Source of the DNA: Hyphomicrobiales bacterium
GTDB taxonomy: Bacteria > Pseudomonadota > Alphaproteobacteria > Rhizobiales > Aestuariivirgaceae
Assembly: GCA_025359045.1 (NCBI GenBank)
Contig: JANYHN010000062.1
Location: 62,001-126,000 of the forward strand
Length of the DNA: 64,000 nucleotides
Direction: 5' to 3'
The notes beneath the pieces are model-generated. The model searched no databases. It saw only the letters and a program-made list of their open reading frames with translations, and was not told where the DNA came from. The translations under genes were made by a program, and so were the position numbers. Shown here piece by piece: positions 1 through 64,000 of the stretch (within the stretch, counting starts at the first letter, position 1; every line of letters starts with the position of its first letter).

Positions 1-47
1 TGAATATTATAAGATGCAACTCTCATGAGGGGCTCATCTTAATTGGC

Positions 48-1439
48 TTAAAGATAAGGCAGCAGCAGCCGTGTTGCTGCATCACGACATTTCACAGCAA
101 ATGACCGAGCTTCCAATTCTTCCTTAGTGAGCGGCACGAGACTACTTTGATCGATAATCGAAGATAACTTTTCAGCTAGAACCGTATCATACGCTTCAAT
201 GGCCATCTCGAAATTAAGACGCATGCTGCGCGTGTCCCAATTGGGACTACCGAATAGACACCAAGCGTCATCGACCACCATTAATTTGGAATGATTAAAG
301 GGCAGTGGCGCTCTTAAAATTTTGCAACCAGCGTGCAAAAGCGGCCCCACGTGAGCACGCATGGCCCAATCCATCGGAGCATGATCACTGATTGCCGGGA
401 TGACGATGCGAACGTCTATGCCGCGCGTGGCCGACAATTGAAGCGCCACCATCAATATTTCAGCAGGCAAGAAATAGGGCGTTGCTATTTTTATCGATTT
501 CTGTGCGGCAGAAATTGCCGAAAGTAACACCATCATGAGTTGTTCAGTTTCTTGATCAGGACCAGAAATGATGATGCGCGACTGTATTTCCCCAAACGCT
601 TGGTTATCGGGATTCCACAATGCTTGTGGCAATTCTTCACCCGTTGTAAACAGCCAGTCGTCAAGAAAATCAGTGGTGATTTGCTTAACGACTGGCCCGC
701 TGATTTTGAAGTGCGTATCACGGACTTTTATTTTTTTTCGCTGGCGGCCAGTGTTTTCATCGGCAATGTTCAAACCACCGATGAAGGCTGTGACACCGTC
801 AATAACAAGAATTTTTTTGTGTTGCCGCAAATTCAAAAATTGCATGCGCCACGGCAAGACCGAGTTCATAAATCGTGCCACGGTTACGTTTTGTTTTCGG
901 AAGAGATTATAGGTTACTCTCCCACTTCCAAAACCATCAATGAGCACCCGAACCATAACGCCGCGATGGCTCGCTATAGCAAGTGCATCGATAAACTCTT
1001 GACCAATTTTATCGGAGCGAAAGATGTAAGAAGTAAGTCCAACAGTTGTTTTGGCATTATTGATTGCGGCAAGCATCTGCGGATAGGCATCATCTCCGTC
1101 CTGTAATGGCAGCGATATATTCGAAGCCGCCAAAGCTCGGTTGGTCAATGCTCCGACAGTTGCCTTGAGATTGGCAAACGGATCGGAGTTTGAAAAACTG
1201 TCGCTAAAACGCGGGAGCTGCGATTTTGCCGAGGGCCGAAGGATTTGAGCGCGCCTCTGAACGCGGTTAATGCCAAAGGTAAAGTAAAGAATTGCGCCGA
1301 CAAGTGGCGAAAGCCAAGCCAAGCCAATCCAACCAATCGCGGATGTAACGTTTCGCTTTCTCAGCAATACGTGGATGGTGATGGCTGCCGCGATAAAAAA
1401 ATCCAACCCAAGAATTATGATACTCGAAGCATCCCACAT
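48..1439 (-). CDS. cls: Cardiolipin synthase (phospholipase D family)
   Basis: The 463-residue protein has two hydrophobic N-terminal segments followed by two phospholipase D HKD motifs, HKKILVIDG in the middle and HSKLMVVDD near the C-terminus, each followed by the usual G/S-N segment (GGLNIADE and GSPNWDTRS). This is the layout of membrane-bound bacterial cardiolipin synthases, which condense two phosphatidylglycerol molecules into cardiolipin at the inner membrane. The length fits the family. The ATG has an AAGG ribosome site about eight bases upstream. The gene stands alone on the minus strand. A different PLD-type phosphatidyltransferase is the only realistic alternative. Confidence 0.93.
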   Translation of the reverse strand: MWDASSIIILGLDFFIAAAITIHVLLRKRNVTSAIGWIGLAWLSPLVGAILYFTFGINRVQRRAQILRPSAKSQLPRFSDSFSNSDPFANLKATVGALTNRALAASNISLPLQDGDDAYPQMLAAINNAKTTVGLTSYIFRSDKIGQEFIDALAIASHRGVMVRVLIDGFGSGRVTYNLFRKQNVTVARFMNSVLPWRMQFLNLRQHKKILVIDGVTAFIGGLNIADENTGRQRKKIKVRDTHFKISGPVVKQITTDFLDDWLFTTGEELPQALWNPDNQAFGEIQSRIIISGPDQETEQLMMVLLSAISAAQKSIKIATPYFLPAEILMVALQLSATRGIDVRIVIPAISDHAPMDWAMRAHVGPLLHAGCKILRAPLPFNHSKLMVVDDAWCLFGSPNWDTRSMRLNFEMAIEAYDTVLAEKLSSIIDQSSLVPLTKEELEARSFAVKCRDAATRLLLPYL

Positions 1440-1583
1440 CTTAAGCCTTCGCTAGGATCGGTTGATGCTGCATCATTGAACTAAACAAACTTGAACTGGT
1501 TTTTGTTCCATGCGTTAACAACAGCCTTTTTTAAACCTAAAAACAACTCCTGATCGCCAAATTTCGATGCAATATTTTATAGC

Positions 1584-2105
1584 TTAAGCTGGTTTTGCAG
1601 CTTTCAAACCAGCAAAAACGCCAGCACTCAAGCCAACTGCATGAAGCATTGCCGTAGCAATTACAAATCCAACGCCATAGCCAAAGCCTGTGGCATCAAC
1701 GGGCATTTCGGAGCCATGGGCAAATCCGTGGAACACTGCAAAGAATCCGCACAAGCCCATCGCCACGCTAAGAGAAGTGTTCCACCGCAATGCTATAACA
1801 GCCGATAAAACGATGACTGAAGCAAAAATACCAATTTCAACATATGGCACAACAAAACCGCTGAGCGCCAGTCCAGCACCCACCGTCATCATTGCAACAA
1901 AGCTTGTAGGAACCAAATAACGCGCACGACCGCCCAGCATGGCTGCAAACAAACCCACAGCCACCATGGCCATAATATGGTCTATGCCAGTGAAGGGGTG
2001 AATAAAGCCGTTGAGAAACCCTGAATTGTCGTGTCCGGGATGAGCTTGGGCCAACCCTGTCATGGCCATCAATGCTGCTGCGCTTAAAAATAATTTCTGT
2101 TTCAT
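1584..2105 (-). CDS. HupE/UreJ family metal permease
   Basis: The 173-residue protein begins with a signal-like hydrophobic segment ending in AQAHPGHD and then shows the HupE/UreJ signatures HPFTGIDHIMAM and FHGFAHGSE, with about six hydrophobic segments. Members of this family are inner-membrane proteins linked to nickel or cobalt uptake, often next to hydrogenase or urease genes. No such genes are nearby, so the substrate is not given by context. The ATG has a strong AAGGAG site. The gene is monocistronic. Confidence 0.88.
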   Translation of the reverse strand: MKQKLFLSAAALMAMTGLAQAHPGHDNSGFLNGFIHPFTGIDHIMAMVAVGLFAAMLGGRARYLVPTSFVAMMTVGAGLALSGFVVPYVEIGIFASVIVLSAVIALRWNTSLSVAMGLCGFFAVFHGFAHGSEMPVDATGFGYGVGFVIATAMLHAVGLSAGVFAGLKAAKPA

Positions 2106-2219
2106 TTGCCGCTCCTTTGCTCTTGCCCACTTGCTGTTGCATAAGTGGTGTGGAGATTGATTAACACGGCGCGACTTTCATGCAAATCAAAATGCGCCCG
2201 GCAAAACTCATATTGCGAC

Positions 2220-2684
2220 TTAATTATTTTCGGGCAACGGAACATAGCCGGGCTTGTTTGGGTCCATCAGGGGCTTGGACGGGAGCGTATCTTGATCAAC
2301 ATCAGAAATAAACTGGGTCTTGTACTCGTCGAGTTGAAGACCTTTTTCATCAAGAGCTAACACCGTTACATGCAAGGGCACGTCTTTTTTGATTCCTGTC
2401 AGCGCTTTGCTTTCAAGCTTAAAAGTGAGTGCATCTGGGTTATTTGGAACCTCAATTCTTTGACGGGCTGCCTCACCGGGAACTTCGAATAGCGCAACGA
2501 TCTTGCCGCCTTCGGCGATCGGCGATACCCGCCGAACCACCACCACCATTGTGGCTTTCGAATAGCGATAATTGAAGGTTAATCCGCCACCCATGAATTG
2601 CAGATATTTCTTTGGCTTGTCGCCGCAGCTAACAAGCATGAGTGCAGAAAAAAACAAACATGCGATTGTATTGAAGAGTTTCAT
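2220..2684 (-). CDS. Putative lipoprotein of unknown function
   Basis: The 154-residue product starts with a type II signal peptide whose lipobox reads LVSC, putting the lipidated cysteine at about residue 20. The rest looks like a small beta-rich periplasmic domain, and the C-terminus is rich in proline. I do not recognise a family. The start overlaps the stop of the upstream LivH-like permease gene as ATGA, so the two are translationally coupled. That suggests the lipoprotein works with the permease, but it does not resemble a typical amino-acid binding protein and is far shorter than one. Confidence 0.75.
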   Translation of the reverse strand: MKLFNTIACLFFSALMLVSCGDKPKKYLQFMGGGLTFNYRYSKATMVVVVRRVSPIAEGGKIVALFEVPGEAARQRIEVPNNPDALTFKLESKALTGIKKDVPLHVTVLALDEKGLQLDEYKTQFISDVDQDTLPSKPLMDPNKPGYVPLPENN

Positions 2685-3604
2685 TGTGCTTCGCTCTCTC
2701 TTTCATGACCAATTCCGGCCAAGCCTTCGGGCCGGAGAATTAAACACAAAACAATAATGCTGAACACGGCGACATCACGGTAGGTCGTTCCAAAAGCCGT
2801 CGACCAACTGACTTCAAGGAATGCCAAAACGCAGGCCCCGATTATCGCGCCACGTATTGTGCCAAAACCGCCAATGACTGAAGCGAACATGGCTTTAAAG
2901 CCGATTATCATGCCAATCGAAAAACTTGCACCACCATAAGAAATTGCCGACGCCCACCCTGTGACACCTGCCAAGGCCCCTGCAATTCCAAAACTCTGGT
3001 GGGCTATAACTTCTGGATTGATGCCGCAAAGCGCAGTGAGTTTCAATGATTGCGCGCAGGCCCGCCAATGCAGTCCAAACCGTGTCAGTTTCAGCAACAA
3101 TCCAACGCCAACCACCGAGCCCAACCCTACTAAAATGGCCATAGATGTGATGGCGGAAAGCTTCACTACATATTGGCCATGCATTTCAAAAATGGATAGG
3201 CCTGAAAACAAAGGTGGTACCCAAACATCACGACTCGCAGATTGTATCCGCATGATTTCTTCAATGAAAATTGAAAGGCCAATGGATGCAATCATGAATG
3301 CCAGCGGATATTCAAGCAGTTTCTTACCCATGAACACCTTGGCAATAACGGCACCTAATGCCCCGCCGCACGCAATGGCGGCGGCGAGCGACCAGAGTGC
3401 CGCGCTCAAATCGCTATCGCCGCTCAATTGCGATGCAAAGCAAACATAGATTGCAGCAAAACTGCCAAACATGGCAAGATCACCAAATGATAAAAATATC
3501 CGCCGCGTAATCGCCTGGATCATTGCGAATGCAACAGACAATGGCAAATAGAAGCTCAGCAGTTGAAGCGTGTTGATAAGTTGCTGAAGCCAGAACTCAA
3601 ACAT
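2681..3604 (-). CDS. LivH-like branched-chain amino acid ABC permease, orphan
   Basis: The protein of about 307 residues is strongly hydrophobic, with eight or so membrane segments. It has the LivH-type opening (FWLQQLINTLQLLSFYLPLS) and the GAIIGACVLAFLEV segment near the C-terminus typical of branched-chain amino acid ABC permeases. The ATG at 3604 was chosen because family members begin just before the LQQLINT-like segment; an ATG at 3625 in the same frame is possible, and neither has a clear ribosome site. No LivM, LivG, LivF or periplasmic binding protein gene is adjacent, which is unusual because these permeases work as heterodimers. The gene overlaps both neighbours on the same strand. 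Confidence 0.83.
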   Translation of the reverse strand: MFEFWLQQLINTLQLLSFYLPLSVAFAMIQAITRRIFLSFGDLAMFGSFAAIYVCFASQLSGDSDLSAALWSLAAAIACGGALGAVIAKVFMGKKLLEYPLAFMIASIGLSIFIEEIMRIQSASRDVWVPPLFSGLSIFEMHGQYVVKLSAITSMAILVGLGSVVGVGLLLKLTRFGLHWRACAQSLKLTALCGINPEVIAHQSFGIAGALAGVTGWASAISYGGASFSIGMIIGFKAMFASVIGGFGTIRGAIIGACVLAFLEVSWSTAFGTTYRDVAVFSIIVLCLILRPEGLAGIGHERESEAQ

Positions 3605-3992
3605 TTTTGCCGAGTTGCCAATCATTGACAAGAACTTCGACCAGCGTAACTTTTTCGGGCAAAGCCAACAAAAATTCAGGATCGCGTTCTAAATGGCGCG
3701 TGCGCGTTAAATCGTTTCCCGACCAAACGGCGATTGACTGCAAGCTAGGCCAATATGAAATTACCGTGAAATTGGCAACCTCAGCGCCGATTTCACGAAA
3801 CATTTGCACACCCAGATTTCCATCCATGCGTTCGATTTTCAATACCCCAAACTCATAGAGATACTGGGCGTAATCCGAAGAATGTTCGGCCTTCGTTTGT
3901 CCATGCCAGATGCGAGCATAAACCGATTTCGCGATTGAGTGCTGAGCATGAATTTCCACTTTGCCCGCAGCGAATTGTGTCGATTGAACCAT
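3597..3992 (-). CDS. Antibiotic biosynthesis monooxygenase-like (dimeric alpha-beta barrel) protein
   Basis: From the internal ATG at 3992, which has a GAAGGCG site, the product is 131 residues. The segment SVYARIWHGQTKAEHSSDYA followed by a late LPEKVTLVEVLVNDW matches small ferredoxin-like dimeric alpha-beta barrel proteins of the ABM class (stress-responsive or quinone-oxidising monooxygenases). A longer frame reaches 4100, but its first 36 residues look unlike the family. The gene is divergent from a TetR regulator and overlaps the downstream permease gene by 8 bp, so it probably heads an ABM-permease-lipoprotein operon under that regulator. Confidence 0.72.
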   Translation of the reverse strand: MVQSTQFAAGKVEIHAQHSIAKSVYARIWHGQTKAEHSSDYAQYLYEFGVLKIERMDGNLGVQMFREIGAEVANFTVISYWPSLQSIAVWSGNDLTRTRHLERDPEFLLALPEKVTLVEVLVNDWQLGKNV

Positions 3993-4012
3993 GAACACGC
4001 CTTCACAAATTA

Positions 4013-4024
4013 AAACAATTGTTT
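4013..4024. promoter_or_regulatory. 12-bp perfect palindrome, candidate TetR operator
   Basis: AAACAATTGTTT is a perfect palindrome in the 81-bp space between the divergent ABM-like gene and the TetR gene. Position and symmetry suit an operator used by the adjacent TetR protein for itself and for the leftward operon. This is inference from layout only. Confidence 0.45.
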
Positions 4025-4073
4025 CATACAAGCGTTTAGTATAGATTGGAAGCACAATTTCTAGAGCAGGAAA

Positions 4074-4724
4074 ATGCCAACGCCAGATCCATTCGAACAT
4101 GCCATTGAAACTCGCGACCGGATTCTGAGTGCAGCAAGAGATCTTTTTGCGACAACAGGATTCAATGGAACGACATTGCGCGAAATTACCGAGCGTGCTG
4201 ATGCGAATTTAGCAGCCGTCAACTATTATTTTGGAACAAAAGAACGGTTAATCCTCAGCACTATCGAGGAGGCGGTGTTCCCCTTGGTCGCGGCACGACT
4301 GAAGGCTTTACATAAGTGCTTGGGGCTCGCAAATCCGATGCTCCCCACCATTGACCAACTGGCCCAAGCGTTGGTGAGGCCCCTGCTCACTTTCAGTAAA
4401 GGCGAAAATCGCAACAGGCTTTTATTGTTAATGCAAATTCGTGAGGACAATCATACCGCCATAGTGGTCAAGCACTTCAAGCCGTTGCACGAGCTGTTTG
4501 TCAACTCACTTAACGCCGTGTTGCCACATCTGTCAAAATCGGAAATTGCTTTTCGCTACGATTGCGCCCGCGGTGCAACTCTGCAATCACTGGTCGAACT
4601 TGCACCAGCGCGAAAACTCGTAACCATGTCTGATTACGAACGCTCCAAATTAGATACGGACAAAAGACGCGAGGCAGCCTTGATCAACTTTGTAAGCGCT
4701 GGATTTCAAGCATCTGTGGATTAA
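4074..4724 (+). CDS. TetR/AcrR family transcriptional regulator
   Basis: The N-terminal helix-turn-helix is clear: DRILSAARDLFATTGFNG, then TLREITERADANLAAVNYYF and GTKERL, the usual TetR order ending in the Y-Y/F-F-x-x-K-E-x-L recognition segment. The remaining ~150 residues form the ligand-binding and dimerisation part, which resembles CerR/YbiH-type regulators in the phrase AAVNYYFGTKE. At 216 residues it has normal family length. It is divergent from the ABM-like/permease operon, its likely target. The ligand is unknown. Confidence 0.9.
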   Translation: MPTPDPFEHAIETRDRILSAARDLFATTGFNGTTLREITERADANLAAVNYYFGTKERLILSTIEEAVFPLVAARLKALHKCLGLANPMLPTIDQLAQALVRPLLTFSKGENRNRLLLLMQIREDNHTAIVVKHFKPLHELFVNSLNAVLPHLSKSEIAFRYDCARGATLQSLVELAPARKLVTMSDYERSKLDTDKRREAALINFVSAGFQASVD

Positions 4725-4779
4725 TGCCGACTCAGGCAGCAACCGAGTATGCTGCAGTCGCAACAATGGAGGAAACACA

Positions 4780-5163
4780 ATGACTGAACTCACTTGTCTT
4801 GAACTCAGTATTCTACTCTGGCTGGCCCATGTGCTTGTCCAAGCCATCACCGCACGGGGCGAATTTGGCGACGATTATCTGTTCACCCCGCGCGATAAAG
4901 ACGTGACGGCAAAGGGGCTTGCGGTGGGTCGCGCCACCAGGGCATTGCACAACTATATTGAAAACCTGGTACCGTTTGTGGCCGTTGATCTCGCTCTGAT
5001 TGTCACTCAGCACACTGGCGGCATTGGGGCAACAATCTGGATCATTGCGCGCATTGCATATCTTCCAATCTATATTATTGGCACAAAATATGTACGCACG
5101 GCTTGCTGGTTTGTTAGTATCATTGGATTAATGATGATGTTGGCGCGTTTGGCAGGTTATTAA
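4780..5163 (+). CDS. MAPEG family membrane protein
   Basis: The 127-residue product has four hydrophobic helices and the MAPEG-type loop GRATRALHNYIENLVPFVAVDL, with the R-x-x-x-N-x-x-E-N-x-x-P-F pattern found in bacterial MAPEG proteins (relatives of microsomal glutathione transferases). The ATG follows a strong GGAGG site. The gene lies downstream of the TetR gene with a 55-bp gap and ends at a strong terminator. The substrate cannot be read from the sequence. Confidence 0.88.
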   Translation: MTELTCLELSILLWLAHVLVQAITARGEFGDDYLFTPRDKDVTAKGLAVGRATRALHNYIENLVPFVAVDLALIVTQHTGGIGATIWIIARIAYLPIYIIGTKYVRTACWFVSIIGLMMMLARLAGY

Positions 5164-5187
5164 ACGCATACGCCAAGTTTTAGTTCC

Positions 5188-5220
5188 AAGGCGGCGAATA
5201 TATTCGCCGCTTTATTTTTT
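5188..5220 (+). terminator. Rho-independent terminator after the MAPEG gene
   Basis: A perfect 20-bp palindrome, GCGGCGAATA then TATTCGCCGC (5191-5210), sits inside AAG..TTT flanks and is followed by TTTATTTTTT. It ends transcription of the MAPEG gene. Confidence 0.85.
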
Positions 5221-5326
5221 GAGCCACCTTCCGAACCTAAACGCCAGATGAACGAGCCATTCAGGCCACATTCCGCTGCAGCATGGCAACTTATCTTCAA
5301 GTTCGGCGTTTAAGTCTTACAGGAGC

Positions 5327-5521
5327 TTGAAAATGAAAACCTTTGCTAGTGTCATAATTCTCACCGTTTCATTTCTTTCAGCTGGCGCGTTCGCCGGCAA
5401 TCCCGCTCCTGTACAATCCCACAAGCTAAACGTCACCGTAGTTTACAAAAATCAACTTGGCCCAACAAAGGCTCAAATCGTTGATCGCATTTGTAAATTA
5501 AACTTCTGCCGCGAGGCATAG
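5327..5521 (+). CDS. Small secreted protein of unknown function
   Basis: The 64-residue product begins with a clear Sec signal peptide (MKMKTFASVIILTVSFLSAG) with likely cleavage after AFA. The mature part of about 40 residues has two cysteines near the C-terminus (C-K-L-N-F-C) that could form a small disulfide loop. An AGGAG site lies at good spacing before the ATG. It sits alone between the MAPEG terminator and the convergent Anbu operon. I do not recognise a family. Confidence 0.65.
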   Translation: MKMKTFASVIILTVSFLSAGAFAGNPAPVQSHKLNVTVVYKNQLGPTKAQIVDRICKLNFCREA

Positions 5522-5616
5522 TTTCGAAATTTGCATCCGACTGGAGGCAAATGCAGTGTGTGCGACTGGGCCGTGAACAACGCCCCCTCTCAAGGTCTGG
5601 TCGCACTCCTGCTACT

Positions 5617-6354
5617 CTAAATATCAAACGCTTCAATTTGCGCAAAGGCAGTGCGGAGCGCTTTTGACCATTCGCTTGAAAGCATTTTGAAATAAGGATC
5701 GTCAGGACCGATCCGCTTATTATGCTCAAATTTTAGTGAGCCTGTCTCATAAGTCAGCATATCGATCGGCAATCCCACGCTCAAATTTGAACGCAGCGTC
5801 GAATCAAATGACAGCAGAATCATTTTTGCAGCATCACCCAGTTTCATGTCGTTGCGAGCCACACGGTCAAGAATGGGTTTGCCATATTTATGTTCGCCAA
5901 TTTGAAAAAACGGCGTGTCTGCGCTAGCCTCAATAAAATTGCCTTCCCTATAAATTTGAAAAAGGCGTGGTGGCTGTTTGCCAATCTGGCCACCAAAGAT
6001 AAAACTGGCGGCAAATGCATCACCGGTTGCCCCCAGTTCCTCGCCATCCATCTTGCGCACTTCACGAATGGCGCGGCCTACAATGCGCGCCGCCTGAAAC
6101 ATGGTTTTGGCGGCAAACAAATTATCAGGGTCTTTAACCTTGCCCGCTGGCTTGGCATGTTCTGAAAGCAAGCTGACGACGGCTTGGGTGACAGCAAGAT
6201 TGCCAGCAGTGAGCAACGTAAAAACACTATGCCCTTTGTTTTCCAAACAATGTAGCTTTTTGAATTTGCCAACACTATCCATGCCCGCATTGGTGCGTGT
6301 GTCAGCAGCCATGACGAGGCCCTCATCCAACAACATTCCCACGCAATAAGTCAT
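5617..6354 (-). CDS. Anbu proteasome-like peptidase
   Basis: The 245-residue product starts M-T-Y-C-V-G, so removal of Met exposes Thr1. The VMAADTRTNAG segment places the conserved Asp at mature position 17, and FKKLH supplies the lysine expected near 32-33, which completes the Ntn-hydrolase set. This fits Anbu (ancestral beta subunit), a self-assembling proteasome relative with no dedicated unfoldase. A GGGAGA site precedes the ATG. It is the last gene of a four-gene minus-strand cluster with ATP-grasp, alpha-E and transglutaminase-like proteins, the standard Anbu neighbourhood. Its natural substrate is unknown. Confidence 0.93.
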   Translation of the reverse strand: MTYCVGMLLDEGLVMAADTRTNAGMDSVGKFKKLHCLENKGHSVFTLLTAGNLAVTQAVVSLLSEHAKPAGKVKDPDNLFAAKTMFQAARIVGRAIREVRKMDGEELGATGDAFAASFIFGGQIGKQPPRLFQIYREGNFIEASADTPFFQIGEHKYGKPILDRVARNDMKLGDAAKMILLSFDSTLRSNLSVGLPIDMLTYETGSLKFEHNKRIGPDDPYFKMLSSEWSKALRTAFAQIEAFDI

Positions 6355-6378
6355 AAACGTCTCCCAGAATTATTTTTT

Positions 6379-7185
6379 CTATTGTTGGTCGATCTCGACG
6401 CGTACTTCAACTGTCATGGTTTCGTGAGCTCCGCCCCGCCTTGAACCGCGAATTGGAGTTACGGCCGCCGCATCAATGCCAGCTGCCACGCGCACGTAAT
6501 GATCAGTGGGGCAGATACCATTAGCGGCATCAAAACCAACCCATCCCAAATCTGGCACAAAGGCCTCGGCCCAGGCATGCGAGGCACTGGACGACGCGCC
6601 GATTCCCGTGACCAAATAACCTGTTACATAGCGCGACGGAAAGCCCAACGCCCGCGCCACACCCAAGAAAATATGGGTGTGATCCTGGCAAACGCCGCGC
6701 CCCCTTAGATAAGCTTCAGCCGCAGTTGTGCTAGCATCAGTGGCCCCAATTGTGAATTCAACTTGGTGGTGAATGGCCGCCATCAAAGCGTGCAACTGTT
6801 CCAAACCTTTAGACCCCGAAAGCGGAGCTTGCACATTATCTTGAATTTGCAAGCTTGGTCTCGTAGCTTCGGTTTGCCTTAGGAAAACCGAATTGGGTGC
6901 GGCACAGACAACGCCGTTCACTAAGCCACCCGCATTTTCGCAATCGACCAAACCTTCAGCGATGACTTCAACAGGGCCTCTGATATTACTGCAGGTGACG
7001 AGATAAACAATATTTCCAAAACCGTCGATATAACTCAATGCGTTTTCAATTCCTGGCGTGGTGATGGCCCACTGCACAACTTTCTGAGAAGCAAAAGAAA
7101 GCGGTGTGAGATGCAAGCGCTGCACCGAATAATCCAGTACTGAATCATATTCAAAATGGGTGACGTGGCGAACAGCGAGGCGCAT
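6379..7185 (-). CDS. Transglutaminase-like cysteine peptidase of the Anbu cluster
   Basis: The 268-residue product has the bacterial transglutaminase N-terminal region (MRLAVRHVTHFEYD, then LHLTPLS) followed by the papain-like core. The catalytic triad is visible: Cys166 in GRGVCQDH, His203 in SHAWAEAF and Asp219 in VGFDAANG. It ends 24 bp before Anbu and begins 6 bp after alpha-E. Proteins of this type travel with Anbu and are predicted to cleave or transfer amide or isopeptide bonds. No signal peptide is seen, so it should be cytoplasmic. Confidence 0.92.
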   Translation of the reverse strand: MRLAVRHVTHFEYDSVLDYSVQRLHLTPLSFASQKVVQWAITTPGIENALSYIDGFGNIVYLVTCSNIRGPVEVIAEGLVDCENAGGLVNGVVCAAPNSVFLRQTEATRPSLQIQDNVQAPLSGSKGLEQLHALMAAIHHQVEFTIGATDASTTAAEAYLRGRGVCQDHTHIFLGVARALGFPSRYVTGYLVTGIGASSSASHAWAEAFVPDLGWVGFDAANGICPTDHYVRVAAGIDAAAVTPIRGSRRGGAHETMTVEVRVEIDQQ

Positions 7186-7191
7186 GGGTCC

Positions 7192-8139
7192 TCAGGGGAA
7201 ATTATAGGTTTTAGAAATGCTCTGCGAAAGCGCGTTATTCGCCTCCATGAAGTCTTGCAAAAATTCGTGCAAGCCATCCTGAAATATCTGTTCCATCTTT
7301 CCGCCTTTCAAGCGCGCCTGAGTTTGAGCAGCAAGTGCATGGCAATCATAAAGCTGCCCATAAAGTTGGCCCAAATCATTCAGCGCTAAATTGATCCAAT
7401 TATATGCAAAGAGCAAAGAGCGCGGCATTTCTTCTTGCAAAATTAAAAACTCGGAAACAAGCCAAGGCTTATAACGGCTATCTTTATAAAACCAGCGATA
7501 GGCCCGGTGTGCAGATACTGAACGCAACACTTGCGCCCACTGTTGCGCATCAACATCGCTACCCACATCAGTGGCGCGTGGCAACAGAATGAAATATTTT
7601 ACGTCGAGAATGCGTGCTGTATTATCGGCACGCTCGATGAAATTTCCAAGCTGACTGAAATAATAAGGATCAGTGCGCAACATTGTGCCCAGCAAAGCAC
7701 CGCGAAACGCCATGGCTTTTTGCTTCACCCATTCCAGAAAACTGGGTAGGCGGTCTGAGGTGATCGTGTCGGGATCGATATGTGCCAGTTCATTCCACGT
7801 AGAATTTAAACTTTCCCACACATCGCGGGTGAGCGCCGTACGCACGGCGCGCCCATTGTTTCGCGCGGCTTTGAGGCAGGATTTAACGCTAGTTGGATTT
7901 TCTTCATCAAACAGCAAAAAGCTGATCACGCGCGCACCGTGAATATCATCATATTTTGCAGCATAACTTTCAGCACAGGCCGCACTGGTCAAAGTTGAAC
8001 GCCATTCGTCGCGGTGGCCTTCAACAGCGCCGGGCATCAATGAGATGCGGTAACCCACTTCCAAAAGCCGTGCCATGTTTTCAGCACGTTCAACATAACG
8101 CGACATCCAATACAGTGATGAGGCTGTGCGTCCCAGCAT
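7192..8139 (-). CDS. Alpha-E domain protein of the Anbu cluster
   Basis: Starting at the ATG at 8139, which has a GGAGGA site, the product is 315 residues and begins MLGRTASSLYWMSRYVERAE, the hallmark opening of alpha-E proteins. The rest is mainly helical with conserved acidic and arginine residues, including QLGNFIERADNTARILDVKY. The start lies 1 bp past the stop of the ATP-grasp gene, so expression is coupled. The biochemical role is unknown; co-occurrence with circularly permuted ATP-grasp enzymes suggests a partner in making or handling a peptide. Confidence 0.92.
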   Translation of the reverse strand: MLGRTASSLYWMSRYVERAENMARLLEVGYRISLMPGAVEGHRDEWRSTLTSAACAESYAAKYDDIHGARVISFLLFDEENPTSVKSCLKAARNNGRAVRTALTRDVWESLNSTWNELAHIDPDTITSDRLPSFLEWVKQKAMAFRGALLGTMLRTDPYYFSQLGNFIERADNTARILDVKYFILLPRATDVGSDVDAQQWAQVLRSVSAHRAYRWFYKDSRYKPWLVSEFLILQEEMPRSLLFAYNWINLALNDLGQLYGQLYDCHALAAQTQARLKGGKMEQIFQDGLHEFLQDFMEANNALSQSISKTYNFP

Positions 8140-8140
8140 G

Positions 8141-9550
8141 TCAGTCCTCCAAAACCCAAGTGTCTTTGGTGCCGCCGCCTTGGCTTGAATTGACCACCAA
8201 TGAACCTTCTTGCAAAGCCACCCGCGTGAGACCACCCGGTGTTACCCGTATTTGATCTCCGGACAACACAAATGGCCGCAAATCAACATGACGTGGGGCA
8301 ACACCCGAATTGACAAATGTAGGAACAGCAGAAAGCGCTAATGTGGGCTGAGCTATATAATTTGATGGCCTTGCGAGAAGCTTGACTCGGAATTCTTCAA
8401 CTTGTGCTTTGGTCGAAGTTGGCCCCACCAACATGCCATAACCACCCGAGCCATGAACTTCTTTCACCACCAATTCCGCGAGATGTTCACTCACATATTT
8501 AAGATCAGAAGCATTAGAGCAGCGCCATGTGGTAACGTTTTTTAACAACGGTTTTTCGCCCGTGTAGAACTCGATAATTTCGGGCATATATGTGTAAATC
8601 GATTTATCATCGGCAACACCCGTACCCGGTGCATTCACCAACGTCACCCGCCCTGCCCGGTAAACATCAAATATCCCTGGCACGCCCAAATTTGATTCCG
8701 GTCTGAACGCCAGCGGATCCAGATATGCATCATCAATGCGGCGGTAAACAACATCAACGCGCTTTGGTTCTTGCGTTGTGCGCATATAGAGCCAGCCGTC
8801 AGACACAAACAGATCTGAGCCTTCACACAGTTCAACACCCATTTCGTCGGCCAAAAATGCATGTTCAAAGAAAGCCGAGTTGTGAATGCCCGGCGTGAGT
8901 ACAACGATGACGGGCTCAGAACCCGAAGAAGCAGGCGCAACGCTTTCCAACGTTTTGTGCAGCACCGAAGGATAATTTTCGACTGGCGCAATGCGGTGTT
9001 GTGAAAACAGCTCCGGAAATAAATGCATCATCGCTTCGCGGTCTTCGAGCATGTAGGATACACCCGAAGGTGTGCGGCAATTATCTTCAAGAACATAAAA
9101 GTCATTCTCGGCCACACGCACAATATCAATGCCCATGATATGAGCATAAATGCCCTTGGTTGGGTTCACTCCAACCATCTCGGGTACAAAGGCATCATTC
9201 TGAATAATAACATCGGTTGGAATGCGCCCCGCGCGTAAAATTTCTTGGCGATGATAAAGATCATGCAAAAACGCGTTCATGGCGCGCACCCGCTGCTCTA
9301 TGCCAGATGAAAGCCTGCGCCACTCTTGGGCAGCAAAAACCCGCGGAACAATGTCAAACGGAATGATGCGCTCAGATGCTTTGTTATCGCCATAAACTGC
9401 AAAAGTTATACCCTGACGGCGAAACCGCGCTTCGCATTCGCGCAAGGCCCGCTCAATGTCAGAAGGCCCTAAACTTTTCAACCATGTTTCGACCTTCTTA
9501 TAGGGAAATCTCACTTTCCCATCGGCTAAAAACATCTCATTAAAGGCCAT
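8141..9550 (-). CDS. Circularly permuted ATP-grasp type 2 protein of the Anbu cluster
   Basis: Typical segments of circularly permuted ATP-grasp proteins are present: RRQGITFAVYGD near the N-terminus, NDAFVPEMVG, VRVAENDFYVLEDNCRTPSG with the acidic metal and ATP-binding residues, and VVKEVHGSGGYGMLVGP as the glycine-rich nucleotide loop. The expected activity is ATP-dependent amide ligation. I chose the ATG at 9550 because homologues begin MAF(N/D)EM; a TTG at 9592 in the same frame would add 14 residues. It is the first gene of the Anbu operon. Confidence 0.92.
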   Translation of the reverse strand: MAFNEMFLADGKVRFPYKKVETWLKSLGPSDIERALRECEARFRRQGITFAVYGDNKASERIIPFDIVPRVFAAQEWRRLSSGIEQRVRAMNAFLHDLYHRQEILRAGRIPTDVIIQNDAFVPEMVGVNPTKGIYAHIMGIDIVRVAENDFYVLEDNCRTPSGVSYMLEDREAMMHLFPELFSQHRIAPVENYPSVLHKTLESVAPASSGSEPVIVVLTPGIHNSAFFEHAFLADEMGVELCEGSDLFVSDGWLYMRTTQEPKRVDVVYRRIDDAYLDPLAFRPESNLGVPGIFDVYRAGRVTLVNAPGTGVADDKSIYTYMPEIIEFYTGEKPLLKNVTTWRCSNASDLKYVSEHLAELVVKEVHGSGGYGMLVGPTSTKAQVEEFRVKLLARPSNYIAQPTLALSAVPTFVNSGVAPRHVDLRPFVLSGDQIRVTPGGLTRVALQEGSLVVNSSQGGGTKDTWVLED

Positions 9551-9648
9551 AAAAACCGTCGCCCCACTTATTGCATCGCAATATGAGCGCAAATTTCAAA
9601 GATGTGCAAGTGGTTCGGGATTTGTCATAAACTCCATCAATTGCACCA

Positions 9649-9978
9649 TCAAGCCGCCCTCGGCTTAATCGCGTCCAGCTTCTTTCCCAACACGCGGCGC
9701 TCTATCCGAATGTCATGCTCCATTTGCAGGCGCAAAAAGAAGCCAGCCGACATTCTAAAATATCGCGTCAAACGCAAATCCGTGTCGGCTGTCACTGAGC
9801 GTTTTCCCAAAACGATTTCATTGATGCGACGTGGCCGCACATCCACTGCGCGGGCCAGCGCGTTTTGCGAAAGCGCCAGCGGCTTCAAAAATTCTTCCAA
9901 CAGAATTTCGCCCACTGTGGGAATGGGCAGCAACTGGGACTTCTTAGTGGTAGTCGATGATTTCAATGTTTTCAGCAT
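9649..9978 (-). CDS. HigA-like XRE family antitoxin
   Basis: The helix-turn-helix core reads GEILLEEFLKPLALSQNALA, then RPRRINEIVLGKRSVTADT and DLRLTRYF, the HigA/VapI signature. From the ATG at 9978, which has a GGGAGA site six bases upstream, the product is 109 residues, normal for HigA. The frame stays open to an ATG at 10053 that overlaps the stop of the upstream gene as ATGA, so a 134-residue coupled form is also possible. No HigB RelE-like toxin is present; the upstream PIN-like gene takes that place. Confidence 0.82.
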   Translation of the reverse strand: MLKTLKSSTTTKKSQLLPIPTVGEILLEEFLKPLALSQNALARAVDVRPRRINEIVLGKRSVTADTDLRLTRYFRMSAGFFLRLQMEHDIRIERRVLGKKLDAIKPRAA

Positions 9979-10049
9979 ATCCATTCTCCCTTTTAAAGCA
10001 GATGCGCTTTTTGACATCGCCAAATCAATTCGAAAACTACCGAATGCGA

Positions 10050-11006
10050 TCATTTATCAAGTTCGCGACTTAGGTCCGCAATTTTTGTAAGCAGTTTGGT
10101 TCTATATTTTTTGTCTAGATTGGCTTGCTTGGTGCGACCGATAAAAGCGTTTTCGGCAACAACAATGTCGGCGTATTTCACAACGCAGTTAAAAGCAGCA
10201 CAATCTCTAAGATCGTTCTCGTCCAAGACTGTGTCTTCATTTTCTAGTTTCATAACTAGATTTTGTTCAATATCAAACATTGGAATCCGAGAAATCAATT
10301 CTAAGATACGAGCCTCACCCAGATCAGTAATAGCAAAATTCGGAAACCCTAATTCTTTGGCAACTTCAGAAAAGAGGTCGAGGCTGTCTCTCAACAAAAG
10401 TACTGCATACAGTCGATAACGTAAATCTAGCGACTCCAATTTTGTTTTCTGGCGACGTTCCTCAATTTTCAAAATTAATTCCCGAGAGCTATTTGAGAAA
10501 AACTTTACCGCTGAAGCTCTTTCGTCATCTGTGCAGTGGACAATATAGCTATATAAACTTCGTTGAGATTCCTTTCGCATAACGTTTAGAGTGTCTTCTT
10601 TTATGTCGAGTTCAAAGACGGCGGGGTCGTAGTCACACACAGTTTCAAAAAAAAGATCGGTAAGAAACCAATTTGCATCCCTAAAAGAACTACTGACGCC
10701 AAAGAAACTAGATAAATAACCCGCAATTTGTTGCTTCAAAAGATGATGTCGCCCCCTAAAAAACCTACCGTGACTAAGTGTAGCCTGCACCCAAGCCAAT
10801 TGATTTCGTTGCATGGCATTCTTAATCTTGAAAGTCTCATAAATATTCGCAAAAGTAAGCGGAACGATGATCTTTTCCGCCTTTGCTTTACTTACAAGCA
10901 ATTCAACAATTTTGTAGAATTCAGGATAGCGATCTGGATCGTTAACACCCCTCGCAATATCTATCCATTTGTTTTGATCGAGGTATAATATGATCGGTTC
11001 ATCCAT
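10050..11006 (-). CDS. PIN-like domain protein, candidate toxin
   Basis: The 318-residue product opens with IILYLDQNKWIDIARG, an acidic motif at the end of a first beta strand as in PIN-like nucleases. It ends with NDLRDCAAFNCVVKYADIVV, which resembles the acidic C-terminal strand region of PIN folds. A long helical insertion separates them, so it is much longer than VapC toxins. The ATG has an AAGGA site. Its stop overlaps a possible start of the HigA-like gene. The order toxin then antitoxin is that of higBA. The protein is AT-richer in codon use than its neighbours, suggesting transfer. Nuclease activity is inferred. Confidence 0.7.
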   Translation of the reverse strand: MDEPIILYLDQNKWIDIARGVNDPDRYPEFYKIVELLVSKAKAEKIIVPLTFANIYETFKIKNAMQRNQLAWVQATLSHGRFFRGRHHLLKQQIAGYLSSFFGVSSSFRDANWFLTDLFFETVCDYDPAVFELDIKEDTLNVMRKESQRSLYSYIVHCTDDERASAVKFFSNSSRELILKIEERRQKTKLESLDLRYRLYAVLLLRDSLDLFSEVAKELGFPNFAITDLGEARILELISRIPMFDIEQNLVMKLENEDTVLDENDLRDCAAFNCVVKYADIVVAENAFIGRTKQANLDKKYRTKLLTKIADLSRELDK

Positions 11007-11179
11007 GAGTATTCCTTAAGTATTATCAACTTAGATAAGGTTCTATGCCTAATGCCCACAATTCTCCGACAAACGTTGCAAGCATACCCCTAAATCCCGC
11101 ACCGCACAAAAATCTATCCACAGGGGTTGGAATCGTGCTGCCCTTCCGCTAGGAAACCCCAAATCAGGGTTCCCCGCAC

Positions 11180-14100
11180 ATGCCAAAACGCACCGACATT
11201 AAATCCATCCTCATTATCGGGGCGGGACCGATTATTATCGGGCAGGCTTGCGAGTTTGATTATTCTGGCACCCAAGCCTGCAAGGCACTGAAAGCTGAGG
11301 GTTACCGCATCATTCTGGTGAACTCGAATCCCGCCACGATCATGACCGATCCAGATTTGGCCGATGCCACTTACATCGAACCGATCACGCCCGAAGTCGT
11401 CGCCAAGATCATTGAAAAAGAACGCCCTGACGCGCTTCTACCAACGATGGGCGGGCAAACGGCTTTGAATACAGCGTTGTCGCTCAACAAAATGGGCATT
11501 CTCGAAAAATTCGGTGTGGAGTTGATTGGTGCAAAAGCCGAAGCCATCGACATGGCTGAAGACCGCGAGCTGTTCCGCGAAGCCATGAAACGGATTGGCC
11601 TCGAAACCCCCCGCTCACGCTTGGCCAACGCTTCCAACGCTAAAGATGCAGATAAAGAAGCCTATGCTTCCGGCAAATCCACAGCTTCCGATGCTGCTAC
11701 ATTTGAGAAGCTCTGGGCGGAAGGTGAAGCTGAACGCCTTAAGAAATATCGCAATCGCGCCATGGTTGAAGCTTTTGAGGCGATGCTCGAAATCGGTTTG
11801 CCCTGCATCATCCGGCCGTCTTTCACGCTGGGCGGCACGGGCGGCGGCATTGCTTATAACCGCGACGAATTTTTGGACATCGTCGAAAAGGGTCTCGACG
11901 CTTCCCCGACTGCTGAAGTGCTGATCGAAGAGTCTGTGCTTGGCTGGAAAGAATATGAGATGGAAGTTGTGCGCGATAAGGCAGATAACTGCATTATCGT
12001 TTGCTCCATTGAAAACATTGATCCGATGGGCGTTCATACGGGCGACTCCATAACTGTCGCCCCTGCGCTCACGCTGACCGATAAAGAATATCAAATCATG
12101 CGCAATGCCTCAATTGCCGTGTTGCGCGAGATTGGCATTGAAACAGGCGGTTCCAACGTGCAGTTCGGTGTGAACCCCGCCGATGGCCGCTTGGTGGTCA
12201 TCGAAATGAACCCGCGTGTTTCGCGTTCTTCAGCTCTCGCATCTAAAGCCACGGGCTTTCCCATTGCCAAAATAGCGGCAAAGCTCGCGGTGGGTTATAC
12301 GCTGGATGAATTAGCCAATGACATCACAGGCGGCGCAACGCCTGCTTCGTTCGAACCAACCATCGATTATGTGGTCGTAAAAATTCCGCGCTTCGCATTC
12401 GAAAAATTCCCAGGCTCCAAGCCCTATCTGACCACGGCAATGAAGTCAGTCGGTGAGGTCATGGCCATTGGCCGCACATTCCAAGAGTCCATGCAGAAAG
12501 CATTGCGTGGGCTTGAAACGGGACTGTCTGGTTTTGATGAAGTTGAGATTGATGGCATTGGTGAAGGCGATGATAAAAACGCTATTCGTGCCGCATTAGG
12601 CCAACCCACGCCAGATCGTTTGTTGAAAATTGCGCAGTCGTTCCGCCACGGTGCAACCGTCGAACAAATCTTTGCGTCTTGCAAATATGAACCATGGTTC
12701 CTGCGCCAGATTCAAGAAATTGTTGAAACCGAAAAGCGAATCCAAAACAAGGGCTTGCCTAAGGACGCTCAGAACTTACGCAAACTGAAAGCCATGGGCT
12801 TTTCTGATAAGCGTTTGGGCACGCTGGCCCGCATGGCCGAAGCCAAAGTGGCCAGGTACCGGACTAAGCTTAAAGTGCATCCCGTGTTCAAACGCATCGA
12901 CACATGCGCCGCAGAATTCGCTTCACCCACCGCCTATATGTATTCAACATATGAAACTGGCTTGGCTGGTAATCCCGTCGGATTCACCGGCAACTTTAAT
13001 GACGGCAACGAAGCGCGTCCGAGCGACAAGCAAAAAATCATTATCTTGGGTGGCGGGCCAAACCGCATCGGCCAAGGGATTGAGTTTGACTATTGCTGCT
13101 GCCATGCCTGCTTTGCTCTGCATGATGCAGGCTATGAATCCATCATGGTCAATTGCAATCCTGAAACCGTGTCGACTGACTACGACACTTCAGATCGCTT
13201 ATATTTCGAGTCACTCACCGCGGAAGATGTTTTAGAAATCATCCGTATCGAGCAAACCAACGGGACGCTCAAAGGCGTGATCGTGCAATTCGGCGGACAG
13301 ACACCATTGAAACTAGCCGCAGCCCTTGAAGCCGCAGGCGTTCCCATCCTCGGCACCACGCCTGATGCCATCGATTTGGCAGAAGACCGTGAACGTTTCT
13401 CGAAGCTCGTTAAAAAACTAAAACTCAAACAACCTGAAAACGGAATGGCTTATTCTGGCGCAGAAGCCAAGAAAATTGCCAAGCGCATTGGCTTTCCCGT
13501 GGTCATCCGCCCATCCTATGTATTGGGTGGTCGCGCCATGGAAATCGTCAAGGACGATGCAGGCCTGCAACGCTACATCACGGAAGCGGTGGTGGTGTCA
13601 GGTGACTCGCCTGTGTTGATCGACTCGTATCTAAGCAACGCTATCGAAGTCGATGTTGATGCGATCTGCGACGGCAAGGATGTTTTCATCGCAGGCGTGA
13701 TGGAACACATCGAAGAAGCTGGCATACACTCTGGCGATAGCGCCTGCTCTTTGCCACCCTATTCGCTCAAAGCACCAATCATCGCCGAGCTTGAAGTGCA
13801 AGCAAAAAAACTCGCCCTGGCGCTCAACGTGGTTGGCTTGATGAATGTGCAATTCGCCGTGAAAGACGACGAAATTTATATTCTGGAAGTGAACCCACGC
13901 GCCTCGCGCACTGTGCCATTTGTGGCCAAGGTGATTGGCGAACCTGTGGCTAAAATCGCCTCGCGCGTTATGGCTGGAGAGAAGCTGGCCAGCTTCAAGT
14001 TGAAGAATAAGAAATACTCGCATATGGCTGTAAAAGAAGCAGTTTTCCCGTTTAACCGCTTCCCCGGCGTTGATGTATTGTTAGGCCCAGAGATGCGTTC

Positions 14101-14581
14101 CACCGGCGAAGTGATGGGGCTCGATAAAACCTACGACATGGCCTTCGCCAAAGCCCAACTGGGCGCTGGCATGCGCATGCCATTAAGTGGCAGCGTATTT
14201 GTTTCCGTCAAAGAACCAGACCGCGCCAAAGTTTTATCGTCGGTTAAAAAACTTGTCGAGCTCGGCTTCCACATCAAATCGTCGGGCGGCAACCACGCCT
14301 ATTTCGAAAGCAAAGGTGTGGCCACCACCAAGATCAATAAAGTTTTAGAAGGCCGTCCCCATATTGTGGACGCGATCAAAAATGGCGACATTCAATTAGT
14401 TTTAAACACCACTGAAACTCGCTCATCTGAATCCGATTCAAAATCAATCCGCCAAACCGCCGTGATGCAGAAAGTGCCCTACTACACCACCCTGCCTGGC
14501 ATCATCAGCGCCACCAAAGCGATTGCAGCAATGAAGGCCGATAAGATCGAAGTTCGACCGCTGCAGGATTATTTTAAGTAG
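11180..14581 (+). CDS. carB: Carbamoyl-phosphate synthase large subunit
   Basis: The 1133-residue protein has the duplicated ATP-grasp structure of CarB: the first half opens [20 protein letters not shown] and the second [20 protein letters not shown], with ATP loops [15 protein letters not shown] and [14 protein letters not shown] charged insertion near residues 148-195, absent from the enterobacterial enzyme, is usual in alphaproteobacteria and explains the length. The C-terminal part is the MGS-like allosteric domain. It makes carbamoyl phosphate for arginine and pyrimidines from bicarbonate, ATP and glutamine nitrogen supplied by CarA. carA is not adjacent here. An imperfect GGAAACCC/GGGTTCC hairpin lies just before the ATG. 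Confidence 0.98.
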
Positions 14582-14598
14582 GATCTCTATCTGCGCAC

Positions 14599-15492
14599 CT
14601 AACGACCCAGCATTGCGTTTAATTTTGTCAGCACTTCGCTAGGCGTCGACTTTGCAATCGCCAATCTGCCCATCGCGCCGAAATTTTTAAAGACTGGCTC
14701 GACATTCGGCGAGGACGCGAAAATCAAACCGTCAAAAGAAGTTGAGTCAGTTTCAAAATCTGATTCAACTTCAATGCGATAACCCATCTCATTCAAATAA
14801 TTACAACATGATGTGTGCAACGCGTTGCTGTGTGTGGAAACATAAACATAGTTGATTTTTTTCTGACTGAAAGAATCTATGGCACCTTCCAGCATCTCCA
14901 TCTCATAACCCTGAATATCAGAATGCAATATCGTAAGTTCAGGCATGGCCTGCCACGCAAAAAAATCATCCACGAGAAAATGGGCGCGCCCGACCATGGA
15001 TTGAATAAACGTTCCTTGAAATCCATTGAAGTCAAAGTTCCGACGGGCAGCGTCCAAATTGATGGTCTCAGGCTCCACAAGGAAATTCTTGGCTTCAGGC
15101 CTTATTTTCTGACACCACATGGAATAGTGCCCCCAATAAGCTCCCAGCTCCAACATCGTGGGTGCCTTGGGCAAAATCTTGAGAACCTCTTGAAAGACAA
15201 ATTCTTCAAGCGGCTCGTGGACGCCGCGATTAAAGACCAGAATGTTGCTGAAATCTCCATAATATGAATATGGGCCAGAAACCGGAACCAAGACGCCATT
15301 ATGGAGCACGACCTTATCTCCAGCTAAGCAGCCTGCCATCGGATGACGCTCGATCAATAAATTGATCGGATCTGATATAATCTCACGAAAGCGGCCCGGA
15401 AAATCACCAGGAGTCGCCTTATCAGGCAAGGTTGATAAGTCAAATTTCTGTATTCGGTTTTCACTAATCATTGTCTGCACAAGCTCATTCAC
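14599..15492 (-). CDS. FkbM family methyltransferase
   Basis: The 297-residue product contains the SAM-binding loop MLELGAYWGHYSMW near residue 117 and the FkbM signature LHSDIQGYEMEMLEG about 70 residues later. FkbM proteins O-methylate sugars, polyketides or other small molecules. The acceptor cannot be read here. The first start in frame is a GTG at 15492; an ATG at 15471 is an alternative, and neither has a clear ribosome site. It is convergent with carB, 17 bp from its stop, and stands alone. Confidence 0.85.
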   Translation of the reverse strand: MNELVQTMISENRIQKFDLSTLPDKATPGDFPGRFREIISDPINLLIERHPMAGCLAGDKVVLHNGVLVPVSGPYSYYGDFSNILVFNRGVHEPLEEFVFQEVLKILPKAPTMLELGAYWGHYSMWCQKIRPEAKNFLVEPETINLDAARRNFDFNGFQGTFIQSMVGRAHFLVDDFFAWQAMPELTILHSDIQGYEMEMLEGAIDSFSQKKINYVYVSTHSNALHTSCCNYLNEMGYRIEVESDFETDSTSFDGLIFASSPNVEPVFKNFGAMGRLAIAKSTPSEVLTKLNAMLGR

Positions 15493-15568
15493 ATATTTTA
15501 TGCCAAGCTTAGCTTAGCGTTTTTCAAGTCCAAAATGATTTATTGGAATGAAAACTAACTATTTGCAA

Positions 15569-16957
15569 TTACATCAATGTACGAACTGTAGTAGTTGCCC
15601 TCGAAGCCACCTGGAATGAAGCGCATAATCCACCTGCCTCGGCTCTACCAAGCTCCAACTTACTCCCATAATTTTCAAGCAGTGCTTCAACAATAGATAA
15701 TCCCAGCCCACTGCCCTGCACCATTTCATCAAGCCGAACGCCGCGCGATAATACACGAGTTTGTTGATTATCACTGATGCCGGGGCCATCATCTTCGACG
15801 CTGACTAAAGCATGAGTGCCCTCCACTATGACACATGCAAGAACTGAGCTCTTGGCCCATTTACGGGCGTTGTCGATGAGGTTGCCCATCACTTCAGCAA
15901 AGTCTTCAGCGTTCATTGCAAGCGACATATTTTCGGGGCCGATGACTTGATAATTAACGACTGACTTTTGAGGAAGTTTTTTCAGCGTATCAATAATCGA
16001 CCGAATTTCGACCAATGGCATGACACCAGAACCAATGGTAGTAGCGCCATCGCCCTGCGCTCGCGCCTTTGCCAACTCCCGCTCCACATGGCGGTGCATG
16101 ATGCGCAGATGACCGCGGACAGCTTCCGCATTTTCAATTTGGCCAGCCCGTGCCAACAGATCAGCTTGTCCTGCTAGCGCCGCAATCGGAGTCTTCAAAC
16201 CATGTGCCAAATCGCCCGCTTGCCTGCGGGCGCGATCAAGGTTGCGGCGCTGCATTTCCAAAGTCGCATTAATTTCTTCAGCCAGCGGCAGCACTTCAGA
16301 TGGAACTCCCGAAGTCTCCACATGATCGCTTAATCCCCCGCGGACGCGTTCAATATCACGGCGCATGGCTTCGAGAGGCTTCAAGCCATAATAAATTTGC
16401 GCAGCAGCAGCAGCCACAATAGCCAAGAACGCCAATCCCAAAGCAATAGCCAGAGTGCGCAACAAATCAGCATGATCAGCTACCTGCACGCGCGTATCTT
16501 GAGCTACCGTCAACAGATAATGGTGTTTTACATCAACCTTATCGCGCATTGAAACAGCGCGGCTCATACCAACAAGTTCAATCCCCTTTGGCCCGTTGAT
16601 AGGGGTGAGTGCAAAATTTGTGACCGCGTAATTTTCAGAAAGATCAAAAGATTGATCCCACATTGAACGCGAACGCAAAGGCGCTTTTCCTTCTTCGTCC
16701 ACTTCCCAATAAAGACCTGATAGGGGGCGTTGATAGCGTGGATCTGATAGATCAGCGTCGAGTCCTGGTGTATTATCGTCTTTCACAATAAGATGTGCAG
16801 CGAGTTGATCAAGCTGCTGCGAAAGGCTTTCGCGCAGCCTACTTTCAACTTGGCGTTCAAACAAATTAGCAATTAAGAAGCCAATAAAGGCCAGTGTGAG
16901 CAGAGCCGAAAACGCTGCCGCCACCATCAATCGCAATCTTAACGAGTTGGCGCTCAA
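15569..16957 (-). CDS. Two-component sensor histidine kinase
   Basis: The 462-residue protein has an N-terminal membrane helix, a periplasmic sensor region of about 130 residues and a second membrane helix (LAIALGLAFLAIVAAAAAQI). A HAMP-like linker follows, then the H-box DLAHGLKTPIAALAGQADLL, N-box NLIDNARKWA, G1 box VEDDGPGI and G2 box GSGLGLSIVEAL. The HGLKTP variant is that of PhoQ-like kinases. It starts with TTG inside the stop of the response regulator (TTGA overlap), so the two are coupled. The signal is unknown; the co-operonic PepSY protein suggests periplasmic sensing. Confidence 0.93.
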   Translation of the reverse strand: MSANSLRLRLMVAAAFSALLTLAFIGFLIANLFERQVESRLRESLSQQLDQLAAHLIVKDDNTPGLDADLSDPRYQRPLSGLYWEVDEEGKAPLRSRSMWDQSFDLSENYAVTNFALTPINGPKGIELVGMSRAVSMRDKVDVKHHYLLTVAQDTRVQVADHADLLRTLAIALGLAFLAIVAAAAAQIYYGLKPLEAMRRDIERVRGGLSDHVETSGVPSEVLPLAEEINATLEMQRRNLDRARRQAGDLAHGLKTPIAALAGQADLLARAGQIENAEAVRGHLRIMHRHVERELAKARAQGDGATTIGSGVMPLVEIRSIIDTLKKLPQKSVVNYQVIGPENMSLAMNAEDFAEVMGNLIDNARKWAKSSVLACVIVEGTHALVSVEDDGPGISDNQQTRVLSRGVRLDEMVQGSGLGLSIVEALLENYGSKLELGRAEAGGLCASFQVASRATTTVRTLM

Positions 16958-17616
16958 GCTGGTTTATCTGGAATAAAATAACCAGCTCCTTTACGGGTTT
17001 CAATCAACCCCACCCCAAGGCGTTTGCGCACGCGGCCAATTAAAGTTTCGAGCGTGTTGGACTGAGATTCGCCTGCACCATAAACATGTTCATACAGCTC
17101 GCGAAAGCCTACAATCTCACCCCGGTGATGCAACAGATAGCTTGTTGCACGATATTCCAATGGCGAAAGCTTGGCGAGAACGCCATTGACCGTCACTTGC
17201 ATCGTGCGCGTGTCAAGGCGCAAGCCACCGACGACGATTTCGGGTGCGGCATGGCCACTGCTGCGGCGTAGAACAGCGCGCAAACGTGCAACCAACTCTT
17301 CGCCCTCAAATGGTTTGCCAATGTAATCATCAGCGCCAATATTAATACCTTCAACACGGTCGCGCCAACTGCCGCGCGCTGTCAGCGCAATTACCGGCAT
17401 GGTTTTTCCAGCTTCACGCCATGATCGCAGAACACTTAAGCCATCCAGCTTGGGCAGGCCTAAATCCAATATTACCGCAGCAAAATCTTCTGTGTCGCCC
17501 AAAAATTGTGCCGTTTCACCGTCACTCACAATTTCAGGTAAAAAACCTGCAGAGGCTAAAACGCGGCCAATATGCTTGGCCACATCGGGCTCATCCTCAA
17601 CAACCAGCACCCGCAT
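16954..17616 (-). CDS. OmpR-family response regulator
   Basis: The 220-residue product has a receiver domain with VEDEPD (acidic pocket), the phospho-acceptor Asp in VILDLGLPKLDG, the conserved Thr in ALTARG and Lys in IGKPFEGEEL. A winged-helix DNA-binding domain follows, ending TLIGRVRKRL and TRKGAGYFI. It matches PhoP/OmpR regulators. The start shares a TAATG junction with the PepSY gene upstream and the stop overlaps the kinase start, so the three genes are one operon. Confidence 0.95.
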   Translation of the reverse strand: MRVLVVEDEPDVAKHIGRVLASAGFLPEIVSDGETAQFLGDTEDFAAVILDLGLPKLDGLSVLRSWREAGKTMPVIALTARGSWRDRVEGINIGADDYIGKPFEGEELVARLRAVLRRSSGHAAPEIVVGGLRLDTRTMQVTVNGVLAKLSPLEYRATSYLLHHRGEIVGFRELYEHVYGAGESQSNTLETLIGRVRKRLGVGLIETRKGAGYFIPDKPA

Positions 17617-17978
17617 TATTTTTCCTGAACACTGAGAATGGTCTTGTCCTTCGCATTGACCGTCACAAAGCTATAAGTTCCATCTTTCGACAAGATCGAA
17701 AGAATATAGACCACAATGCCATGGCGCTTTTTCAATCGCGCTTCAAGCAAATCACCAGGCACAGTTTTTTGCACTTCAACCAAAATGTCAGCCAAAGGCA
17801 ATGCGCTGCCATTCTTAACCAAGTCCAACGCGTACTCATGTTCGCTGGCTTCATTATGGCCTGGAATTTCATTAGATTCATCTTCTTCTGCAATGGCAGG
17901 CAGAACAACAGTGCAAAACAACAGCGCACCCAAAAGGGAACGGCGCGAAAATGCTGCTGCTGAAAGTGTTTTCACCAC
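17616..17978 (-). CDS. PepSY-like periplasmic protein
   Basis: The 120-residue product starts at GTG and has a signal with a twin arginine (FSRRSLLGALLFC) ending near AIAEEDE. The mature part (DLVKNGSALPLADILVEVQK, then GDLLEARLKKRHGIVVYILS and VNAKDKTILSV) has the strand-helix pattern of a single PepSY domain. PepSY proteins are exported and often sit beside PhoPQ-type two-component systems. It is the first gene of the operon with the regulator and kinase. It may modulate the sensor in the periplasm, which is inference. Confidence 0.8.
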   Translation of the reverse strand: MVKTLSAAAFSRRSLLGALLFCTVVLPAIAEEDESNEIPGHNEASEHEYALDLVKNGSALPLADILVEVQKTVPGDLLEARLKKRHGIVVYILSILSKDGTYSFVTVNAKDKTILSVQEK

Positions 17979-18012
17979 GATAACCTAACTAGCAGAAAGT
18001 CAGCTGACAAGC

Positions 18013-18084
18013 GGCTGAAACATCTCGTCAGCCAGTCCCCATCACATGTGGAGCAACTTGTATTGATTGGCATAGCAAATGCCA
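18013..18084. promoter_or_regulatory. Divergent promoter region with inverted repeats
   Basis: The 129-bp space between the PepSY-regulator-kinase operon and the small twin-arginine gene holds two short inverted repeats: GGCTGA (18013-18018) with TCAGCC (18028-18033), and TGGCA with TGCCA near 18068-18084. They are candidates for the OmpR-type regulator. No convincing sigma-70 boxes were picked out. Confidence 0.35.
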
Positions 18085-18107
18085 TATTACTTTTACAGGA
18101 AACGAAC

Positions 18108-18320
18108 ATGAACCAATTGACATCACGTCGTAAATTCAGCCTTATGGCTCTGGGCCTCGCCACAGGTGGGTTGGCTATTGCAACAATCGCTTCACCAGCA
18201 ATGGCTTTCAAGGTGAATGTGCCCGGAGGCGAAGGCAATGAGGGCGCTGAAGGCGCTGGCCACGAAAGCAGTGAAGGTGGCAGACGCCGCAGCCACCATC
18301 GTCGTCGCAAGCACAAATAA
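18108..18320 (+). CDS. Tiny exported basic peptide with twin-arginine signal
   Basis: Starting at the ATG at 18108 with an AGGAAA site, the product is 70 residues. It opens with a twin-arginine type signal (TSRRKFSLMALGLATGG) and likely cleavage after SPAMA. The mature peptide of about 40 residues is Gly/Glu-rich and then extremely basic, ending GGRRRSHHRRRKHK. It is divergent from the two-component operon, whose first gene also encodes an RR-type signal, so it may be a target of that system. I know no family; the His/Arg tail could bind metal or polyanions, which is speculation. Confidence 0.6.
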   Translation: MNQLTSRRKFSLMALGLATGGLAIATIASPAMAFKVNVPGGEGNEGAEGAGHESSEGGRRRSHHRRRKHK

Positions 18321-18323
18321 CGA

Positions 18324-19091
18324 TCAAACAGCAGTAAAACCATTATCCACAAACAGGTGCGTGCCGTTTACAAAACTAGCTTCATCGGAGGCCAAGAACA
18401 ATGCGGCGCGTGCCACTTCCTCTGGCTCGCAAATTCGGCCCTGTTGAGCGGCGATTGCGGCTTCGGAAACGTCAACGCCCAATGCGATCAAGTCTTTTAG
18501 TTCCCGAAGGCCGTGCGGCGTTTTCACAAAGCCAGGGCACACCGCGTTGCATCGAATACCGCGATCTCGGAACTCGACGGCGATAGCCCGTGCAAATTGA
18601 TGACATGCTCCTTTGGTTGTACAATAAGCCACTTCCATTGGTGTGGCAGCAATTGCAGAAATAGAAGACGTACAAACAATCGATCCGCCGCCAGAGGCTA
18701 TCATTTGCGGCAACACGGCCTTCGTTATCAGATACATGCTTTTAACATTCACATCCGTCAGCCAATCCCATTCCTCCTCAGTTGTTTCGAGAAACGGCTT
18801 GATGATGATGGTGCCAGCATGGTTAAACAATACATTGATAATGCCAAGTGCGGCATGCACTTCAGCCACGGCGCGGCTGACGTCAGAAGCCGATGAAACA
18901 TCAGCCACTGCAAACATCGCTTGGCCACCTGCTGCCTTGATTTCGGCAACCGTTGCGGCAGCAGCTTCGGGATTTCTGTCCACAATACCTACTTTAGCAC
19001 CCTCCGCTGCGAACAAGCGGGACGCTGCCCCTCCCATGCCGGTGGCACCACCTGAAACTAAAGCCACTTTGCCCTGCAAACGTCCAGCCAT
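18324..19091 (-). CDS. SDR family oxidoreductase
   Basis: The 255-residue protein is a classical short-chain dehydrogenase: the cofactor loop VSGGATGMGGAAS with an Asp after the second strand (VGIVDRN) indicating NAD preference, NHAG, the catalytic Ser in TSSISA and the YCTTK motif with Tyr and Lys. It ends FVNGTHLFVDNGFTAV, typical of the FabG-like group. The ATG at 19091 follows an AGGGAGA site. It is convergent with the small basic peptide gene. The substrate is unknown. Confidence 0.92.
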   Translation of the reverse strand: MAGRLQGKVALVSGGATGMGGAASRLFAAEGAKVGIVDRNPEAAAATVAEIKAAGGQAMFAVADVSSASDVSRAVAEVHAALGIINVLFNHAGTIIIKPFLETTEEEWDWLTDVNVKSMYLITKAVLPQMIASGGGSIVCTSSISAIAATPMEVAYCTTKGACHQFARAIAVEFRDRGIRCNAVCPGFVKTPHGLRELKDLIALGVDVSEAAIAAQQGRICEPEEVARAALFLASDEASFVNGTHLFVDNGFTAV

Positions 19092-19222
19092 AATCAATTC
19101 TCCCTGATTTGCCAGATATATGGCAACGCAAAACCCGCGCTAGCAACTAAAAACATAGAAAATATCCACCTTTTATCGTCACACTTGAAATTTGGTCGCC
19201 TTTGGGGCATCTTACAGTTCTG

Positions 19223-19265
19223 CCCGGCCTCGATTGCTTCACAGCAATTGCCGGGTGTTATTTTT
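19223..19265 (+). terminator. Terminator-like hairpin in the greA leader
   Basis: CCCGGC (19223-19228) pairs with GCCGGG (19250-19255) and an inner ATTGCT pairs with AGCAAT around a TCAC loop. TGTTATTTTT follows. This is a good intrinsic terminator lying 38-80 bp before greA on the same strand. No plus-strand gene ends just upstream, so it may be an attenuator or may end a short leader RNA. Confidence 0.7.
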
Positions 19266-19302
19266 CCTTAAATTTGGAAGCTAAAGGACTATTCGAAAAG
19301 CC

Positions 19303-19776
19303 ATGGAAAAAGTGCCAATGACCGAACAAGGCTATGCCACAATGTTAGAGGACGTAAAGTTCATGAAATCGGTGGAACGCCCGCGCATCATTAAAGCGAT
19401 TGAAGAAGCACGCGCTCATGGCGACTTGTCCGAAAACGCAGAATATCATGCGGCAAAGGAAGCCCAAGGCTGGAATGAAACCAAGGTTCAAGAATTGGAA
19501 GATCGTCTCTCACGCGCAGAAGTGATCGACCCGACAAAACTATCGGGAGACACGGTAATGTTTGGAGCCAAACTTACGCTCATCGATGAGGACAACGATG
19601 CAGAAGTAAAGTACCAGATCGTGGGCGACTTTGAAGCCGACGTAAAGCAAGGCCGCATATCAATTTCATCTCCAATTGCCCGTGCATTGATTGGCAAGAA
19701 AAAAGGCGACAGCATTGAAGTGAACACACCCGGTGGCGGTAAATCATATGAGATTGTGAAGGTACAGTGGAAATAA
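19303..19776 (+). CDS. greA: Transcription elongation factor GreA
   Basis: The 157-residue protein opens [20 protein letters not shown] and continues with [20 protein letters not shown], the coiled-coil tip with the acidic residues that insert into the RNA polymerase channel. The C-terminal FKBP-like domain contains [14 protein letters not shown]. GreA stimulates cleavage of backtracked RNA. Length and start match the family. The 5' leader carries a terminator-like hairpin that may limit expression. Confidence 0.97.
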
Positions 19777-19851
19777 GATAAATTCTTTTTTCAACCCTTT
19801 GCAGCTTTTTATTTCCGCACAAGCGCGAATAACTATCTTGGAGAGCGCCGA

Positions 19852-20640
19852 ATGAAACTGCGCTATATTTTACTACTGAATCTATTTCTCGCGAACTCTG
19901 CACAAGCCACTGTTTTCCTTGAAGATAAAACTTGGACTGAACTCCGGGATGAAGTGAAAGCAGGCTCAAATACCATCATCATTCCGATTGGGGGCACGGA
20001 GCAAAATGGCCCATTCATGGCGCTTGGTAAACATAATTTCCGTGTGAAATTTCTTGCCGAAAAAATTGCAACAAAACTCGGGAATGCAATGGTTGCTCCC
20101 TTGATTGCCTACGTGCCAGAAGGCACCATCAACCCCCCACTTGCGCATATGAAATTTCCAGGCACGATTACTGTGCCCGACAAAGTTTTCATTGATATGC
20201 TAGACTCCGCTGCACGGAGTTTGAAACACGCAGGCTTCAAAACCATTGTGCTGATCGGCGACCATGGCAGCTATCAAGGTGATCTCACGATAGTTGCTGA
20301 AAAACTAAACGCCGAATGGAAAGGCAGTGCGCGTGTATTTGCTGATCGTGATTATTACAATATTAGCCAACATCAGTATGTGGCTGCGCTGGAAGCCAAT
20401 GGTGCAAGAGAATCTGAAATCGGAACCCATGCCGGTTTGGCCGATACATCTCTAATGTTAGCCGTTGACCCAAGCAAAGTGCGAAGCGAAAAAATTGCCA
20501 GTGGTTCAAAATTCGACAGCGTTGATGGTATCTATAATGGTGACCCCAAAAACGCGTCTGCCAAATTTGGGCAGCTAGGGATTGACCTGATCGTGGATGG
20601 AACTGTAGACGCAATCAAGAATTTTACAGCAACACATTAA
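19852..20640 (+). CDS. Exported creatininase-like protein with altered metal-site residues
   Basis: The 262-residue product has a Sec signal peptide (LLNLFLANSAQA) and the creatininase fold signature IIIPIGGTEQNGPFMALGKH, then IVLIGDHGS and HAGLADTS. In canonical members the first block reads EQHG...TD, with Glu, His and Asp binding metal. Here the His is Asn52 and the Asp position is His61, and the usual HAGExETS is HAGLADTS. It may use another metal set or do different chemistry. An AGGAGA-like site precedes the ATG. It is 14 bp from the beta-propeller gene and probably co-transcribed. Confidence 0.85.
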   Translation: MKLRYILLLNLFLANSAQATVFLEDKTWTELRDEVKAGSNTIIIPIGGTEQNGPFMALGKHNFRVKFLAEKIATKLGNAMVAPLIAYVPEGTINPPLAHMKFPGTITVPDKVFIDMLDSAARSLKHAGFKTIVLIGDHGSYQGDLTIVAEKLNAEWKGSARVFADRDYYNISQHQYVAALEANGARESEIGTHAGLADTSLMLAVDPSKVRSEKIASGSKFDSVDGIYNGDPKNASAKFGQLGIDLIVDGTVDAIKNFTATH

Positions 20641-20654
20641 CTGAAAAGAAAATC

Positions 20655-21980
20655 ATGACCAAGTTCTTGGCCACTGCCCTCCTCTTGCTGACAACAACAC
20701 TCGTCACATATCCAGCAATAGCGACCGACATTAAGAAACATCACACTTCGAAGAAGTTTGTGATGAAGCTTTTGCACAAGAAACATGTGATAGTTAAAAA
20801 ACAAAAAGACAGAAATATCTTCGCGAAGCCAAAACGAAAAATGCATGTAATGAAGCATATTGTGCCGACGATACCATTGCCTGTGCACGAACCCAGCATT
20901 TTGCCAGCTTCAGCTGAAACGCCAAAATCTTACACCGACACAACCAATGTCTATGCAGAAACCGGCGCAAATAAATTGGATTTTGCCTTAATCAACGCCC
21001 TGCCCCGCGTCTATGTGCCAAACCACGCCTCTGATAGCGTGACAGTTATCAACGCCACGACCAAGCAAGTTGTAGAAACTTATAAAGCTGGCCGTGGGCC
21101 TCAACACATCATCCCTTCATGGGATAAGAAAACCCTATGGGTGGCTAATAACGCCGACCACTCCACCAAAGGTTCAATGACACCCATTGATCCTTGGACC
21201 GGCAAGGCAGGCCAGCAGATCACTGTTGATGATCCCTACAACATGTATTTCATGCCTGATGGATCATCGGCCGTGATTGTCGATGAAGCTTATCGCCAGC
21301 TGGATTTTCGCGATCCACAAACCATGGCGCTTCAGGGCAAATTACCATTGCCCGAATGCGAGGGTGTAAACCACGCAGATTTTGCCGCTGATAGTTCTTA
21401 CGCAATATTTACTTGCGAATTTGGCGGCGGGGCATTGGCCAAGGTTGATCTTAAAAATAAAAAACTTCTCGGAATTTTGAATTTTTCCAAGAAGGGCATG
21501 CCACAAGATATTCGGCTTTCTGCAGACGGTAAAACTTTCTACGTGGCCGATATGATGAATGATGGCGTATTCACTATCGATGGTGATAAATTTGTCGAAA
21601 CTGGTTTTTTTGAAACCGGCAAAGGCACACATGGTTTTACCGTCAGTCGCGACGGCAAGAAACTTTATATTTCTAACCGTGGTTCGCACAATATGGTGAG
21701 TGGCCCAAAAGGCCCAGGCAGCGTATCAGTGATGGATTTTGCTACTGGAAAAATAGAGACAACCTGGCCCATCCCCGGCGGGGGTAGCCCCGACATGGGC
21801 AATGTCAGTGTTGATGGCAAAACGCTTTGGCTCTCGGGCCGCTTTGATCATGAGGTTTATGCGATCAATACGACTGACGGTTCAGTTGTTAAAATTCCGG
21901 TGCAGTTAGAGCCACATGGACTTACAGTTTGGCCACAGCCCGGCCGCTATTCACAAGGGCATACAGGCAATATGCGTTAA
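20655..21980 (+). CDS. Exported YVTN/NHL-type beta-propeller protein
   Basis: The 441-residue product has a signal peptide (LLTTTLVTYPAIA), a basic His/Lys-rich linker of about 60 residues, and then repeated blades such as PRVYVPNHASDSVTVINATT, KTLWVANNADHS, KTFYVADMMNDGVFTID and KKLYISNRGSHN. This is the YVTN family of seven-bladed propellers related to the cytochrome d1 and nitrous-oxide-reductase folds. No CxxCH haem motif is seen. It follows the creatininase-like gene closely. The function is unknown; a periplasmic binding or scaffold role is likely. Confidence 0.85.
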   Translation: MTKFLATALLLLTTTLVTYPAIATDIKKHHTSKKFVMKLLHKKHVIVKKQKDRNIFAKPKRKMHVMKHIVPTIPLPVHEPSILPASAETPKSYTDTTNVYAETGANKLDFALINALPRVYVPNHASDSVTVINATTKQVVETYKAGRGPQHIIPSWDKKTLWVANNADHSTKGSMTPIDPWTGKAGQQITVDDPYNMYFMPDGSSAVIVDEAYRQLDFRDPQTMALQGKLPLPECEGVNHADFAADSSYAIFTCEFGGGALAKVDLKNKKLLGILNFSKKGMPQDIRLSADGKTFYVADMMNDGVFTIDGDKFVETGFFETGKGTHGFTVSRDGKKLYISNRGSHNMVSGPKGPGSVSVMDFATGKIETTWPIPGGGSPDMGNVSVDGKTLWLSGRFDHEVYAINTTDGSVVKIPVQLEPHGLTVWPQPGRYSQGHTGNMR

Positions 21981-23146
21981 GCAATTAATCGTTTCACACC
22001 CCAAAGCGCTAGTCCTGCACATAACCCCCAGAACGCAGCACCAACACCATAAAGACTAAGGCCTGATGCGGTGACCAAAAATGTTACCAACGCAGGCTCG
22101 ATATCTTTTGGCTCTTTCAACATGGCCGTCATACCGCCCATTAATGGTCCAAACAATGCCAGCCCCGCAATCGCTACCACGAGCTCATGTGGCAGTGCGC
22201 CCAAGATTTGCACAAAGCTCGCCGCAGCCAGCCCCACCAATCCATACATCACAAAATAAGGATACATAATTTTCCAGCGTTGCGCTGGATCGGGATGAGC
22301 ATCAGGCCCTGTAACTAATGAGGCGGTAATTGCCGCCATGTTAACGGCATGGCCGCCGAATGGAGCCATTATAATGGATGCTGCACCCGTTGTGAGCAAC
22401 GCTCCACTTAGCGGCGGTTGATATCCCGATGCACGCATGACAGCAAATCCAGGCAAGTTCTGTGATGCCATGGTCACCAGATAAAGCGGAACGCCTAGGC
22501 CAATCATCGCGTGCCACTCAAATTTTGGAATGTTAAAAGTCAGTGGGGTTATCCCCAAACTGCAACACGCAGAGCCCATGCTTCCGCTCATGAATGCGAT
22601 GACCAATCCTAGCACAGTTATTACGGGCACAGCATAAAGTGGCAGCATTATTCGCATTGCAAAAAATACAATGATCAGTGGCACAACCAACCATGGTGCG
22701 GCCAAACTTGCAGCAGGCACTTTCAAAACATAAGTGACTAATACACCCGCTAGCATTGCCGCAGCAATCGCCGACGGCATTTTTTCGATAGCGCGCTCAA
22801 ACGGTTTCACCAATCCGGTGACCACCATCAAAATACCGGCCACCACGAATGCACCTAATGCAGATTGATAACTAATACCTGTTGCACTTCCAACAATAAG
22901 CGCCGCCCCTGGCGTGCTCCATGCTGTAATGATTGGCATCTTGTAACGCCAACACAAAATTGCGGTTGTGATGGCCATCGCATAGCAAAGTACTGCGGCC
23001 CAAGACGCCTGTTGTGCAGGTGTCGCACCCACTGCTTGGGCCGCCTGCATGATAATCAAAATTGTCGAGGCAAATCCAATAATCACAGATGCGGCTGAAG
23101 CCGCTATTAGCGTCGTCCATCCACCACTGCGCGAAACTTCACTCAC
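21977..23146 (-). CDS. BenE family benzoate/H+ symporter-like transporter
   Basis: The 389-residue membrane protein has about twelve hydrophobic segments and BenE-type sequences: ITAWSTPGAALI, MPSAIAAAMLAGVL, NLPGFAVMRASGYQPP and GGHAVNMAAITASL. BenE proteins import benzoate with protons; the actual substrate here is unproven. It starts with GTG overlapping the stop of an Lrp-type regulator (GTGA), so the pair forms an operon and the regulator probably responds to an amino or aromatic acid. The stop overlaps the convergent propeller gene by 4 bp. Confidence 0.9.
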   Translation of the reverse strand: MSEVSRSGGWTTLIAASAASVIIGFASTILIIMQAAQAVGATPAQQASWAAVLCYAMAITTAILCWRYKMPIITAWSTPGAALIVGSATGISYQSALGAFVVAGILMVVTGLVKPFERAIEKMPSAIAAAMLAGVLVTYVLKVPAASLAAPWLVVPLIIVFFAMRIMLPLYAVPVITVLGLVIAFMSGSMGSACCSLGITPLTFNIPKFEWHAMIGLGVPLYLVTMASQNLPGFAVMRASGYQPPLSGALLTTGAASIIMAPFGGHAVNMAAITASLVTGPDAHPDPAQRWKIMYPYFVMYGLVGLAAASFVQILGALPHELVVAIAGLALFGPLMGGMTAMLKEPKDIEPALVTFLVTASGLSLYGVGAAFWGLCAGLALWGVKRLIA

Positions 23147-23616
23147 AGCAGCGGCACTTCAGGTTCATTCTTAGCAACATGCAAAACAAGAGATGTCTTC
23201 ACACTGTCAACATTGGGGGCCTTTGACAAAGCACCCATCACAAAACTCTGAATCGACTGCAAATCCCTCGCAGCACATTTCAGAACATAATCTGCCACAC
23301 CTGAAACAGCATAACATTCACGCACAATCGGCCAGCCCGAAACCCGCCGTTCGAAATCGCGCATTTCTTGATCCGCCTGGCTCTTGAGGCCAACCAGCAC
23401 CATCATTTGTACGCCGTAACCAAGTTTTGCGCCATCAAGCTGCGCCCTATAACCTGTAATAAATCCATCTCTCTCCAACGCCTGCACACGGCGAAGTGTC
23501 GGTGGCGGTGACAAACCTACGCGGTCAGAAAGCTCAACATTCGTAATGCGCCCAGACTTCTGGAGCTCCTTGAGAATTTTCCAATCAATGGTATCGAGAT
23601 CATCTGTCGTGTTCAT
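23143..23616 (-). CDS. Lrp/AsnC family transcriptional regulator
   Basis: From the ATG at 23616 the protein is 157 residues. The helix-turn-helix region is LDTIDWKILKELQKSGRITN followed by ELSDRVGLSPPPTLRRVQAL, and a RAM ligand domain follows (VQMMVLVGLKSQ, VRECYAVSGVADYVLKC). The C-terminus has KTSLVLHVAK. It is co-operonic with the BenE-like transporter and divergent from trxB, with a good inverted repeat between them. It probably regulates itself and the transporter. Confidence 0.93.
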   Translation of the reverse strand: MNTTDDLDTIDWKILKELQKSGRITNVELSDRVGLSPPPTLRRVQALERDGFITGYRAQLDGAKLGYGVQMMVLVGLKSQADQEMRDFERRVSGWPIVRECYAVSGVADYVLKCAARDLQSIQSFVMGALSKAPNVDSVKTSLVLHVAKNEPEVPLL

Positions 23617-23627
23617 GAACAAGATAT

Positions 23628-23644
23628 ACGAAATATTATTTCGT
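23628..23644. promoter_or_regulatory. Candidate Lrp operator (ACGAAAT-ATT-ATTTCGT)
   Basis: A perfect inverted repeat with 7-bp arms and a 3-bp centre lies 12 bp before the ATG of the Lrp-type regulator and faces trxB. Its symmetry and AT-rich centre suit Lrp/AsnC binding and autoregulation. Confidence 0.55.
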
Positions 23645-23738
23645 GTAGCTAGCCCATCCTGTTCACAACAGCTTGTATTCCCCTTGTGTGCCCCGCCATA
23701 TAAGATATGCTAAAATCACATAGCTTTTGGAGTTTGCC

Positions 23739-24701
23739 ATGCCTTCTCGTCATGCTCGCGTTATTGTTTTGGGATCCGGCCCTGCAGGGTACACAGCGGC
23801 CATATATGCCGCGCGCGCTATGCTGCAACCATTGATCATTCAAGGCATTCAGCCCGGCGGACAGCTGACGATAACGACAGATGTTGAAAATTATCCGGGC
23901 TTTGCCAAAACCATTCAAGGCCCATTCCTGATGGAAGAGATGCGCCAACAGGCCGAACATATGGGCACTGAATTAGTATCTGATACGATCGTGTCGGTGA
24001 AACTCAAAAATACCCCGATCGAACTGGTCGGAGACAGTGGCGTGGTCTACACTTGCGATGCATTGATCATAGCCACAGGTGCGCAGGCCAAATGGTTGGG
24101 CTTGCCGTCGGAACAATATTTCCAAGGTTTCGGTGTTTCGGCCTGCGCCACCTGCGATGGATTTTTCTATCGTGGCAAAAAGGTCATGGTCGTGGGCGGC
24201 GGCAACACGGCAGTTGAAGAAGCCTTATTCCTCACTAACTTTGCATCAGAAGTGACGGTGGTTCACCGCCGCAATGAATTCAAAGCTGAAAAGATTTTGC
24301 AGAACCGACTTCACAATCACCCAAAAATTAAAGTGATTTGGGATTCAGCTTTGGAAGATGTACTGGGCACGCATGAGCCTAAAGGCGTTCACACGGCACG
24401 GCTCAAGAATGTTAAAACGGGTGTAACAACGGATCACGCCGTCGACGGCATCTTCATCGCCATCGGCCACAAACCCGCAACAGAATTGTTTGAGGGCCAG
24501 TTGCCGTTTAAGAATGGCAATTATCTCGTCACGGCTCCATGGAGCACAGCCACTTCAATCCCCGGCGTGTTCGCGGCGGGCGATGTGACCGACGACATTT
24601 ACCGCCAAGCCGTAACGGCCGCTGGCATGGGCTGCATGGCTGCCCTCGAAACCGAAAAATATCTTCACAGTACAGCCGAGATTAGACAAGCAGCGGAGTA
24701 A
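23739..24701 (+). CDS. trxB: Thioredoxin-disulfide reductase
   Basis: The 320-residue flavoprotein begins with VIVLGSGPAGYTAAIYAARA (FAD-binding) and has the redox CATC motif at Cys136 and Cys139, the NADPH motif VVGGGNTAVEEA and the second FAD motif GVFAAGDVTDDIYRQ. It reduces thioredoxin with NADPH in the cytoplasm. The ATG at 23739 was chosen for its GGAG site and the usual N-terminus. A LysR gene follows 6 bp after the stop, an arrangement shared with other Hyphomicrobiales. Confidence 0.97.
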   Translation: MPSRHARVIVLGSGPAGYTAAIYAARAMLQPLIIQGIQPGGQLTITTDVENYPGFAKTIQGPFLMEEMRQQAEHMGTELVSDTIVSVKLKNTPIELVGDSGVVYTCDALIIATGAQAKWLGLPSEQYFQGFGVSACATCDGFFYRGKKVMVVGGGNTAVEEALFLTNFASEVTVVHRRNEFKAEKILQNRLHNHPKIKVIWDSALEDVLGTHEPKGVHTARLKNVKTGVTTDHAVDGIFIAIGHKPATELFEGQLPFKNGNYLVTAPWSTATSIPGVFAAGDVTDDIYRQAVTAAGMGCMAALETEKYLHSTAEIRQAAE

Positions 24702-24707
24702 ATAAAA

Positions 24708-25598
24708 ATGGACTGGGATAAGCTGCGGATCTTTCATGCGGTGGCCGAAGCCGGAAGCTTCACCCACGCAGGCCATGAATTACTGCTGTCCCAATCCGCG
24801 GTCAGCCGCCAAATTTCAGCCCTTGAAGAAGACCTCAAAGTCGCCCTGTTCCACCGCCATGCACGGGGCTTAATCCTCACTGAGCAAGGCGAAGTGCTGC
24901 ACCGCGCTGCGCATGAAGTGTTCACCAAACTTGAAGCTACCAAAACCAGATTGATGGATTCAAAAGAAAAGCCATCCGGCGAACTGCGCATTACAACGAC
25001 GGTGGGCCTCGGCTCCGTATGGCTCACCCCGCGCATCAAAGAATTTATGGAGCTTTACCCCGATATTGTTGTGACACTAAATCTTGACGACACCGAGCTC
25101 GACTTATCCATGCGTGAAGCAGATGTTGCCATCCGCCTGCGAAGACCAACCCAGCCTGATCTGATTCAGCGCAAACTTTTCACCGTGCATCATCATGTCT
25201 ATGCTTCACCAGATTATATCAAGCGCTACGGCATTCCAAAATCAGTCGACGATTTGGATAAGCATCGCGTTGTTACCTTCGGTAGCACCGAAGGTTATCT
25301 TACAAACTTGAACTGGCTAGAAACTGTAGGCCGCCCAGACGGCAGCCCACGGCGTTCGGCTTTGCGCGTGAACAACGCATATGGCCTCCGCCGCGCCGTG
25401 CAAGAAGGTGCAGGCATTGGCTCACTCCAAGATTATATCGTGCCCGCCGATGCAAAGAACCTCGTGCAAATCGACTTGCCTTTAGAAGCACCGCAGTTTG
25501 ATACTTACTTTGTATATCCCGAAGAATTAAAAGACACAAAACGCGTGACAGCGTTTAGGGATTTCATTGTGGGTAAGGCGAAAGAGTGGAGCTTTTAG
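24708..25598 (+). CDS. LysR family regulator co-operonic with trxB
   Basis: The 296-residue protein begins MDWDKLRIFHAVAEAGSFTH and QSAVSRQISALEEDL, the LysR winged helix, followed by the periplasmic-binding-protein-like effector domain (GELRITTTVGLGSVWLTPRI, then DVAIRLRRP). It lies 6 bp after trxB and is co-transcribed. A redox-related role is suggested by position only. Confidence 0.93.
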   Translation: MDWDKLRIFHAVAEAGSFTHAGHELLLSQSAVSRQISALEEDLKVALFHRHARGLILTEQGEVLHRAAHEVFTKLEATKTRLMDSKEKPSGELRITTTVGLGSVWLTPRIKEFMELYPDIVVTLNLDDTELDLSMREADVAIRLRRPTQPDLIQRKLFTVHHHVYASPDYIKRYGIPKSVDDLDKHRVVTFGSTEGYLTNLNWLETVGRPDGSPRRSALRVNNAYGLRRAVQEGAGIGSLQDYIVPADAKNLVQIDLPLEAPQFDTYFVYPEELKDTKRVTAFRDFIVGKAKEWSF

Positions 25599-25646
25599 TT
25601 TCGGTTTCCTTTGCGTCTTCTTCCGTCGCAGCGACAGGCGACAAAT

Positions 25647-26246
25647 TCAATGCCACAACATCGGCACAAGCGAAGCCACGAGCAAAACGGCCAAGCCCAA
25701 ATTTATGATTTTAAAATATCGCGGATCATTCAGCACATGCCGAAGCCCCACTCCAAACATCGCCCAAGTTGAGGCACTGCTAAGGCCCATCACAACAAAT
25801 GTACCAACAACAAATGCCACGCCAACATAATAATGCGCGGCCACGGTGTAAGCCGACAGTGCCGTGACAGCCATGATCCAAGCTTTCGGATTGATCCATT
25901 GAAAAGCAGCACCTTGGAAAAAACTCAAAGGCTCGCCCACAGCAGTGTCGCCCTCACTCGCGGGCTTTGAGTTTGCGATCTTCCACGCCAGCCACAACAT
26001 ATAAGCAGCACCTGCATATTTCATGATGGTGTAGAGGATAGGATAAATATCAAATATCTTTCCCAGACCCAGCCCCACACAGCCAATCATAAACGGAAAG
26101 CCAATGGCAACGCCGAGGATCAAGGGCAATGTGCGCTGGAATCCAAAGTTAATCCCCTGCGCCATAAGCAGAGTGTTGTTCGGCCCCGGCGTGAATGCCG
26201 TTATAAAGCCGAACAAAGCAAGTGCTAAAAAAGCGTCAAACGTCAC
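25647..26246 (-). CDS. LysE family translocator
   Basis: The 199-residue membrane protein has the family opening FLALALFGFITAFTPGPNNT, then ALPLILGVAIGFP-like and FQWINPKAWIMAVTALSAY segments, with about six helices. LysE/RhtB proteins export amino acids or their derivatives. It starts with GTG three bases after the stop of the DUF1993 gene. The substrate is unknown. Confidence 0.92.
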   Translation of the reverse strand: MTFDAFLALALFGFITAFTPGPNNTLLMAQGINFGFQRTLPLILGVAIGFPFMIGCVGLGLGKIFDIYPILYTIMKYAGAAYMLWLAWKIANSKPASEGDTAVGEPLSFFQGAAFQWINPKAWIMAVTALSAYTVAAHYYVGVAFVVGTFVVMGLSSASTWAMFGVGLRHVLNDPRYFKIINLGLAVLLVASLVPMLWH

Positions 26247-26249
26247 GAA

Positions 26250-26741
26250 TTAACGCCCCATAAAATCGCCCTTGCCCAATTCAATGCCAATGCTGCGCAG
26301 AATATTATAGGCTGTGGTCATATGGAAATAGATATTGGGCAATGCCATGCCATTGAAATAGGTAATGCCGTCCATGGTCATGTCATGGCCTTGAACCTTC
26401 ATGGTGATGTTGCGCTTGTCGGCACCTTCAAAAGACTTAGCATCAAGACTCTTCAAAAAATCTACTGTCTTGGCGAGGCGCGCATAAAGCTCATCAAAAG
26501 ACTTTTCTTCATCAGCATAGCTTGGCACAGCCACGCCAGACAAACGCGCTCCTGAACCTTTGCAGAAATCAGTGACCAGCTGAACTTGGCGGATCAATGG
26601 GAACATGTCTGGAAAAGTGCGCAAGTTAAGAACAACAGCTTTGTCTATTTTCTTGGCTTCAATTTGCGTCTCAGCTTTTTTCAAAAACTTCGCCGTGGCT
26701 TCAAGATTGCGAATGAGAAATGGAATTGATTGTGCGTACAT
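26250..26741 (-). CDS. DUF1993 family protein
   Basis: The 163-residue product begins MYAQSIPFLIRNLEATAKFL and has the segment NLRTFPDMFPLIRQVQLVTD, characteristic of DUF1993, a helical-bundle family related in shape to DinB-like proteins. The late H-M-T-T-A-Y-N-I-L-R-x-x-G also fits. The function is unknown. It lies between the aminotransferase and the LysE gene on the same strand, with an AAGGA site before the ATG. Confidence 0.88.
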   Translation of the reverse strand: MYAQSIPFLIRNLEATAKFLKKAETQIEAKKIDKAVVLNLRTFPDMFPLIRQVQLVTDFCKGSGARLSGVAVPSYADEEKSFDELYARLAKTVDFLKSLDAKSFEGADKRNITMKVQGHDMTMDGITYFNGMALPNIYFHMTTAYNILRSIGIELGKGDFMGR

Positions 26742-26755
26742 AGTTCTGTCCTTTG

Positions 26756-27967
<1,212 letters not shown>

Positions 27968-27969
27968 CT

Positions 27970-28066
27970 AGATCAACCTGACTTTTGACGAAATCGTCAA
28001 AGATGTGAAAAGTTGATCGACAATAGTAACTTAGGGCGCTTTTGACTTTTCCATGAAAAGTCAAAA
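27970..28066 (-). repeat. 97-bp two-hairpin dispersed repeat, copy A
   Basis: Read on the minus strand, hairpin I is TTTTGACTTTTC/GAAAAGTCAAAA with a three-base loop. It is joined by a 20-bp linker containing TAAGTTACTATTG to hairpin II, whose outer arms are GATCAAC and GTTGATC. The copy at 58499-58595 matches without gaps at 79 of 97 positions by hand alignment. This copy forms most of the intergenic region before the aminotransferase gene, so it may act as its leader or promoter. Nature and mobility are unknown. Confidence 0.8.
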
Positions 28067-28172
28067 CACTCTAATATGGGCGATCTACTAGGGCTTGGAC
28101 ACAAAACCTGCAAGCATCAATCCGCCACATGAATATAAAGAAATTTCGTGGCATGCTAAAACAATGGATACA

Positions 28173-29246
28173 ATGAACTTCAAAATCATCGGTGGCGGCA
28201 TTGCGGGGTTGGCCAGCGCTTTGGCAGTGGACAATGCCGGCGGCCATGCCACGGTTTTTGAAAAATCTGCCAAATTTGAACAGTTGGGCGCCGGCTTACA
28301 GCTAGGCCCAAATGCCGCGCGCGCTTTGCAAAAACTTGGAGCGTGGGATGCGGTATTGCCCTTCACCTATGCTCCTCCAGAAATTCACATGCGAGACGGT
28401 CGCAGCGGAAAAATTTTAAAACGCCTGCCTTTGGGTAAAACTTTTGAACACCGTTATGGAATGCCCTATCTAACTGCCCGCCGCGCCGACTTGCACAAGG
28501 CACTTCACGTAGTTGCGAACACTCAACCCGGTATCGAAATTCTTACAAATTCGGAAATAGACGATCTTTCGCTTGGAAATTTCAGCGGAATTATCGCCGC
28601 AGACGGTGTCTGGTCAAAGACCCGCGAAAAGCTTTTCCCCGGTAGTAGCGCAATTACGACTGTTGACACATATTACCGAAGCCTTCTGCCGATACCTTCA
28701 AATATAGCCAACGTGAATTTCGAATGCGTCAACCTCTGGCTTTATCCCGGTGGCCATGTTGTGCATTATCCTGTGGGCAACCCTGTTCAACTCAATCTGA
28801 TTGCCATCACGAGCGGTGATGAACCAAAAGTATTTTTTAAAAACGCGAGTGAAAATTTACAAAGTGTGCTGGATTTGAAAAGTCAGTTCAGCAAATGGCA
28901 ATCGGCCTATGTGCCGACACTCAAACAATGGCACCAAGGCAAAATCACTTTAATTGGAGACGCAGCCCACGCAACGCTGCCTTATCTGGCGCAAGGTGCC
29001 GCAATGGCGCTGGAAGATGCTGCATTTCTGCAGGCGGAACTTCAGTCAAACGCAAAAATGGCTTTAGAAAATTTGAGCGCAAAACGAATTTTGCGTACCA
29101 CAAAATTGCACCACAGTTCTATGCGCGCTGGGCAAGTGTATCATTGTTCTGGCGTAGCCGCGTTGTCGCGAAACGTGGCATTTACTTTAGCACCATCGCT
29201 GATCATCCAGAACCAGCTAAATTGGATTTACGATTATAAAATTTAG
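28173..29246 (+). CDS. FAD-dependent monooxygenase (salicylate hydroxylase-like)
   Basis: From the ATG at 28173 the protein is 357 residues. It begins with the FAD dinucleotide fold KIIGGGIAGLASALAVDNAG followed by an acidic residue in TVFEKS, and has the second FAD motif LIGDAAHATLPYLAQGAAMA with the nearby ALEDA. This is the group A aromatic hydroxylase layout. The fingerprint IAADGVWSKTR is also present. An ATG at 28164 is equally possible. It is divergent from the aminotransferase; the substrate is unknown. Confidence 0.88.
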   Translation: MNFKIIGGGIAGLASALAVDNAGGHATVFEKSAKFEQLGAGLQLGPNAARALQKLGAWDAVLPFTYAPPEIHMRDGRSGKILKRLPLGKTFEHRYGMPYLTARRADLHKALHVVANTQPGIEILTNSEIDDLSLGNFSGIIAADGVWSKTREKLFPGSSAITTVDTYYRSLLPIPSNIANVNFECVNLWLYPGGHVVHYPVGNPVQLNLIAITSGDEPKVFFKNASENLQSVLDLKSQFSKWQSAYVPTLKQWHQGKITLIGDAAHATLPYLAQGAAMALEDAAFLQAELQSNAKMALENLSAKRILRTTKLHHSSMRAGQVYHCSGVAALSRNVAFTLAPSLIIQNQLNWIYDYKI

Positions 29247-29266
29247 GGCTGACCCGATGCCAGCCC
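29246..29266. terminator. Hairpin between convergent genes
   Basis: GGGCTG (29246-29251) pairs with CAGCCC (29261-29266) between the monooxygenase and the convergent secreted-protein gene. AAAAATT follows on the plus strand, and TAAATTTT follows on the minus strand, so it best ends minus-strand transcription. Confidence 0.5.
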
Positions 29267-29281
29267 CAAAAATTGGGTGGA

Positions 29282-29680
29282 TTATCCGTGTGTGAGAGCA
29301 ACAGTTCCCCTGATGCCAGGTATGCCAGGATTTATTGGCTGATTACCGCCGCCATCACTATCCACTGGAACATCCAAATAGCAATAAGGTTTCTTCGCGA
29401 CGACTGCTATGGCGGCAAACGGCGTCGAGCTGTATTTCATGACACACTTTACAGCGGTCGCACGGCAATTATTGTCTTGCCCATTGGACATCCACATTGG
29501 GCGGCCAAAGCGTTCGATGTGTTGTTTGCAACACGCAACGACTTTCATCTTGGAACTGGCACGGCATTCGTCAAGCATACCGGCACTTGCTTGGCCAGCA
29601 AAGCTGGACATTCCGATGCCAGCAAAGCCAGCAAATGCAAATGCGAGAACTGTGTTGCGAGGGTTGATAAAGCTAATCAT
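29282..29680 (-). CDS. Secreted Cys-containing protein of unknown function
   Basis: The 132-residue product has a signal peptide ending near GQASAG and a mature domain with six cysteines, including adjacent ones in VVACCKQH, suggesting disulfides. The C-terminus is Gly/Pro-rich (NQPINPGIPGIRG). AAGGAG precedes the ATG. I do not recognise a family. It stands alone. Confidence 0.65.
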   Translation of the reverse strand: MISFINPRNTVLAFAFAGFAGIGMSSFAGQASAGMLDECRASSKMKVVACCKQHIERFGRPMWMSNGQDNNCRATAVKCVMKYSSTPFAAIAVVAKKPYCYLDVPVDSDGGGNQPINPGIPGIRGTVALTHG

Positions 29681-29883
29681 GATATTCTCCTTGTGGTTAA
29701 GCCATCATGGCTGGTCGATGGCCAAACAATGGCACGCCGTGGCTGAGCCAAGGCTGAATGCGACGTTCATTTTAAATTCAGGAAAATCCAAAATTTGTGT
29801 CAGACGTACTGGAATAACTGCCACAATGTCTTCGTAATTGCGGTATGACAATATTGTCGCCAGAAACGTTTTGGAGGTTTCAC

Positions 29884-30453
29884 ATGAAATTGATTTCCGC
29901 TTCTCTCATATCGCTCGCTTTTGCTGCAAATTCTGCTTTCGGCGCAGGTACCGCTCCGGCAGCACCAGCCACTCCCGCTGCCCCTATGACAGCGCCAACC
30001 CAGATGCATTGCAAAGTTGGCGAAGTTGTCAAATCAGTGAAGAAGAAGGGCAAGATGACGAAGACCTGTGTGAAAGCCACAGCAGGAGTCATTCCAGATA
30101 ATGAACTTTACGCACAAGGCTATTTGCTCGCCAAGACAGGCGAATATGATTGGGCATTAAGCGCTTTTGGCGCAATGACAAACAAGCAAACGCCAGAAGC
30201 TTTGACAATGATTGGCTACAGCAATCGCAAAGCCGGTCGTCTGGAAATCGCTGTTTCCTATTATGATCAAGCGTTGGCTATGCAGCCAGATTATGTGAAA
30301 GCCCGCGAATATTTGGGCGAAGGTTATGTTGCCGCTGGTCGTGTTGATCTGGCAAAATTGCAGCTAGCCGAAATTGCCAAACGCGCAGGCACAAACTCAG
30401 AAGAATATATCGATCTTTCAGAAGCCATCTCGGGCAAAGCCTTAAATCTGTAG
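29884..30453 (+). CDS. Exported TPR-repeat protein
   Basis: Starting at the ATG at 29884 with a GGAGG site, the product is 189 residues. It has a signal peptide (LISLAFAANSAFG), an Ala/Pro-rich linker and at least two to three tetratricopeptide repeats, for example LLAKTGEYDWALSAFGAM and NRKAGRLEIAVSYYDQALAM, then DYVKAREYLGEGYVAAGRVD. TPR proteins mediate protein contacts, here in the periplasm. It abuts the convergent rlmJ gene with no spacer. Confidence 0.85.
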   Translation: MKLISASLISLAFAANSAFGAGTAPAAPATPAAPMTAPTQMHCKVGEVVKSVKKKGKMTKTCVKATAGVIPDNELYAQGYLLAKTGEYDWALSAFGAMTNKQTPEALTMIGYSNRKAGRLEIAVSYYDQALAMQPDYVKAREYLGEGYVAAGRVDLAKLQLAEIAKRAGTNSEEYIDLSEAISGKALNL

Positions 30454-31302
30454 TTATTTTGGGGGCGTGAGCCAATCAACTTGTCCGCGCCCCCAATCTC
30501 CCAAACCAAGCCGCTCGGCTAATGCTGGCAACAAAATTCGTAAATCATTTTCGAGTGTCCAAGGCGGATTAACAATTATCAAGCCTGACCCCGAAAGGCC
30601 GCCTTGCGCAAATGCAGCTTTAATTCGCAATTCACACCACAACATATTTGGTATTTTGAGCGACTTCATAGTGTCCACAAATTGTTTAGCAAATTCCTCC
30701 GTTGTCACCGGATACCAAATCATAAATGTAGCGGTCGCCATACGCCGATAACCAAACTCCAAGCCCTGCGCCGCTCGCAAAGTTTCATCGAGAACTTCAA
30801 ATGGCGGATCAATCAAAACCAATCCACGCCTCTCTCGAAATGGAAGTTCTGATTTTATGGCTTGCACATAATCGAGACGTTTTACAAAAACACTTTTGTT
30901 TGTGGCATAATTTTCGGCAAGTTCTGCGGCATCGACAGGATGCAACTCATTGGCGATCAAGCGATCAGCGGGTCGCATCATCTGGGAAATAATCTCTGGG
31001 GACCCTGGATAGTATCTGCCATCGCCGTCAAGATTCATCAGCGTTATTATGTTACGAAAAGACTCCAGAACCGCTTCAACATCGGGCGCAAAATCATCAT
31101 CCAGCTTTGCAATACCACTCTGCCATTCGCCAGTTTTGGTCGCTTGGACCCCAGATAAATCATAACGCCCAATACCAGCATGCGCGTCCAGCACAGCCAA
31201 CGGCTTGTCTTTTGCGATCATCAAAGAAAGCGCGCGTGCGAGAATAATGTGCTTTAAAATATCGCCGTGATTACCCGCATGAAAAGCGTGTCGATAATTC
31301 AT
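30454..31302 (-). CDS. rlmJ: 23S rRNA (adenine-2030-N6)-methyltransferase RlmJ
   Basis: The 282-residue enzyme begins MNYRHAFHAGNHGDILKHII, the RlmJ signature, and has VLDAHAGIGRYDL (SAM binding) and VLIDPPFE, a DPPF catalytic motif of N6-adenine methyltransferases. It methylates A2030 of 23S rRNA. The start overlaps the stop of the DUF486 gene as ATGA. Confidence 0.95.
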   Translation of the reverse strand: MNYRHAFHAGNHGDILKHIILARALSLMIAKDKPLAVLDAHAGIGRYDLSGVQATKTGEWQSGIAKLDDDFAPDVEAVLESFRNIITLMNLDGDGRYYPGSPEIISQMMRPADRLIANELHPVDAAELAENYATNKSVFVKRLDYVQAIKSELPFRERRGLVLIDPPFEVLDETLRAAQGLEFGYRRMATATFMIWYPVTTEEFAKQFVDTMKSLKIPNMLWCELRIKAAFAQGGLSGSGLIIVNPPWTLENDLRILLPALAERLGLGDWGRGQVDWLTPPK

Positions 31303-31622
31303 GCCCGAAACACCACGGCGGCACCAACTGCAATCAAAGTGAAACCAGCAACATGCTGTAATGTTATCTGCTCACCGAGCCAGAAAATAGAAAATAAAAT
31401 GAACACTGAAAACGTAATGACTTCTTGCATCGTCTTTAATTCGGCGGTCGAGTATACCGCACTACCAATTCGGTTGGCGGGAACCGCGAAACAATATTCA
31501 AACAGCGCAATTCCCCAGCTTGCCAGAATAACAATCCAAAGTGGTTTGCTCTTGTAAGATAAATGTCCGTACCAAGCAAAAGTCATAAATACATTGGACG
31601 CAATTAACATCAGAATGGGCAT
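31299..31622 (-). CDS. DUF486 (DMT superfamily) small membrane protein
   Basis: The 107-residue product (ATG at 31622) has four hydrophobic helices and the DUF486 phrases LMLIASNVFMTFAWYGHLSY and ALFEYCFAVPANRIG. A TTG-started form would extend upstream to 31685. DUF486 proteins resemble half-size drug/metabolite transporters. It is translationally coupled to rlmJ. Confidence 0.87.
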   Translation of the reverse strand: MPILMLIASNVFMTFAWYGHLSYKSKPLWIVILASWGIALFEYCFAVPANRIGSAVYSTAELKTMQEVITFSVFILFSIFWLGEQITLQHVAGFTLIAVGAAVVFRA

Positions 31623-31782
31623 CACGCCCGCGTATGAAAAATTAGGCACTATAATTCCTCGATATATGTTTCTGGAGAAGTTCAATCTACTCGCATTTCG
31701 GCGCTCAAACTCAAACCATATGGTTAATCCGTTATAAACTATTTCGTTCCAAATCAGGAAATGATTGCGGAGGGCAGGTCAA

Positions 31783-32013
31783 ATGTTAAAATATTGGATT
31801 TCGATCGGTTTGTTAATCTTCTGTTGTCCAGCGCAGGCCGAAGAAGTTGGGCCGTGGTTTGGCAGCGAAGTCACGTCGCCCGAACAATTGAGTGTAGTTG
31901 TCACTACAACAGATGGTTCACAGCTCGACCAAACTCCAAATTGCACAATTTATAGTTGCTTTCAATTAAAAAAAATTGTTAAGCCGGAACTGAAAAGCGC
32001 TTCCAATCCTTAA
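31783..32013 (+). CDS. Small exported protein of unknown function
   Basis: The ATG at 31783 follows GGAGGGCAGG. The 76-residue product has a short signal peptide (ISIGLLIFCCPAQA) and a mature part of about 57 residues with two cysteines (NCTIYSC) that could form a disulfide. It is the first of four consecutive plus-strand genes for exported proteins. I recognise no family. Confidence 0.55.
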   Translation: MLKYWISIGLLIFCCPAQAEEVGPWFGSEVTSPEQLSVVVTTTDGSQLDQTPNCTIYSCFQLKKIVKPELKSASNP

Positions 32014-32063
32014 TCCTGACACAAGATTGGGTTTCTTACGCTCATCCTAACTGGGGAATTTTG

Positions 32064-32504
32064 ATGATGAAAACAACGAATCACACCTTATTGATGCTCG
32101 TCGCAGCTTTCGCTCTCAGCGCTTGCTCAGGCATGAATGTATTCAAGGATTCGAACTCGCCCTCTAACGCAGTTCCCGCGCCAGATTCTGTTGTTGAAAA
32201 TCCGGTAGAGCCAACTGCAACAAGTGCGGTTCAAATCAAGTCGCTTCTGAGCGGCAAAAGTTGGGCCTGGACTGGCCCGAAAAGAAGCGGTGTTACGCTT
32301 TATGCATCCGACGGAACCTCTTTAGTGCAAGTAACTGGTCAAGGCACAACCAGCGGCAAGTGGATGGCCAAAGATGGCCAATTGTGTGAGAGCTTCTCAC
32401 CGGCAACATTCATTCCTCAGGGCGTTCCAATGACCTGCCAAGCCTTCACCGGCGCTGCTGGAAATTATAGAGTGGGCCAAGCCACATTTAAATTGGCGTC
32501 CTAA
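32064..32504 (+). CDS. Small lipoprotein, paralogue of the gene at 33315
   Basis: The ATG at 32064 follows GGGGAA. The 146-residue product has a lipobox LSAC. The mature C-terminal domain has SGVTLYASDGT, TSGKWMAKDGQLCESF and a later Cys, close to the pattern in the lipoprotein two genes downstream (G-x-W-K-A-D-G-x-x-Y-C-E-S). The domain is similar to DUF995-type periplasmic proteins. It is upstream of an L,D-transpeptidase, so an envelope role is likely. Confidence 0.75.
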   Translation: MMKTTNHTLLMLVAAFALSACSGMNVFKDSNSPSNAVPAPDSVVENPVEPTATSAVQIKSLLSGKSWAWTGPKRSGVTLYASDGTSLVQVTGQGTTSGKWMAKDGQLCESFSPATFIPQGVPMTCQAFTGAAGNYRVGQATFKLAS

Positions 32505-32584
32505 CGAACTTCACATTCTCGCCACGAACAGGCCACTCTATCGCCCCCTCCGAGATGCATATCACGTCGCTCTGGAGAATGACG

Positions 32585-33250
32585 ATGGCGACACAAATCA
32601 ACCGCAGAAAAGTAATTTTCAGCGCAATTTCACTTTTAGCTTTTGCAAACACAGCAAGGGCCGAACACCCGTTCTACGGCGGCGTTGATTTTACGGGCGA
32701 TCCCGCACTGCTTCCACCCCCAGAATCGCCTACCGATTTTCCAATAGAAAGTTTTGCTAGTCAAATCCCTGCGAAATTTCGCAAACAGGAAGTGACATAT
32801 GGCAACACAGAAAAGCCTGGTACGTTGATTGTTGATCCAGAACATCGCTTTCTCTATTATATACTCGGGCCTGACCAAGCCATTCGTTACGGTGTTGGCG
32901 TGGGCCGCGAAGGTTTTGCCTGGACAGGCCAAGCGATTGTCGGTTTGAAACGTCGTTGGCCTCGCTGGTTGCCACCTCAATCCATGGTTGAAAGAGACGT
33001 TCACGCGGCTGAATGGGCCAATGGCATGCCGGGCGGGCCTAAAAATCCGCTGGGTGCCCGCGCCTTATACCTTTACGCAAACGGCGAGGATACGCTTTAT
33101 CGCATCCATGGCACGAACGAGCCCTTGTCTATTGGAAAAGCAATGTCTTCAGGTTGCATTCGGATGTTGAATGAGGATGTGGCAGATTTATTCGAGCGCG
33201 TGAACAAGGGAACCCATGTCGTCGTGTTGCCTGCTGGAGGATCACTTTAA
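32585..33250 (+). CDS. L,D-transpeptidase (YkuD family)
   Basis: From the ATG at 32585, with a GGAGA site six bases upstream, the product is 221 residues. It has an RR-type signal peptide (NRRKVIFSAISLLAFANTARA) and the YkuD catalytic region IHGTNEP (His175) and SSGCIRM (Cys191). Such enzymes cross-link peptidoglycan by 3-3 bonds or attach proteins to it. Alphaproteobacteria carry many paralogues. It lies between two related small lipoproteins. Confidence 0.93.
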   Translation: MATQINRRKVIFSAISLLAFANTARAEHPFYGGVDFTGDPALLPPPESPTDFPIESFASQIPAKFRKQEVTYGNTEKPGTLIVDPEHRFLYYILGPDQAIRYGVGVGREGFAWTGQAIVGLKRRWPRWLPPQSMVERDVHAAEWANGMPGGPKNPLGARALYLYANGEDTLYRIHGTNEPLSIGKAMSSGCIRMLNEDVADLFERVNKGTHVVVLPAGGSL

Positions 33251-33314
33251 CTCTACTTGCGGCACCCCTTTCATTGTGGCACATCCCAAAATACAAATCG
33301 GCGAAAAACTATTT

Positions 33315-33719
33315 ATGATGATACTGAAATCAATTGCAGTTATTTCCTGCATCGCACTGTTGGGCGCCTGTTCTTCGTCTCCAAACGGAGTTCGCGTCAC
33401 CAATGGTGGAACATCCGCCACTTCCTCGAAACAAGGCGCTGCAATTCGGGATTTTACCAGCGCTGAAATTGGCCCTGCCGTCATTGGAAAATCTTTCCAA
33501 TACACGCGCAAAGACGGAACTGGCTTTGTGGTTTACAATGCTGATGGAACTTTGACGATCACTGATGATCAAAAAGGCGCTTCCAAAGGAACTTGGAAAG
33601 CCGACGGCACTCAATATTGCGAATCATATGGCGCAGGCGCGAAAGAATGCGGCGTGTTCAAATATACGGGAGATGCATATTTTGCCGCAAATTCACGCCT
33701 AGTGGAAATGAAAATATAA
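33315..33719 (+). CDS. Small lipoprotein, paralogue of the gene at 32064
   Basis: From the ATG at 33315 the product is 134 residues, with a lipobox LGAC. The domain contains GFVVYNADGTLTITDDQKG, then GTWKADGTQYCESYG and a second Cys in ECGVF. This matches the architecture of the lipoprotein at 32064, so the pair arose by duplication around the transpeptidase gene. It ends at a strong bidirectional terminator. Confidence 0.77.
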   Translation: MMILKSIAVISCIALLGACSSSPNGVRVTNGGTSATSSKQGAAIRDFTSAEIGPAVIGKSFQYTRKDGTGFVVYNADGTLTITDDQKGASKGTWKADGTQYCESYGAGAKECGVFKYTGDAYFAANSRLVEMKI

Positions 33720-33746
33720 GCCAGCGGCCGTTTCCAACCGCTGGCT
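33719..33746. terminator. Bidirectional terminator
   Basis: AGCCAGCGG (33719-33727) pairs perfectly with CCGCTGGCT (33738-33746) between the convergent lipoprotein and YidB-like genes. CAATCAAAAAATT follows on the plus strand, giving a T-run on the minus strand. Confidence 0.7.
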
Positions 33747-33757
33747 CAATCAAAAAA

Positions 33758-34150
33758 TTATGATTGCGTTGGCAAATGTCCATTTGGTGTCAAACCATCA
33801 ACAACCTGTGGCAAAGTATGCGCCAAGCGTTGCATCAGCTCTTCAGGCGTCAAACCTGTATGCTTCGTCAACATGTCAACGATGTTTGACGGCAACATTT
33901 TTGAAAGCTGATCGCCGCTTACAGGCGAATTGGCACCAGTTCCAACCCAGCTCTTTGCAATATCAGCAAGACCGCCCTGGTTCATTTGCGTAACCAAACC
34001 ACCCAAACCACCTTCAATACCACCGGGCACTTGTGCAGCAGCCGTGCCGCCAGAAAGACCTTTCACAAATTCCCCAATCTTATCGCGGTTTTGATAACCC
34101 GCAACTGCAACTAAACCCAACAAAGCACCCCAAGAAGGCATTCCGGCCAT
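33758..34150 (-). CDS. YidB-like DUF937 protein
   Basis: The 130-residue product has a Gly-rich middle and the YidB/DUF937 C-terminal pattern NSPVSGDQLSKMLPSNIVDM followed by LTKHTGLTPEELMQRLAHTL and LPQVVDGLTPNGHLP. The function is unknown. The ATG follows AAAGGGAAA. It is divergent from the GlsB-like gene. Confidence 0.88.
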   Translation of the reverse strand: MAGMPSWGALLGLVAVAGYQNRDKIGEFVKGLSGGTAAAQVPGGIEGGLGGLVTQMNQGGLADIAKSWVGTGANSPVSGDQLSKMLPSNIVDMLTKHTGLTPEELMQRLAHTLPQVVDGLTPNGHLPTQS

Positions 34151-34282
34151 GATATTTCCCTTTCATAAAACCTAGAAATGCAATTATGGGCATTATTACG
34201 TCGATTTCAAGAACAAGCTGTTGCTGCAAGCGCAAATAGAATGTTAAACTTCGTTTATCGTAACAAAGGGAGCGCACTTCAA

Positions 34283-34540
34283 ATGGGTATTATCTGGACA
34301 ATTATATTTGGCATTATTGTTGGCACAATTGCAAAATTCATCATGCCGGGAAAGAATGAGCCTCAGGGTTTTATCATGACCGCTATTCTTGGCATCGTGG
34401 GTTCGTTCGTTGGCAGCTATATCGGCCAAGTTTTACATTGGTATCCTGAAGGCGGCGGAGCCGGATGGATTATGTCGATCATTGGCGCAATCATCGTGCT
34501 GTTGATATACGGAACGGTGATGAAAAACCGCTCCGCTTAA
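34283..34540 (+). CDS. GlsB/YeaQ/YmgE family stress-response membrane protein
   Basis: From the ATG at 34283 the 85-residue product has three hydrophobic helices and the family phrases WTIIFGIIVGTIAKFIMPGK, GFIMTAILGIVGSFVGSYIG and GWIMSIIGAIIVLLIYG. These transglycosylase-associated-type proteins are induced by stress; the exact role is unknown. The longer frame from 34178 reads through unlikely sequence and was rejected. Confidence 0.9.
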   Translation: MGIIWTIIFGIIVGTIAKFIMPGKNEPQGFIMTAILGIVGSFVGSYIGQVLHWYPEGGGAGWIMSIIGAIIVLLIYGTVMKNRSA

Positions 34541-34553
34541 TTAATCTGCCTAT

Positions 34554-35195
34554 CTAATCTTGCAAAAATGGATTGTTCAGCCGCTCAATTCCGATGCGGC
34601 TGGCAGCTCCATGACCCGGTAGAAAAGTCACGTCATCGCCGAGTGGCAGAATTTTCTCTCTAATTGATTTCAACAATGTTTCATGGCTGCCACCGGGCAA
34701 ATCAGTGCGGCCAACTGAATTTTGAAACAGCACATCACCCATCAATGCAAATTTATTTTCATTGTTAAACAAAACGACCGAACCCGGCGAGTGGCCCGGC
34801 GCTTCATGCACGCTAAACTTCAGTCCACCCACAACAACTTCATCGCCGTCTTTCAACCAACGATCAGGCGTCACGACGCGCGCGCCATGAATGCCGAAGG
34901 CGGCACCTCGCTCAGGTAATTGATCCAGAAACACTTTATCGCCAATATGCGGGCCTTCAACTTTCACGGCTAGCTTTTCAGCCAATTCAGCTGCGCCGCC
35001 CGCGTGATCAATATGGCCATGGGTCAGTATAATGCGTTCGACCTTAACACCCGCTTGGTTGATTGCATCTTGAATACGATTAAGATCACCACCAGGGTCA
35101 ACCACCGCAGCCATATTGGTTTCTTCATCAATCACCAACGAGCAATTTTGCTGAAACGGTGTGACCGGAATAATCATTATTTTAAGTTTTGCCAT
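34554..35195 (-). CDS. MBL-fold metallo-hydrolase (glyoxalase II-like)
   Basis: The 213-residue protein has the metal-binding HGHIDHAGGA motif, later HEAPGHSPGSVVLF, LMGDVLFQNSVGRTDLPGG and a terminal FLPGHG. This is the YcbL/GloB-like group of thioester hydrolases. It is divergent from prmB. The substrate is not determined by the sequence. Confidence 0.92.
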   Translation of the reverse strand: MAKLKIMIIPVTPFQQNCSLVIDEETNMAAVVDPGGDLNRIQDAINQAGVKVERIILTHGHIDHAGGAAELAEKLAVKVEGPHIGDKVFLDQLPERGAAFGIHGARVVTPDRWLKDGDEVVVGGLKFSVHEAPGHSPGSVVLFNNENKFALMGDVLFQNSVGRTDLPGGSHETLLKSIREKILPLGDDVTFLPGHGAASRIGIERLNNPFLQD

Positions 35196-35261
35196 GATTG
35201 CCAGCTCTTAGCTTTCTGTAGACCCTATGGCAATGTGCGCGGCGTCTGCTAGAGAGAAAAT

Positions 35262-36152
35262 ATGACCACCGAAAACACCCTCCTCACGGTTCGCGATTAC
35301 CTGCGCTATGCCGTCACCAGTTTTAACAATGCCAAGCTTGCCCATGGCCACGGCGCAACCAGCGCCATCGACGAAGCCGCTTTCATTATTTTGGAGACAC
35401 TGAAGCTTCCGGTTGACGACATCAACCCGTGGCTAGATGCCAAGCTTTTGGCAAGCGAAAGAACTGAGCTTGGCCGCTTGATCGATGCACGTGTCACCAC
35501 GCGCAAACCCGCAGCCTATTTGTTGAAGCGCACTTATATGCATGGTGTTCCGTTCTATGTTGATGAGCGCGTGATCATTCCGCGCTCATACATTGGCGAA
35601 ATGCTGGTGAAGGGATTATTCGACGAAGCAGGATTGGGCTTCGGCATTGAGCCTGAAAACGTCACATCAGTTCTCGATCTCTGCACGGGTTCAGGTTGCC
35701 TCGCCATTCTGGCCGCCAATACCTTTCACAACGCCACCATCTCCGCTTCAGATATTTCATCTGATGCATTAGACGTTGCTCGTATCAATCTGAAAGAACA
35801 CGATTTATCAGACCGCATAGAACTCTATCAAGGCAATTTATTGGATGCAGTGAAGCGACAAAAATTCGATCTTATTATCACCAATCCGCCCTATGTCGCG
35901 ACCGAAGAAGTAGATGCTTTCCCCCCTGAATATGCACACGAGCCACGCCTCGCCCATGAAGGCGGGGTTGATGGATTTGATCTTGTGCGCGAAATCATCG
36001 AGCAAGCTCCAAAGCATCTCAATAGTGGCGGCGGCCTTCTCTGTGAAATTGGGATTGGTCGAGAAGTTTTAGAAGCAGAGTTTTCAAAACTTAATTTCTT
36101 CTGGCTCGATTCAGAGGAGTCAGAGGGCGAAGTCTTCTTTCTGAAGTTTTGA
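35262..36152 (+). CDS. prmB: Ribosomal protein L3 glutamine methyltransferase
   Basis: The 296-residue protein has the SAM motif VLDLCTGSGCLAILAA and the N-P-P-Y motif of glutamine/adenine-N methyltransferases in LIITNPPYVATEEVDAFPPE. The FPPEY and HEPRLAHEGG context separates PrmB from PrmC and HemK. It methylates Gln150 of ribosomal protein L3 in E. coli. The length fits the family. Confidence 0.93.
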   Translation: MTTENTLLTVRDYLRYAVTSFNNAKLAHGHGATSAIDEAAFIILETLKLPVDDINPWLDAKLLASERTELGRLIDARVTTRKPAAYLLKRTYMHGVPFYVDERVIIPRSYIGEMLVKGLFDEAGLGFGIEPENVTSVLDLCTGSGCLAILAANTFHNATISASDISSDALDVARINLKEHDLSDRIELYQGNLLDAVKRQKFDLIITNPPYVATEEVDAFPPEYAHEPRLAHEGGVDGFDLVREIIEQAPKHLNSGGGLLCEIGIGREVLEAEFSKLNFFWLDSEESEGEVFFLKF

Positions 36153-36248
36153 GATATGTTGCGACGCAACATCGCACCTGTGATCCATTGTGCACTGCAC
36201 CATTTGCTGGCATAGGCTCATTCCCATCAATAATGGATGGGATATTAC

Positions 36249-36449
36249 ATGACACAAGCAAATACCGTCGGCCGCGATCAACGCATTGCTGACTTGGCTC
36301 ACAAAATTTGGGAAGAGGAAGGCCAGCCCGAAGGTCAAGCTGAAGCCCATTGGGCCCGCGCAACGGCAATCATAGATGCTGAAGTTCTCGCTGAAAAGCC
36401 AATGGCCAAAAAGCCAGCAGCAAAAAAAGCAACGCCTGCCAAGAAATAG
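36249..36449 (+). CDS. DUF2934 family small protein
   Basis: From the ATG at 36249 the 66-residue product has the DUF2934 core RIADLAHKIWEEEGQPEGQA followed by HWARATAIIDAE, and an Ala/Lys/Pro-rich tail (AKKPAAKKATPAKK). The family is common in Hyphomicrobiales and its role is unknown. The tail could bind nucleic acid. Confidence 0.85.
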   Translation: MTQANTVGRDQRIADLAHKIWEEEGQPEGQAEAHWARATAIIDAEVLAEKPMAKKPAAKKATPAKK

Positions 36450-36560
36450 GCGCTAACGCATAACGTCCATTCATGAAATGATGGGCGCACCTCATTTTAT
36501 GCTTTCGTGCTGTTATATTTCCTCTATAAGCAGCCCGAAATCAAAACACGAGGATCGACT

Positions 36561-37571
36561 ATGGCTAAGGTAAGAGTTGCAATTAACGGCTTCGGCCGCA
36601 TTGGGCGCAATGTTGTGCGCGCTATTTATGAATCGGGCCGCACTGACATTGACGTTGTTGCAATAAATGATTTGGGACCAGTTGAAACCAATGCTCATTT
36701 GCTGCGCTTTGACTCAGTTCACGGTCGCTTCCCGCATGAAGTGAAAGTTGACGGTGATTCCATCAACATCGGCACCGACAAGTTCAAGGTGACCGCTGTT
36801 AAAGATCCTTCGCAACTGCCATGGAAAGATTTAGGCGTTGATATCGCTCTTGAATGCACTGGCATTTTCACCGCTAAGGACAAAGCTTCAGCGCATTTGA
36901 CCGCTGGTGCAAAGCGCGTGTTGGTTTCAGCACCTGCAGATGGCGCAGATTTCACCGTTGTTTATGGCGTAAATCATCAAGGCTTGACTAAGGATCATAT
37001 CGTTGTTTCAAATGCATCCTGCACCACCAACTGCTTAGCGCCGGTTGTATCAGTGCTGCACGGTGTTGTTGGCATTGACCACGGCTTCATGACAACCATC
37101 CATGCTTACACAGGCGATCAACCAACTCTCGATACGATGCACAAGGACCTCTATCGTGGCCGCGCTGCTGCAATGTCCATGATCCCAACATCAACCGGCG
37201 CTGCCAAGGCAATCGGCTTGGTTATCCCTGAATTGAAGGGCCGCTTGGACGGCACATCAATCCGCGTGCCTGTGCCAAATGTCTCAGTTGTTGATTTCAA
37301 ATTTGTGGCCAAGCGCGCCACAACAGTTGAAGAAATCAATGAGGCCATCAAGGCTGCTTCGCATGGCAAGTTGAAGGGCATTTTGGGCTACACTACACAG
37401 CCAAACGTGTCGATCGACTTCAACCATGATCCGCATTCATCCACTTTCCACATGGATCAGACCAAAGTTCTGGAAGGCACCTTCGTGCGCATCCTCACTT
37501 GGTATGACAATGAATGGGGTTTCTCAAACCGCATGAGTGACACTGCGGTTGCCATGGGCAAACTGCTCTAA
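36561..37571 (+). CDS. gap: Glyceraldehyde-3-phosphate dehydrogenase, type I
   Basis: From the ATG at 36561, after a GAGGATC site, the product is 336 residues. It has the NAD-binding [20 protein letters not shown] and the catalytic Cys154 in [12 protein letters not shown], then HAYTGDQ and the C-terminal [12 protein letters not shown]. It catalyses phosphorylating oxidation of glyceraldehyde 3-phosphate in glycolysis and gluconeogenesis. A strong terminator follows. Confidence 0.97.
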
Positions 37572-37579
37572 AAATAATA

Positions 37580-37618
37580 CCCTCCCCATTGGCACAAAGC
37601 TTCTGGGGAGGGATTTTT
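37580..37618 (+). terminator. Rho-independent terminator after gap
   Basis: CCCTCCCCA (37580-37588) pairs with TGGGGAGGG (37604-37612), followed by ATTTTTAA. Confidence 0.85.
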
Positions 37619-37624
37619 AAATAA

Positions 37625-38350
37625 TCAAACGATTAAACCCGAAGCCTTCTTGAAATTCTCATAAAGCTTCCGCGTATTACGCGCCATATCCGGCATCATT
37701 GGATAACATTGCGCTTTCAATTTTTCATAACCATCCACGCCGAGTTCACGCTCTAAAACATCTCGGTAGCCCGGAAGTGAAGACCATGCAGCCACCGTTT
37801 GCGGGCTGAACTCGCAATGAAACTGCGTGCTCAGAGCGTGGCTATCAATGGCTAGCGATTGCACTGCGGCCAGTGGTGATTGCGCCATTATGGTTGCACC
37901 CTGTGGTGCACGCTTCACTTCTGCATGATGCCACTGCATCACAATCTGAGTGTCCGGAAGCCCTGCAAAAAAAGGATGCGCCCTGCCCTCATCCGAAAGC
38001 GCAATGTCAAACAAGCCCACTTCTTTGCGTTCAGCGAGCGCCACCTCACCCCCCAAAGCAGTCGCTAAAAGCTGGTGACCAAGGCAAACACCCAGATAGG
38101 GCTTGGCCTTATCCCAAACCCATTCCCGAATGGCGGCTTTTTCATCTGCGAGATAAGGATATTCCTCTTCCTGCCACGTATCTTGCGCACCACCTAAAAC
38201 AAACATCAAATCATACTTCGCAAAAGATGGAATGGCCTCACCATCAAACACCCGCACAAAATCAGGTATAATCCCATCCTCGGCAAAATAGTCCAAGAAC
38301 CGCCCAGGATGATCATGATCCATATGTTGTAAAACCAGAGCGCGCTTCAT
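37625..38350 (-). CDS. Type 1 glutamine amidotransferase domain protein
   Basis: The 241-residue protein has the class I amidotransferase nucleophile elbow LGVCLGHQLLATALGG and, later, HCEFSPQTV for the His/Glu pair. It resembles the GMP synthase-like stand-alone amidotransferases (GuaA-type N domain) of unknown acceptor. The start overlaps the stop of the cold-shock gene by ATGA. Confidence 0.9.
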   Translation of the reverse strand: MKRALVLQHMDHDHPGRFLDYFAEDGIIPDFVRVFDGEAIPSFAKYDLMFVLGGAQDTWQEEEYPYLADEKAAIREWVWDKAKPYLGVCLGHQLLATALGGEVALAERKEVGLFDIALSDEGRAHPFFAGLPDTQIVMQWHHAEVKRAPQGATIMAQSPLAAVQSLAIDSHALSTQFHCEFSPQTVAAWSSLPGYRDVLERELGVDGYEKLKAQCYPMMPDMARNTRKLYENFKKASGLIV

Positions 38351-38580
38351 AGCAGTTGCAAATTCATCGCTTGCGGGCCGCGTCCCCGCGCATCATCTTC
38401 AGTCGCATAAGAAATCAACATGCCGTCCTCGAGATAAGGCACGCCAGCGCGTTGCACGGCTGAAATATGCACAAACACATCACGGCCACCATCATCAGGC
38501 GCCACGAAGCCAAATCCACGATCTTTGTCAAAAAATTTGACCTTTCCGGTGTGACGTTCATCTTTGCTAGGCAGTTCCAT
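38347..38580 (-). CDS. Cold-shock domain protein
   Basis: From the ATG at 38580 the product is 77 residues. The cold-shock fold is marked by TGKVKFFDKDRGFGFVAPDD (RNP1) and DVFVHISAVQRAG (RNP2). It binds single-stranded RNA or DNA. It is translationally coupled to the amidotransferase gene. A longer frame overlaps mtnP and starts with sequence not typical of the family. Confidence 0.9.
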   Translation of the reverse strand: MELPSKDERHTGKVKFFDKDRGFGFVAPDDGGRDVFVHISAVQRAGVPYLEDGMLISYATEDDARGRGPQAMNLQLL

Positions 38581-38611
38581 CTCTTCAGTTACTCTGAGGA
38601 CACAACATAAA

Positions 38612-39487
38612 TCAACTGCTGTGCAAAACCCGCCCCGCCACGGCGTCAAGTTTCGTCACCAAGACTGGATCACGTTTGTCAGGCGCTGTCATAATAGCAA
38701 AATCCAGAGAACGGTTTGAGCCGAGAGGACACGGCATATGTTCGCGCTGCAAATCCTTGGCCAAACGCAACACAAAGCGCTTGGCCAATTCTACATTGCT
38801 TTTCATGACTTGCATAACTTGTCCAACATCAACAACATCGTGATGCGGGTGCCATGCGTCAAAATCAGTGACCATTGCAACCTGTGCAAAAGAAATCTCA
38901 GCCTCACGAGCCAGTTTTGCTTCTGGCATTGCCGTCATGCCGATCAAACTTGCCCCCCAAGATCGATGCAACTCAGACTCAGCGCGCGAAGAAAACTGTG
39001 GGCCTTCCATGACCACCAATGTCCCGCCGCATTTGTAAGAAATTTCTTCGACTTGCATTGCACGCTCAGCTGCTTCAACCAACAACGGCGACACAGGGTC
39101 ACCAAACGGCACATGAGCCACAAAGCCGGTTCCAAAAAAACTGCTCTCACGTTTAAATGTCTTATCAATAAACTGGTCGACCAAAACAAATTTACCCGGT
39201 GGCAGTTCAGCTTTAAGTGAGCCAACAGCAGAAAGCGAAAGCAGGTCTGTCACCCCTGCCCTTTTCATACAATCAATATTGGCGCGGTAGTTAATAGTGC
39301 TGGGCGAATAAACATGGCCCCGACCATGACGCGGCAAAAATACCACAGGCAATCCATCTATCTCGCCAAAGCGCAACGCGTCGGACGCCTCGCCCCATGG
39401 GCTGATAACACGCTCCCACCGCGCATTTTCCATCGCAATATCATAAACGCCCGAGCCGCCGATAATGCCGAGAATAGTTTTGTTCAT
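38612..39487 (-). CDS. mtnP: S-methyl-5'-thioadenosine phosphorylase
   Basis: The 291-residue enzyme begins LGIIGGSGVYDI and has FLPRHGRGHVYSPSTINYRA (phosphate and base site), then GPQFSSRAES and IGMTAMPEAKLAREAEI, all typical of MTA phosphorylase. It cleaves methylthioadenosine to adenine and methylthioribose 1-phosphate. The adenine can be reused by Apt, encoded at 45.3 kb. AGGAAACAG precedes the ATG. Confidence 0.95.
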   Translation of the reverse strand: MNKTILGIIGGSGVYDIAMENARWERVISPWGEASDALRFGEIDGLPVVFLPRHGRGHVYSPSTINYRANIDCMKRAGVTDLLSLSAVGSLKAELPPGKFVLVDQFIDKTFKRESSFFGTGFVAHVPFGDPVSPLLVEAAERAMQVEEISYKCGGTLVVMEGPQFSSRAESELHRSWGASLIGMTAMPEAKLAREAEISFAQVAMVTDFDAWHPHHDVVDVGQVMQVMKSNVELAKRFVLRLAKDLQREHMPCPLGSNRSLDFAIMTAPDKRDPVLVTKLDAVAGRVLHSS

Positions 39488-39561
39488 ACTGTTTCCTGTG
39501 AAGCCTTATCAGGCCGCGAAAACAGCCTTGTCGTCAAGAGTTTCTTCAATTTTATAACAAT

Positions 39562-39586
39562 AAAAAAGCCCAGCAGAACCGGGCTT
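39562..39586 (-). terminator. Terminator after petABC
   Basis: On the minus strand AAGCCC and GGGCTT flank a nine-base loop and are followed by TTTTTA. The hairpin lies 22 bp past the stop of the cytochrome c1 gene. Confidence 0.75.
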
Positions 39587-39608
39587 AATTTTATCAATGT
39601 GACGAAGT

Positions 39609-40427
39609 TTAGTGAGCAACGTTCGCCCAAGTCTTCTTCTTCACGAAATACATCAAACCAGCCAGCACAGCCAAATAAATCAGCACTTCAAAACCAGTCT
39701 GCTTGCGCTCTTCCATCTTTGGTTCAGCAGTCCAAGCCAAAAATGCAGATACGTCTTTAGCCATGTCTGCTGTTGTATTTGGAGCGCCATCATCAAAAGT
39801 CACCAAACCATCCGCCAGCGGCGGCGGCATCGAAATCCATGAGCCAGCTTGGAAATAAGGATTGTAATATTTGCCTTCTGGCTTTTCTTTTTCAAGTTCA
39901 GCCGAAGGTTCCTCATAGCCAGTCAAAAGCGAATAAACATATTGTGGGCCACCAATTCCATTCCACAACTGATTAAAAGTGCCGTGCCAACCTTCGCGTG
40001 CCTTGGTGATCAAAGTCAGATCAGGAGGAACCGCACCATTAGCTGCCGCTGCTGCCTCTGGGTTTGCATAGGGGGATGGAAACACATCAGACGCCAAACC
40101 CGGCCGATCAAACATATCGCCTTTGGTATCGGGCCCGTCATGAACTGTAAAACTCGCGGCCAGTGCTTTGACTTGTTCGACCGTAAACGATGGGCCACCC
40201 TTATCGGCTAAGTTACGAAAAGACAGCAGTTTCATCGAATGGCAATTGGAACAAACTTCTTTGTAAACCTTGTAGCCACGCTGAAGTTGAGCGCGATCAA
40301 ACTTTCCAAATGGCCCTTCAAACGAGTAGTTAATACCCTTAGCCGGTTTTGCACCTTCTTCGGCCAGAGCAGCGCCACCAAACAAGGTCATGCCAGCAAT
40401 CAGGAGTGTCGCAAATTTTTTCATCAT
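39609..40427 (-). CDS. petC: Cytochrome c1 of the bc1 complex
   Basis: The 272-residue product has a signal peptide, the c-type haem motif CSNCHSM (Cys59, Cys62, His63), a distal methionine region near MPPPLADGLV and a C-terminal membrane anchor (EVLIYLAVLAGLMYFVKKK). It passes electrons from the Rieske centre to soluble or membrane cytochrome c in the periplasm. It is the third gene of a Rieske, cytochrome b, cytochrome c1 operon. Confidence 0.96.
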   Translation of the reverse strand: MMKKFATLLIAGMTLFGGAALAEEGAKPAKGINYSFEGPFGKFDRAQLQRGYKVYKEVCSNCHSMKLLSFRNLADKGGPSFTVEQVKALAASFTVHDGPDTKGDMFDRPGLASDVFPSPYANPEAAAAANGAVPPDLTLITKAREGWHGTFNQLWNGIGGPQYVYSLLTGYEEPSAELEKEKPEGKYYNPYFQAGSWISMPPPLADGLVTFDDGAPNTTADMAKDVSAFLAWTAEPKMEERKQTGFEVLIYLAVLAGLMYFVKKKTWANVAH

Positions 40428-40437
40428 TCTCTCCAGA

Positions 40438-41688
40438 TCACTCAGCAGGTGCTAACATCATCGGCTTTTTCTTGGCCAAAACATCATCAGCAATCGATGC
40501 AGGCAAAGGATTTGGTGTTTCAAGCAAGCCGAGAAGCGGCAAGATCACCAAGAAGTGGATGAAATAATAGGCAGTTAAAATGCGCCCCCAAACCACGTAT
40601 GATCCTTCAGGTGGTTTGGAACCGATAAAGCCCAGGGCCACACACACAATCGCAAAGACCACAAAGAAACCTTTAAAGATCGGGCGATAATTGCCAGAGC
40701 GCACCTTCGATGTATCAAGCCAAGGCAAGGCCAGTAAGATCAAGATAGAAGAGAACATCGCAATAACACCGAACAACTTATCAGGCACAGAACGCAAGAT
40801 TGCGTAGAATGGCAGATAGTACCATTCAGGCTTAATGTGTGCAGGTGTTACCAATGGATTGGCCGGAACATAGTTCACAGCATCACCCATGTAGTTTGGG
40901 CCGTAAAACACAAACAAAGCGTAGAACATGAAAAAAACGACAATCGCAAACGCATCTTTCATTGTGTAATAAGGGTGAAACGGAACTGTGTCCTGTGGCC
41001 CCTTGATATTGATGCCTGTTGGGTTCGTGTTGCCAGGAACGTGCAATGCCCATATGTGCAGAGCGACCAAACCAGCCAAGACAAACGGCAGCAGATAATG
41101 CAGTGAGAAGAAACGGTTCAAAGTCGGATTATCAACTGAATAACCGCCCCACAACCAAGTCGTTACGGTGTCGCCAACGAATGGAATGGCTGAGAACAAG
41201 TTTGTAATAACCTTGGCACCCCAGAAGCTCATCTGGCCCCAAGGCAAAACATAGCCCATGAAAGCTGTTGCCATCATAACCAAATAAATAATGACGCCAA
41301 GCATCCACAATACTTCGCGCGGCGCTTTGTAAGAACCATAATACATGCCGCGGAACATATGGATGTAAACTGCGATAAAGAACATCGAAGCACCATTCAT
41401 ATGCATGTAGCGCAGCAGCCAGCCATAATTCACATCGCGCATGATGTGTTCAACCGAGTTGAACGCAAGATCAGTCTGGGGGGTGTAATGCATGACCAGA
41501 ACAATACCGGTGATGATCTGCACAACCAGCATCACTGCAAGAATGCCACCAAATGTGTACCAATAGTTCAAATTCTTTGGCGTTGGAAAATCCAACATAT
41601 GATCTTTGGCAAAGCCCACGATAGGCAAGCGCTCATGAAACCATTTTCCAAAGGCAGATGTAGGTTGATATTTGTTAGGGCCGCTCAT
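40438..41688 (-). CDS. petB: Cytochrome b of the bc1 complex
   Basis: The 416-residue membrane protein has the quinol-site [14 protein letters not shown], the haem-binding histidines spaced in [19 protein letters not shown] and [16 protein letters not shown], and the conserved [14 protein letters not shown]. Eight or more helices are present. It is the core of ubiquinol:cytochrome c oxidoreductase. It sits 10 bp from petC and 12 bp from petA. Confidence 0.97.
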
Positions 41689-41700
41689 TTTTTTGTCCTA

Positions 41701-42300
41701 TTAGCCAACGCGGATTTTTGTATCCGACAGATATGCATATTGTGGAACTGCTAAGTTCTCGGGCGCTGGGCCTTTGCGAATACGTCCAGCCGTATCATAT
41801 TGCGACCCATGGCACGGACAGAACCAACCCCCTGTCTTCGTCGCACCTTCAACGACTGCAAATTCGCGCGATGGATTGGCGCCATCTGGCACGCAACCCA
41901 AATGGGTGCACACGCCAAGCATAACCAGATACTCGGCCTTGCCACCCACAACACGGTTTTCATCGGTGGCTAAATCACCATTCTTGGCATTAGCATTGCG
42001 CGCCACGTTATCTTTCAGCTCTTCCATTTTAACGGCTTTCGCCGCTTCTATTTCAGGCTTGGTGCGGTGACGAACAATAAGCGGATTGCCGCGCCATTTA
42101 AAAGTTACCGCTTGGCCTTCAGCTATAGGAGCTAAATCAACATCAATCGAAGCCAAGGCCAAAACAGCAGCGTCAGGATTCATTTGGTTGATAAACGGCC
42201 AAGCAACCAATGCTCCGCCAACAGCGGCAACCGCACCTGTAGCAATAAATAAAAAATCGCGCCGATTTACATCAGTAGGAGCATGATCTGCTGTGGACAC
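41701..42300 (-). CDS. petA: Rieske iron-sulfur subunit of the bc1 complex
   Basis: The 199-residue product starts at a GTG at 42300, chosen because the following MSTADHAPTDVNRRDFLFIA gives the usual short N-terminus with a Tat-type RRDFLF signal anchor. The 2Fe-2S ligands are visible as CTHLGC (Cys131, His133) and CPCHGS (Cys161, His164), with the disulfide cysteines Cys136 and Cys163. The open frame continues to 42519 without family-like sequence. It heads the petABC operon. Confidence 0.95.
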   Translation of the reverse strand: MSTADHAPTDVNRRDFLFIATGAVAAVGGALVAWPFINQMNPDAAVLALASIDVDLAPIAEGQAVTFKWRGNPLIVRHRTKPEIEAAKAVKMEELKDNVARNANAKNGDLATDENRVVGGKAEYLVMLGVCTHLGCVPDGANPSREFAVVEGATKTGGWFCPCHGSQYDTAGRIRKGPAPENLAVPQYAYLSDTKIRVG

Positions 42301-42461
42301 TTCGCCAAATTCCTTGTCATAAATATGCGTGACTCTCGTGAATCCCCGCCGCTCTGAACGGTGGGTTTTTGACACCGCTTCAGCAATAAGTCTAGCCACT
42401 GGATGTCGCACATGCACAGCTATGTTGCGTTTCTCAAAAACCTGCCTAAAACACGGTTTAT

Positions 42462-42938
42462 ATGATCGAAATTGCGCTTTACCAACCAGACATCGCCCCC
42501 AATGCGGCAACCATTGCAAGGCTGTGTGCTTGTTTTGGCTTGAAACTCACCATTATTGAACCCGCAGGGTTCGTATTGGCCGATTCAGCATTTAGGCGGG
42601 CGGGCATGGATTATCTGCGCGATGTTGATTTAGAACACGCCGCATCTTGGCAAGCCTTTTGCCAAAAAACAGGTGATAAACGACTTGTGCTGCTCAGTAC
42701 AAAAGCCAGCGAATCTTATGTTGATTTCAAATTTCGGAACAACGATATTTTGCTTCTGGGCCGCGAAAGTGCTGGCGTGCCAGAAGAGGTGCATGCCGCA
42801 ATTCCCAACCGCATCCGCATTCCAATGCAGCCAGGAATGCGCTCACTTAACGTGGCAATCGCCGCAGGACTTGTTACAGGTGAGGCGCTACGGCAATTAA
42901 ATGGTTTTGCTATTGAGCAACCCGAACTTGTGACATAG
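42462..42938 (+). CDS. trmL: tRNA (cytidine/uridine-34-2'-O)-methyltransferase TrmL-like
   Basis: The 158-residue SpoU-type protein begins IEIALYQPDIAPNAATIARL (motif 1; most homologues have N-T-G-T here), then LLLGRESAGVPEEVHA (motif 2) and IPMQPGMRSLNVAIAAGLV (motif 3), which form the trefoil-knot SAM site. TrmL methylates the wobble ribose of tRNA-Leu. It is divergent from petA and its end overlaps the TadG-like gene by 29 bp. Confidence 0.92.
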   Translation: MIEIALYQPDIAPNAATIARLCACFGLKLTIIEPAGFVLADSAFRRAGMDYLRDVDLEHAASWQAFCQKTGDKRLVLLSTKASESYVDFKFRNNDILLLGRESAGVPEEVHAAIPNRIRIPMQPGMRSLNVAIAAGLVTGEALRQLNGFAIEQPELVT

Positions 42939-44280
42939 CGAGGGCAATCTGGCTAAACGCCGACATCAAGGCAGCGTCGTCTTCAGCCGCAAAGGCTTGC
43001 GTGGGGCTTGAAGCACAGGCCGAAAGCATGGCAATCGACGAGGGCTTCGTCACTTTGAACCCGACCGTATATACAGTGATGCCTTCAGACTTGATGTTTG
43101 CGCAAAGTTCTGCCGTTTTGGCATCAGCGGCAGCCGCATCATTCCCGTTATGATAAGGATAGTTTGCAGATAATGTATTATCGCCGTCGGTCATCAGAAC
43201 TAAAGATTTATTGCCTTTAAGAGCCGTCATCTCAGCGTTTGTCTTGGCTCCGAGCAACGGCTCGTTCGAATCCAGCATATTCCATCCCCACAACAGGCCT
43301 GATGGAATGTAAGTTTCTCCCACAGCATTCATCGCATCAATCTGGCCGTTGAGTGTGGATTTTACGTCAGTCAAATCTGTAAGTGCAGAAGCGCAGCCCG
43401 TATCCATCAATCCCGGATATTTATTTCCAAGGCCGACGATCTTTGTATCGAGGCCACTGTTGCGTGAGCCAACGCAGCCGCTCCAAGAATGTGACGGATA
43501 GTAGGACGAGGTTACCGGTGCACCGGGATTTACGTCGCAAACATTTTCCTGCCAAACAGCCGGAATGCCGTCGTTAGTGTAGGGATGATCAACAAGATGA
43601 CAGTTGGAATAAGTTGCATGTGGGTAAGATGTATAATTAATAGGAACAGAATCCGTGGAATCCACAGGCACGTCAATCCAACTCTTGTATCGATTAGACA
43701 TGCCAACGTTGACGTAATTGGAAAACGGTACAATACCTATTTTGACGTATGCTCCTGCTGGCTTATTGTCGAGGATCGTGTTGATCAAGTTTTTCGATGA
43801 AACTTTAAGTGCGGCTAAACGCCCTTCGCTATTCATCGAAGCCGTGTTGTCGAGAACCAACGCAAGCTCCACAGCCATGCCGCCGAGTTCAATTTCTGAA
43901 TAAGCTCCAACATCAGTGGTTGGCATGCCGACAAGTCCCAAAAAGTAATTGTTGACCTTGCCTTCGACTTTCACAAAGAAGTTTCCAGATGCAGGAATTT
44001 TTCCAGAAGCGACGTGGTTCACAGTGGCCAGAGCATTTTGCTCGCCGTTTGAACTCAAATATTTGGCAACTAATGTTTGGACATCTGCTGTGTTCGGGAG
44101 TTTGGAGGTGCCGCCTGCCAGAGCCGCTGAGTCAACTGCACCCTGCAAAAGAGTTTGAGCGTTGTTAGCTCTGACCATATCAATGGCGGCTCCAGAGGCA
44201 ATCATTAACGGAACTGCCGTGACCGCCATCATCATGGCCATATTGCCCTTAACGTCGGTCAGAAGTGATTTGCGGGCCAT
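42910..44280 (-). CDS. TadE/TadG-like pilus assembly protein with VWA domain
   Basis: The 456-residue product has the TadG-type N-terminus DVKGNMAMMMAVTAVPLMIA followed by AAIDMVRANNAQTLLQGAVD with DSAALAGG, and then a von Willebrand A domain with a MIDAS-like DNTASMN (Thr in place of the usual first Ser) and LVLMTDGDNT. Such proteins are inner-membrane anchored and linked to Flp pili or surface complexes. No other tad genes are present. GGGGAG precedes the ATG. Confidence 0.88.
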   Translation of the reverse strand: MARKSLLTDVKGNMAMMMAVTAVPLMIASGAAIDMVRANNAQTLLQGAVDSAALAGGTSKLPNTADVQTLVAKYLSSNGEQNALATVNHVASGKIPASGNFFVKVEGKVNNYFLGLVGMPTTDVGAYSEIELGGMAVELALVLDNTASMNSEGRLAALKVSSKNLINTILDNKPAGAYVKIGIVPFSNYVNVGMSNRYKSWIDVPVDSTDSVPINYTSYPHATYSNCHLVDHPYTNDGIPAVWQENVCDVNPGAPVTSSYYPSHSWSGCVGSRNSGLDTKIVGLGNKYPGLMDTGCASALTDLTDVKSTLNGQIDAMNAVGETYIPSGLLWGWNMLDSNEPLLGAKTNAEMTALKGNKSLVLMTDGDNTLSANYPYHNGNDAAAADAKTAELCANIKSEGITVYTVGFKVTKPSSIAMLSACASSPTQAFAAEDDAALMSAFSQIALAMSQVRVAQ

Positions 44281-44456
44281 GTTGAGCTCCCCTGCTCTAT
44301 TGGTTACTAGTTCTGTAATTTGAGTTAGTCTTTAAGAATTAAATTTCGCTGAGTGAGGATGGTTAAAGTTTGGCTATGTTAAAAACTCAAATTGTCTTAG
44401 ATTTTTGCACAGGATCTAATATGATAAAGTGACTTAAAAAATTGAGAACGTAAAAA

Positions 44457-45320
44457 TTGGAACTAAATCAAACAGAAAATTTGAAATCAAAAGCCAAAAT
44501 TTGGTTTGAGACATTACGTAATCAGATTGTCGCCGAGTTCGAAAAGCTTGAAGATGAGTGCACCTCCGACGCGCTTGCTGGCCGCTTTGTCAAAACACCT
44601 TGGACTCGCGCCAATGATGGCGGTGGTGGCGTAATGTCGATGTTGCATGGTCGGCTGTTTGAAAAAGCCGGTGTGCATTGTTCCACCGTACACGGCGAAT
44701 TTTCACCAGAATTTAGAAAGCAAATGCCGGGTGCGGATGTTGATCCGCGCTTTTGGGCCTCGGGCATTTCTTTGATCGCCCATCCACGCAATCCGAATAT
44801 TCCTGCGGTGCATATGAATACGCGTTTTGTGGTAACGACGAAATCTTGGTTTGGCGGTGGCGGCGATTTAACACCAGTATTAATGCGCAGGCGCAACCAA
44901 GAAGATGCCGACACAAAAAATTTCCACGCTGCTTTCAAGTCCGCCTGCGACGCTCATAACGTGGCCGATTATGATAGATATAAAAAATGGTGTGATGATT
45001 ATTTTTATCTAGCTCACCGAAATGAGCCGCGTGGCATTGGTGGGATTTTTTACGACAATCTCAACAGCGGCGACCAAGAAGCAGATTTTGCATTCACCCG
45101 CGATGTCGGCACTGCGCTGAAAACTGTCTATCCCCAAATCGTCCGGGCTAATATGAATACTCCGTACACAGATGAAGATCGCCAAGAACAACTCGTCCGG
45201 CGGGGTCGTTATGTGGAATTCAATCTGCTTTATGATCGCGGCACGATTTTTGGTTTGAAAACCGGCGGCAATGTTGAAAGCATCCTCTCGTCATTCCCTC
45301 CAGAAGTAAGGTGGCCCTAA
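44457..45320 (+). CDS. hemF: Oxygen-dependent coproporphyrinogen III oxidase
   Basis: The 287-residue enzyme shows the HemF signatures [52 protein letters not shown] and [16 protein letters not shown], plus [19 protein letters not shown] near the end. It decarboxylates coproporphyrinogen III in haem synthesis using oxygen. The only usable start in frame is a TTG at 44457, since a stop lies two codons upstream. The stop overlaps the apt start as TAATG. Confidence 0.95.
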
Positions 45321-45865
45321 TGGATTTGCGTAACGGTTTTGATATTTCTCGATATATCCGCAACATTCCCGATTATCCAAAACCCGGTATTATGTTTCGT
45401 GACATCACCACGCTGCTCTCCAACCAGCACGCCTTCCGCGCAGCCGTCGATGAGCTGGCATGGCCGTTTCTACATGGTCAGTTTGATTACGTCGCTGGCA
45501 TTGAAGCCCGCGGGTTTATTTTGGGTGGCGCTGTGGCCCACACCTTGGGCCGTGGCTTCATTCCCATTCGCAAAAAAGGTAAGCTCCCTGCCCGGGTTAT
45601 TGGCCAAGAATACACACTCGAATATGGTGTCGACACGATCGAGATTCATGCCGATGCGATTAACAAAGGTGATAAAATTCTTCTGATAGACGATTTAATT
45701 GCAACAGGCGGCACAGCCGGAGCAGCAATAGATCTGATTCACAAAACCGGCGGCGAAGTAATCAGCGCCGCCTTTGTGATTGACCTTCCTGATTTAGGTG
45801 GTGCCGATAAGTTGCGGGCTAAAGGTGTGAAGGTGCATACGCTGTTGGGCTATGGCGGGCATTAG
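45320..45865 (+). CDS. apt: Adenine phosphoribosyltransferase
   Basis: From the ATG at 45320 the enzyme is 181 residues. It contains [35 protein letters not shown] and the PRPP-binding [16 protein letters not shown]. It makes AMP from adenine and PRPP, salvaging adenine released by MtnP. The TAATG overlap with hemF couples translation. A GTG at 45311 would add three residues. Confidence 0.96.
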
Positions 45866-45885
45866 AAGTCGTCCTCTACCGCCCC

Positions 45886-45937
45886 GCGGGAGAGGAAAGG
45901 GGCCCGCTCTGCGCAGCAGAGTGGGATAGGTGAGGGG
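45886..45937 (+). repeat. REP-like palindromic element, copy 1
   Basis: The unit reads GCGGGAGAGGAAAGGGG, then a hairpin CCCGCTCTGC/GCAGAGTGGG, then ATAGGTGAGGGG. An inverted copy with a different but equally complementary stem lies at 46337-46389. It sits just after apt. Confidence 0.75.
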
Positions 45938-45982
45938 AAGTAATTTGAGATTGCCGCAAACAAGTGTGACAGGAGGCTGAAA

Positions 45983-46201
45983 ATGAAAATCAGAACAGCT
46001 AACTTCATCCTTTTTGGAACTGGTCTCGCGACAGCAGCATCTTTTTTAGTAGCCTCAGGATGTTATTACGGGATCGTTTGCAAACCTTAACTCAGCAGCA
46101 ACGATGGGATATATATACACTTTGTCGGGTTAGGTTTCCTGTGCTTGTTCGCTTCAGTCCTTACACGATATGCCACTATTGTTTTCAATTTGGCTGATTG
46201 A
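45983..46201 (+). pseudogene. Small two-helix membrane protein gene interrupted by an in-frame stop
   Basis: An ATG at 45983 with an AGGAGG site opens a 35-codon frame with one hydrophobic helix (MKIRTANFILFGTGLATAAS...CKP) ending at TAA 46088-46090. The same frame then continues for 36 more codons with a second hydrophobic helix (HFVGLGFLCLFASVLTRYAT) to TGA at 46201. The two halves together look like a 72-codon membrane protein broken by one nonsense codon. The first 35 codons alone might still be expressed. It lies between two inverted REP-like elements. No family is recognised. Confidence 0.45.
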
Positions 46202-46336
46202 AAAATGATATCTCCAGCAAATTCTAAGCGCCTAGATAACTGGTTGGTGATCGATGAATTGCGACATAAAAATTTGGACTAGTATCCACTGGCGCTTGCG
46301 ATAATGTAAGCGTGCCAAACTCAAGGGATGCCCCCG

Positions 46337-46389
46337 CCCCTAACCTATCCCATTTTGCATTCGCAAAATGGGCCCCTTCCCTCTCCCGC
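46337..46389 (-). repeat. REP-like palindromic element, copy 2
   Basis: On the minus strand it reads GCGGGAGAGGGAAGGGG, then CCCATTTTGC/GCAAAATGGG, then ATAGGTTAGGGG. The flanks match copy 1 at 45886-45937 almost exactly, while the stem differs by paired changes. It lies just downstream of ychF. Confidence 0.75.
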
Positions 46390-46407
46390 TTTGCGGGCAA
46401 GGACAAT

Positions 46408-47505
46408 TTAAGTATTAAACCTGAAATGCATCACGTCCCCATCCGCCACCACATATTCTTTGCCTTCTAGGCGGAATTTGCCTGCGAGCTTTGCGCCTGC
46501 TTCGCCCTTGCCTGCAACATAATCATCATAAGCAATCGTCTCAGAGCGGATGAAGCCTTTTTCGAAATCTGTGTGGATCACGCCAGCGGCGGCAGGGGCT
46601 TTGGTACCTTGGGTGATTGTCCAGGCGCGGGCTTCTTTGGGGCCGACTGTGAAATAGGTGAACAGGCCCAAGAGTTCATAGCCAGCGCGGATGACGCGGT
46701 TCAATCCAGGTTCAGCCAAACCGACGGCATCAAGAAAATCCTTTTGATCAGCCTGCGCCATCAAAGCGATTTCGCTTTCAATCTTGGCAGACACCACCAC
46801 GGCCACATTGCCCTCTGATTTAGCAAAGGCTTTCACGCGTTCTGAAAATTCATTGCCTTTATCGGCGGCTGCTTCTTCAACATTGCAGACATAAAGCACT
46901 GGCTTCGATGAAAGTAAGCCAAGGCCTTGAAACGTCTTTTCTTCATCAGCGGTGCGTTCTGTAATCCGCGCGGGCTTGCCTTCGCGCAGCAACACCAATG
47001 CGCGCATCATAAGCTCGGCCAATTCCTTTTGATCTTTATCGCCTTGCTTGCCTTTTTTCTCGGCCGCCGGCTGGCGCTTTTCCAGCGCGTCCAAATCCGC
47101 TAGCATCAACTCTGTTTCAATCACCTCAATATCGGAGAGCGGATCAATCTTGCCGCTCACATGGGTAATATCGCCATCCTCAAAACAGCGCACCACATGG
47201 GCAATGGCATCCGTCTCGCGAATGTTGGCGAGGAACTGATTGCCCAAACCTTCGCCCTTGGACGCACCTTTCACGAGGCCCGCAATGTCCACGAATGTGA
47301 GTCGTGTTGGAATAATTTGTTGGCTGCCGGCGATGGCGGCCAGCACATCAAGCCGCGGATCGGGCACGCCCACATCACCCACATTGGGCTCGATGGTGCA
47401 GAAGGGATAATTTGCTGCCTGCGCTGCTGATGTTTGTGTGAGCGCATTAAACAAAGTGGACTTGCCCACATTCGGCAACCCAACAATCCCACATTTAAAA
47501 CCCAT
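46408..47505 (-). CDS. ychF: Redox-regulated ATPase YchF (Obg-related)
   Basis: The 365-residue protein has the P-loop [15 protein letters not shown], the switch II region [20 protein letters not shown] with the hydrophobic substitution typical of YchF, VCNVEEA in place of the NKxD motif (explaining ATP use), and the C-terminal TGS domain ending [12 protein letters not shown]. It binds ribosomes. It follows pth on the same strand. Confidence 0.97.
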
Positions 47506-47507
47506 AA

Positions 47508-48086
47508 CTATTCCTTCTTATCAAAAACTGCGAGGTGAACATGACTTTGAAATTTAGCTTCAGTACCCTCAACCAACATCGCGGCGTTATCGGCTACGGC
47601 ATCCAACAATGCAACCAGCCAATCTTTATCTTGACGATCAAAATCACCAAGCACATGTGGCAGAACAAACTTCGCATCACCCGGATGACCGATGCCTAAA
47701 CGCACGCGCTTGAAATCAGCGGTGATATGCTGGGTGATCGAACGAATGCCATTATGACCTGCCGCACCGCCGCCGAGTTTCACACGCACTTTGCCCGGTT
47801 CTAAATCTAACTCATCATAAAATACGAACACGTTGGAAAGTGGAATATCGTGAAAGCGCACGGCATCACCAACGGATCGGCCAGACTCGTTCATGAAAGT
47901 TTGGGGTTTTAACACCAGCACTTTCTCACCAGCCAAAACACCTTCAGATAATTCACCTTGGAACTTTTTGCGCCAAGGCGAAAAATGATGGCGGCGGACA
48001 ATCACATCCGCCGCCATGAAACCGATATTGTGCCGATTGGAAGAATATTTCGAACCGGGATTGCCCAAGCCTACAAAGAGAAACAT
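47508..48086 (-). CDS. pth: Peptidyl-tRNA hydrolase
   Basis: The 192-residue enzyme begins LFVGLGNPGSKYSSNRHNIG (with the catalytic His), then KPQTFMNESGRSVGDAV, FYDELDLEPGKVRVKLGGG and GHNGIRSI, all standard Pth motifs. It frees tRNA from stalled peptidyl-tRNA. It lies between rplY and ychF in the conserved alphaproteobacterial order. Confidence 0.97.
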   Translation of the reverse strand: MFLFVGLGNPGSKYSSNRHNIGFMAADVIVRRHHFSPWRKKFQGELSEGVLAGEKVLVLKPQTFMNESGRSVGDAVRFHDIPLSNVFVFYDELDLEPGKVRVKLGGGAAGHNGIRSITQHITADFKRVRLGIGHPGDAKFVLPHVLGDFDRQDKDWLVALLDAVADNAAMLVEGTEAKFQSHVHLAVFDKKE

Positions 48087-48104
48087 TGGGCAGCCCCGAA
48101 CAGG

Positions 48105-48869
48105 TTACTTCTTCTTTGCGGCTGGAGCAGCAGCCTTGGCCGCCGGAGCGCCCTTGGCCGGAGCAGCAGCGCCCTTGGCCGGAGCCGCGGCACCCTTTGC
48201 GGGAGCAGCGCCTTTAGCAGCCGGAGCAGCCTTTGCATCAGCAGGTGCCTTTTGGCTTGTCGCCGGAACATCAGCTGAAACAGCGCCTTCAGCAGCCACT
48301 TCTTCCTTGGCCTGCGCCGAGAGTGCGCAAAGCGTTACGTCATCGCGCACCGCTGATGTCACCCGGTCTGGCAATTTAATGTCTGACAAATGGATTGACG
48401 ACATCACAGCCATGCCCGTGAGATCAACGATGATTTCATCAGGGATAAAGTCGGCTGGGCAATACAAGCTCACAGAGTGAGACACGATGTTCAAAACACC
48501 ACCAGCTTTAATGCCAGGTGAGGCTTCGTGGTTTTTGAAATGCACCGGAATATTCACGGCGATCTTCGAATCCTTGCCGAGGCGCAGGAAATCCACATGC
48601 GTGATACGGTCTTTGACAGGTTCAAACTGAATATCGCGCGGAATTGCGCGCACAGTCTTGCCACCAATTTCAACGTCAACCAATGTCGACATGAAACGGC
48701 CAGTTTGAGCATGGGGTTCGATGTCCTTGTAAGTCATCGAAATGATTTGAGGTTCTTGCTTGTCACCATAAACGACGCCGGGCACAAGGCCCTCACGACG
48801 TACAGCTCGAGCGGCCCCCTTACCGGCCCCGCCACGAACAGTGGCGTTGATTTTTACGATTTTAGACAT
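48105..48869 (-). CDS. rplY: 50S ribosomal protein L25/general stress protein Ctc
   Basis: The 254-residue protein begins with RGGAGKGAARAVRREGLVPG and VVYGDKQEP, the 5S rRNA-binding L25 domain, followed by the CTC/TL5 beta domain (HVDFLRLGKDSKIAVNIPVH). A low-complexity tail of Ala/Pro/Lys (repeated AAPAKGA) of about 50 residues follows, common in alphaproteobacterial L25. It precedes pth. Upstream, where prs would be expected, an accessory segment of about 15 kb begins. Confidence 0.96.
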   Translation of the reverse strand: MSKIVKINATVRGGAGKGAARAVRREGLVPGVVYGDKQEPQIISMTYKDIEPHAQTGRFMSTLVDVEIGGKTVRAIPRDIQFEPVKDRITHVDFLRLGKDSKIAVNIPVHFKNHEASPGIKAGGVLNIVSHSVSLYCPADFIPDEIIVDLTGMAVMSSIHLSDIKLPDRVTSAVRDDVTLCALSAQAKEEVAAEGAVSADVPATSQKAPADAKAAPAAKGAAPAKGAAAPAKGAAAPAKGAPAAKAAAPAAKKK

Positions 48870-49342
48870 AGGAATTCTCCAATTAAAACAAACATCCAGC
48901 CTTCCTCCAGGGGTGAACGACGCTGAATGTTGGCCAGCCTTTAGGGGAATTGAGGGTGGATGGCAAGTTTGGGCCGAATTTCAATAAGTTATGATTTTTT
49001 TCGATTTTATAGGATTTTTAGCTTGACACCGTACGGTGAAGCTGCTAGAGCTGGTCATACTCCACAAATGGGTCAGCATTTTGGAGCCTTCTCATTTTCA
49101 ACAATAGTCTTGAGCCCATCAGGAAGACGACGTTGGAGTTGGGAAATTAATTAAAAAATAATTAGCAATCTGTTTTAAATTACAAAAGTATAAATTGAGC
49201 GAGCTGTCAACGTAACTCCACCGTAACCCCGACCACCACATCAATGTAATCCAAAGGTCAGGTTATTTTGCCGCCTTTAACCTGGGTTGACCTTCCACAG
49301 ATTTGATGACACACAGAATATCGGATAAAGGGGCAGATTCTT
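48870..49342. other. Gene-free region upstream of rplY with an orphan operator-like palindrome
   Basis: This 473-bp, AT-rich stretch has no convincing gene. At 49027-49038 it holds the perfect palindrome CACCGTACGGTG, overlapped by TTGACA (49023-49028), which looks like a TetR-operator-covered promoter facing right with a poor -10. No gene follows it directly. On the minus strand, about 49015-49150, a short frame (QLQRRLPDGLKTIVENEKAP) ends in stops and could be a gene remnant. Confidence 0.4.
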
Positions 49343-50615
49343 ATGACATCTGAAGTGTGTTTGATGAATCGTCGTGCCGCTGTTTTGGCAGCCGATAGTG
49401 CTGTTACGATTCAGCACTGGGACCAACGTCAAGGCAAATATGTTGAGCGATATTTTAAGGGCGCAAACAAAATATTTCAGCTCTCGGCGCATCACCCTGT
49501 TGGGATGATGATCTTCGATTCTGCTGATATTTTAAGAGTTCCGTGGGAAATAATTGCAAAGGATTTTAGGCAGCAACTGGAGGCTAAGTCTTTCAACACG
49601 TTGGAAGAGTATGTAGATGAGTTTTTTGAGTTTTTGGCCAGTGGCCTACGCTACTTTCCAGAAGATATTCAAAATGATACCCTGATAAGTGTTTCTGAAA
49701 ACGCCGCTTTGAACTTCCTGCATAACAATCGTGGCCCAGACGATGAGACTGATGCGGAACGATTAGTTCGGTTGAATAATGCAATTGCGTCGAAGAATGC
49801 AGAACTTGATATGCTTCCATTTATCGGTGGTTTAAGTCTAGAAATGCAAAATGCAGCGATAACAAACCTAACTGACAGGTTAATTGCGACAGTCAAAGAT
49901 ACGATCAAATTGATCGAAACACATCCACAACACATCCCAGAGGGTCTTGCACAAGTAGGTCTAAAAGAGGTCTTTAAGCGTCCGGAAAATTGGTTGGCTA
50001 AAACTGGATTAGTATTTGCGGGTTTCGGCGATCATGACGTATTCCCAAAATGCATCGAATACAACTCTTATGGAATAATAAGTTCGCGCCATATCGCTGT
50101 CGAAGGAGAAAAAGACGTAATCAATCACATGCTACCGGCCTCCATTCGAGGATTTGCCCAAACGTCAATGATAGATACATTCACTATCGGTTTGAGTGAG
50201 GATGTCTTTTATCGCTTCGCAGGCGCGGAACGGTCTTTCAGAATTTGCAACCGAAATTATCACTGCTAGCGGTGGCAACCCAAGTATGATTCTAAGCTTA
50301 GATGATCTTATTGATCGGCGGCAAAAGAACATAACCTCTTTTATTTTGGAAAAAGCCCGCGAGGAACATGGAGCTCCGCTGAGGAGAGTTTTGGGCTCCC
50401 TATCGATAGATGAAATGTGCGAATTGGCGGAGACTTTGATTACACTTCAGTCACTTAAAGAAAAGGTGACTAAGCCCTCCGCTAGCGTAGGAGGTCCAAT
50501 AGATATAGCAGCCATTACGAGGGGCGAAGGATTGATATGGATAAAACGAAAACACTACTTTGACCCAGAGCTGAATCCACGCTATGTTTATCGGACTGTG
50601 CAAAAGCCAACTTAA
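49343..50615 (+). pseudogene. Proteasome beta-like Ntn-hydrolase homologue, frameshifted
   Basis: The first frame (49343-50269) starts M-T-S-E-V-C-L-M-N and continues RRAAVLAADSAVTI, so Met removal would expose Thr1 with Asp at mature position 17, as in proteasome-type Ntn hydrolases; GANKIFQLS supplies a possible catalytic Lys. The C-terminal part (LSEFATEIITASGG to HYFDPELNPRYVYRT) lies in another frame from about 50205 to the TAA at 50615. Removing one T from the run TTTT at 50207-50210 joins them into one protein of about 423 residues. AAAGGGG precedes the ATG. It is not Anbu or HslV. The break could be mutation, sequencing error or slippage. Confidence 0.68.
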
Positions 50616-50630
50616 TCAATGGGAAATAGT

Positions 50631-50828
50631 ATGAGCCAAAAACGCAGTGAATTTGTGCGTACTTCTGCCGAAAAAGATAGCCGTGATTCGACGCCAAGTG
50701 ATGAAATAGCAAAGACCGAAAATCGTCAAGCAGACAGCAAGCGCCTTTATCGAGAAGCTATTGAAGCGTTGAACCGTGCTAGTGATCGCGAGATCGACGG
50801 TTTATTGGCCGGCATATATAATGGATAG
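50631..50828 (+). CDS. Small charged protein downstream of the proteasome-like gene
   Basis: The ATG at 50631 follows GGGAAATAGT and lies 15 bp after the stop of the proteasome-like gene; an ATG at 50619 is also in frame. The 65-residue product is hydrophilic and mostly helical (RLYREAIEALNRASDREIDG), with a flexible Ser/Asp/Thr-rich first half. I recognise no family. It is probably co-transcribed with the upstream gene and could be a partner or substrate. Confidence 0.55.
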   Translation: MSQKRSEFVRTSAEKDSRDSTPSDEIAKTENRQADSKRLYREAIEALNRASDREIDGLLAGIYNG

Positions 50829-50893
50829 TTTTCGATTTTTAATTGCGGCGTTGCGATGCCGATGTAGTTAGTTATAAATTACGGATATGGGAC

Positions 50894-51052
50894 TACGGTG
50901 ACACCCCGAATTACGGTGACACCCCACTTATATTACGGTGATAGTCCAGCACTGTCATCGCAATCTCACGATTTCAATTTCGTCACCTATCTATTTTCAT
51001 GATCAAGCACGGCTGTGTGAAAGTCACCAAGATCGGATTACGGTGACACCCC
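50894..51052 (+). repeat. Cluster of TACGGTGACACCCC repeats
   Basis: TACGGTGACACCCC occurs at 50894, 50912 and 51039, with a degenerate copy (TACGGTGATAGTCC) at 50934. The flanks also agree in part (ATTACGG...ACTTA). They resemble small REP sequences or protein-binding iterons. No gene lies within this gap. Confidence 0.65.
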
Positions 51053-51338
51053 ACTTAATTATTAATATTCCCCCCGCGTATTAGGCCCCTCACCCTCCCA
51101 TGTCGCAAGTGGGCCATGGGCCCTTTCCGGCTGCTGCGCAGCGCTCGCAAGAACTCGCCCCTCTCCCCGACGGAGCGAGGGAAAAATAACTCACAAACTG
51201 CGCAACTGAACTGACGCTAAAACTTAAGTCTGTCACAGTTAGGAATGGGTCTAAAGTCGAACCATCCATTACCCAAAAAAGCGAACCCTGCAAACATGAC
51301 GCTGATTATCAATTCTTGTGAAGATTAAACCTTGGAAG
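51047..51338 (+). repeat. Long direct repeat, copy 1, with a truncated lyase start
   Basis: This segment matches 52172-52458 over about 290 bp, with several small differences. Shared blocks include GTATTAGGCCCCTCACCC, GACGCTAAAACTTAAGTCTG and AAAAAAGCGAACCCTGCAAA. It contains an REP-like GC-rich palindrome region and ends with ATGACGCTGATT..., the first ten codons of the downstream lyase gene with a TAA at codon 11. The vapBC-type genes lie between the two copies. Confidence 0.8.
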
Positions 51339-51430
51339 GAAAACTGTATGCTTCTCTTTAAATAAGACGCATTGACATCTGGGGCGCCAAATTATATTGA
51401 AAGTCGTACTTTCTAACTATTGGAAACATC

Positions 51431-51709
51431 ATGACCCTCGTAAAACTCAAAGAAAAAGGCCAAGTCACCATTCCCGCTGCGGTGCGGGAACAGATTTCTG
51501 CCCACAAGGGGGATGTTTTTGAGGTTGGCGTGACGAATGGCAACATTGTTTTAAAACCGCAAGACATTGTAGCCCGCAAACCTAAGGCTGCGGTGCGGTC
51601 GAAAAAAGGCGTGGATATTTCTACATGGATTGGCTCTGGGAAAGGATTGTTCCAGTCTCCTGAAGAGGCCGCCGATTTTATCAAATCAGAACGTGCTTCA
51701 TGGGGTTGA
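51431..51709 (+). CDS. AbrB/SpoVT-type antitoxin
   Basis: The 92-residue product begins TLVKLKEKGQVTIPAAVREQ, the swapped-hairpin AbrB/MazE DNA-binding domain, and ends with an acidic and basic tail that should wrap the toxin. Its last codons overlap the PIN gene start by 10 bp. It is the antitoxin of a VapBC-type module and likely represses its own operon. Confidence 0.9.
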   Translation: MTLVKLKEKGQVTIPAAVREQISAHKGDVFEVGVTNGNIVLKPQDIVARKPKAAVRSKKGVDISTWIGSGKGLFQSPEEAADFIKSERASWG

Positions 51710-52128
51710 GAGACGAACTCAAAGGCAAGCGGGTCTACTTTGATGCAAATATTTTCATTTATTTGATGGAGGGATTTCCCGCCTTTGAGCCAAGTCTGCA
51801 CGAAATACGCGACAGCATCTATCATGGGGAATCCCATATTTGCACCAGTGATTTAACGCTCTGCGAAGTTTTGGTTCCGGCTTTTCGGACAAACAACACC
51901 AAGCTGCTCACGCTTTATCGACGGTTCATAGAGGATAGCGGTGCTTTTGAGCTTATTCCCACGACCCGTGAAATCTATATTCGGGCAAGTTTGCTTCGCG
52001 CTCAACTTGGTCTAAAAACGCCGGATGCCATACATGTTTCAAGTGCTATAGATTTTGGCTGCAATGTATTCTTGACGAATGACAAACTTCTAAAAGCCCC
52101 GAAAAACATGGATATTCTTCATATCTAG
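51700..52128 (+). CDS. PIN-domain toxin (VapC-like)
   Basis: The 142-residue product shows the PIN acidic residues in order: RVYFDANIFIYLM, TLCEVLVP, LKTPDAIHVSSAI and FLTNDK. VapC toxins are Mg-dependent RNases, often cutting tRNA or rRNA. It overlaps the AbrB-type antitoxin gene, the usual arrangement. The pair lies between two direct repeats, a sign of recent insertion. Confidence 0.92.
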   Translation: MGLRDELKGKRVYFDANIFIYLMEGFPAFEPSLHEIRDSIYHGESHICTSDLTLCEVLVPAFRTNNTKLLTLYRRFIEDSGAFELIPTTREIYIRASLLRAQLGLKTPDAIHVSSAIDFGCNVFLTNDKLLKAPKNMDILHI

Positions 52129-52159
52129 GTTACTCTACAGAATTACCGTGTCTCACTTA

Positions 52160-52178
52160 TGGGGTGCAGTCCACCCCA
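52160..52178 (+). terminator. Hairpin after the PIN toxin gene
   Basis: TGGGGTG (52160-52166) pairs with CACCCCA (52172-52178) around a five-base loop, followed by TTTAATTAT. It is a fair terminator for the toxin-antitoxin operon. Confidence 0.5.
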
Positions 52179-52458
52179 TTTAATTATCAATATTCCTAGC
52201 CCGTATTAGGCCCCTCACCCTCCCATGCTTCGCATGGGCTCTTTCCGGCTGCTGAGCAGCGATAGCAAGAACTCGCCCCTCTTCCCAACGCGGCGAGGGA
52301 AAAGTAACTCACACTCTGCGCCACTAAATTGACGCTAAAACTTAAGTCTGTCACACTTGAACACTGGTCAGAGACTGAACCCATCAATTCACCCAAAAAA
52401 GCGAACCCTGCAAACATGACGCTGACTATTAATTCTCGTGAAGACTTAACCTTGGAAG
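52172..52458 (+). repeat. Long direct repeat, copy 2, running into the lyase gene
   Basis: This is the second copy of the segment at 51047-51338, offset by 1120-1125 bp. It contains the upstream region and the first 14 codons of the lyase gene and is intact at that start, whereas copy 1 has a stop. An REP-like GC-rich block with hairpins fills 52205-52305. Confidence 0.8.
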
Positions 52459-53843
52459 CGTTTTGCCGGGTGGCTTGGCGGTCTGAAGCGGTTACCTTAA
52501 GCCCCGCTGTTTTTGAAAGAATGGAAGCTTCACGCCGCGATTTTCTTGAACTTATTGATCAACCGAATATCACAATTTATGGTGTGAACACGGGCTACGG
52601 CCAACGCGCCAAGGAACGTTTGAGCAGGGAGGGCCGTCAAAATCAGGCAGGCCAGCCCACACATTACCGCGCCACGTCATGGGGTGACGCCCTGCCCCAG
52701 CGCGTGGTGCGCGGCATCATTTTTTCACGGCTGACGAATTTTGTTGATGGCCACTCTGCGGTTTCACCTGAGGTGGCAAAAGCCGTCGCCGCCATGTTGG
52801 CAAATACTGAGCAGCCTTATGTGCCTGCGCGCGGCCAAGGTGGGGCTGGCGAAATTTTATCGCTGTCACATCTGTTCTTGGAATTGACCGCGACCACCAA
52901 GTTGGCGGAAAAAGATATGCTGTCGCTGATCAACGGATCGCCTGCGGCCACGGCGCTCATTGCGGATGCTGCACTTTCATCTCGGGCGCGCCTCGACGTG
53001 GCATGTGAAGTTTTGGCGCTTGCGGCAGAAGCCTTTCAAGTGCCGCGTGGCCATTTTGCGGTGGAGCTTGAGACCTATTGGAATAATCCGCATGACGCTT
53101 GGGCCTTGCAAAATTTGCGCGAGTTGATTGAAGGTGGGCAAGATGAGGGGCGCAGGCCTTACCAAGCGCCTGTGAGCATTCGCATTTTGCCACGCATTTT
53201 AGGCCAAGCGCATTTGGCGACGACGAATGCCGAAACCGTGGCCCGTCAATCACTTCTTGCAATCACTGATAACCCGATTGTGATTCCAAAACAGGAACGC
53301 AAAACCAATGAAGCGGTGATCAGCACCGGTGGCTATCATAATGCGCAAGCGCCAGCGGCCCTCGATGCGATGGTTGCTGCATACACCAATCTCATCGTGC
53401 TCACAGGCCGCATTGCCGCAAAACTTCTCGATGCCTCCGTTTCACTTCTTCCACAATATCTGGGCTACCCCGAACATGGCAGCTATCTCGGTTGTCTGCC
53501 GATGGCGATTGTGGGTTATGAAGAAGAGGCTAGGATGTTAGCGCAGCCGACTTTATTGCCGGGGTCTGAATCAGGCGGTTTTGGACAAGATGATGTGGCC
53601 TCGCCCGTATTCCTCGCTTGGACAAAGTTTGACCGCGTGAGTACACTGCTCGATCAATCTCTGGCAAGCTTAGCACCCATCGCGGTGCGCGCCCTCACCA
53701 TAAGCAATCGCCCGGTTTCGGGCAGACTGGAGCAATTATTGTCGCTGGTCTCTGAAACATTCACCGAAACGTCAACGACGGTGCCATTCGGCTTGGAATT
53801 AAATAACATCGCAGAAAAATTCCGCGATAGAATTTATAAATAG
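52416..53843 (+). CDS. Aromatic amino acid lyase homologue lacking the MIO-forming Ser
   Basis: The 475-residue protein (ATG at 52416) has the HAL/PAL fold landmarks: IYGVNTGYGQRA with Tyr55, SLINGSPAATALIA, SIRILPRILGQAHL with the conserved Arg, and ITDNPIV. The active-site loop that should read G-A-S-G-D reads G-G-A-G-E (residues 142-146), so the Ala-Ser-Gly that forms the MIO electrophile is Gly-Ala-Gly. The Tyr two residues before the S-x-R core and the EDHVS region (here QDDVAS) also differ. It is therefore unlikely to be an ordinary ammonia-lyase; an elimination with a better leaving group, as in ergothionase, is one option. Confidence 0.85.
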   Translation: MTLTINSREDLTLEAFCRVAWRSEAVTLSPAVFERMEASRRDFLELIDQPNITIYGVNTGYGQRAKERLSREGRQNQAGQPTHYRATSWGDALPQRVVRGIIFSRLTNFVDGHSAVSPEVAKAVAAMLANTEQPYVPARGQGGAGEILSLSHLFLELTATTKLAEKDMLSLINGSPAATALIADAALSSRARLDVACEVLALAAEAFQVPRGHFAVELETYWNNPHDAWALQNLRELIEGGQDEGRRPYQAPVSIRILPRILGQAHLATTNAETVARQSLLAITDNPIVIPKQERKTNEAVISTGGYHNAQAPAALDAMVAAYTNLIVLTGRIAAKLLDASVSLLPQYLGYPEHGSYLGCLPMAIVGYEEEARMLAQPTLLPGSESGGFGQDDVASPVFLAWTKFDRVSTLLDQSLASLAPIAVRALTISNRPVSGRLEQLLSLVSETFTETSTTVPFGLELNNIAEKFRDRIYK

Positions 53844-53878
53844 TTGAGGGTTGCAGAGTTAATGAGTTGCAAGGTTCA

Positions 53879-53995
53879 GGTGACAGTGCGACGGATCTGC
53901 TGCTTTAACACAGATATCTGGGACGGACTTGGGTAACCCACTGACGTCAATTATCCAGCTACGCATTCTGTGCAATAAATAAATGCACTGTCACC
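53879..53995. repeat. 117-bp segment bounded by 11-bp inverted repeats
   Basis: GGTGACAGTGC (53879-53889) and GCACTGTCACC (53985-53995) form perfect inverted ends of a short non-coding segment after the lyase gene. The GGTGACA core is shared with the repeats at 50.9-51.1 kb. It may be a miniature element or a pair of REP sequences. Confidence 0.5.
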
Positions 53996-54011
53996 GAAAA
54001 AACAGGGTTTA

Positions 54012-54236
54012 TCAACTACCTCCGCCAACCGCAACGGCCACCAAAGGTCCAAGCATCATAAACGCTCCAACCAAAAAGGCGGCGATATCCTTGGTTTCAA
54101 AGGCTGGTGCATTGAGGTCAACCACACGCGTTTCGATGTAAGGTCTCTGGGGGTTGTTTACAACCGAATCTTCAAAAGTTGACTTTGTCGCACCAAACTC
54201 ATTGCTGGTGCTTCTTTCAGCATCTAACATTGACAT
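54012..54236 (-). CDS. Small single-pass membrane protein of unknown function
   Basis: The ATG at 54236 has a GGAG site eight bases upstream. The 74-residue product has a hydrophilic half (SMLDAERSTSNEFGATKSTF) and one C-terminal hydrophobic helix (IAAFLVGAFMMLGPLVAVAV). I recognise no family. It is divergent from the small exported protein at 54464. Confidence 0.55.
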   Translation of the reverse strand: MSMLDAERSTSNEFGATKSTFEDSVVNNPQRPYIETRVVDLNAPAFETKDIAAFLVGAFMMLGPLVAVAVGGGS

Positions 54237-54463
54237 AACTATTCTCCATTGCATTACCACGGATGTGTCATTTGAAGAAAAACTTGCAACGTTGATATTG
54301 GTTCCAAATATTTGTTTAATAGATTGGCGTCGCCTTGGGCACATTCATAAAATCAATATCGGATGTTTGTTTTAACAATTTCAAAACCGAGATCATTGCA
54401 CCCATCTCTCCGTTATCGGAACGTGAATAAGTCAGTTCTGGAAAGCAAAATCGGAGATAAATT

Positions 54464-54733
54464 ATGAAGAAATTTTTACTTGTAGCCGCAGCGATCAGCG
54501 TTTTGTCGACAGCAGCATTTGCCGCCAATGAAAACAGCCTGCAAAATGGCAACACACCTGATTTGGTTCTGCCCGTAAACCAAAACTCAAATCCACCTGC
54601 GATGTTCAAAAAGAAACTCAATTACGCTCAATCAACTGCAAACGTTGAATCGGTTCAAGAAACAGGTAACGTAAGTGATGTACAGCGCATATTGGAAAAG
54701 GGTGGCGACAACCATGATGTTAGCCCTTACTAA
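54464..54733 (+). CDS. Small exported protein of unknown function
   Basis: The 89-residue product has a clear Sec signal peptide (KKFLLVAAAISVLSTAAFAA) and a hydrophilic Asn/Gln/Ser-rich mature part without cysteines. A GGAG site precedes the ATG. It ends before a perfect hairpin. No family is recognised. Confidence 0.65.
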   Translation: MKKFLLVAAAISVLSTAAFAANENSLQNGNTPDLVLPVNQNSNPPAMFKKKLNYAQSTANVESVQETGNVSDVQRILEKGGDNHDVSPY

Positions 54734-54747
54734 ATAGATGGTTGCCA

Positions 54748-54769
54748 GTGACCGGGCATTCCCGGTCAC
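54748..54769. terminator. Perfect hairpin between convergent genes
   Basis: GTGACCGGG and CCCGGTCAC flank a CATT loop between the exported-protein gene and the convergent LysR gene. There is no clear T-run, so termination strength is uncertain. Confidence 0.5.
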
Positions 54770-54788
54770 CGACTCCATCCGCGGTCTA

Positions 54789-55691
54789 TCAAAGAGTTAA
54801 AGCGATAGTCAAAAGTGTCTCTTTGAACCATTGGTGCGCAGGGTGGACTGAGAGCCGCTTGTGCCACGCCAAATCCAGATGGATCAATTTATCAGGAAGT
54901 TTAATTGGTGAATGAAAAACAAAACTCTTAGGGTTTGCATAACGCTGGATAATTTTTTTCGGTGCTGTAACGATCAAATCGCTTTCTTCTACGATCGCGG
55001 GTATGACTGCTGAACTACTGACTGTCATGGCAACCCGTCTTGATAGATTGAGTTTGGCAAGCTCTTCATCTATTACGCCATGAGAATCTCCCCTCAAACT
55101 GAGCACCAAGTGTTGTGCATCAGCATATTCTTGAACAGTTACAGATTTACCAGCCAAGGGGTGGCCTTCCCTAACCATGCAAATGAGCGAGTCACTTATC
55201 AAATGCTCAGAACCAAATCGGTCCGGCAAATTCAACAAAGGGCCAACAACAAAATCCGCCTCGCCATTATCTAAAAGTTCTGCAGCAGACATGGCGCTGG
55301 CAATAATTCTGATATCAATTCCTGGAGCATTTTGGCTGATATAACTTGCAAGCCGAGGCGCAATAATCACACTGAAATAATCCACCGCCGCAATTCTGAA
55401 CACTCGCTTCTCGGTCTTTGGATTGAATTTCTGAGGGTCTAAAATATTTTGCAGGGAAAAAAGTGTGTGACGTATAGGCTCAGCGAGTTCGGTTGCCCGT
55501 TGGGTTGGCCGCATGCCATCTGTGCCACGCACAAACAATTCATCATTCAAGTGCCCGCGAAGCCTCGTGAGCGCGTTTGAAACGGATGATTGCGTAAGGC
55601 CGATTTTCTTTCCAGCTTTGGTGATATTCTTTTCTTGGAATACCGCGTCAAAAACCAGAAGCAAATTCAGATCGATCGAGCGAAGATTCAT
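54789..55691 (-). CDS. LysR family regulator (NodD-like group)
   Basis: The 300-residue protein begins MNLRSIDLNLLLVFDAVFQE with the helix-turn-helix LTQSSVSNALTRLRGHLNDE and LFVRGTDGMRPTQRA, the NodD/SyrM/LeuO-like branch of LysR. The effector domain follows (RVFRIAAVDYFSVIIAPRLA). No adjacent divergent target gene is present; it may act at a distance or on the second LysR gene. Confidence 0.93.
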   Translation of the reverse strand: MNLRSIDLNLLLVFDAVFQEKNITKAGKKIGLTQSSVSNALTRLRGHLNDELFVRGTDGMRPTQRATELAEPIRHTLFSLQNILDPQKFNPKTEKRVFRIAAVDYFSVIIAPRLASYISQNAPGIDIRIIASAMSAAELLDNGEADFVVGPLLNLPDRFGSEHLISDSLICMVREGHPLAGKSVTVQEYADAQHLVLSLRGDSHGVIDEELAKLNLSRRVAMTVSSSAVIPAIVEESDLIVTAPKKIIQRYANPKSFVFHSPIKLPDKLIHLDLAWHKRLSVHPAHQWFKETLLTIALTL

Positions 55692-55878
55692 GCAAGCCTA
55701 ATTTGTTAGATACCTTAGCGTTATTACATGATGTTCGACGAGATTGATTACAAGTCGCAAACCCAAGTTATAAATGCATGGCTGTGACCGTTTATTTGTA
55801 CAATGAGGTGGGGAAAAATTTCAATTTGCCGATAATTGGTGTGGATGACGGCTAAGCTGCCTTAAAATCAGGCAATCA

Positions 55879-56805
55879 TTAATTGTCGGCAAGGGCCAAA
55901 GAACGAGAAGGGGCGACAGCAAATTGGCTGGTTGCAAATTTAATATCGCGTGCCGACTTCATAAAACTTTTCGCGGCGCCAGAATAACGCCGACCGGGCA
56001 TTGTGGCGATACAAACATCTCGCCACACTTCGGGCTCGGTCAGCGGGCGCGTCTGAAGTCCTGGAACCACAACGCTGAATTCCGGCATAAAGCAAATTCC
56101 CATTCCACCTAAAACCAAATTTTGAATCCAATCTTCGCGCTCACTTTCATAAACATCATTATGCACTGCGCCGGACTTATTGGTGAGTTCCATCAAATAA
56201 TTAAAATATTCACAATTTATACGGCTGAGATAATTCTCACCATGAGTGTCGGAAAACGAGACAGTTTTCATTTTGGCAAAGCGGTGGCCAGAGGGGAACG
56301 CGACCACAAATCGCTCCCGATAGAGCAATTGACAATGCAGTTCACCTAAGAGAACCTCGGAAGAGGCCATTAAGGCGATTTCAACTTCACCCGACTCCAG
56401 TTTCTGCTTTATTGATGAGAGAGAATCTTCGTCAAACTGGACAGTCATCCCTTTAGCCTCTCTGGCAAAATTGCCTAAGATTCCTGCAAATCGGGTTGGG
56501 CCGATGGTGCACATTACACCCAACTTAAGTTTGGCGGAATCAGTGGTAAGAAAACGCTTTGACTCCTTCTTGATATCGCCCAGCCCATCAATAATTTTTT
56601 CAAAATGAGGTTTCATCAAATTGCCAAGATCAGTAAGTTGAGTTAAGTTCCGCTCACGACGTAAAAGTAGGCCACCGACTTCCGCCTCAAGCTGATGAAT
56701 AGCCCGACTTAGAGCAGGCTGAGAGACGTTCGATTGTTCGGCCGCTTTCGTAAAGTTCAGCGTGTTGCAAACCGCTAAAAAATACCGAATATGATGGATC
56801 TGCAT
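55879..56805 (-). CDS. LysR family regulator
   Basis: The 308-residue protein begins QIHHIRYFLAVCNTLNFTKA with QSNVSQPALSRAIHQLEAEV and LLLRRERNLTQLTDLG, the CysB/OxyR-like LysR winged helix, and then the effector domain (LKLGVMCTIGPTRFAGIL). It is divergent from the Cys-rich repeat protein gene across 242 bp, so that gene is its most likely target. Confidence 0.92.
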   Translation of the reverse strand: MQIHHIRYFLAVCNTLNFTKAAEQSNVSQPALSRAIHQLEAEVGGLLLRRERNLTQLTDLGNLMKPHFEKIIDGLGDIKKESKRFLTTDSAKLKLGVMCTIGPTRFAGILGNFAREAKGMTVQFDEDSLSSIKQKLESGEVEIALMASSEVLLGELHCQLLYRERFVVAFPSGHRFAKMKTVSFSDTHGENYLSRINCEYFNYLMELTNKSGAVHNDVYESEREDWIQNLVLGGMGICFMPEFSVVVPGLQTRPLTEPEVWRDVCIATMPGRRYSGAAKSFMKSARDIKFATSQFAVAPSRSLALADN

Positions 56806-57047
56806 AACTACTCCCCAGCTCGTCTCATTGCCCCCGCATGAGCTAAATTAACTCTTCTCAACATTTTGAACGACCTATTCAAAAAGCTGCTTCAGTTACC
56901 ACTCTATTTCTGTAAGCGAAATAGGATAATGAAATTTGCGAAAAAAGTGATCAGACCTCCTCTTTAGGGCTCGTAGCTTTGCGGCTTCCCTGGCAAGCCG
57001 AAATCTGATAGATGATCTGCGGGGGCATCTGGTTCGAGGATTTGAAC

Positions 57048-58490
57048 ATGATGCTAAATACGGTGGCGAGACGTATTCCGAGGTTGATTCGATTTGCGCT
57101 TTTGATTTGTGCAACATGGATGATTTTGGCGCTAGCGCCGAGCAGCTCTCCAGTCTCATCATCAGCTTATGCTAACGAAAACCAGTGCGCGATTCCCCAA
57201 AATTCTTGCGGCTGCGCCACTTGTGGATGTGGCGGCGGAGGCTATGGCCAACCCAGCTGCCCGGCGGGCCAAGTTCTTTATGATGATTATTGTGTGCCGG
57301 GTTGCCCCAGCGGTTATACGCGTTATCCGGGCCTGCCCGGGCTTTGCATACCCCCTTGCCATCATGGGTGCCCAGACGGCTATGACCAAGTGCCTTTGCC
57401 AGAATGCCCGCAAGGCTATCACCGCGACCTCCGAAATCCTGACAATTGCCAAGCAGATCAAACAGGCTTTGGGCAATGTCCTGATGGCATGGCCTATTCC
57501 TTTGAATCAGGGCAATGCGAATTCAGCTGCCCGCGCGGTTTCTTCCTGAATGAAAATCGTGTTTGTGAATCATATTACACGCGCGAATGCCCACCAAATT
57601 ACAGCCGCAACCCAGAAACGGGTAAATGCCAGCCACCCGGTATTTGGCCGCCAAACTATACTTGGGTGTGCTTGCCGCATTGCCCGGTCGGCACTTACCG
57701 CGATATTCGCGAACCGACACGTTGCATCCCGCCGCCACCAACTTGCGCGCAAGGCTATGACTTATTTCGAGGCCGCTGCTTGCCCACCTGCGCAAAAAGT
57801 GTGGGCCGCGATGACTATGGCTATTGCAATCCGCCACCCTGCCCTGAGGGCAATTACATGACCCTACGCGGGCTTTGCATTCCCGTGGGTTGCCCGCAAG
57901 GATCAGAAACCTTTAGGGGGCAATGTGTGCCAGATTGTAAAATTGGACTGACGCGCAACAATAATGGCGAATGTCTGCCCCCTCCTCCCAAGCAATGCCC
58001 GCAAGGTCAGCGCATTAATGTGCAAACGGGCGATTGCGAACGCATTCCAAACAATGAACCAAAATGTTCGAGCAACATGACTTATAGTTCGCGGAGCAAG
58101 CGCTGCGAACCCAACCAACAACAAATTCCACCACCGCCTCCACCGCGTGAACCGCCTGCCTGCAAACCCGGCTGGCGCTTGGATGGCAATGGCCGTTGCG
58201 CTCCACCCAAAATTTATCTGCCGCGCGGATGCCCTGATGGGACGGCACTCGATCGGCGCACCAAGCGTTGTCGGCCCATTAGTGATGGCACCGATAATGG
58301 CCAGAACGACCCCTATGTTCCGCCCGGTCAAAACGATGATACATTTGTGCCAAAATTTAACCCTGACGTGCTGCGTCAACTCATTCCGCGCAACAATAAC
58401 AACATCCAAGGTGGTGGTAGAACTTACAACCAAACCAGCTGCCCCGATGGCCAATATCCAGATAAAAATGGCAGATGCGTTGGGCAATAG
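57048..58490 (+). CDS. Large exported Cys/Pro-rich repeat protein
   Basis: The ATG at 57048 follows a GAGG site. The 480-residue product has an N-terminal signal anchor (IRFALLICATWMILALAPSS) and then about fifteen irregular modules of the form C-P-x-G-x(6-14)-C, often spaced by Pro-rich linkers, for example CPSGYTRYPGLPGLCIPPC, CPEGNYMTLRGLCIPVGC and CPDGTALDRRTKRC. The pattern recalls EGF-like or trypsin-inhibitor-like cysteine modules and predicts many disulfides. I know no bacterial family name. It is divergent from a LysR gene. An adhesive or surface structural role is possible. Confidence 0.8.
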   Translation: MMLNTVARRIPRLIRFALLICATWMILALAPSSSPVSSSAYANENQCAIPQNSCGCATCGCGGGGYGQPSCPAGQVLYDDYCVPGCPSGYTRYPGLPGLCIPPCHHGCPDGYDQVPLPECPQGYHRDLRNPDNCQADQTGFGQCPDGMAYSFESGQCEFSCPRGFFLNENRVCESYYTRECPPNYSRNPETGKCQPPGIWPPNYTWVCLPHCPVGTYRDIREPTRCIPPPPTCAQGYDLFRGRCLPTCAKSVGRDDYGYCNPPPCPEGNYMTLRGLCIPVGCPQGSETFRGQCVPDCKIGLTRNNNGECLPPPPKQCPQGQRINVQTGDCERIPNNEPKCSSNMTYSSRSKRCEPNQQQIPPPPPPREPPACKPGWRLDGNGRCAPPKIYLPRGCPDGTALDRRTKRCRPISDGTDNGQNDPYVPPGQNDDTFVPKFNPDVLRQLIPRNNNNIQGGGRTYNQTSCPDGQYPDKNGRCVGQ

Positions 58491-58498
58491 CCAGAGCA

Positions 58499-58595
58499 TT
58501 TTGACTTTTCATAGAAAAGTCAAAATCCCCTTAAGCTATTATTGCCGATCAACTTTTTTGAACTTTATCGATTCCGTCAAAGTTCATGTTGATCA
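58499..58595 (+). repeat. 97-bp two-hairpin dispersed repeat, copy B
   Basis: This plus-strand copy matches 27970-28066 (minus strand) over the same 97 bp without gaps. Hairpin I differs by one base in 27. Hairpin II keeps GATCAAC/GTTGATC arms but changes its inner stem to TGAACTTT/AAAGTTCA. It fills the space between the convergent Cys-rich protein and RnfD-FNR genes, so here it cannot serve as a gene promoter in its own direction. Confidence 0.8.
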
Positions 58596-60110
58596 AGCAA
58601 AGCCTGGGAAGAAATCCGTTTTGATGCGGCGGTGACCAACACCCAATTCTTTGAGAACCTTCTCAAAGCGCGTGACCATGGCACGGGGGCCGGAAATGTA
58701 AAATGTGCGGTCTTTGAAATCAGGGAGTTCCCGGGTGATGAGATCAGCATCTATGAAACCGTGATGCATGTTGGTGTTGGCGGGTGCACCTTGGGCCACG
58801 GCGTAAATCGTGCGCAAGCCGAGTTCACTTTCGGCTTTGTCGAAGACATCAGCATAAGCAATCTCGTCTGATTTATTGTTACCGTAAAACAGCACAGCAT
58901 CGCGCTTATCGCCCGTTAGAACCATTTCCTGAATTATGCTGCGAAACGGTGTGACGCCAATGCCACCTGCGAGGAAAGCGAGTTTTTCGTCAGGGTTTTT
59001 TGGCAAAGTAAACTCGCCAGCAAGCTGCGAACCATAAACCACATCACCAGGCTTCATGGCCAACATGGATTGCTTATAGGCGCTGGCACCGGGATAAAAC
59101 TTGACACCCAAACGCACTTTGTTTTCGGATGGAGCTGAGGCGATAGTGAAGGAGCGGCGGTTGCCACGATTATCAGGCGCGCGCACATTCATCGTCCAAT
59201 CAAGATATTGTCCAGCTGCGAAGGATACCGGATGGTTGCTGCCGAACACATAGTCATAGCAACCAGCCGCTTTCTTCTCGATGCGCTCGAGCGTCAACTT
59301 GAAGCGGAATTTGGGGCTGACCAACCAGGCAAACGCATTACCAACCAAGAAGGCCAGCTCTGGGGTGAAATAGAATTCACCAAAATGAACTGAAGGGCTA
59401 GAAAGTCCGCCAACAATCGCACCAAACGCTAAGCTTGGCAGCAATGCAGAAGGAGCTGTGAGCGGCTCAGTAAGCATGGCAAAACCTGCGAAGATCAACG
59501 GCGAGTAAATGAGCGATTGGGTCAAGGCTTCGACATACATATCAGGAGTCGTCGTGAGCACGGTGACCGCCAGATTAGCCAATATGTAAACGCCAAACAT
59601 CTCAAAACGCTGCACTTTACGCAGGATAAGGAAACCACCGATCACTACAATGGGCAGCATTTGCATGTTACCGCCCACCCACCAAGTTGCAGGTTGATCC
59701 AAGATGAAAGATGAAGCCACAACGCCAACCGCTACCGGATTGAAAATATGTTTGCGGTAAATGGCAAAAATGAATTTCGATGCGATGGCAACGAAGGACG
59801 CCATTGCCAGACCTTCAATGCCGGGCAAATCTGTGGCCATGACTGGAGGCATAATCAACGCTACGATAAAGGCAGTGATGTAAATCGATTCAGAGTTGGC
59901 TGGAACTTTGAGTGCCCATGCTATCGTCTTGTTCGTAATCCAGCACACCATTGTGATAAATATAGTTGAGAAGGCCAATGCTGATGGATCATGCGGCACC
60001 AGATGGAAAAAGCCCAAGCCAAACGCGACGACCAACAAGGCCGAAACATAATAGAGCACGAGGCGGTACATGGTCGTGTGATTGAGATAGTCGTCAATGA
60101 AATTGATCAT
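58593..60110 (-). CDS. RnfD/NqrB-like membrane domain fused to ferredoxin-NADP reductase domain
   Basis: The 505-residue protein has an N-terminal ~290-residue part with eight or more helices resembling RnfD/NqrB (HIFNPVAVGVV, MLTEPLTAPSALLPSLAFGA). A C-terminal flavodoxin-reductase unit follows, with the FAD motif RRSFTIASAPSE, the NAD(P) motif AFLAGGIGVTPFRSII and YISGPRAMV. Single-chain RnfD-FNR fusions can carry electrons from NAD(P)H across the membrane to extracytoplasmic flavins. A threonine flavinylation motif is not evident in the membrane part. The start overlaps the apbE stop by 4 bp. Confidence 0.87.
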   Translation of the reverse strand: MINFIDDYLNHTTMYRLVLYYVSALLVVAFGLGFFHLVPHDPSALAFSTIFITMVCWITNKTIAWALKVPANSESIYITAFIVALIMPPVMATDLPGIEGLAMASFVAIASKFIFAIYRKHIFNPVAVGVVASSFILDQPATWWVGGNMQMLPIVVIGGFLILRKVQRFEMFGVYILANLAVTVLTTTPDMYVEALTQSLIYSPLIFAGFAMLTEPLTAPSALLPSLAFGAIVGGLSSPSVHFGEFYFTPELAFLVGNAFAWLVSPKFRFKLTLERIEKKAAGCYDYVFGSNHPVSFAAGQYLDWTMNVRAPDNRGNRRSFTIASAPSENKVRLGVKFYPGASAYKQSMLAMKPGDVVYGSQLAGEFTLPKNPDEKLAFLAGGIGVTPFRSIIQEMVLTGDKRDAVLFYGNNKSDEIAYADVFDKAESELGLRTIYAVAQGAPANTNMHHGFIDADLITRELPDFKDRTFYISGPRAMVTRFEKVLKELGVGHRRIKTDFFPGFA

Positions 60111-60850
60111 GATAGTACATAAGCTCCAAAGCCTGTGGTTTGCGTGGCAATGCCTTGTGCATTCACCATGTAGCCCTCAAAGCCAGGCAGGTTTTCTATG
60201 AAATAAATGCCTCTGGCACCCATCGCGAATGCAGCCGTGGCGAAGCGATCAGCTTCTAGAATATCGGGGCCGATAACAGAAAGACTCAAGATATCTTCAA
60301 TCCGCTTGTCCGGGTCATGCGGGTTGTAAATATGTTGGCCACGCACATAGGTGCCCGAAGTCGCCATGCCTTGCCCTCGCAGTGCAATCACTTTGATGAT
60401 TTCTTGATCATCAAAAGGACTACGAATGCCAACGCGCCAAGCCACACCATCGGCATTCAAACCTTCGGCCTGAATATCGCCTCCAGCCTCAATATAGAAA
60501 TTTTTATAGCCATCGGCAGAAACTATTTTAGCCGCATTGCAAATTGCCCAACCTTTGACAATGCCTGAAGGATCAAGCGTACCGTCCGCCTTCCTAATTT
60601 CGAAATAGCCTCGGCTTTGATCGCGCGTGATGGCAGAGAGTTGGAGAACCTCTTTCATTTCTGCGCTCAGATTGGCAGGCAAAATTTCACCACGATTGAA
60701 TGCATTAATTTCGCTGCTATCTTTGTAGGTACTGAAACGCGCATCAACTTGGTTGAAAAAGTCAAACACTGCATCCATTGTTTTGGCATCGTGCGCGCCC
60801 ACAATTTCCACAGTGATCGGCATGCCCATCAAAATGCGAGTGTCGTGCAT
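60107..60850 (-). CDS. apbE: FAD:protein FMN transferase (ApbE family)
   Basis: The 247-residue protein has the ApbE pattern MGMPITVEIVG, RFSTYKDSSEINAFNRG, TLDPSGIVKGWAICNAAKIV, NFYIEAGGDIQAEG and the metal-site region ATSGTYVRG with HIYNPHDPD. ApbE attaches FMN from FAD to a Thr of the D-x-x-G-A-T motif in partner proteins. It lacks the usual lipoprotein signal, which is odd because its likely partner is exported. Its ends overlap both neighbouring genes. Confidence 0.92.
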   Translation of the reverse strand: MHDTRILMGMPITVEIVGAHDAKTMDAVFDFFNQVDARFSTYKDSSEINAFNRGEILPANLSAEMKEVLQLSAITRDQSRGYFEIRKADGTLDPSGIVKGWAICNAAKIVSADGYKNFYIEAGGDIQAEGLNADGVAWRVGIRSPFDDQEIIKVIALRGQGMATSGTYVRGQHIYNPHDPDKRIEDILSLSVIGPDILEADRFATAAFAMGARGIYFIENLPGFEGYMVNAQGIATQTTGFGAYVLS

Positions 60851-61263
60851 TATTTGCCTGATTGCACCAAAGCATCGCGGAGTGACTTGATGTAAGCGCG
60901 GCTTGTCAATGTGGCTCCGCCGATAATGTCAACTTTCGCACTTTGCGTGGCGACAACTTCCTGCAACAGGTAGGGCAGAGCTTGGCGGTTTATTGAGCGG
61001 CTGGTGCCGGAATGATTTGGAAATTTCAATGCGCTAACGTTAGTTATGGCTCCGTTCGCGATGGTGGCCTGCACCTGCACGGTGCCATAATAAGCGTCAT
61101 AAGTGCCACCAACAAAAGTCCCGTCATGCAGAGCAACAGTCAGAATTTGCGGATCAACAGCTGCGACTGGATCATTGATAGCAGGAACCGTTGCCGAGTG
61201 GGCTGGGCTAAAGAAAGCCGCAGACGACAAAAGCAAACCAGCAAAGCGAGAAAGAATTTTCAT
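60850..61263 (-). CDS. Exported FMN-binding domain protein
   Basis: From the ATG at 61263, with a GAGG site, the product is 137 residues: a signal peptide (LSRFAGLLLSSAAFFSPAHS) and one FMN-binding domain. The flavinylation motif DIIGGATLTS places the acceptor Thr at about 118, as in NqrC and RnfG. It shares a TAATG junction with apbE, which would supply the FMN. It is the likely electron acceptor of the RnfD-FNR protein. Confidence 0.9.
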   Translation of the reverse strand: MKILSRFAGLLLSSAAFFSPAHSATVPAINDPVAAVDPQILTVALHDGTFVGGTYDAYYGTVQVQATIANGAITNVSALKFPNHSGTSRSINRQALPYLLQEVVATQSAKVDIIGGATLTSRAYIKSLRDALVQSGK

Positions 61264-61351
61264 AAAAGACCTCATCAGGAGTTATCAATGTGGGCACTTA
61301 TAATGCGGACAGTGATGACAACGCGCTGACAGGCAACTTAATGAAATTTAA

Positions 61352-62113
61352 CTAATTCTTGATTTTGTAACCTGTGCGGAATATCCACGCGACGGTGACC
61401 AGACAAATACCCAGAAACACAAATGTCATGGCCAAGCTGACGCCTACACTCACGTCTGAAACTTCATAGAAACTCCAGCGGAAGCCGCTGATCAGATAGA
61501 CAACCGGATTAAACAACGAGATTTTCTGCCAGAACGGCGGCAACACATTGATGGAATAAAAGCTACCGCCTAAGAATGTGAGTGGCGTGATGATGAGCAG
61601 TGGAATGATTTGCAACTTTTCAAACCCATCTGCCCACACACCGATGATGAAGCCGAACAGACTGAAAGTGGCAGCGGTCAATACCAGAAACAGCAACATC
61701 CAGAACGGATGCGCAATGTGAATAGGCACGATGAAAGAGGCGGTGGCTAATATGATCAACCCAAGGACGATTGATTTAGTGGCTGCGGCACCAACATAGC
61801 CAAGCACCATTTCAAAATAAGAAATGGGGGCAGACAGCAACTCGAATATGGTTCCAACAAAGCGCGGGAAATAGATGCCGAAACTGGCATTGGCGATGCT
61901 CTGCGTGAGCAGTGATAACATGATAAGGCCCGGGACGATGAAGGAACCATAAGCCACACCGTCAATCTCAGTTACGCGACTGCCCATGGCGGCACCGAAA
62001 ACCACGAAATAAAGCACGGTTGAAATGACCGGGGAGATGATACTTTGAAAAACGGTGCGCAGGGCGCGCGCCATTTCAAATCGATAGATCGCCCATACGG
62101 CATAAATATTCAT
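61352..62113 (-). CDS. ABC-2 type transporter permease
   Basis: The 253-residue membrane protein has six helices and ABC-2 signatures, including [20 protein letters not shown] and [20 protein letters not shown] near the C-terminus. It resembles the permeases of DrrAB/NodIJ-type exporters. Its start overlaps the ATPase gene stop by 4 bp. The substrate is unknown. Confidence 0.93.
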
Positions 62114-63030
62114 TTCTTCACCAGATCTACGAAAATGTCTTCAAGTGAAGACTGGGTTGTTGCGAGATCGCTGAACGCAAGCTTCGCCGATTTCAAATCA
62201 TCCATCAGTGTAGCAATACCTGTTTGCTCAGCATGGGTATCGTAGTTGAAAACCAGCGCCTTTCCTTCTTGTGCAATTTGCAAATTATGGGCTTTGAGTT
62301 TTGGCGGAATGGCTTTCAACGGTTTGACCAATTGGATGGTCAACTTTTTTTGGCCGAGCTTATGCAGCAGCGTGACCTTATCCTCAACGAGGATCATCTC
62401 GCCCTTATTAATCACACCAATGCGGTCAGCCATTTCTTCGGCTTCATCAATATAATGAGTAGTAAGGATGATAGTTACGCCAGAGCTGCGCAAATCACGC
62501 ACAATCTGCCACATATCCTTGCGCAGGGCTACATCGACACCAGCCGTTGGTTCATCGAGAAATAATATGCGCGGCTCGTGGGCCAGCGCTTTACCGATCA
62601 ACACACGCCGCTTCATGCCACCGGAAAGACGCATGATTTTTTCGTCTTTTTTGTCCCAAAGCGAAAGCTGTTTCAGAATTTTTTCGATATGCGCGGGGTT
62701 AGGCGGCAAACCAAAAAGACCGCGACTAAAGCTTAACGTCGCCCACGGGGTTTCGAACGCGTCAGTGGTCAGTTCTTGTGGCACAAGGCCAATAAGTGTG
62801 CGCGCTGCCTTATAGTCAGAAACACTGTCATGACCATCGACCAGAATTGTGCCTGTGCTTTTATTAACAATACCGCAGATGATACTGATCAGCGTCGTCT
62901 TGCCAGCACCGTTTGGGCCGAGAAGCGCAAAAATTTCGCCTTTCCGAATTGCTAGATTTATATTTTTAAGTGCCGAAAAGCCCGTTTTATAGGTTTTGGA
63001 CAAATCGTGAATTTCGATGGCTGATTTCAT
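62110..63030 (-). CDS. ABC transporter ATP-binding protein
   Basis: The 306-residue ATPase has Walker [19 protein letters not shown], the signature [15 protein letters not shown], Walker [13 protein letters not shown] and the H-loop [17 protein letters not shown]. The C-terminal extension is that of DrrA/CcmA-type exporters. It is coupled with the ABC-2 permease gene. An inverted repeat upstream may be its operator. Confidence 0.95.
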
Positions 63031-63082
63031 GGCGCATCTTTAGCTGAAGCCGGACATGAACAAAAGAAACATTCTGGCTATC

Positions 63083-63128
63083 GGTCAATCGACCAAAACC
63101 AATGTTCAATAGGTTGGTCGAGATTGAC
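63083..63128. promoter_or_regulatory. Long imperfect inverted repeat between the ABC exporter and cupredoxin genes
   Basis: GGTCAATCGACCAAAACC (63083-63100) is nearly the inverse complement of GGTTGGTCGAGATTGAC (63112-63128). The arms surround AATGTTCAATA. Placed 53 bp before the ATPase start and 131 bp before the cupredoxin start, it may bind a dimeric repressor. Confidence 0.45.
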
Positions 63129-63258
63129 GCACCTTCTTGTATCACGTTTCCGTGATCAATATGTACAAAGGACACAAGCGTACTGAGCATTCGAAATGAC
63201 TGCCGCTAAATGTGTCGGCATAAACGATCGCCAAGCGCACAACCTGAAAGGATATGTT

Positions 63259-63744
63259 ATGAAACGCATAATTTCTGCGGCGGCTTTGCTTTGCGCAATC
63301 GCCATTTTACCCGCGACTGGTTTTGCCAGTACGATTGTTAAGGTTTCACTTGGAGACAATGGCGAAGTTTTGGATTTGAGCAAAAATTTGGGAATGGCGC
63401 CTGGCACGAAGATGGATATGACTAAGGCGCCAATGTACATCAAAATACAGCCCGTTATGGTACCCCCAGGTACTGTGGTTTTTAAGGTGACGAACAAATC
63501 TAAAGATGTAATTCACGAAATGCTGCTGGCACCAATCGCTAATGCCAATACGTCCCTGCCCTACATTGATAGCGAAAATCGAGCAGATGAAGAAAAAGCC
63601 CATGATTTGGGCGAAGTATCAGAACTTGACCCCGGAAAGTCCGGCGAACTGACTGTGGATATGAAGCCGGGAACATATATGCTTTTCTGCAATGTGCCAG
63701 GCCATTTGGGCGCGGGCATGTGGACGACGATTACGGTGAAATGA
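63259..63744 (+). CDS. Exported cupredoxin (plastocyanin/azurin-like)
   Basis: The ATG at 63259 follows AAAGGA. The 161-residue product has a signal peptide (AALLCAIAILPATGFAS) and a single cupredoxin domain with type-1 copper ligands His86 (VIHEM) and Cys144, His149 and Met154 in FCNVPGHLGAGM. It should be a periplasmic blue copper electron carrier. It could accept electrons from the nearby FMN-binding system, which is inference. A terminator follows. Confidence 0.9.
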   Translation: MKRIISAAALLCAIAILPATGFASTIVKVSLGDNGEVLDLSKNLGMAPGTKMDMTKAPMYIKIQPVMVPPGTVVFKVTNKSKDVIHEMLLAPIANANTSLPYIDSENRADEEKAHDLGEVSELDPGKSGELTVDMKPGTYMLFCNVPGHLGAGMWTTITVK

Positions 63745-63751
63745 ATTTTTG

Positions 63752-63773
63752 AGGCGGGACGATGTTCCGCCTT
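63752..63773. terminator. Terminator between the cupredoxin and prs genes
   Basis: AGGCGG and CCGCCT flank a nine-base loop, followed by TTATT on the plus strand. The hairpin separates the convergent cupredoxin and prs genes. Confidence 0.7.
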
Positions 63774-64000
63774 TATTCAAACAAGCTGGATACCGACTCC
63801 TCGCGGCTGGTGCGGCCGATGGCTTCACCAAGCAGCGAGGCAATCGGCAGTACTCGAATATTTCGGGCCACTTTTACAGCTTCAGTCGGCTGGATTGAAT
63901 CCGTGATCACCAGATGCTTGAGCTTTGATGCAGTGATCCGCGCAACAGCGCCACCCGATAAAACGCCATGGGTGATATAAGCGGTAACATCTTTCGCACC
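63773..64000 (-). CDS. prs: Ribose-phosphate pyrophosphokinase, C-terminal part
   Basis: The minus strand from the window edge encodes [18 protein letters not shown], then [28 protein letters not shown] and a stop at 63773-63775. This is the C-terminus of PRPP synthetase (the conserved H-G-x-x-S/L and I-x-x-S/P-L-x-x-E-A-I-x-R ending). The 5' part lies beyond the window. PRPP is the substrate of Apt in this window. prs is usually just upstream of rplY in this group; here about 15 kb separates them. Confidence 0.93.

What the first reader, a model, noticed from the sequence alone, without database searches (positions are those of the whole stretch)
49343..50828. A second proteasome-like Ntn-hydrolase family, broken by a single-base frameshift, with a small partner gene
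Seen: the N-terminus M-T-S-E-V...VLAADSAVT puts Thr1 and Asp17 exactly where proteasome beta subunits have them, and a Lys follows in ANKIF. The C-terminal third is in another frame, and dropping one T from TTTT at 50207-50210 joins the two into about 423 residues. A 65-residue charged protein follows. The product is about 1.7 times the length of Anbu, lacks similarity to HslV and sits in an accessory region. Inference: an undescribed self-compartmentalising or signalling Ntn hydrolase, possibly with the small protein as partner.
Basis: partly seen in the sequence, partly recalled or inferred. Interest (0 to 1): 0.78.

Follow-up and report, generated by a model that had tools for sequence, protein, structure and literature searches.

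The report
Broken proteasome-like gene with small partner
This bacterium carries a disrupted copy of a little-studied, mobile relative of the proteasome that elsewhere is intact, usually followed by a tiny partner gene, and often carried by phages, phage satellites and plasmids, which makes it a candidate for an anti-virus defence that could now be tested.

Summary
Window 49343-50269 and 50196-50615 are two reading frames of one gene: both match the same phage-protein family, PHROG 5990. A model of an intact relative has a proteasome-type fold. The Thr/Asp/Lys catalytic set is present in 101 of 101 intact relatives. The family is not undescribed: size, insertion sites and host range fit 'PMI-4' of Fuchs et al. 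2021 (PMC8665760), though I could not compare sequences. What looks new is the context. A 30-90-residue ORF follows directly in 115 of 126 non-redundant copies (control 248 of 637). It shows coding selection, and no third gene is widely shared. The pair occurs in streptococcal phage satellites, prophage accessory slots, plasmids and, here, a chromosomal interval filled with other genes in the nearest relative. Other broken copies break elsewhere, so a programmed frameshift is unlikely. Best reading: an inactivated copy of a two-gene mobile cargo module, probably an anti-phage threonine protease controlled by its small partner. Family, partner and mobility are well supported; defence is inference (about 0.4). 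Without reads, an assembly error in the window cannot be excluded.

The parts
49343..50269 (+). N-terminal part of the split proteasome-like Ntn hydrolase (Thr2/Asp18 of the ORF, Lys of ANKIF)
   Evidence: ORF of 308 aa; PHROG 5990 positions 1-289, E 7.8e-51; catalytic columns
50196..50615 (+). C-terminal part in another frame; family match from about 50286; conserved block SVGGPIDIAAITRGEGLIWIKRKHYF at about 50484-50561
   Evidence: ORF of 139 aa; PHROG 5990 positions 324-426, E 1.2e-24; alignment
50207..50285 (+). interval in which the frame change lies (exact base not determined)
   Evidence: end of the frame-1 family match and start of the other-frame match
50631..50828 (+). small charged partner protein, 65 aa (possible upstream start at 50619, 69 aa)
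   Evidence: position conserved in 115 of 126 relatives; weak PHROG 12554 match, E 0.0028
49136..52207 (.). variable interval between rplY and an ammonia-lyase-like gene; other genes stand here in the nearest genus-mate (G020)

Best explanation
The window holds a disrupted copy of a two-gene mobile cargo module. Gene 1 is a roughly 430-residue proteasome-type Ntn hydrolase of the PMI-4 kind. Loss of Met1 would expose Thr1, which with Asp17 and Lys33 equivalents forms the active site; two helical insertions sit on the proteasome core (shown: residues and predicted fold of an intact relative; inferred: Met removal and activity). Gene 2, directly downstream and often overlapping, is a fast-evolving small charged protein made together with it (shown: position, coding selection; inferred: interaction). 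I think it most likely that the pair is an anti-phage system: the partner keeps the threonine protease latent or senses infection, and release of the protease cleaves a host or phage protein and stops phage growth (inferred). In this bacterium the protease frame is broken, so the module is probably inactive, as are some copies elsewhere. Confidence by layer: family member with a split frame 0.9 (real break rather than assembly error about 0.7), conserved two-gene unit 0.9, mobile cargo 0.9, anti-phage function 0.4; latent protease with regulatory partner 0.35, given defence.
For: Family: both pieces hit PHROG 5990. Fold: AlphaFold2 of an intact relative, pLDDT 93.3, pTM 0.90; all 50 Foldseek hits listed are proteasome or Anbu chains, the 11 at E 0.001 or better all at probability 1.00. 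Active site: Thr, Asp and Lys in 101 of 101 intact relatives. Partner: 115 of 126 copies versus 248 of 637 control segments, or 122 of 126 versus 351 of 637 with a wider rule; pN below pS in 40 of 40 closest, non-independent pairs, and small-protein pN above the hydrolase's in 37 of 40. Self-contained: the most shared neighbour families (ORFs of 90 aa or more) occur in 10 loci at most and are prophage genes. Mobile: 10 plasmid and 13 phage records, 154 IMG/VR stretches. Slots: accessory end of streptococcal satellites, opposite the integrase, prophage antitermination/lysis region, after the lysin, beside a prophage HTH regulator (family and partner confirmed). Of nine streptococcal satellites with the same upstream regulator, two carry other content in that place. 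Patchy: only the window's own of 61 genomes, 10 of 398 across the phylum, own included, 22 of 5426 E. coli genomes.
Against: No member has a tested function in what I searched. PADLOC has no model for it: of 103 scanned, at most 3 hit any one model, best E 7.5e-5. The nearest genes in chromosomal loci are mixed, with housekeeping genes (RecA, aconitase, CTP synthase) beside a few methyltransferases; only the 25 most frequent families were shown and no control set was scanned, so this is no demonstrated defence island. Wide occurrence in archaea and environmental bacteria also fits a housekeeping or stress role. The overall superposition on solved proteasomes is loose (TM by target 0.41-0.53, rmsd 17.9-20.9 for the 11 best except 6tu3_K at 21.5). 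A single-chain fold of hydrolase plus partner left the partner mostly below pLDDT 55, so no interface was predicted. The window's own small protein lacks the aromatic-Pro motif of many partners and aligns only marginally with any.
Confidence: 0.45

Rival explanations
1. A toxin-antitoxin or addiction pair that stabilises mobile elements: the hydrolase harms the host unless the small protein restrains it, with no specific role against phages.
For: Two-gene, tightly coupled layout; plasmid and satellite homes; broken copies; a neighbouring MazE/PIN pair in the window and RelB/RelE annotated beside one satellite copy.
Against: The partner lies downstream, is very variable, and the window's, like the two phage-borne partners scanned, has no DNA-binding family match; many copies are in archaea and environmental bacteria.
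Confidence: 0.2
2. A connectase-like protein ligase or processing enzyme whose substrate or tag is the small protein itself.
For: Same superfamily as connectase, a monomeric ligase with an insertion covering the active site (abstract and results of PMC8665760). The small proteins share an aromatic-aromatic-(0-2)-Pro motif: 54 of 109 versus a mean of 12.3 in 200 shuffles, maximum 20. Near-obligate pairing.
Against: The motif is absent from half the partners, including the window's, and many carriers are related, so the shuffle overstates significance. In the single-chain model the partner was not placed.
Confidence: 0.15
3. A host-fitness or phage-life-cycle protease (protein quality control, lysogeny control) with the small protein as assembly factor.
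For: Wide taxonomic spread including archaea, housekeeping neighbours in some chromosomes, one copy inside a phage structural gene block.
Against: Very patchy presence among close relatives and other genes in the same interval of the nearest one argue against a core role.
Confidence: 0.2
4. For the window copy only: the frame change is an assembly or sequencing error and the gene is intact.
For: Draft 76-contig assembly; neither piece has a stop inside its family match.
Against: The block that reads E-T/S-V-G-G or D-T/S-V-G-G in the 101 intact rows' first column reads A-S-V-G-G here, the only A in that column (99 E, 2 D, 1 A), which hints at relaxed constraint. Other copies are broken too.
Confidence: 0.3
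5. Programmed ribosomal frameshift joining the two frames.
For: The two frames overlap without a stop between 50196 and 50269.
Against: Of 194 loci whose match reaches the C terminus, 179 have both ends in one open frame (four of the 194 are the window and its own re-fetched copies); the other broken copies break elsewhere.
Confidence: 0.03

Closest known systems
PMI-4 (Proteasome homolog with Multiple Insertions 4), Fuchs, Alva and Lupas 2021, PMC8665760
   Same: Proteasome-like core with Thr/Asp/Lys; insertions after the first helix pair and between helices 3 and 4; range of phyla including cyanobacteria, Euryarchaeota and phages (Table 1; loci)
   Different: Window copy is broken. The paper reports no genomic context or co-occurrence pattern suggestive of a specific function, whereas a small downstream gene is nearly universal here. 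Sequence similarity with the PMI-4 set not tested.
PHROG 5990
   Same: Both window pieces match parts of the profile
   Different: Listed as unknown function; no partner named in the entry shown
Anbu
   Same: Proteasome-type fold; among the best structural hits (5nyw, 5nyj)
   Different: Target chains of about 235 residues versus 428; the family adds helical insertions
HslV / 20S proteasome beta
   Same: N-terminal Thr, Asp, Lys set; weak sequence matches of some relatives; top structural hits
   Different: Far longer; below curated Pfam and NCBIfam cut-offs; no widely shared third gene that could be an unfoldase
Connectase
   Same: Proteasome-like fold with insertions (as described in PMC8665760)
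   Different: Connectase insertion lies between strands 3 and 4; here after the first helix pair and before the last long helix
PPH and AAH (other phage-borne proteasome homologs, PMC8665760)
   Same: Carried by phages
   Different: PPH is about 140 residues; PPH and AAH belong to the compact group I without insertions

Membership tests
Proteasome-like (Ntn hydrolase) superfamily | Proteasome beta fold | tested here: met
   Intact relative L050: pLDDT 93.3; all 50 listed Foldseek hits are proteasome or Anbu chains, though with loose overall superposition. The window's own chain was not folded.
Proteasome-like (Ntn hydrolase) superfamily | Thr1, Asp17, Lys33 catalytic set | tested here: met
   101 of 101 intact relatives and the window N piece
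Proteasome-like (Ntn hydrolase) superfamily | Hydrolase or ligase activity after Met removal | not testable with these tools
   No biochemistry
PMI-4 | Insertions after H1/H2 and between H3/H4 | tested here: met
   Helices 101-209 after the first pair and about 287-361 before the last long helix in the model, read against section 3.3 of PMC8665760; placed by eye
PMI-4 | Occurrence in Proteobacteria, Firmicutes, Actinobacteria, Bacteroidetes, PVC, Cyanobacteria, Euryarchaeota and phages | tested here: met
   Record titles and phage hits, against Table 1
PMI-4 | Clusters by sequence with the published PMI-4 set (representative HDY66466.1) | not testable with these tools
Anbu / HslV | Compact length near that of Anbu or HslV, and match to the family models | tested here: not met
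   396-478 aa; no Pfam or NCBIfam match above cut-off for the window pieces or the six full relatives scanned
Known anti-phage defence system | Match to a catalogued defence protein | tested here: not met
   PADLOC: window pieces best E 0.02 and 0.06; of 103 A2 rows at most 3 match any one model, best E 7.5e-5
Anti-phage defence system (function) | Protects cells against phage | not testable with these tools
   Inference from cargo positions only

The most novel reading that the evidence does not exclude
PMI-4-type proteasome homologs are the enzyme half of a widespread, mobile two-gene anti-phage immunity module of bacteria and archaea. The tiny, fast-evolving partner acts as trigger, inhibitor or substrate of an N-terminal-threonine protease or ligase that does not work as a 20S-like barrel; in some rhizobial plasmids it stands near a ubiquitin-like conjugation operon.
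Probability: 0.35. Interest if true: 0.85.

Novelty: new variant of a known kind. Interest (0 to 1): 0.6.

Why it matters
The 2021 survey named 22 proteasome-homolog families and reported no context or co-occurrence clue to their function. A near-universal partner gene and a home in phage satellites, prophage accessory slots and plasmids give one of the larger of these families a concrete, testable hypothesis: proteasome-type proteolysis used in phage-host conflict. It also shows how annotation can miss the partner: in several records the small ORF is unnamed or not called.

Tried and rejected
Rejected: a programmed frameshift (179 of 194 loci reaching the C terminus have both ends in one frame; seven other loci whose matches fall in two segments, L003, L006, L025, L032, L114, L164 and L166, break outside profile positions 284-317 or, for L032, lack a far larger stretch. 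L006 at 320-330 is close to the window's site, and two pairs, L025/L114 and L006/L166, lie near each other). Rejected: an undescribed family (and PMC8665760). Rejected: a widely shared third gene (the most shared neighbour families reach 10 loci).

Led nowhere: Pfam, NCBIfam and PADLOC on the window pieces; the first genome scan with the window piece alone (no relative); a profile search of solved structures (weak: cullin-3 E 0.016 over the helical insertion, proteasome beta E 0.028 over the C-terminal motif); one small-protein profile to link the window's partner to the main clade (E 13); the single-chain fold of L040 hydrolase plus partner; alignment A4 with separate small-protein rows, not used because those rows aligned to the wrong part; defence-gene enrichment of neighbours, not quantified. 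Literature: ten searches, of which 91, 101 and 102 listed only part of their hits, showed me no paper that assigns this family a function. PMC8665760 was read in part (named in the full report); of PMC13022661, PMC10936438, PMC13376191 and PMC6813308 I saw passages only, the rest as listings. The library holds open-licence PMC papers only.

Full report
What is there. The window lies in an unnamed draft genome of 3.18 Mb in 76 contigs. At 49343-50269 there is a 308-residue frame, and at 50196-50615 a 139-residue frame in another register. Searched apart, they match the two ends of one phage-protein family of unknown function, PHROG 5990: positions 1-289 (E 7.8e-51) and 324-426 (E 1.2e-24). The genome-wide family search finds the same two pieces. 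So a single gene is split by a frame change between about 50207 and 50285. I did not determine or undo the responsible base. A small ORF follows: 65 residues from ATG 50631, or 69 from ATG 50619.

What family it is. Pfam, NCBIfam and PADLOC gave no match worth the name to the window pieces; some relatives give sub-threshold matches to proteasome and HslV models over roughly the first 40-60 residues. tblastn with the N piece found relatives in 10 plasmid records and 13 phage records. An alignment of 11 intact proteins from these (A1) then found 468 relatives among species genomes (80 kept) and 154 in viral contigs (80 kept). Those kept score best against a Providencia phage protein, so the set is biased towards intact copies. 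Record titles include Proteobacteria, Firmicutes, Actinobacteria, Bacteroidetes, Planctomycetes, Cyanobacteria, Nitrospirae, Chloroflexi and several archaeal groups. In A2 (101 intact relatives plus the two window pieces), Thr2, Asp18 and Lys37 of the reference are present together in 101 of 101. AlphaFold2 of an intact relative (L050, Oceanirhabdus seepicola) gave pLDDT 93.3 and pTM 0.90. All 50 Foldseek hits listed from the PDB are proteasome or Anbu chains; 11 reach E 0.001, best 1.2e-4, with loose overall superposition (TM by target 0.41-0.53) because the query carries large extra parts. The one viral-library hit at E below 0.001 is named a proteasome beta type-2 subunit of a siphovirus. 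The model has the proteasome strands with helical additions at about 101-209 and 287-361.

Relation to known families. Fuchs, Alva and Lupas 2021 (PMC8665760; I read the abstract, methods, results and discussion with Table 1, not the introduction or supplement) describe 22 proteasome-homolog families. PMI-4 has insertions after helices H1/H2 and between H3/H4, 501 sequences at 90% identity, and a range that includes cyanobacteria, Euryarchaeota and phages. Size, insertion sites and range fit PMI-4 better than any other row, but I could not compare with their sequences. [quoted passage not shown]

The partner gene. From 194 loci whose match reaches the C terminus, 16 without a recognisable start were left out (among them the broken copies, the window and its re-fetched copies, contig-end fragments, and L120, which the filter missed); the rest gave 131 non-redundant open copies: 76 from species genomes, 34 from viral contigs, 21 others. 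Of these, 126 had at least 300 bases downstream, and 115 have an ORF of 30-90 residues starting -25 to +60 bases from the stop. The same test on 637 other long ORF segments in those loci gave 248. A wider rule gave 122 of 126 against 351 of 637. Of the ten copies without a hit under the narrow rule, several have a partner-like ORF that starts further inside the hydrolase gene. The 40 closest pairs of small ORFs all show pN below pS, so they look coding; in 37 of 40 the small protein changes faster than the hydrolase (pairs are not independent, and one ORF choice, L008, is probably wrong). A profile from ten partners reaches 37 of 116 others at E below 0.001. An aromatic-aromatic-(0-2)-Pro motif is in 54 of 109 dereplicated partners against a mean of 12.3 in shuffles, but shared ancestry inflates that. 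The window's own partner lacks it. Its six best-scoring alignments with other partners have shuffle fractions of 0.015-0.11, and that with L003 0.04, uncorrected for the number compared: no similarity is shown, only position.

Where the pair lives. In the five streptococcal satellites opened it stands at the end opposite the integrase; in four it is last, in Javan421 about 3 kb of further accessory genes follow. Of nine streptococcal satellites with the same upstream regulator gene, seven carry the hydrolase and two have different content. It also stands between antitermination and lysis genes of a Providencia phage and an E. coli prophage, beside the holin of a Stenotrophomonas phage, after the lysin of a streptococcal prophage, within a Porphyromonas phage's structural block, beside a prophage HTH regulator in E. 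coli, and on an E. faecium plasmid. Both E. coli copies are full family members with a partner ORF 18-24 bases downstream. The most shared neighbour families (ORFs of 90 aa or more) occur in 10 loci at most and are prophage genes; a ClpP-like family occurs in four. The nearest neighbours of copies in species genomes (131 of 141 collected; those above 700 aa dropped) are mixed. Presence is patchy: only the window's own among 61 genomes with a protein query; 17 of 397 in the order with the profile, 13 of them at E below 1e-6; 10 of 398 in the phylum; none of 14 control genomes; 22 of 5426 E. coli genomes with a DNA query, five of the 12 listed covering 71% of it and seven only 10%.

Window context. 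In the nearest genus-mate (rplY 97% identical; ammonia-lyase-like gene 90%) DNA similarity stops at window 49135 and resumes near 52208, apart from a repeat of the latter stretch at 51037-51338, and the interval holds other genes. The module is therefore in a replaceable interval. The genome has two other matches to PF00227; I take them for HslV and Anbu by match strength and size (recalled, not tested).

Broken copies. Besides the window, two close alphaproteobacterial relatives are damaged: L003 is split in two frames and L010 has stops. Of the 13 order genomes with E below 1e-6, four (the window's, G297, G298, G408) lack a full-length open copy; contig ends were not checked. Breaks in other loci lie at other places. 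Together this favours repeated loss over a programmed event, but an assembly error in the window itself remains possible.

How it most likely works. Shown: catalytic residues, predicted fold of an intact relative, near-obligate coding partner, self-contained two-gene unit, mobile and accessory locations. Inferred: the pair forms a complex; the enzyme is latent until a phage signal reaches the partner; the outcome blocks phage growth. Accessory slots of satellites and prophages often hold defence or exclusion genes (recalled, not from a call), but they also hold toxins, addiction modules and fitness genes, so I put defence at about 0.4. Fuchs et al. write that insertions at these sites could prevent ring assembly, so a barrel protease is not assumed. 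My attempt to place the partner in one chain with the hydrolase gave no ordered partner, and no complex prediction was available.

Noticed in passing
window 51047-51338 and 52172-52458: Direct repeat of about 290 bases (83% identical) bracketing a MazE-like/PIN pair (51431-52128); the first copy includes a remnant of the start of the downstream ammonia-lyase-like gene.
   Followed up: partly
window 50894, 50912, 51039: Three copies of TACGGTGACACCCC within about 160 bases, just after the small ORF; no other copy in the window.
   Followed up: no
L004, L006, L007, L008: Four rhizobial plasmid copies lie within about 5 kb of genes annotated as multiubiquitin-domain and ThiF (E1-like) proteins, three of them also with a gene annotated as Clp protease subunit.
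   Followed up: no
L106, 1882 bases, and L107, 6559 bases downstream of the hydrolase; L007, L008: The same ClpP-like protein family recurs near two environmental MAG copies as well as two rhizobial ones.
   Followed up: no
L122, L126, L128, L130, L136: Small partners of one prophage clade end in a short aromatic motif (FSR, FCW, FSW, FNW), which recalls C-terminal docking tails of proteasome activators (analogy recalled; sequences).
   Followed up: no
G211, G332, G345: Three small-genome members of one genus in the order match only the helical segment 296-375 of the family weakly; perhaps coiled-coil noise.
   Followed up: no
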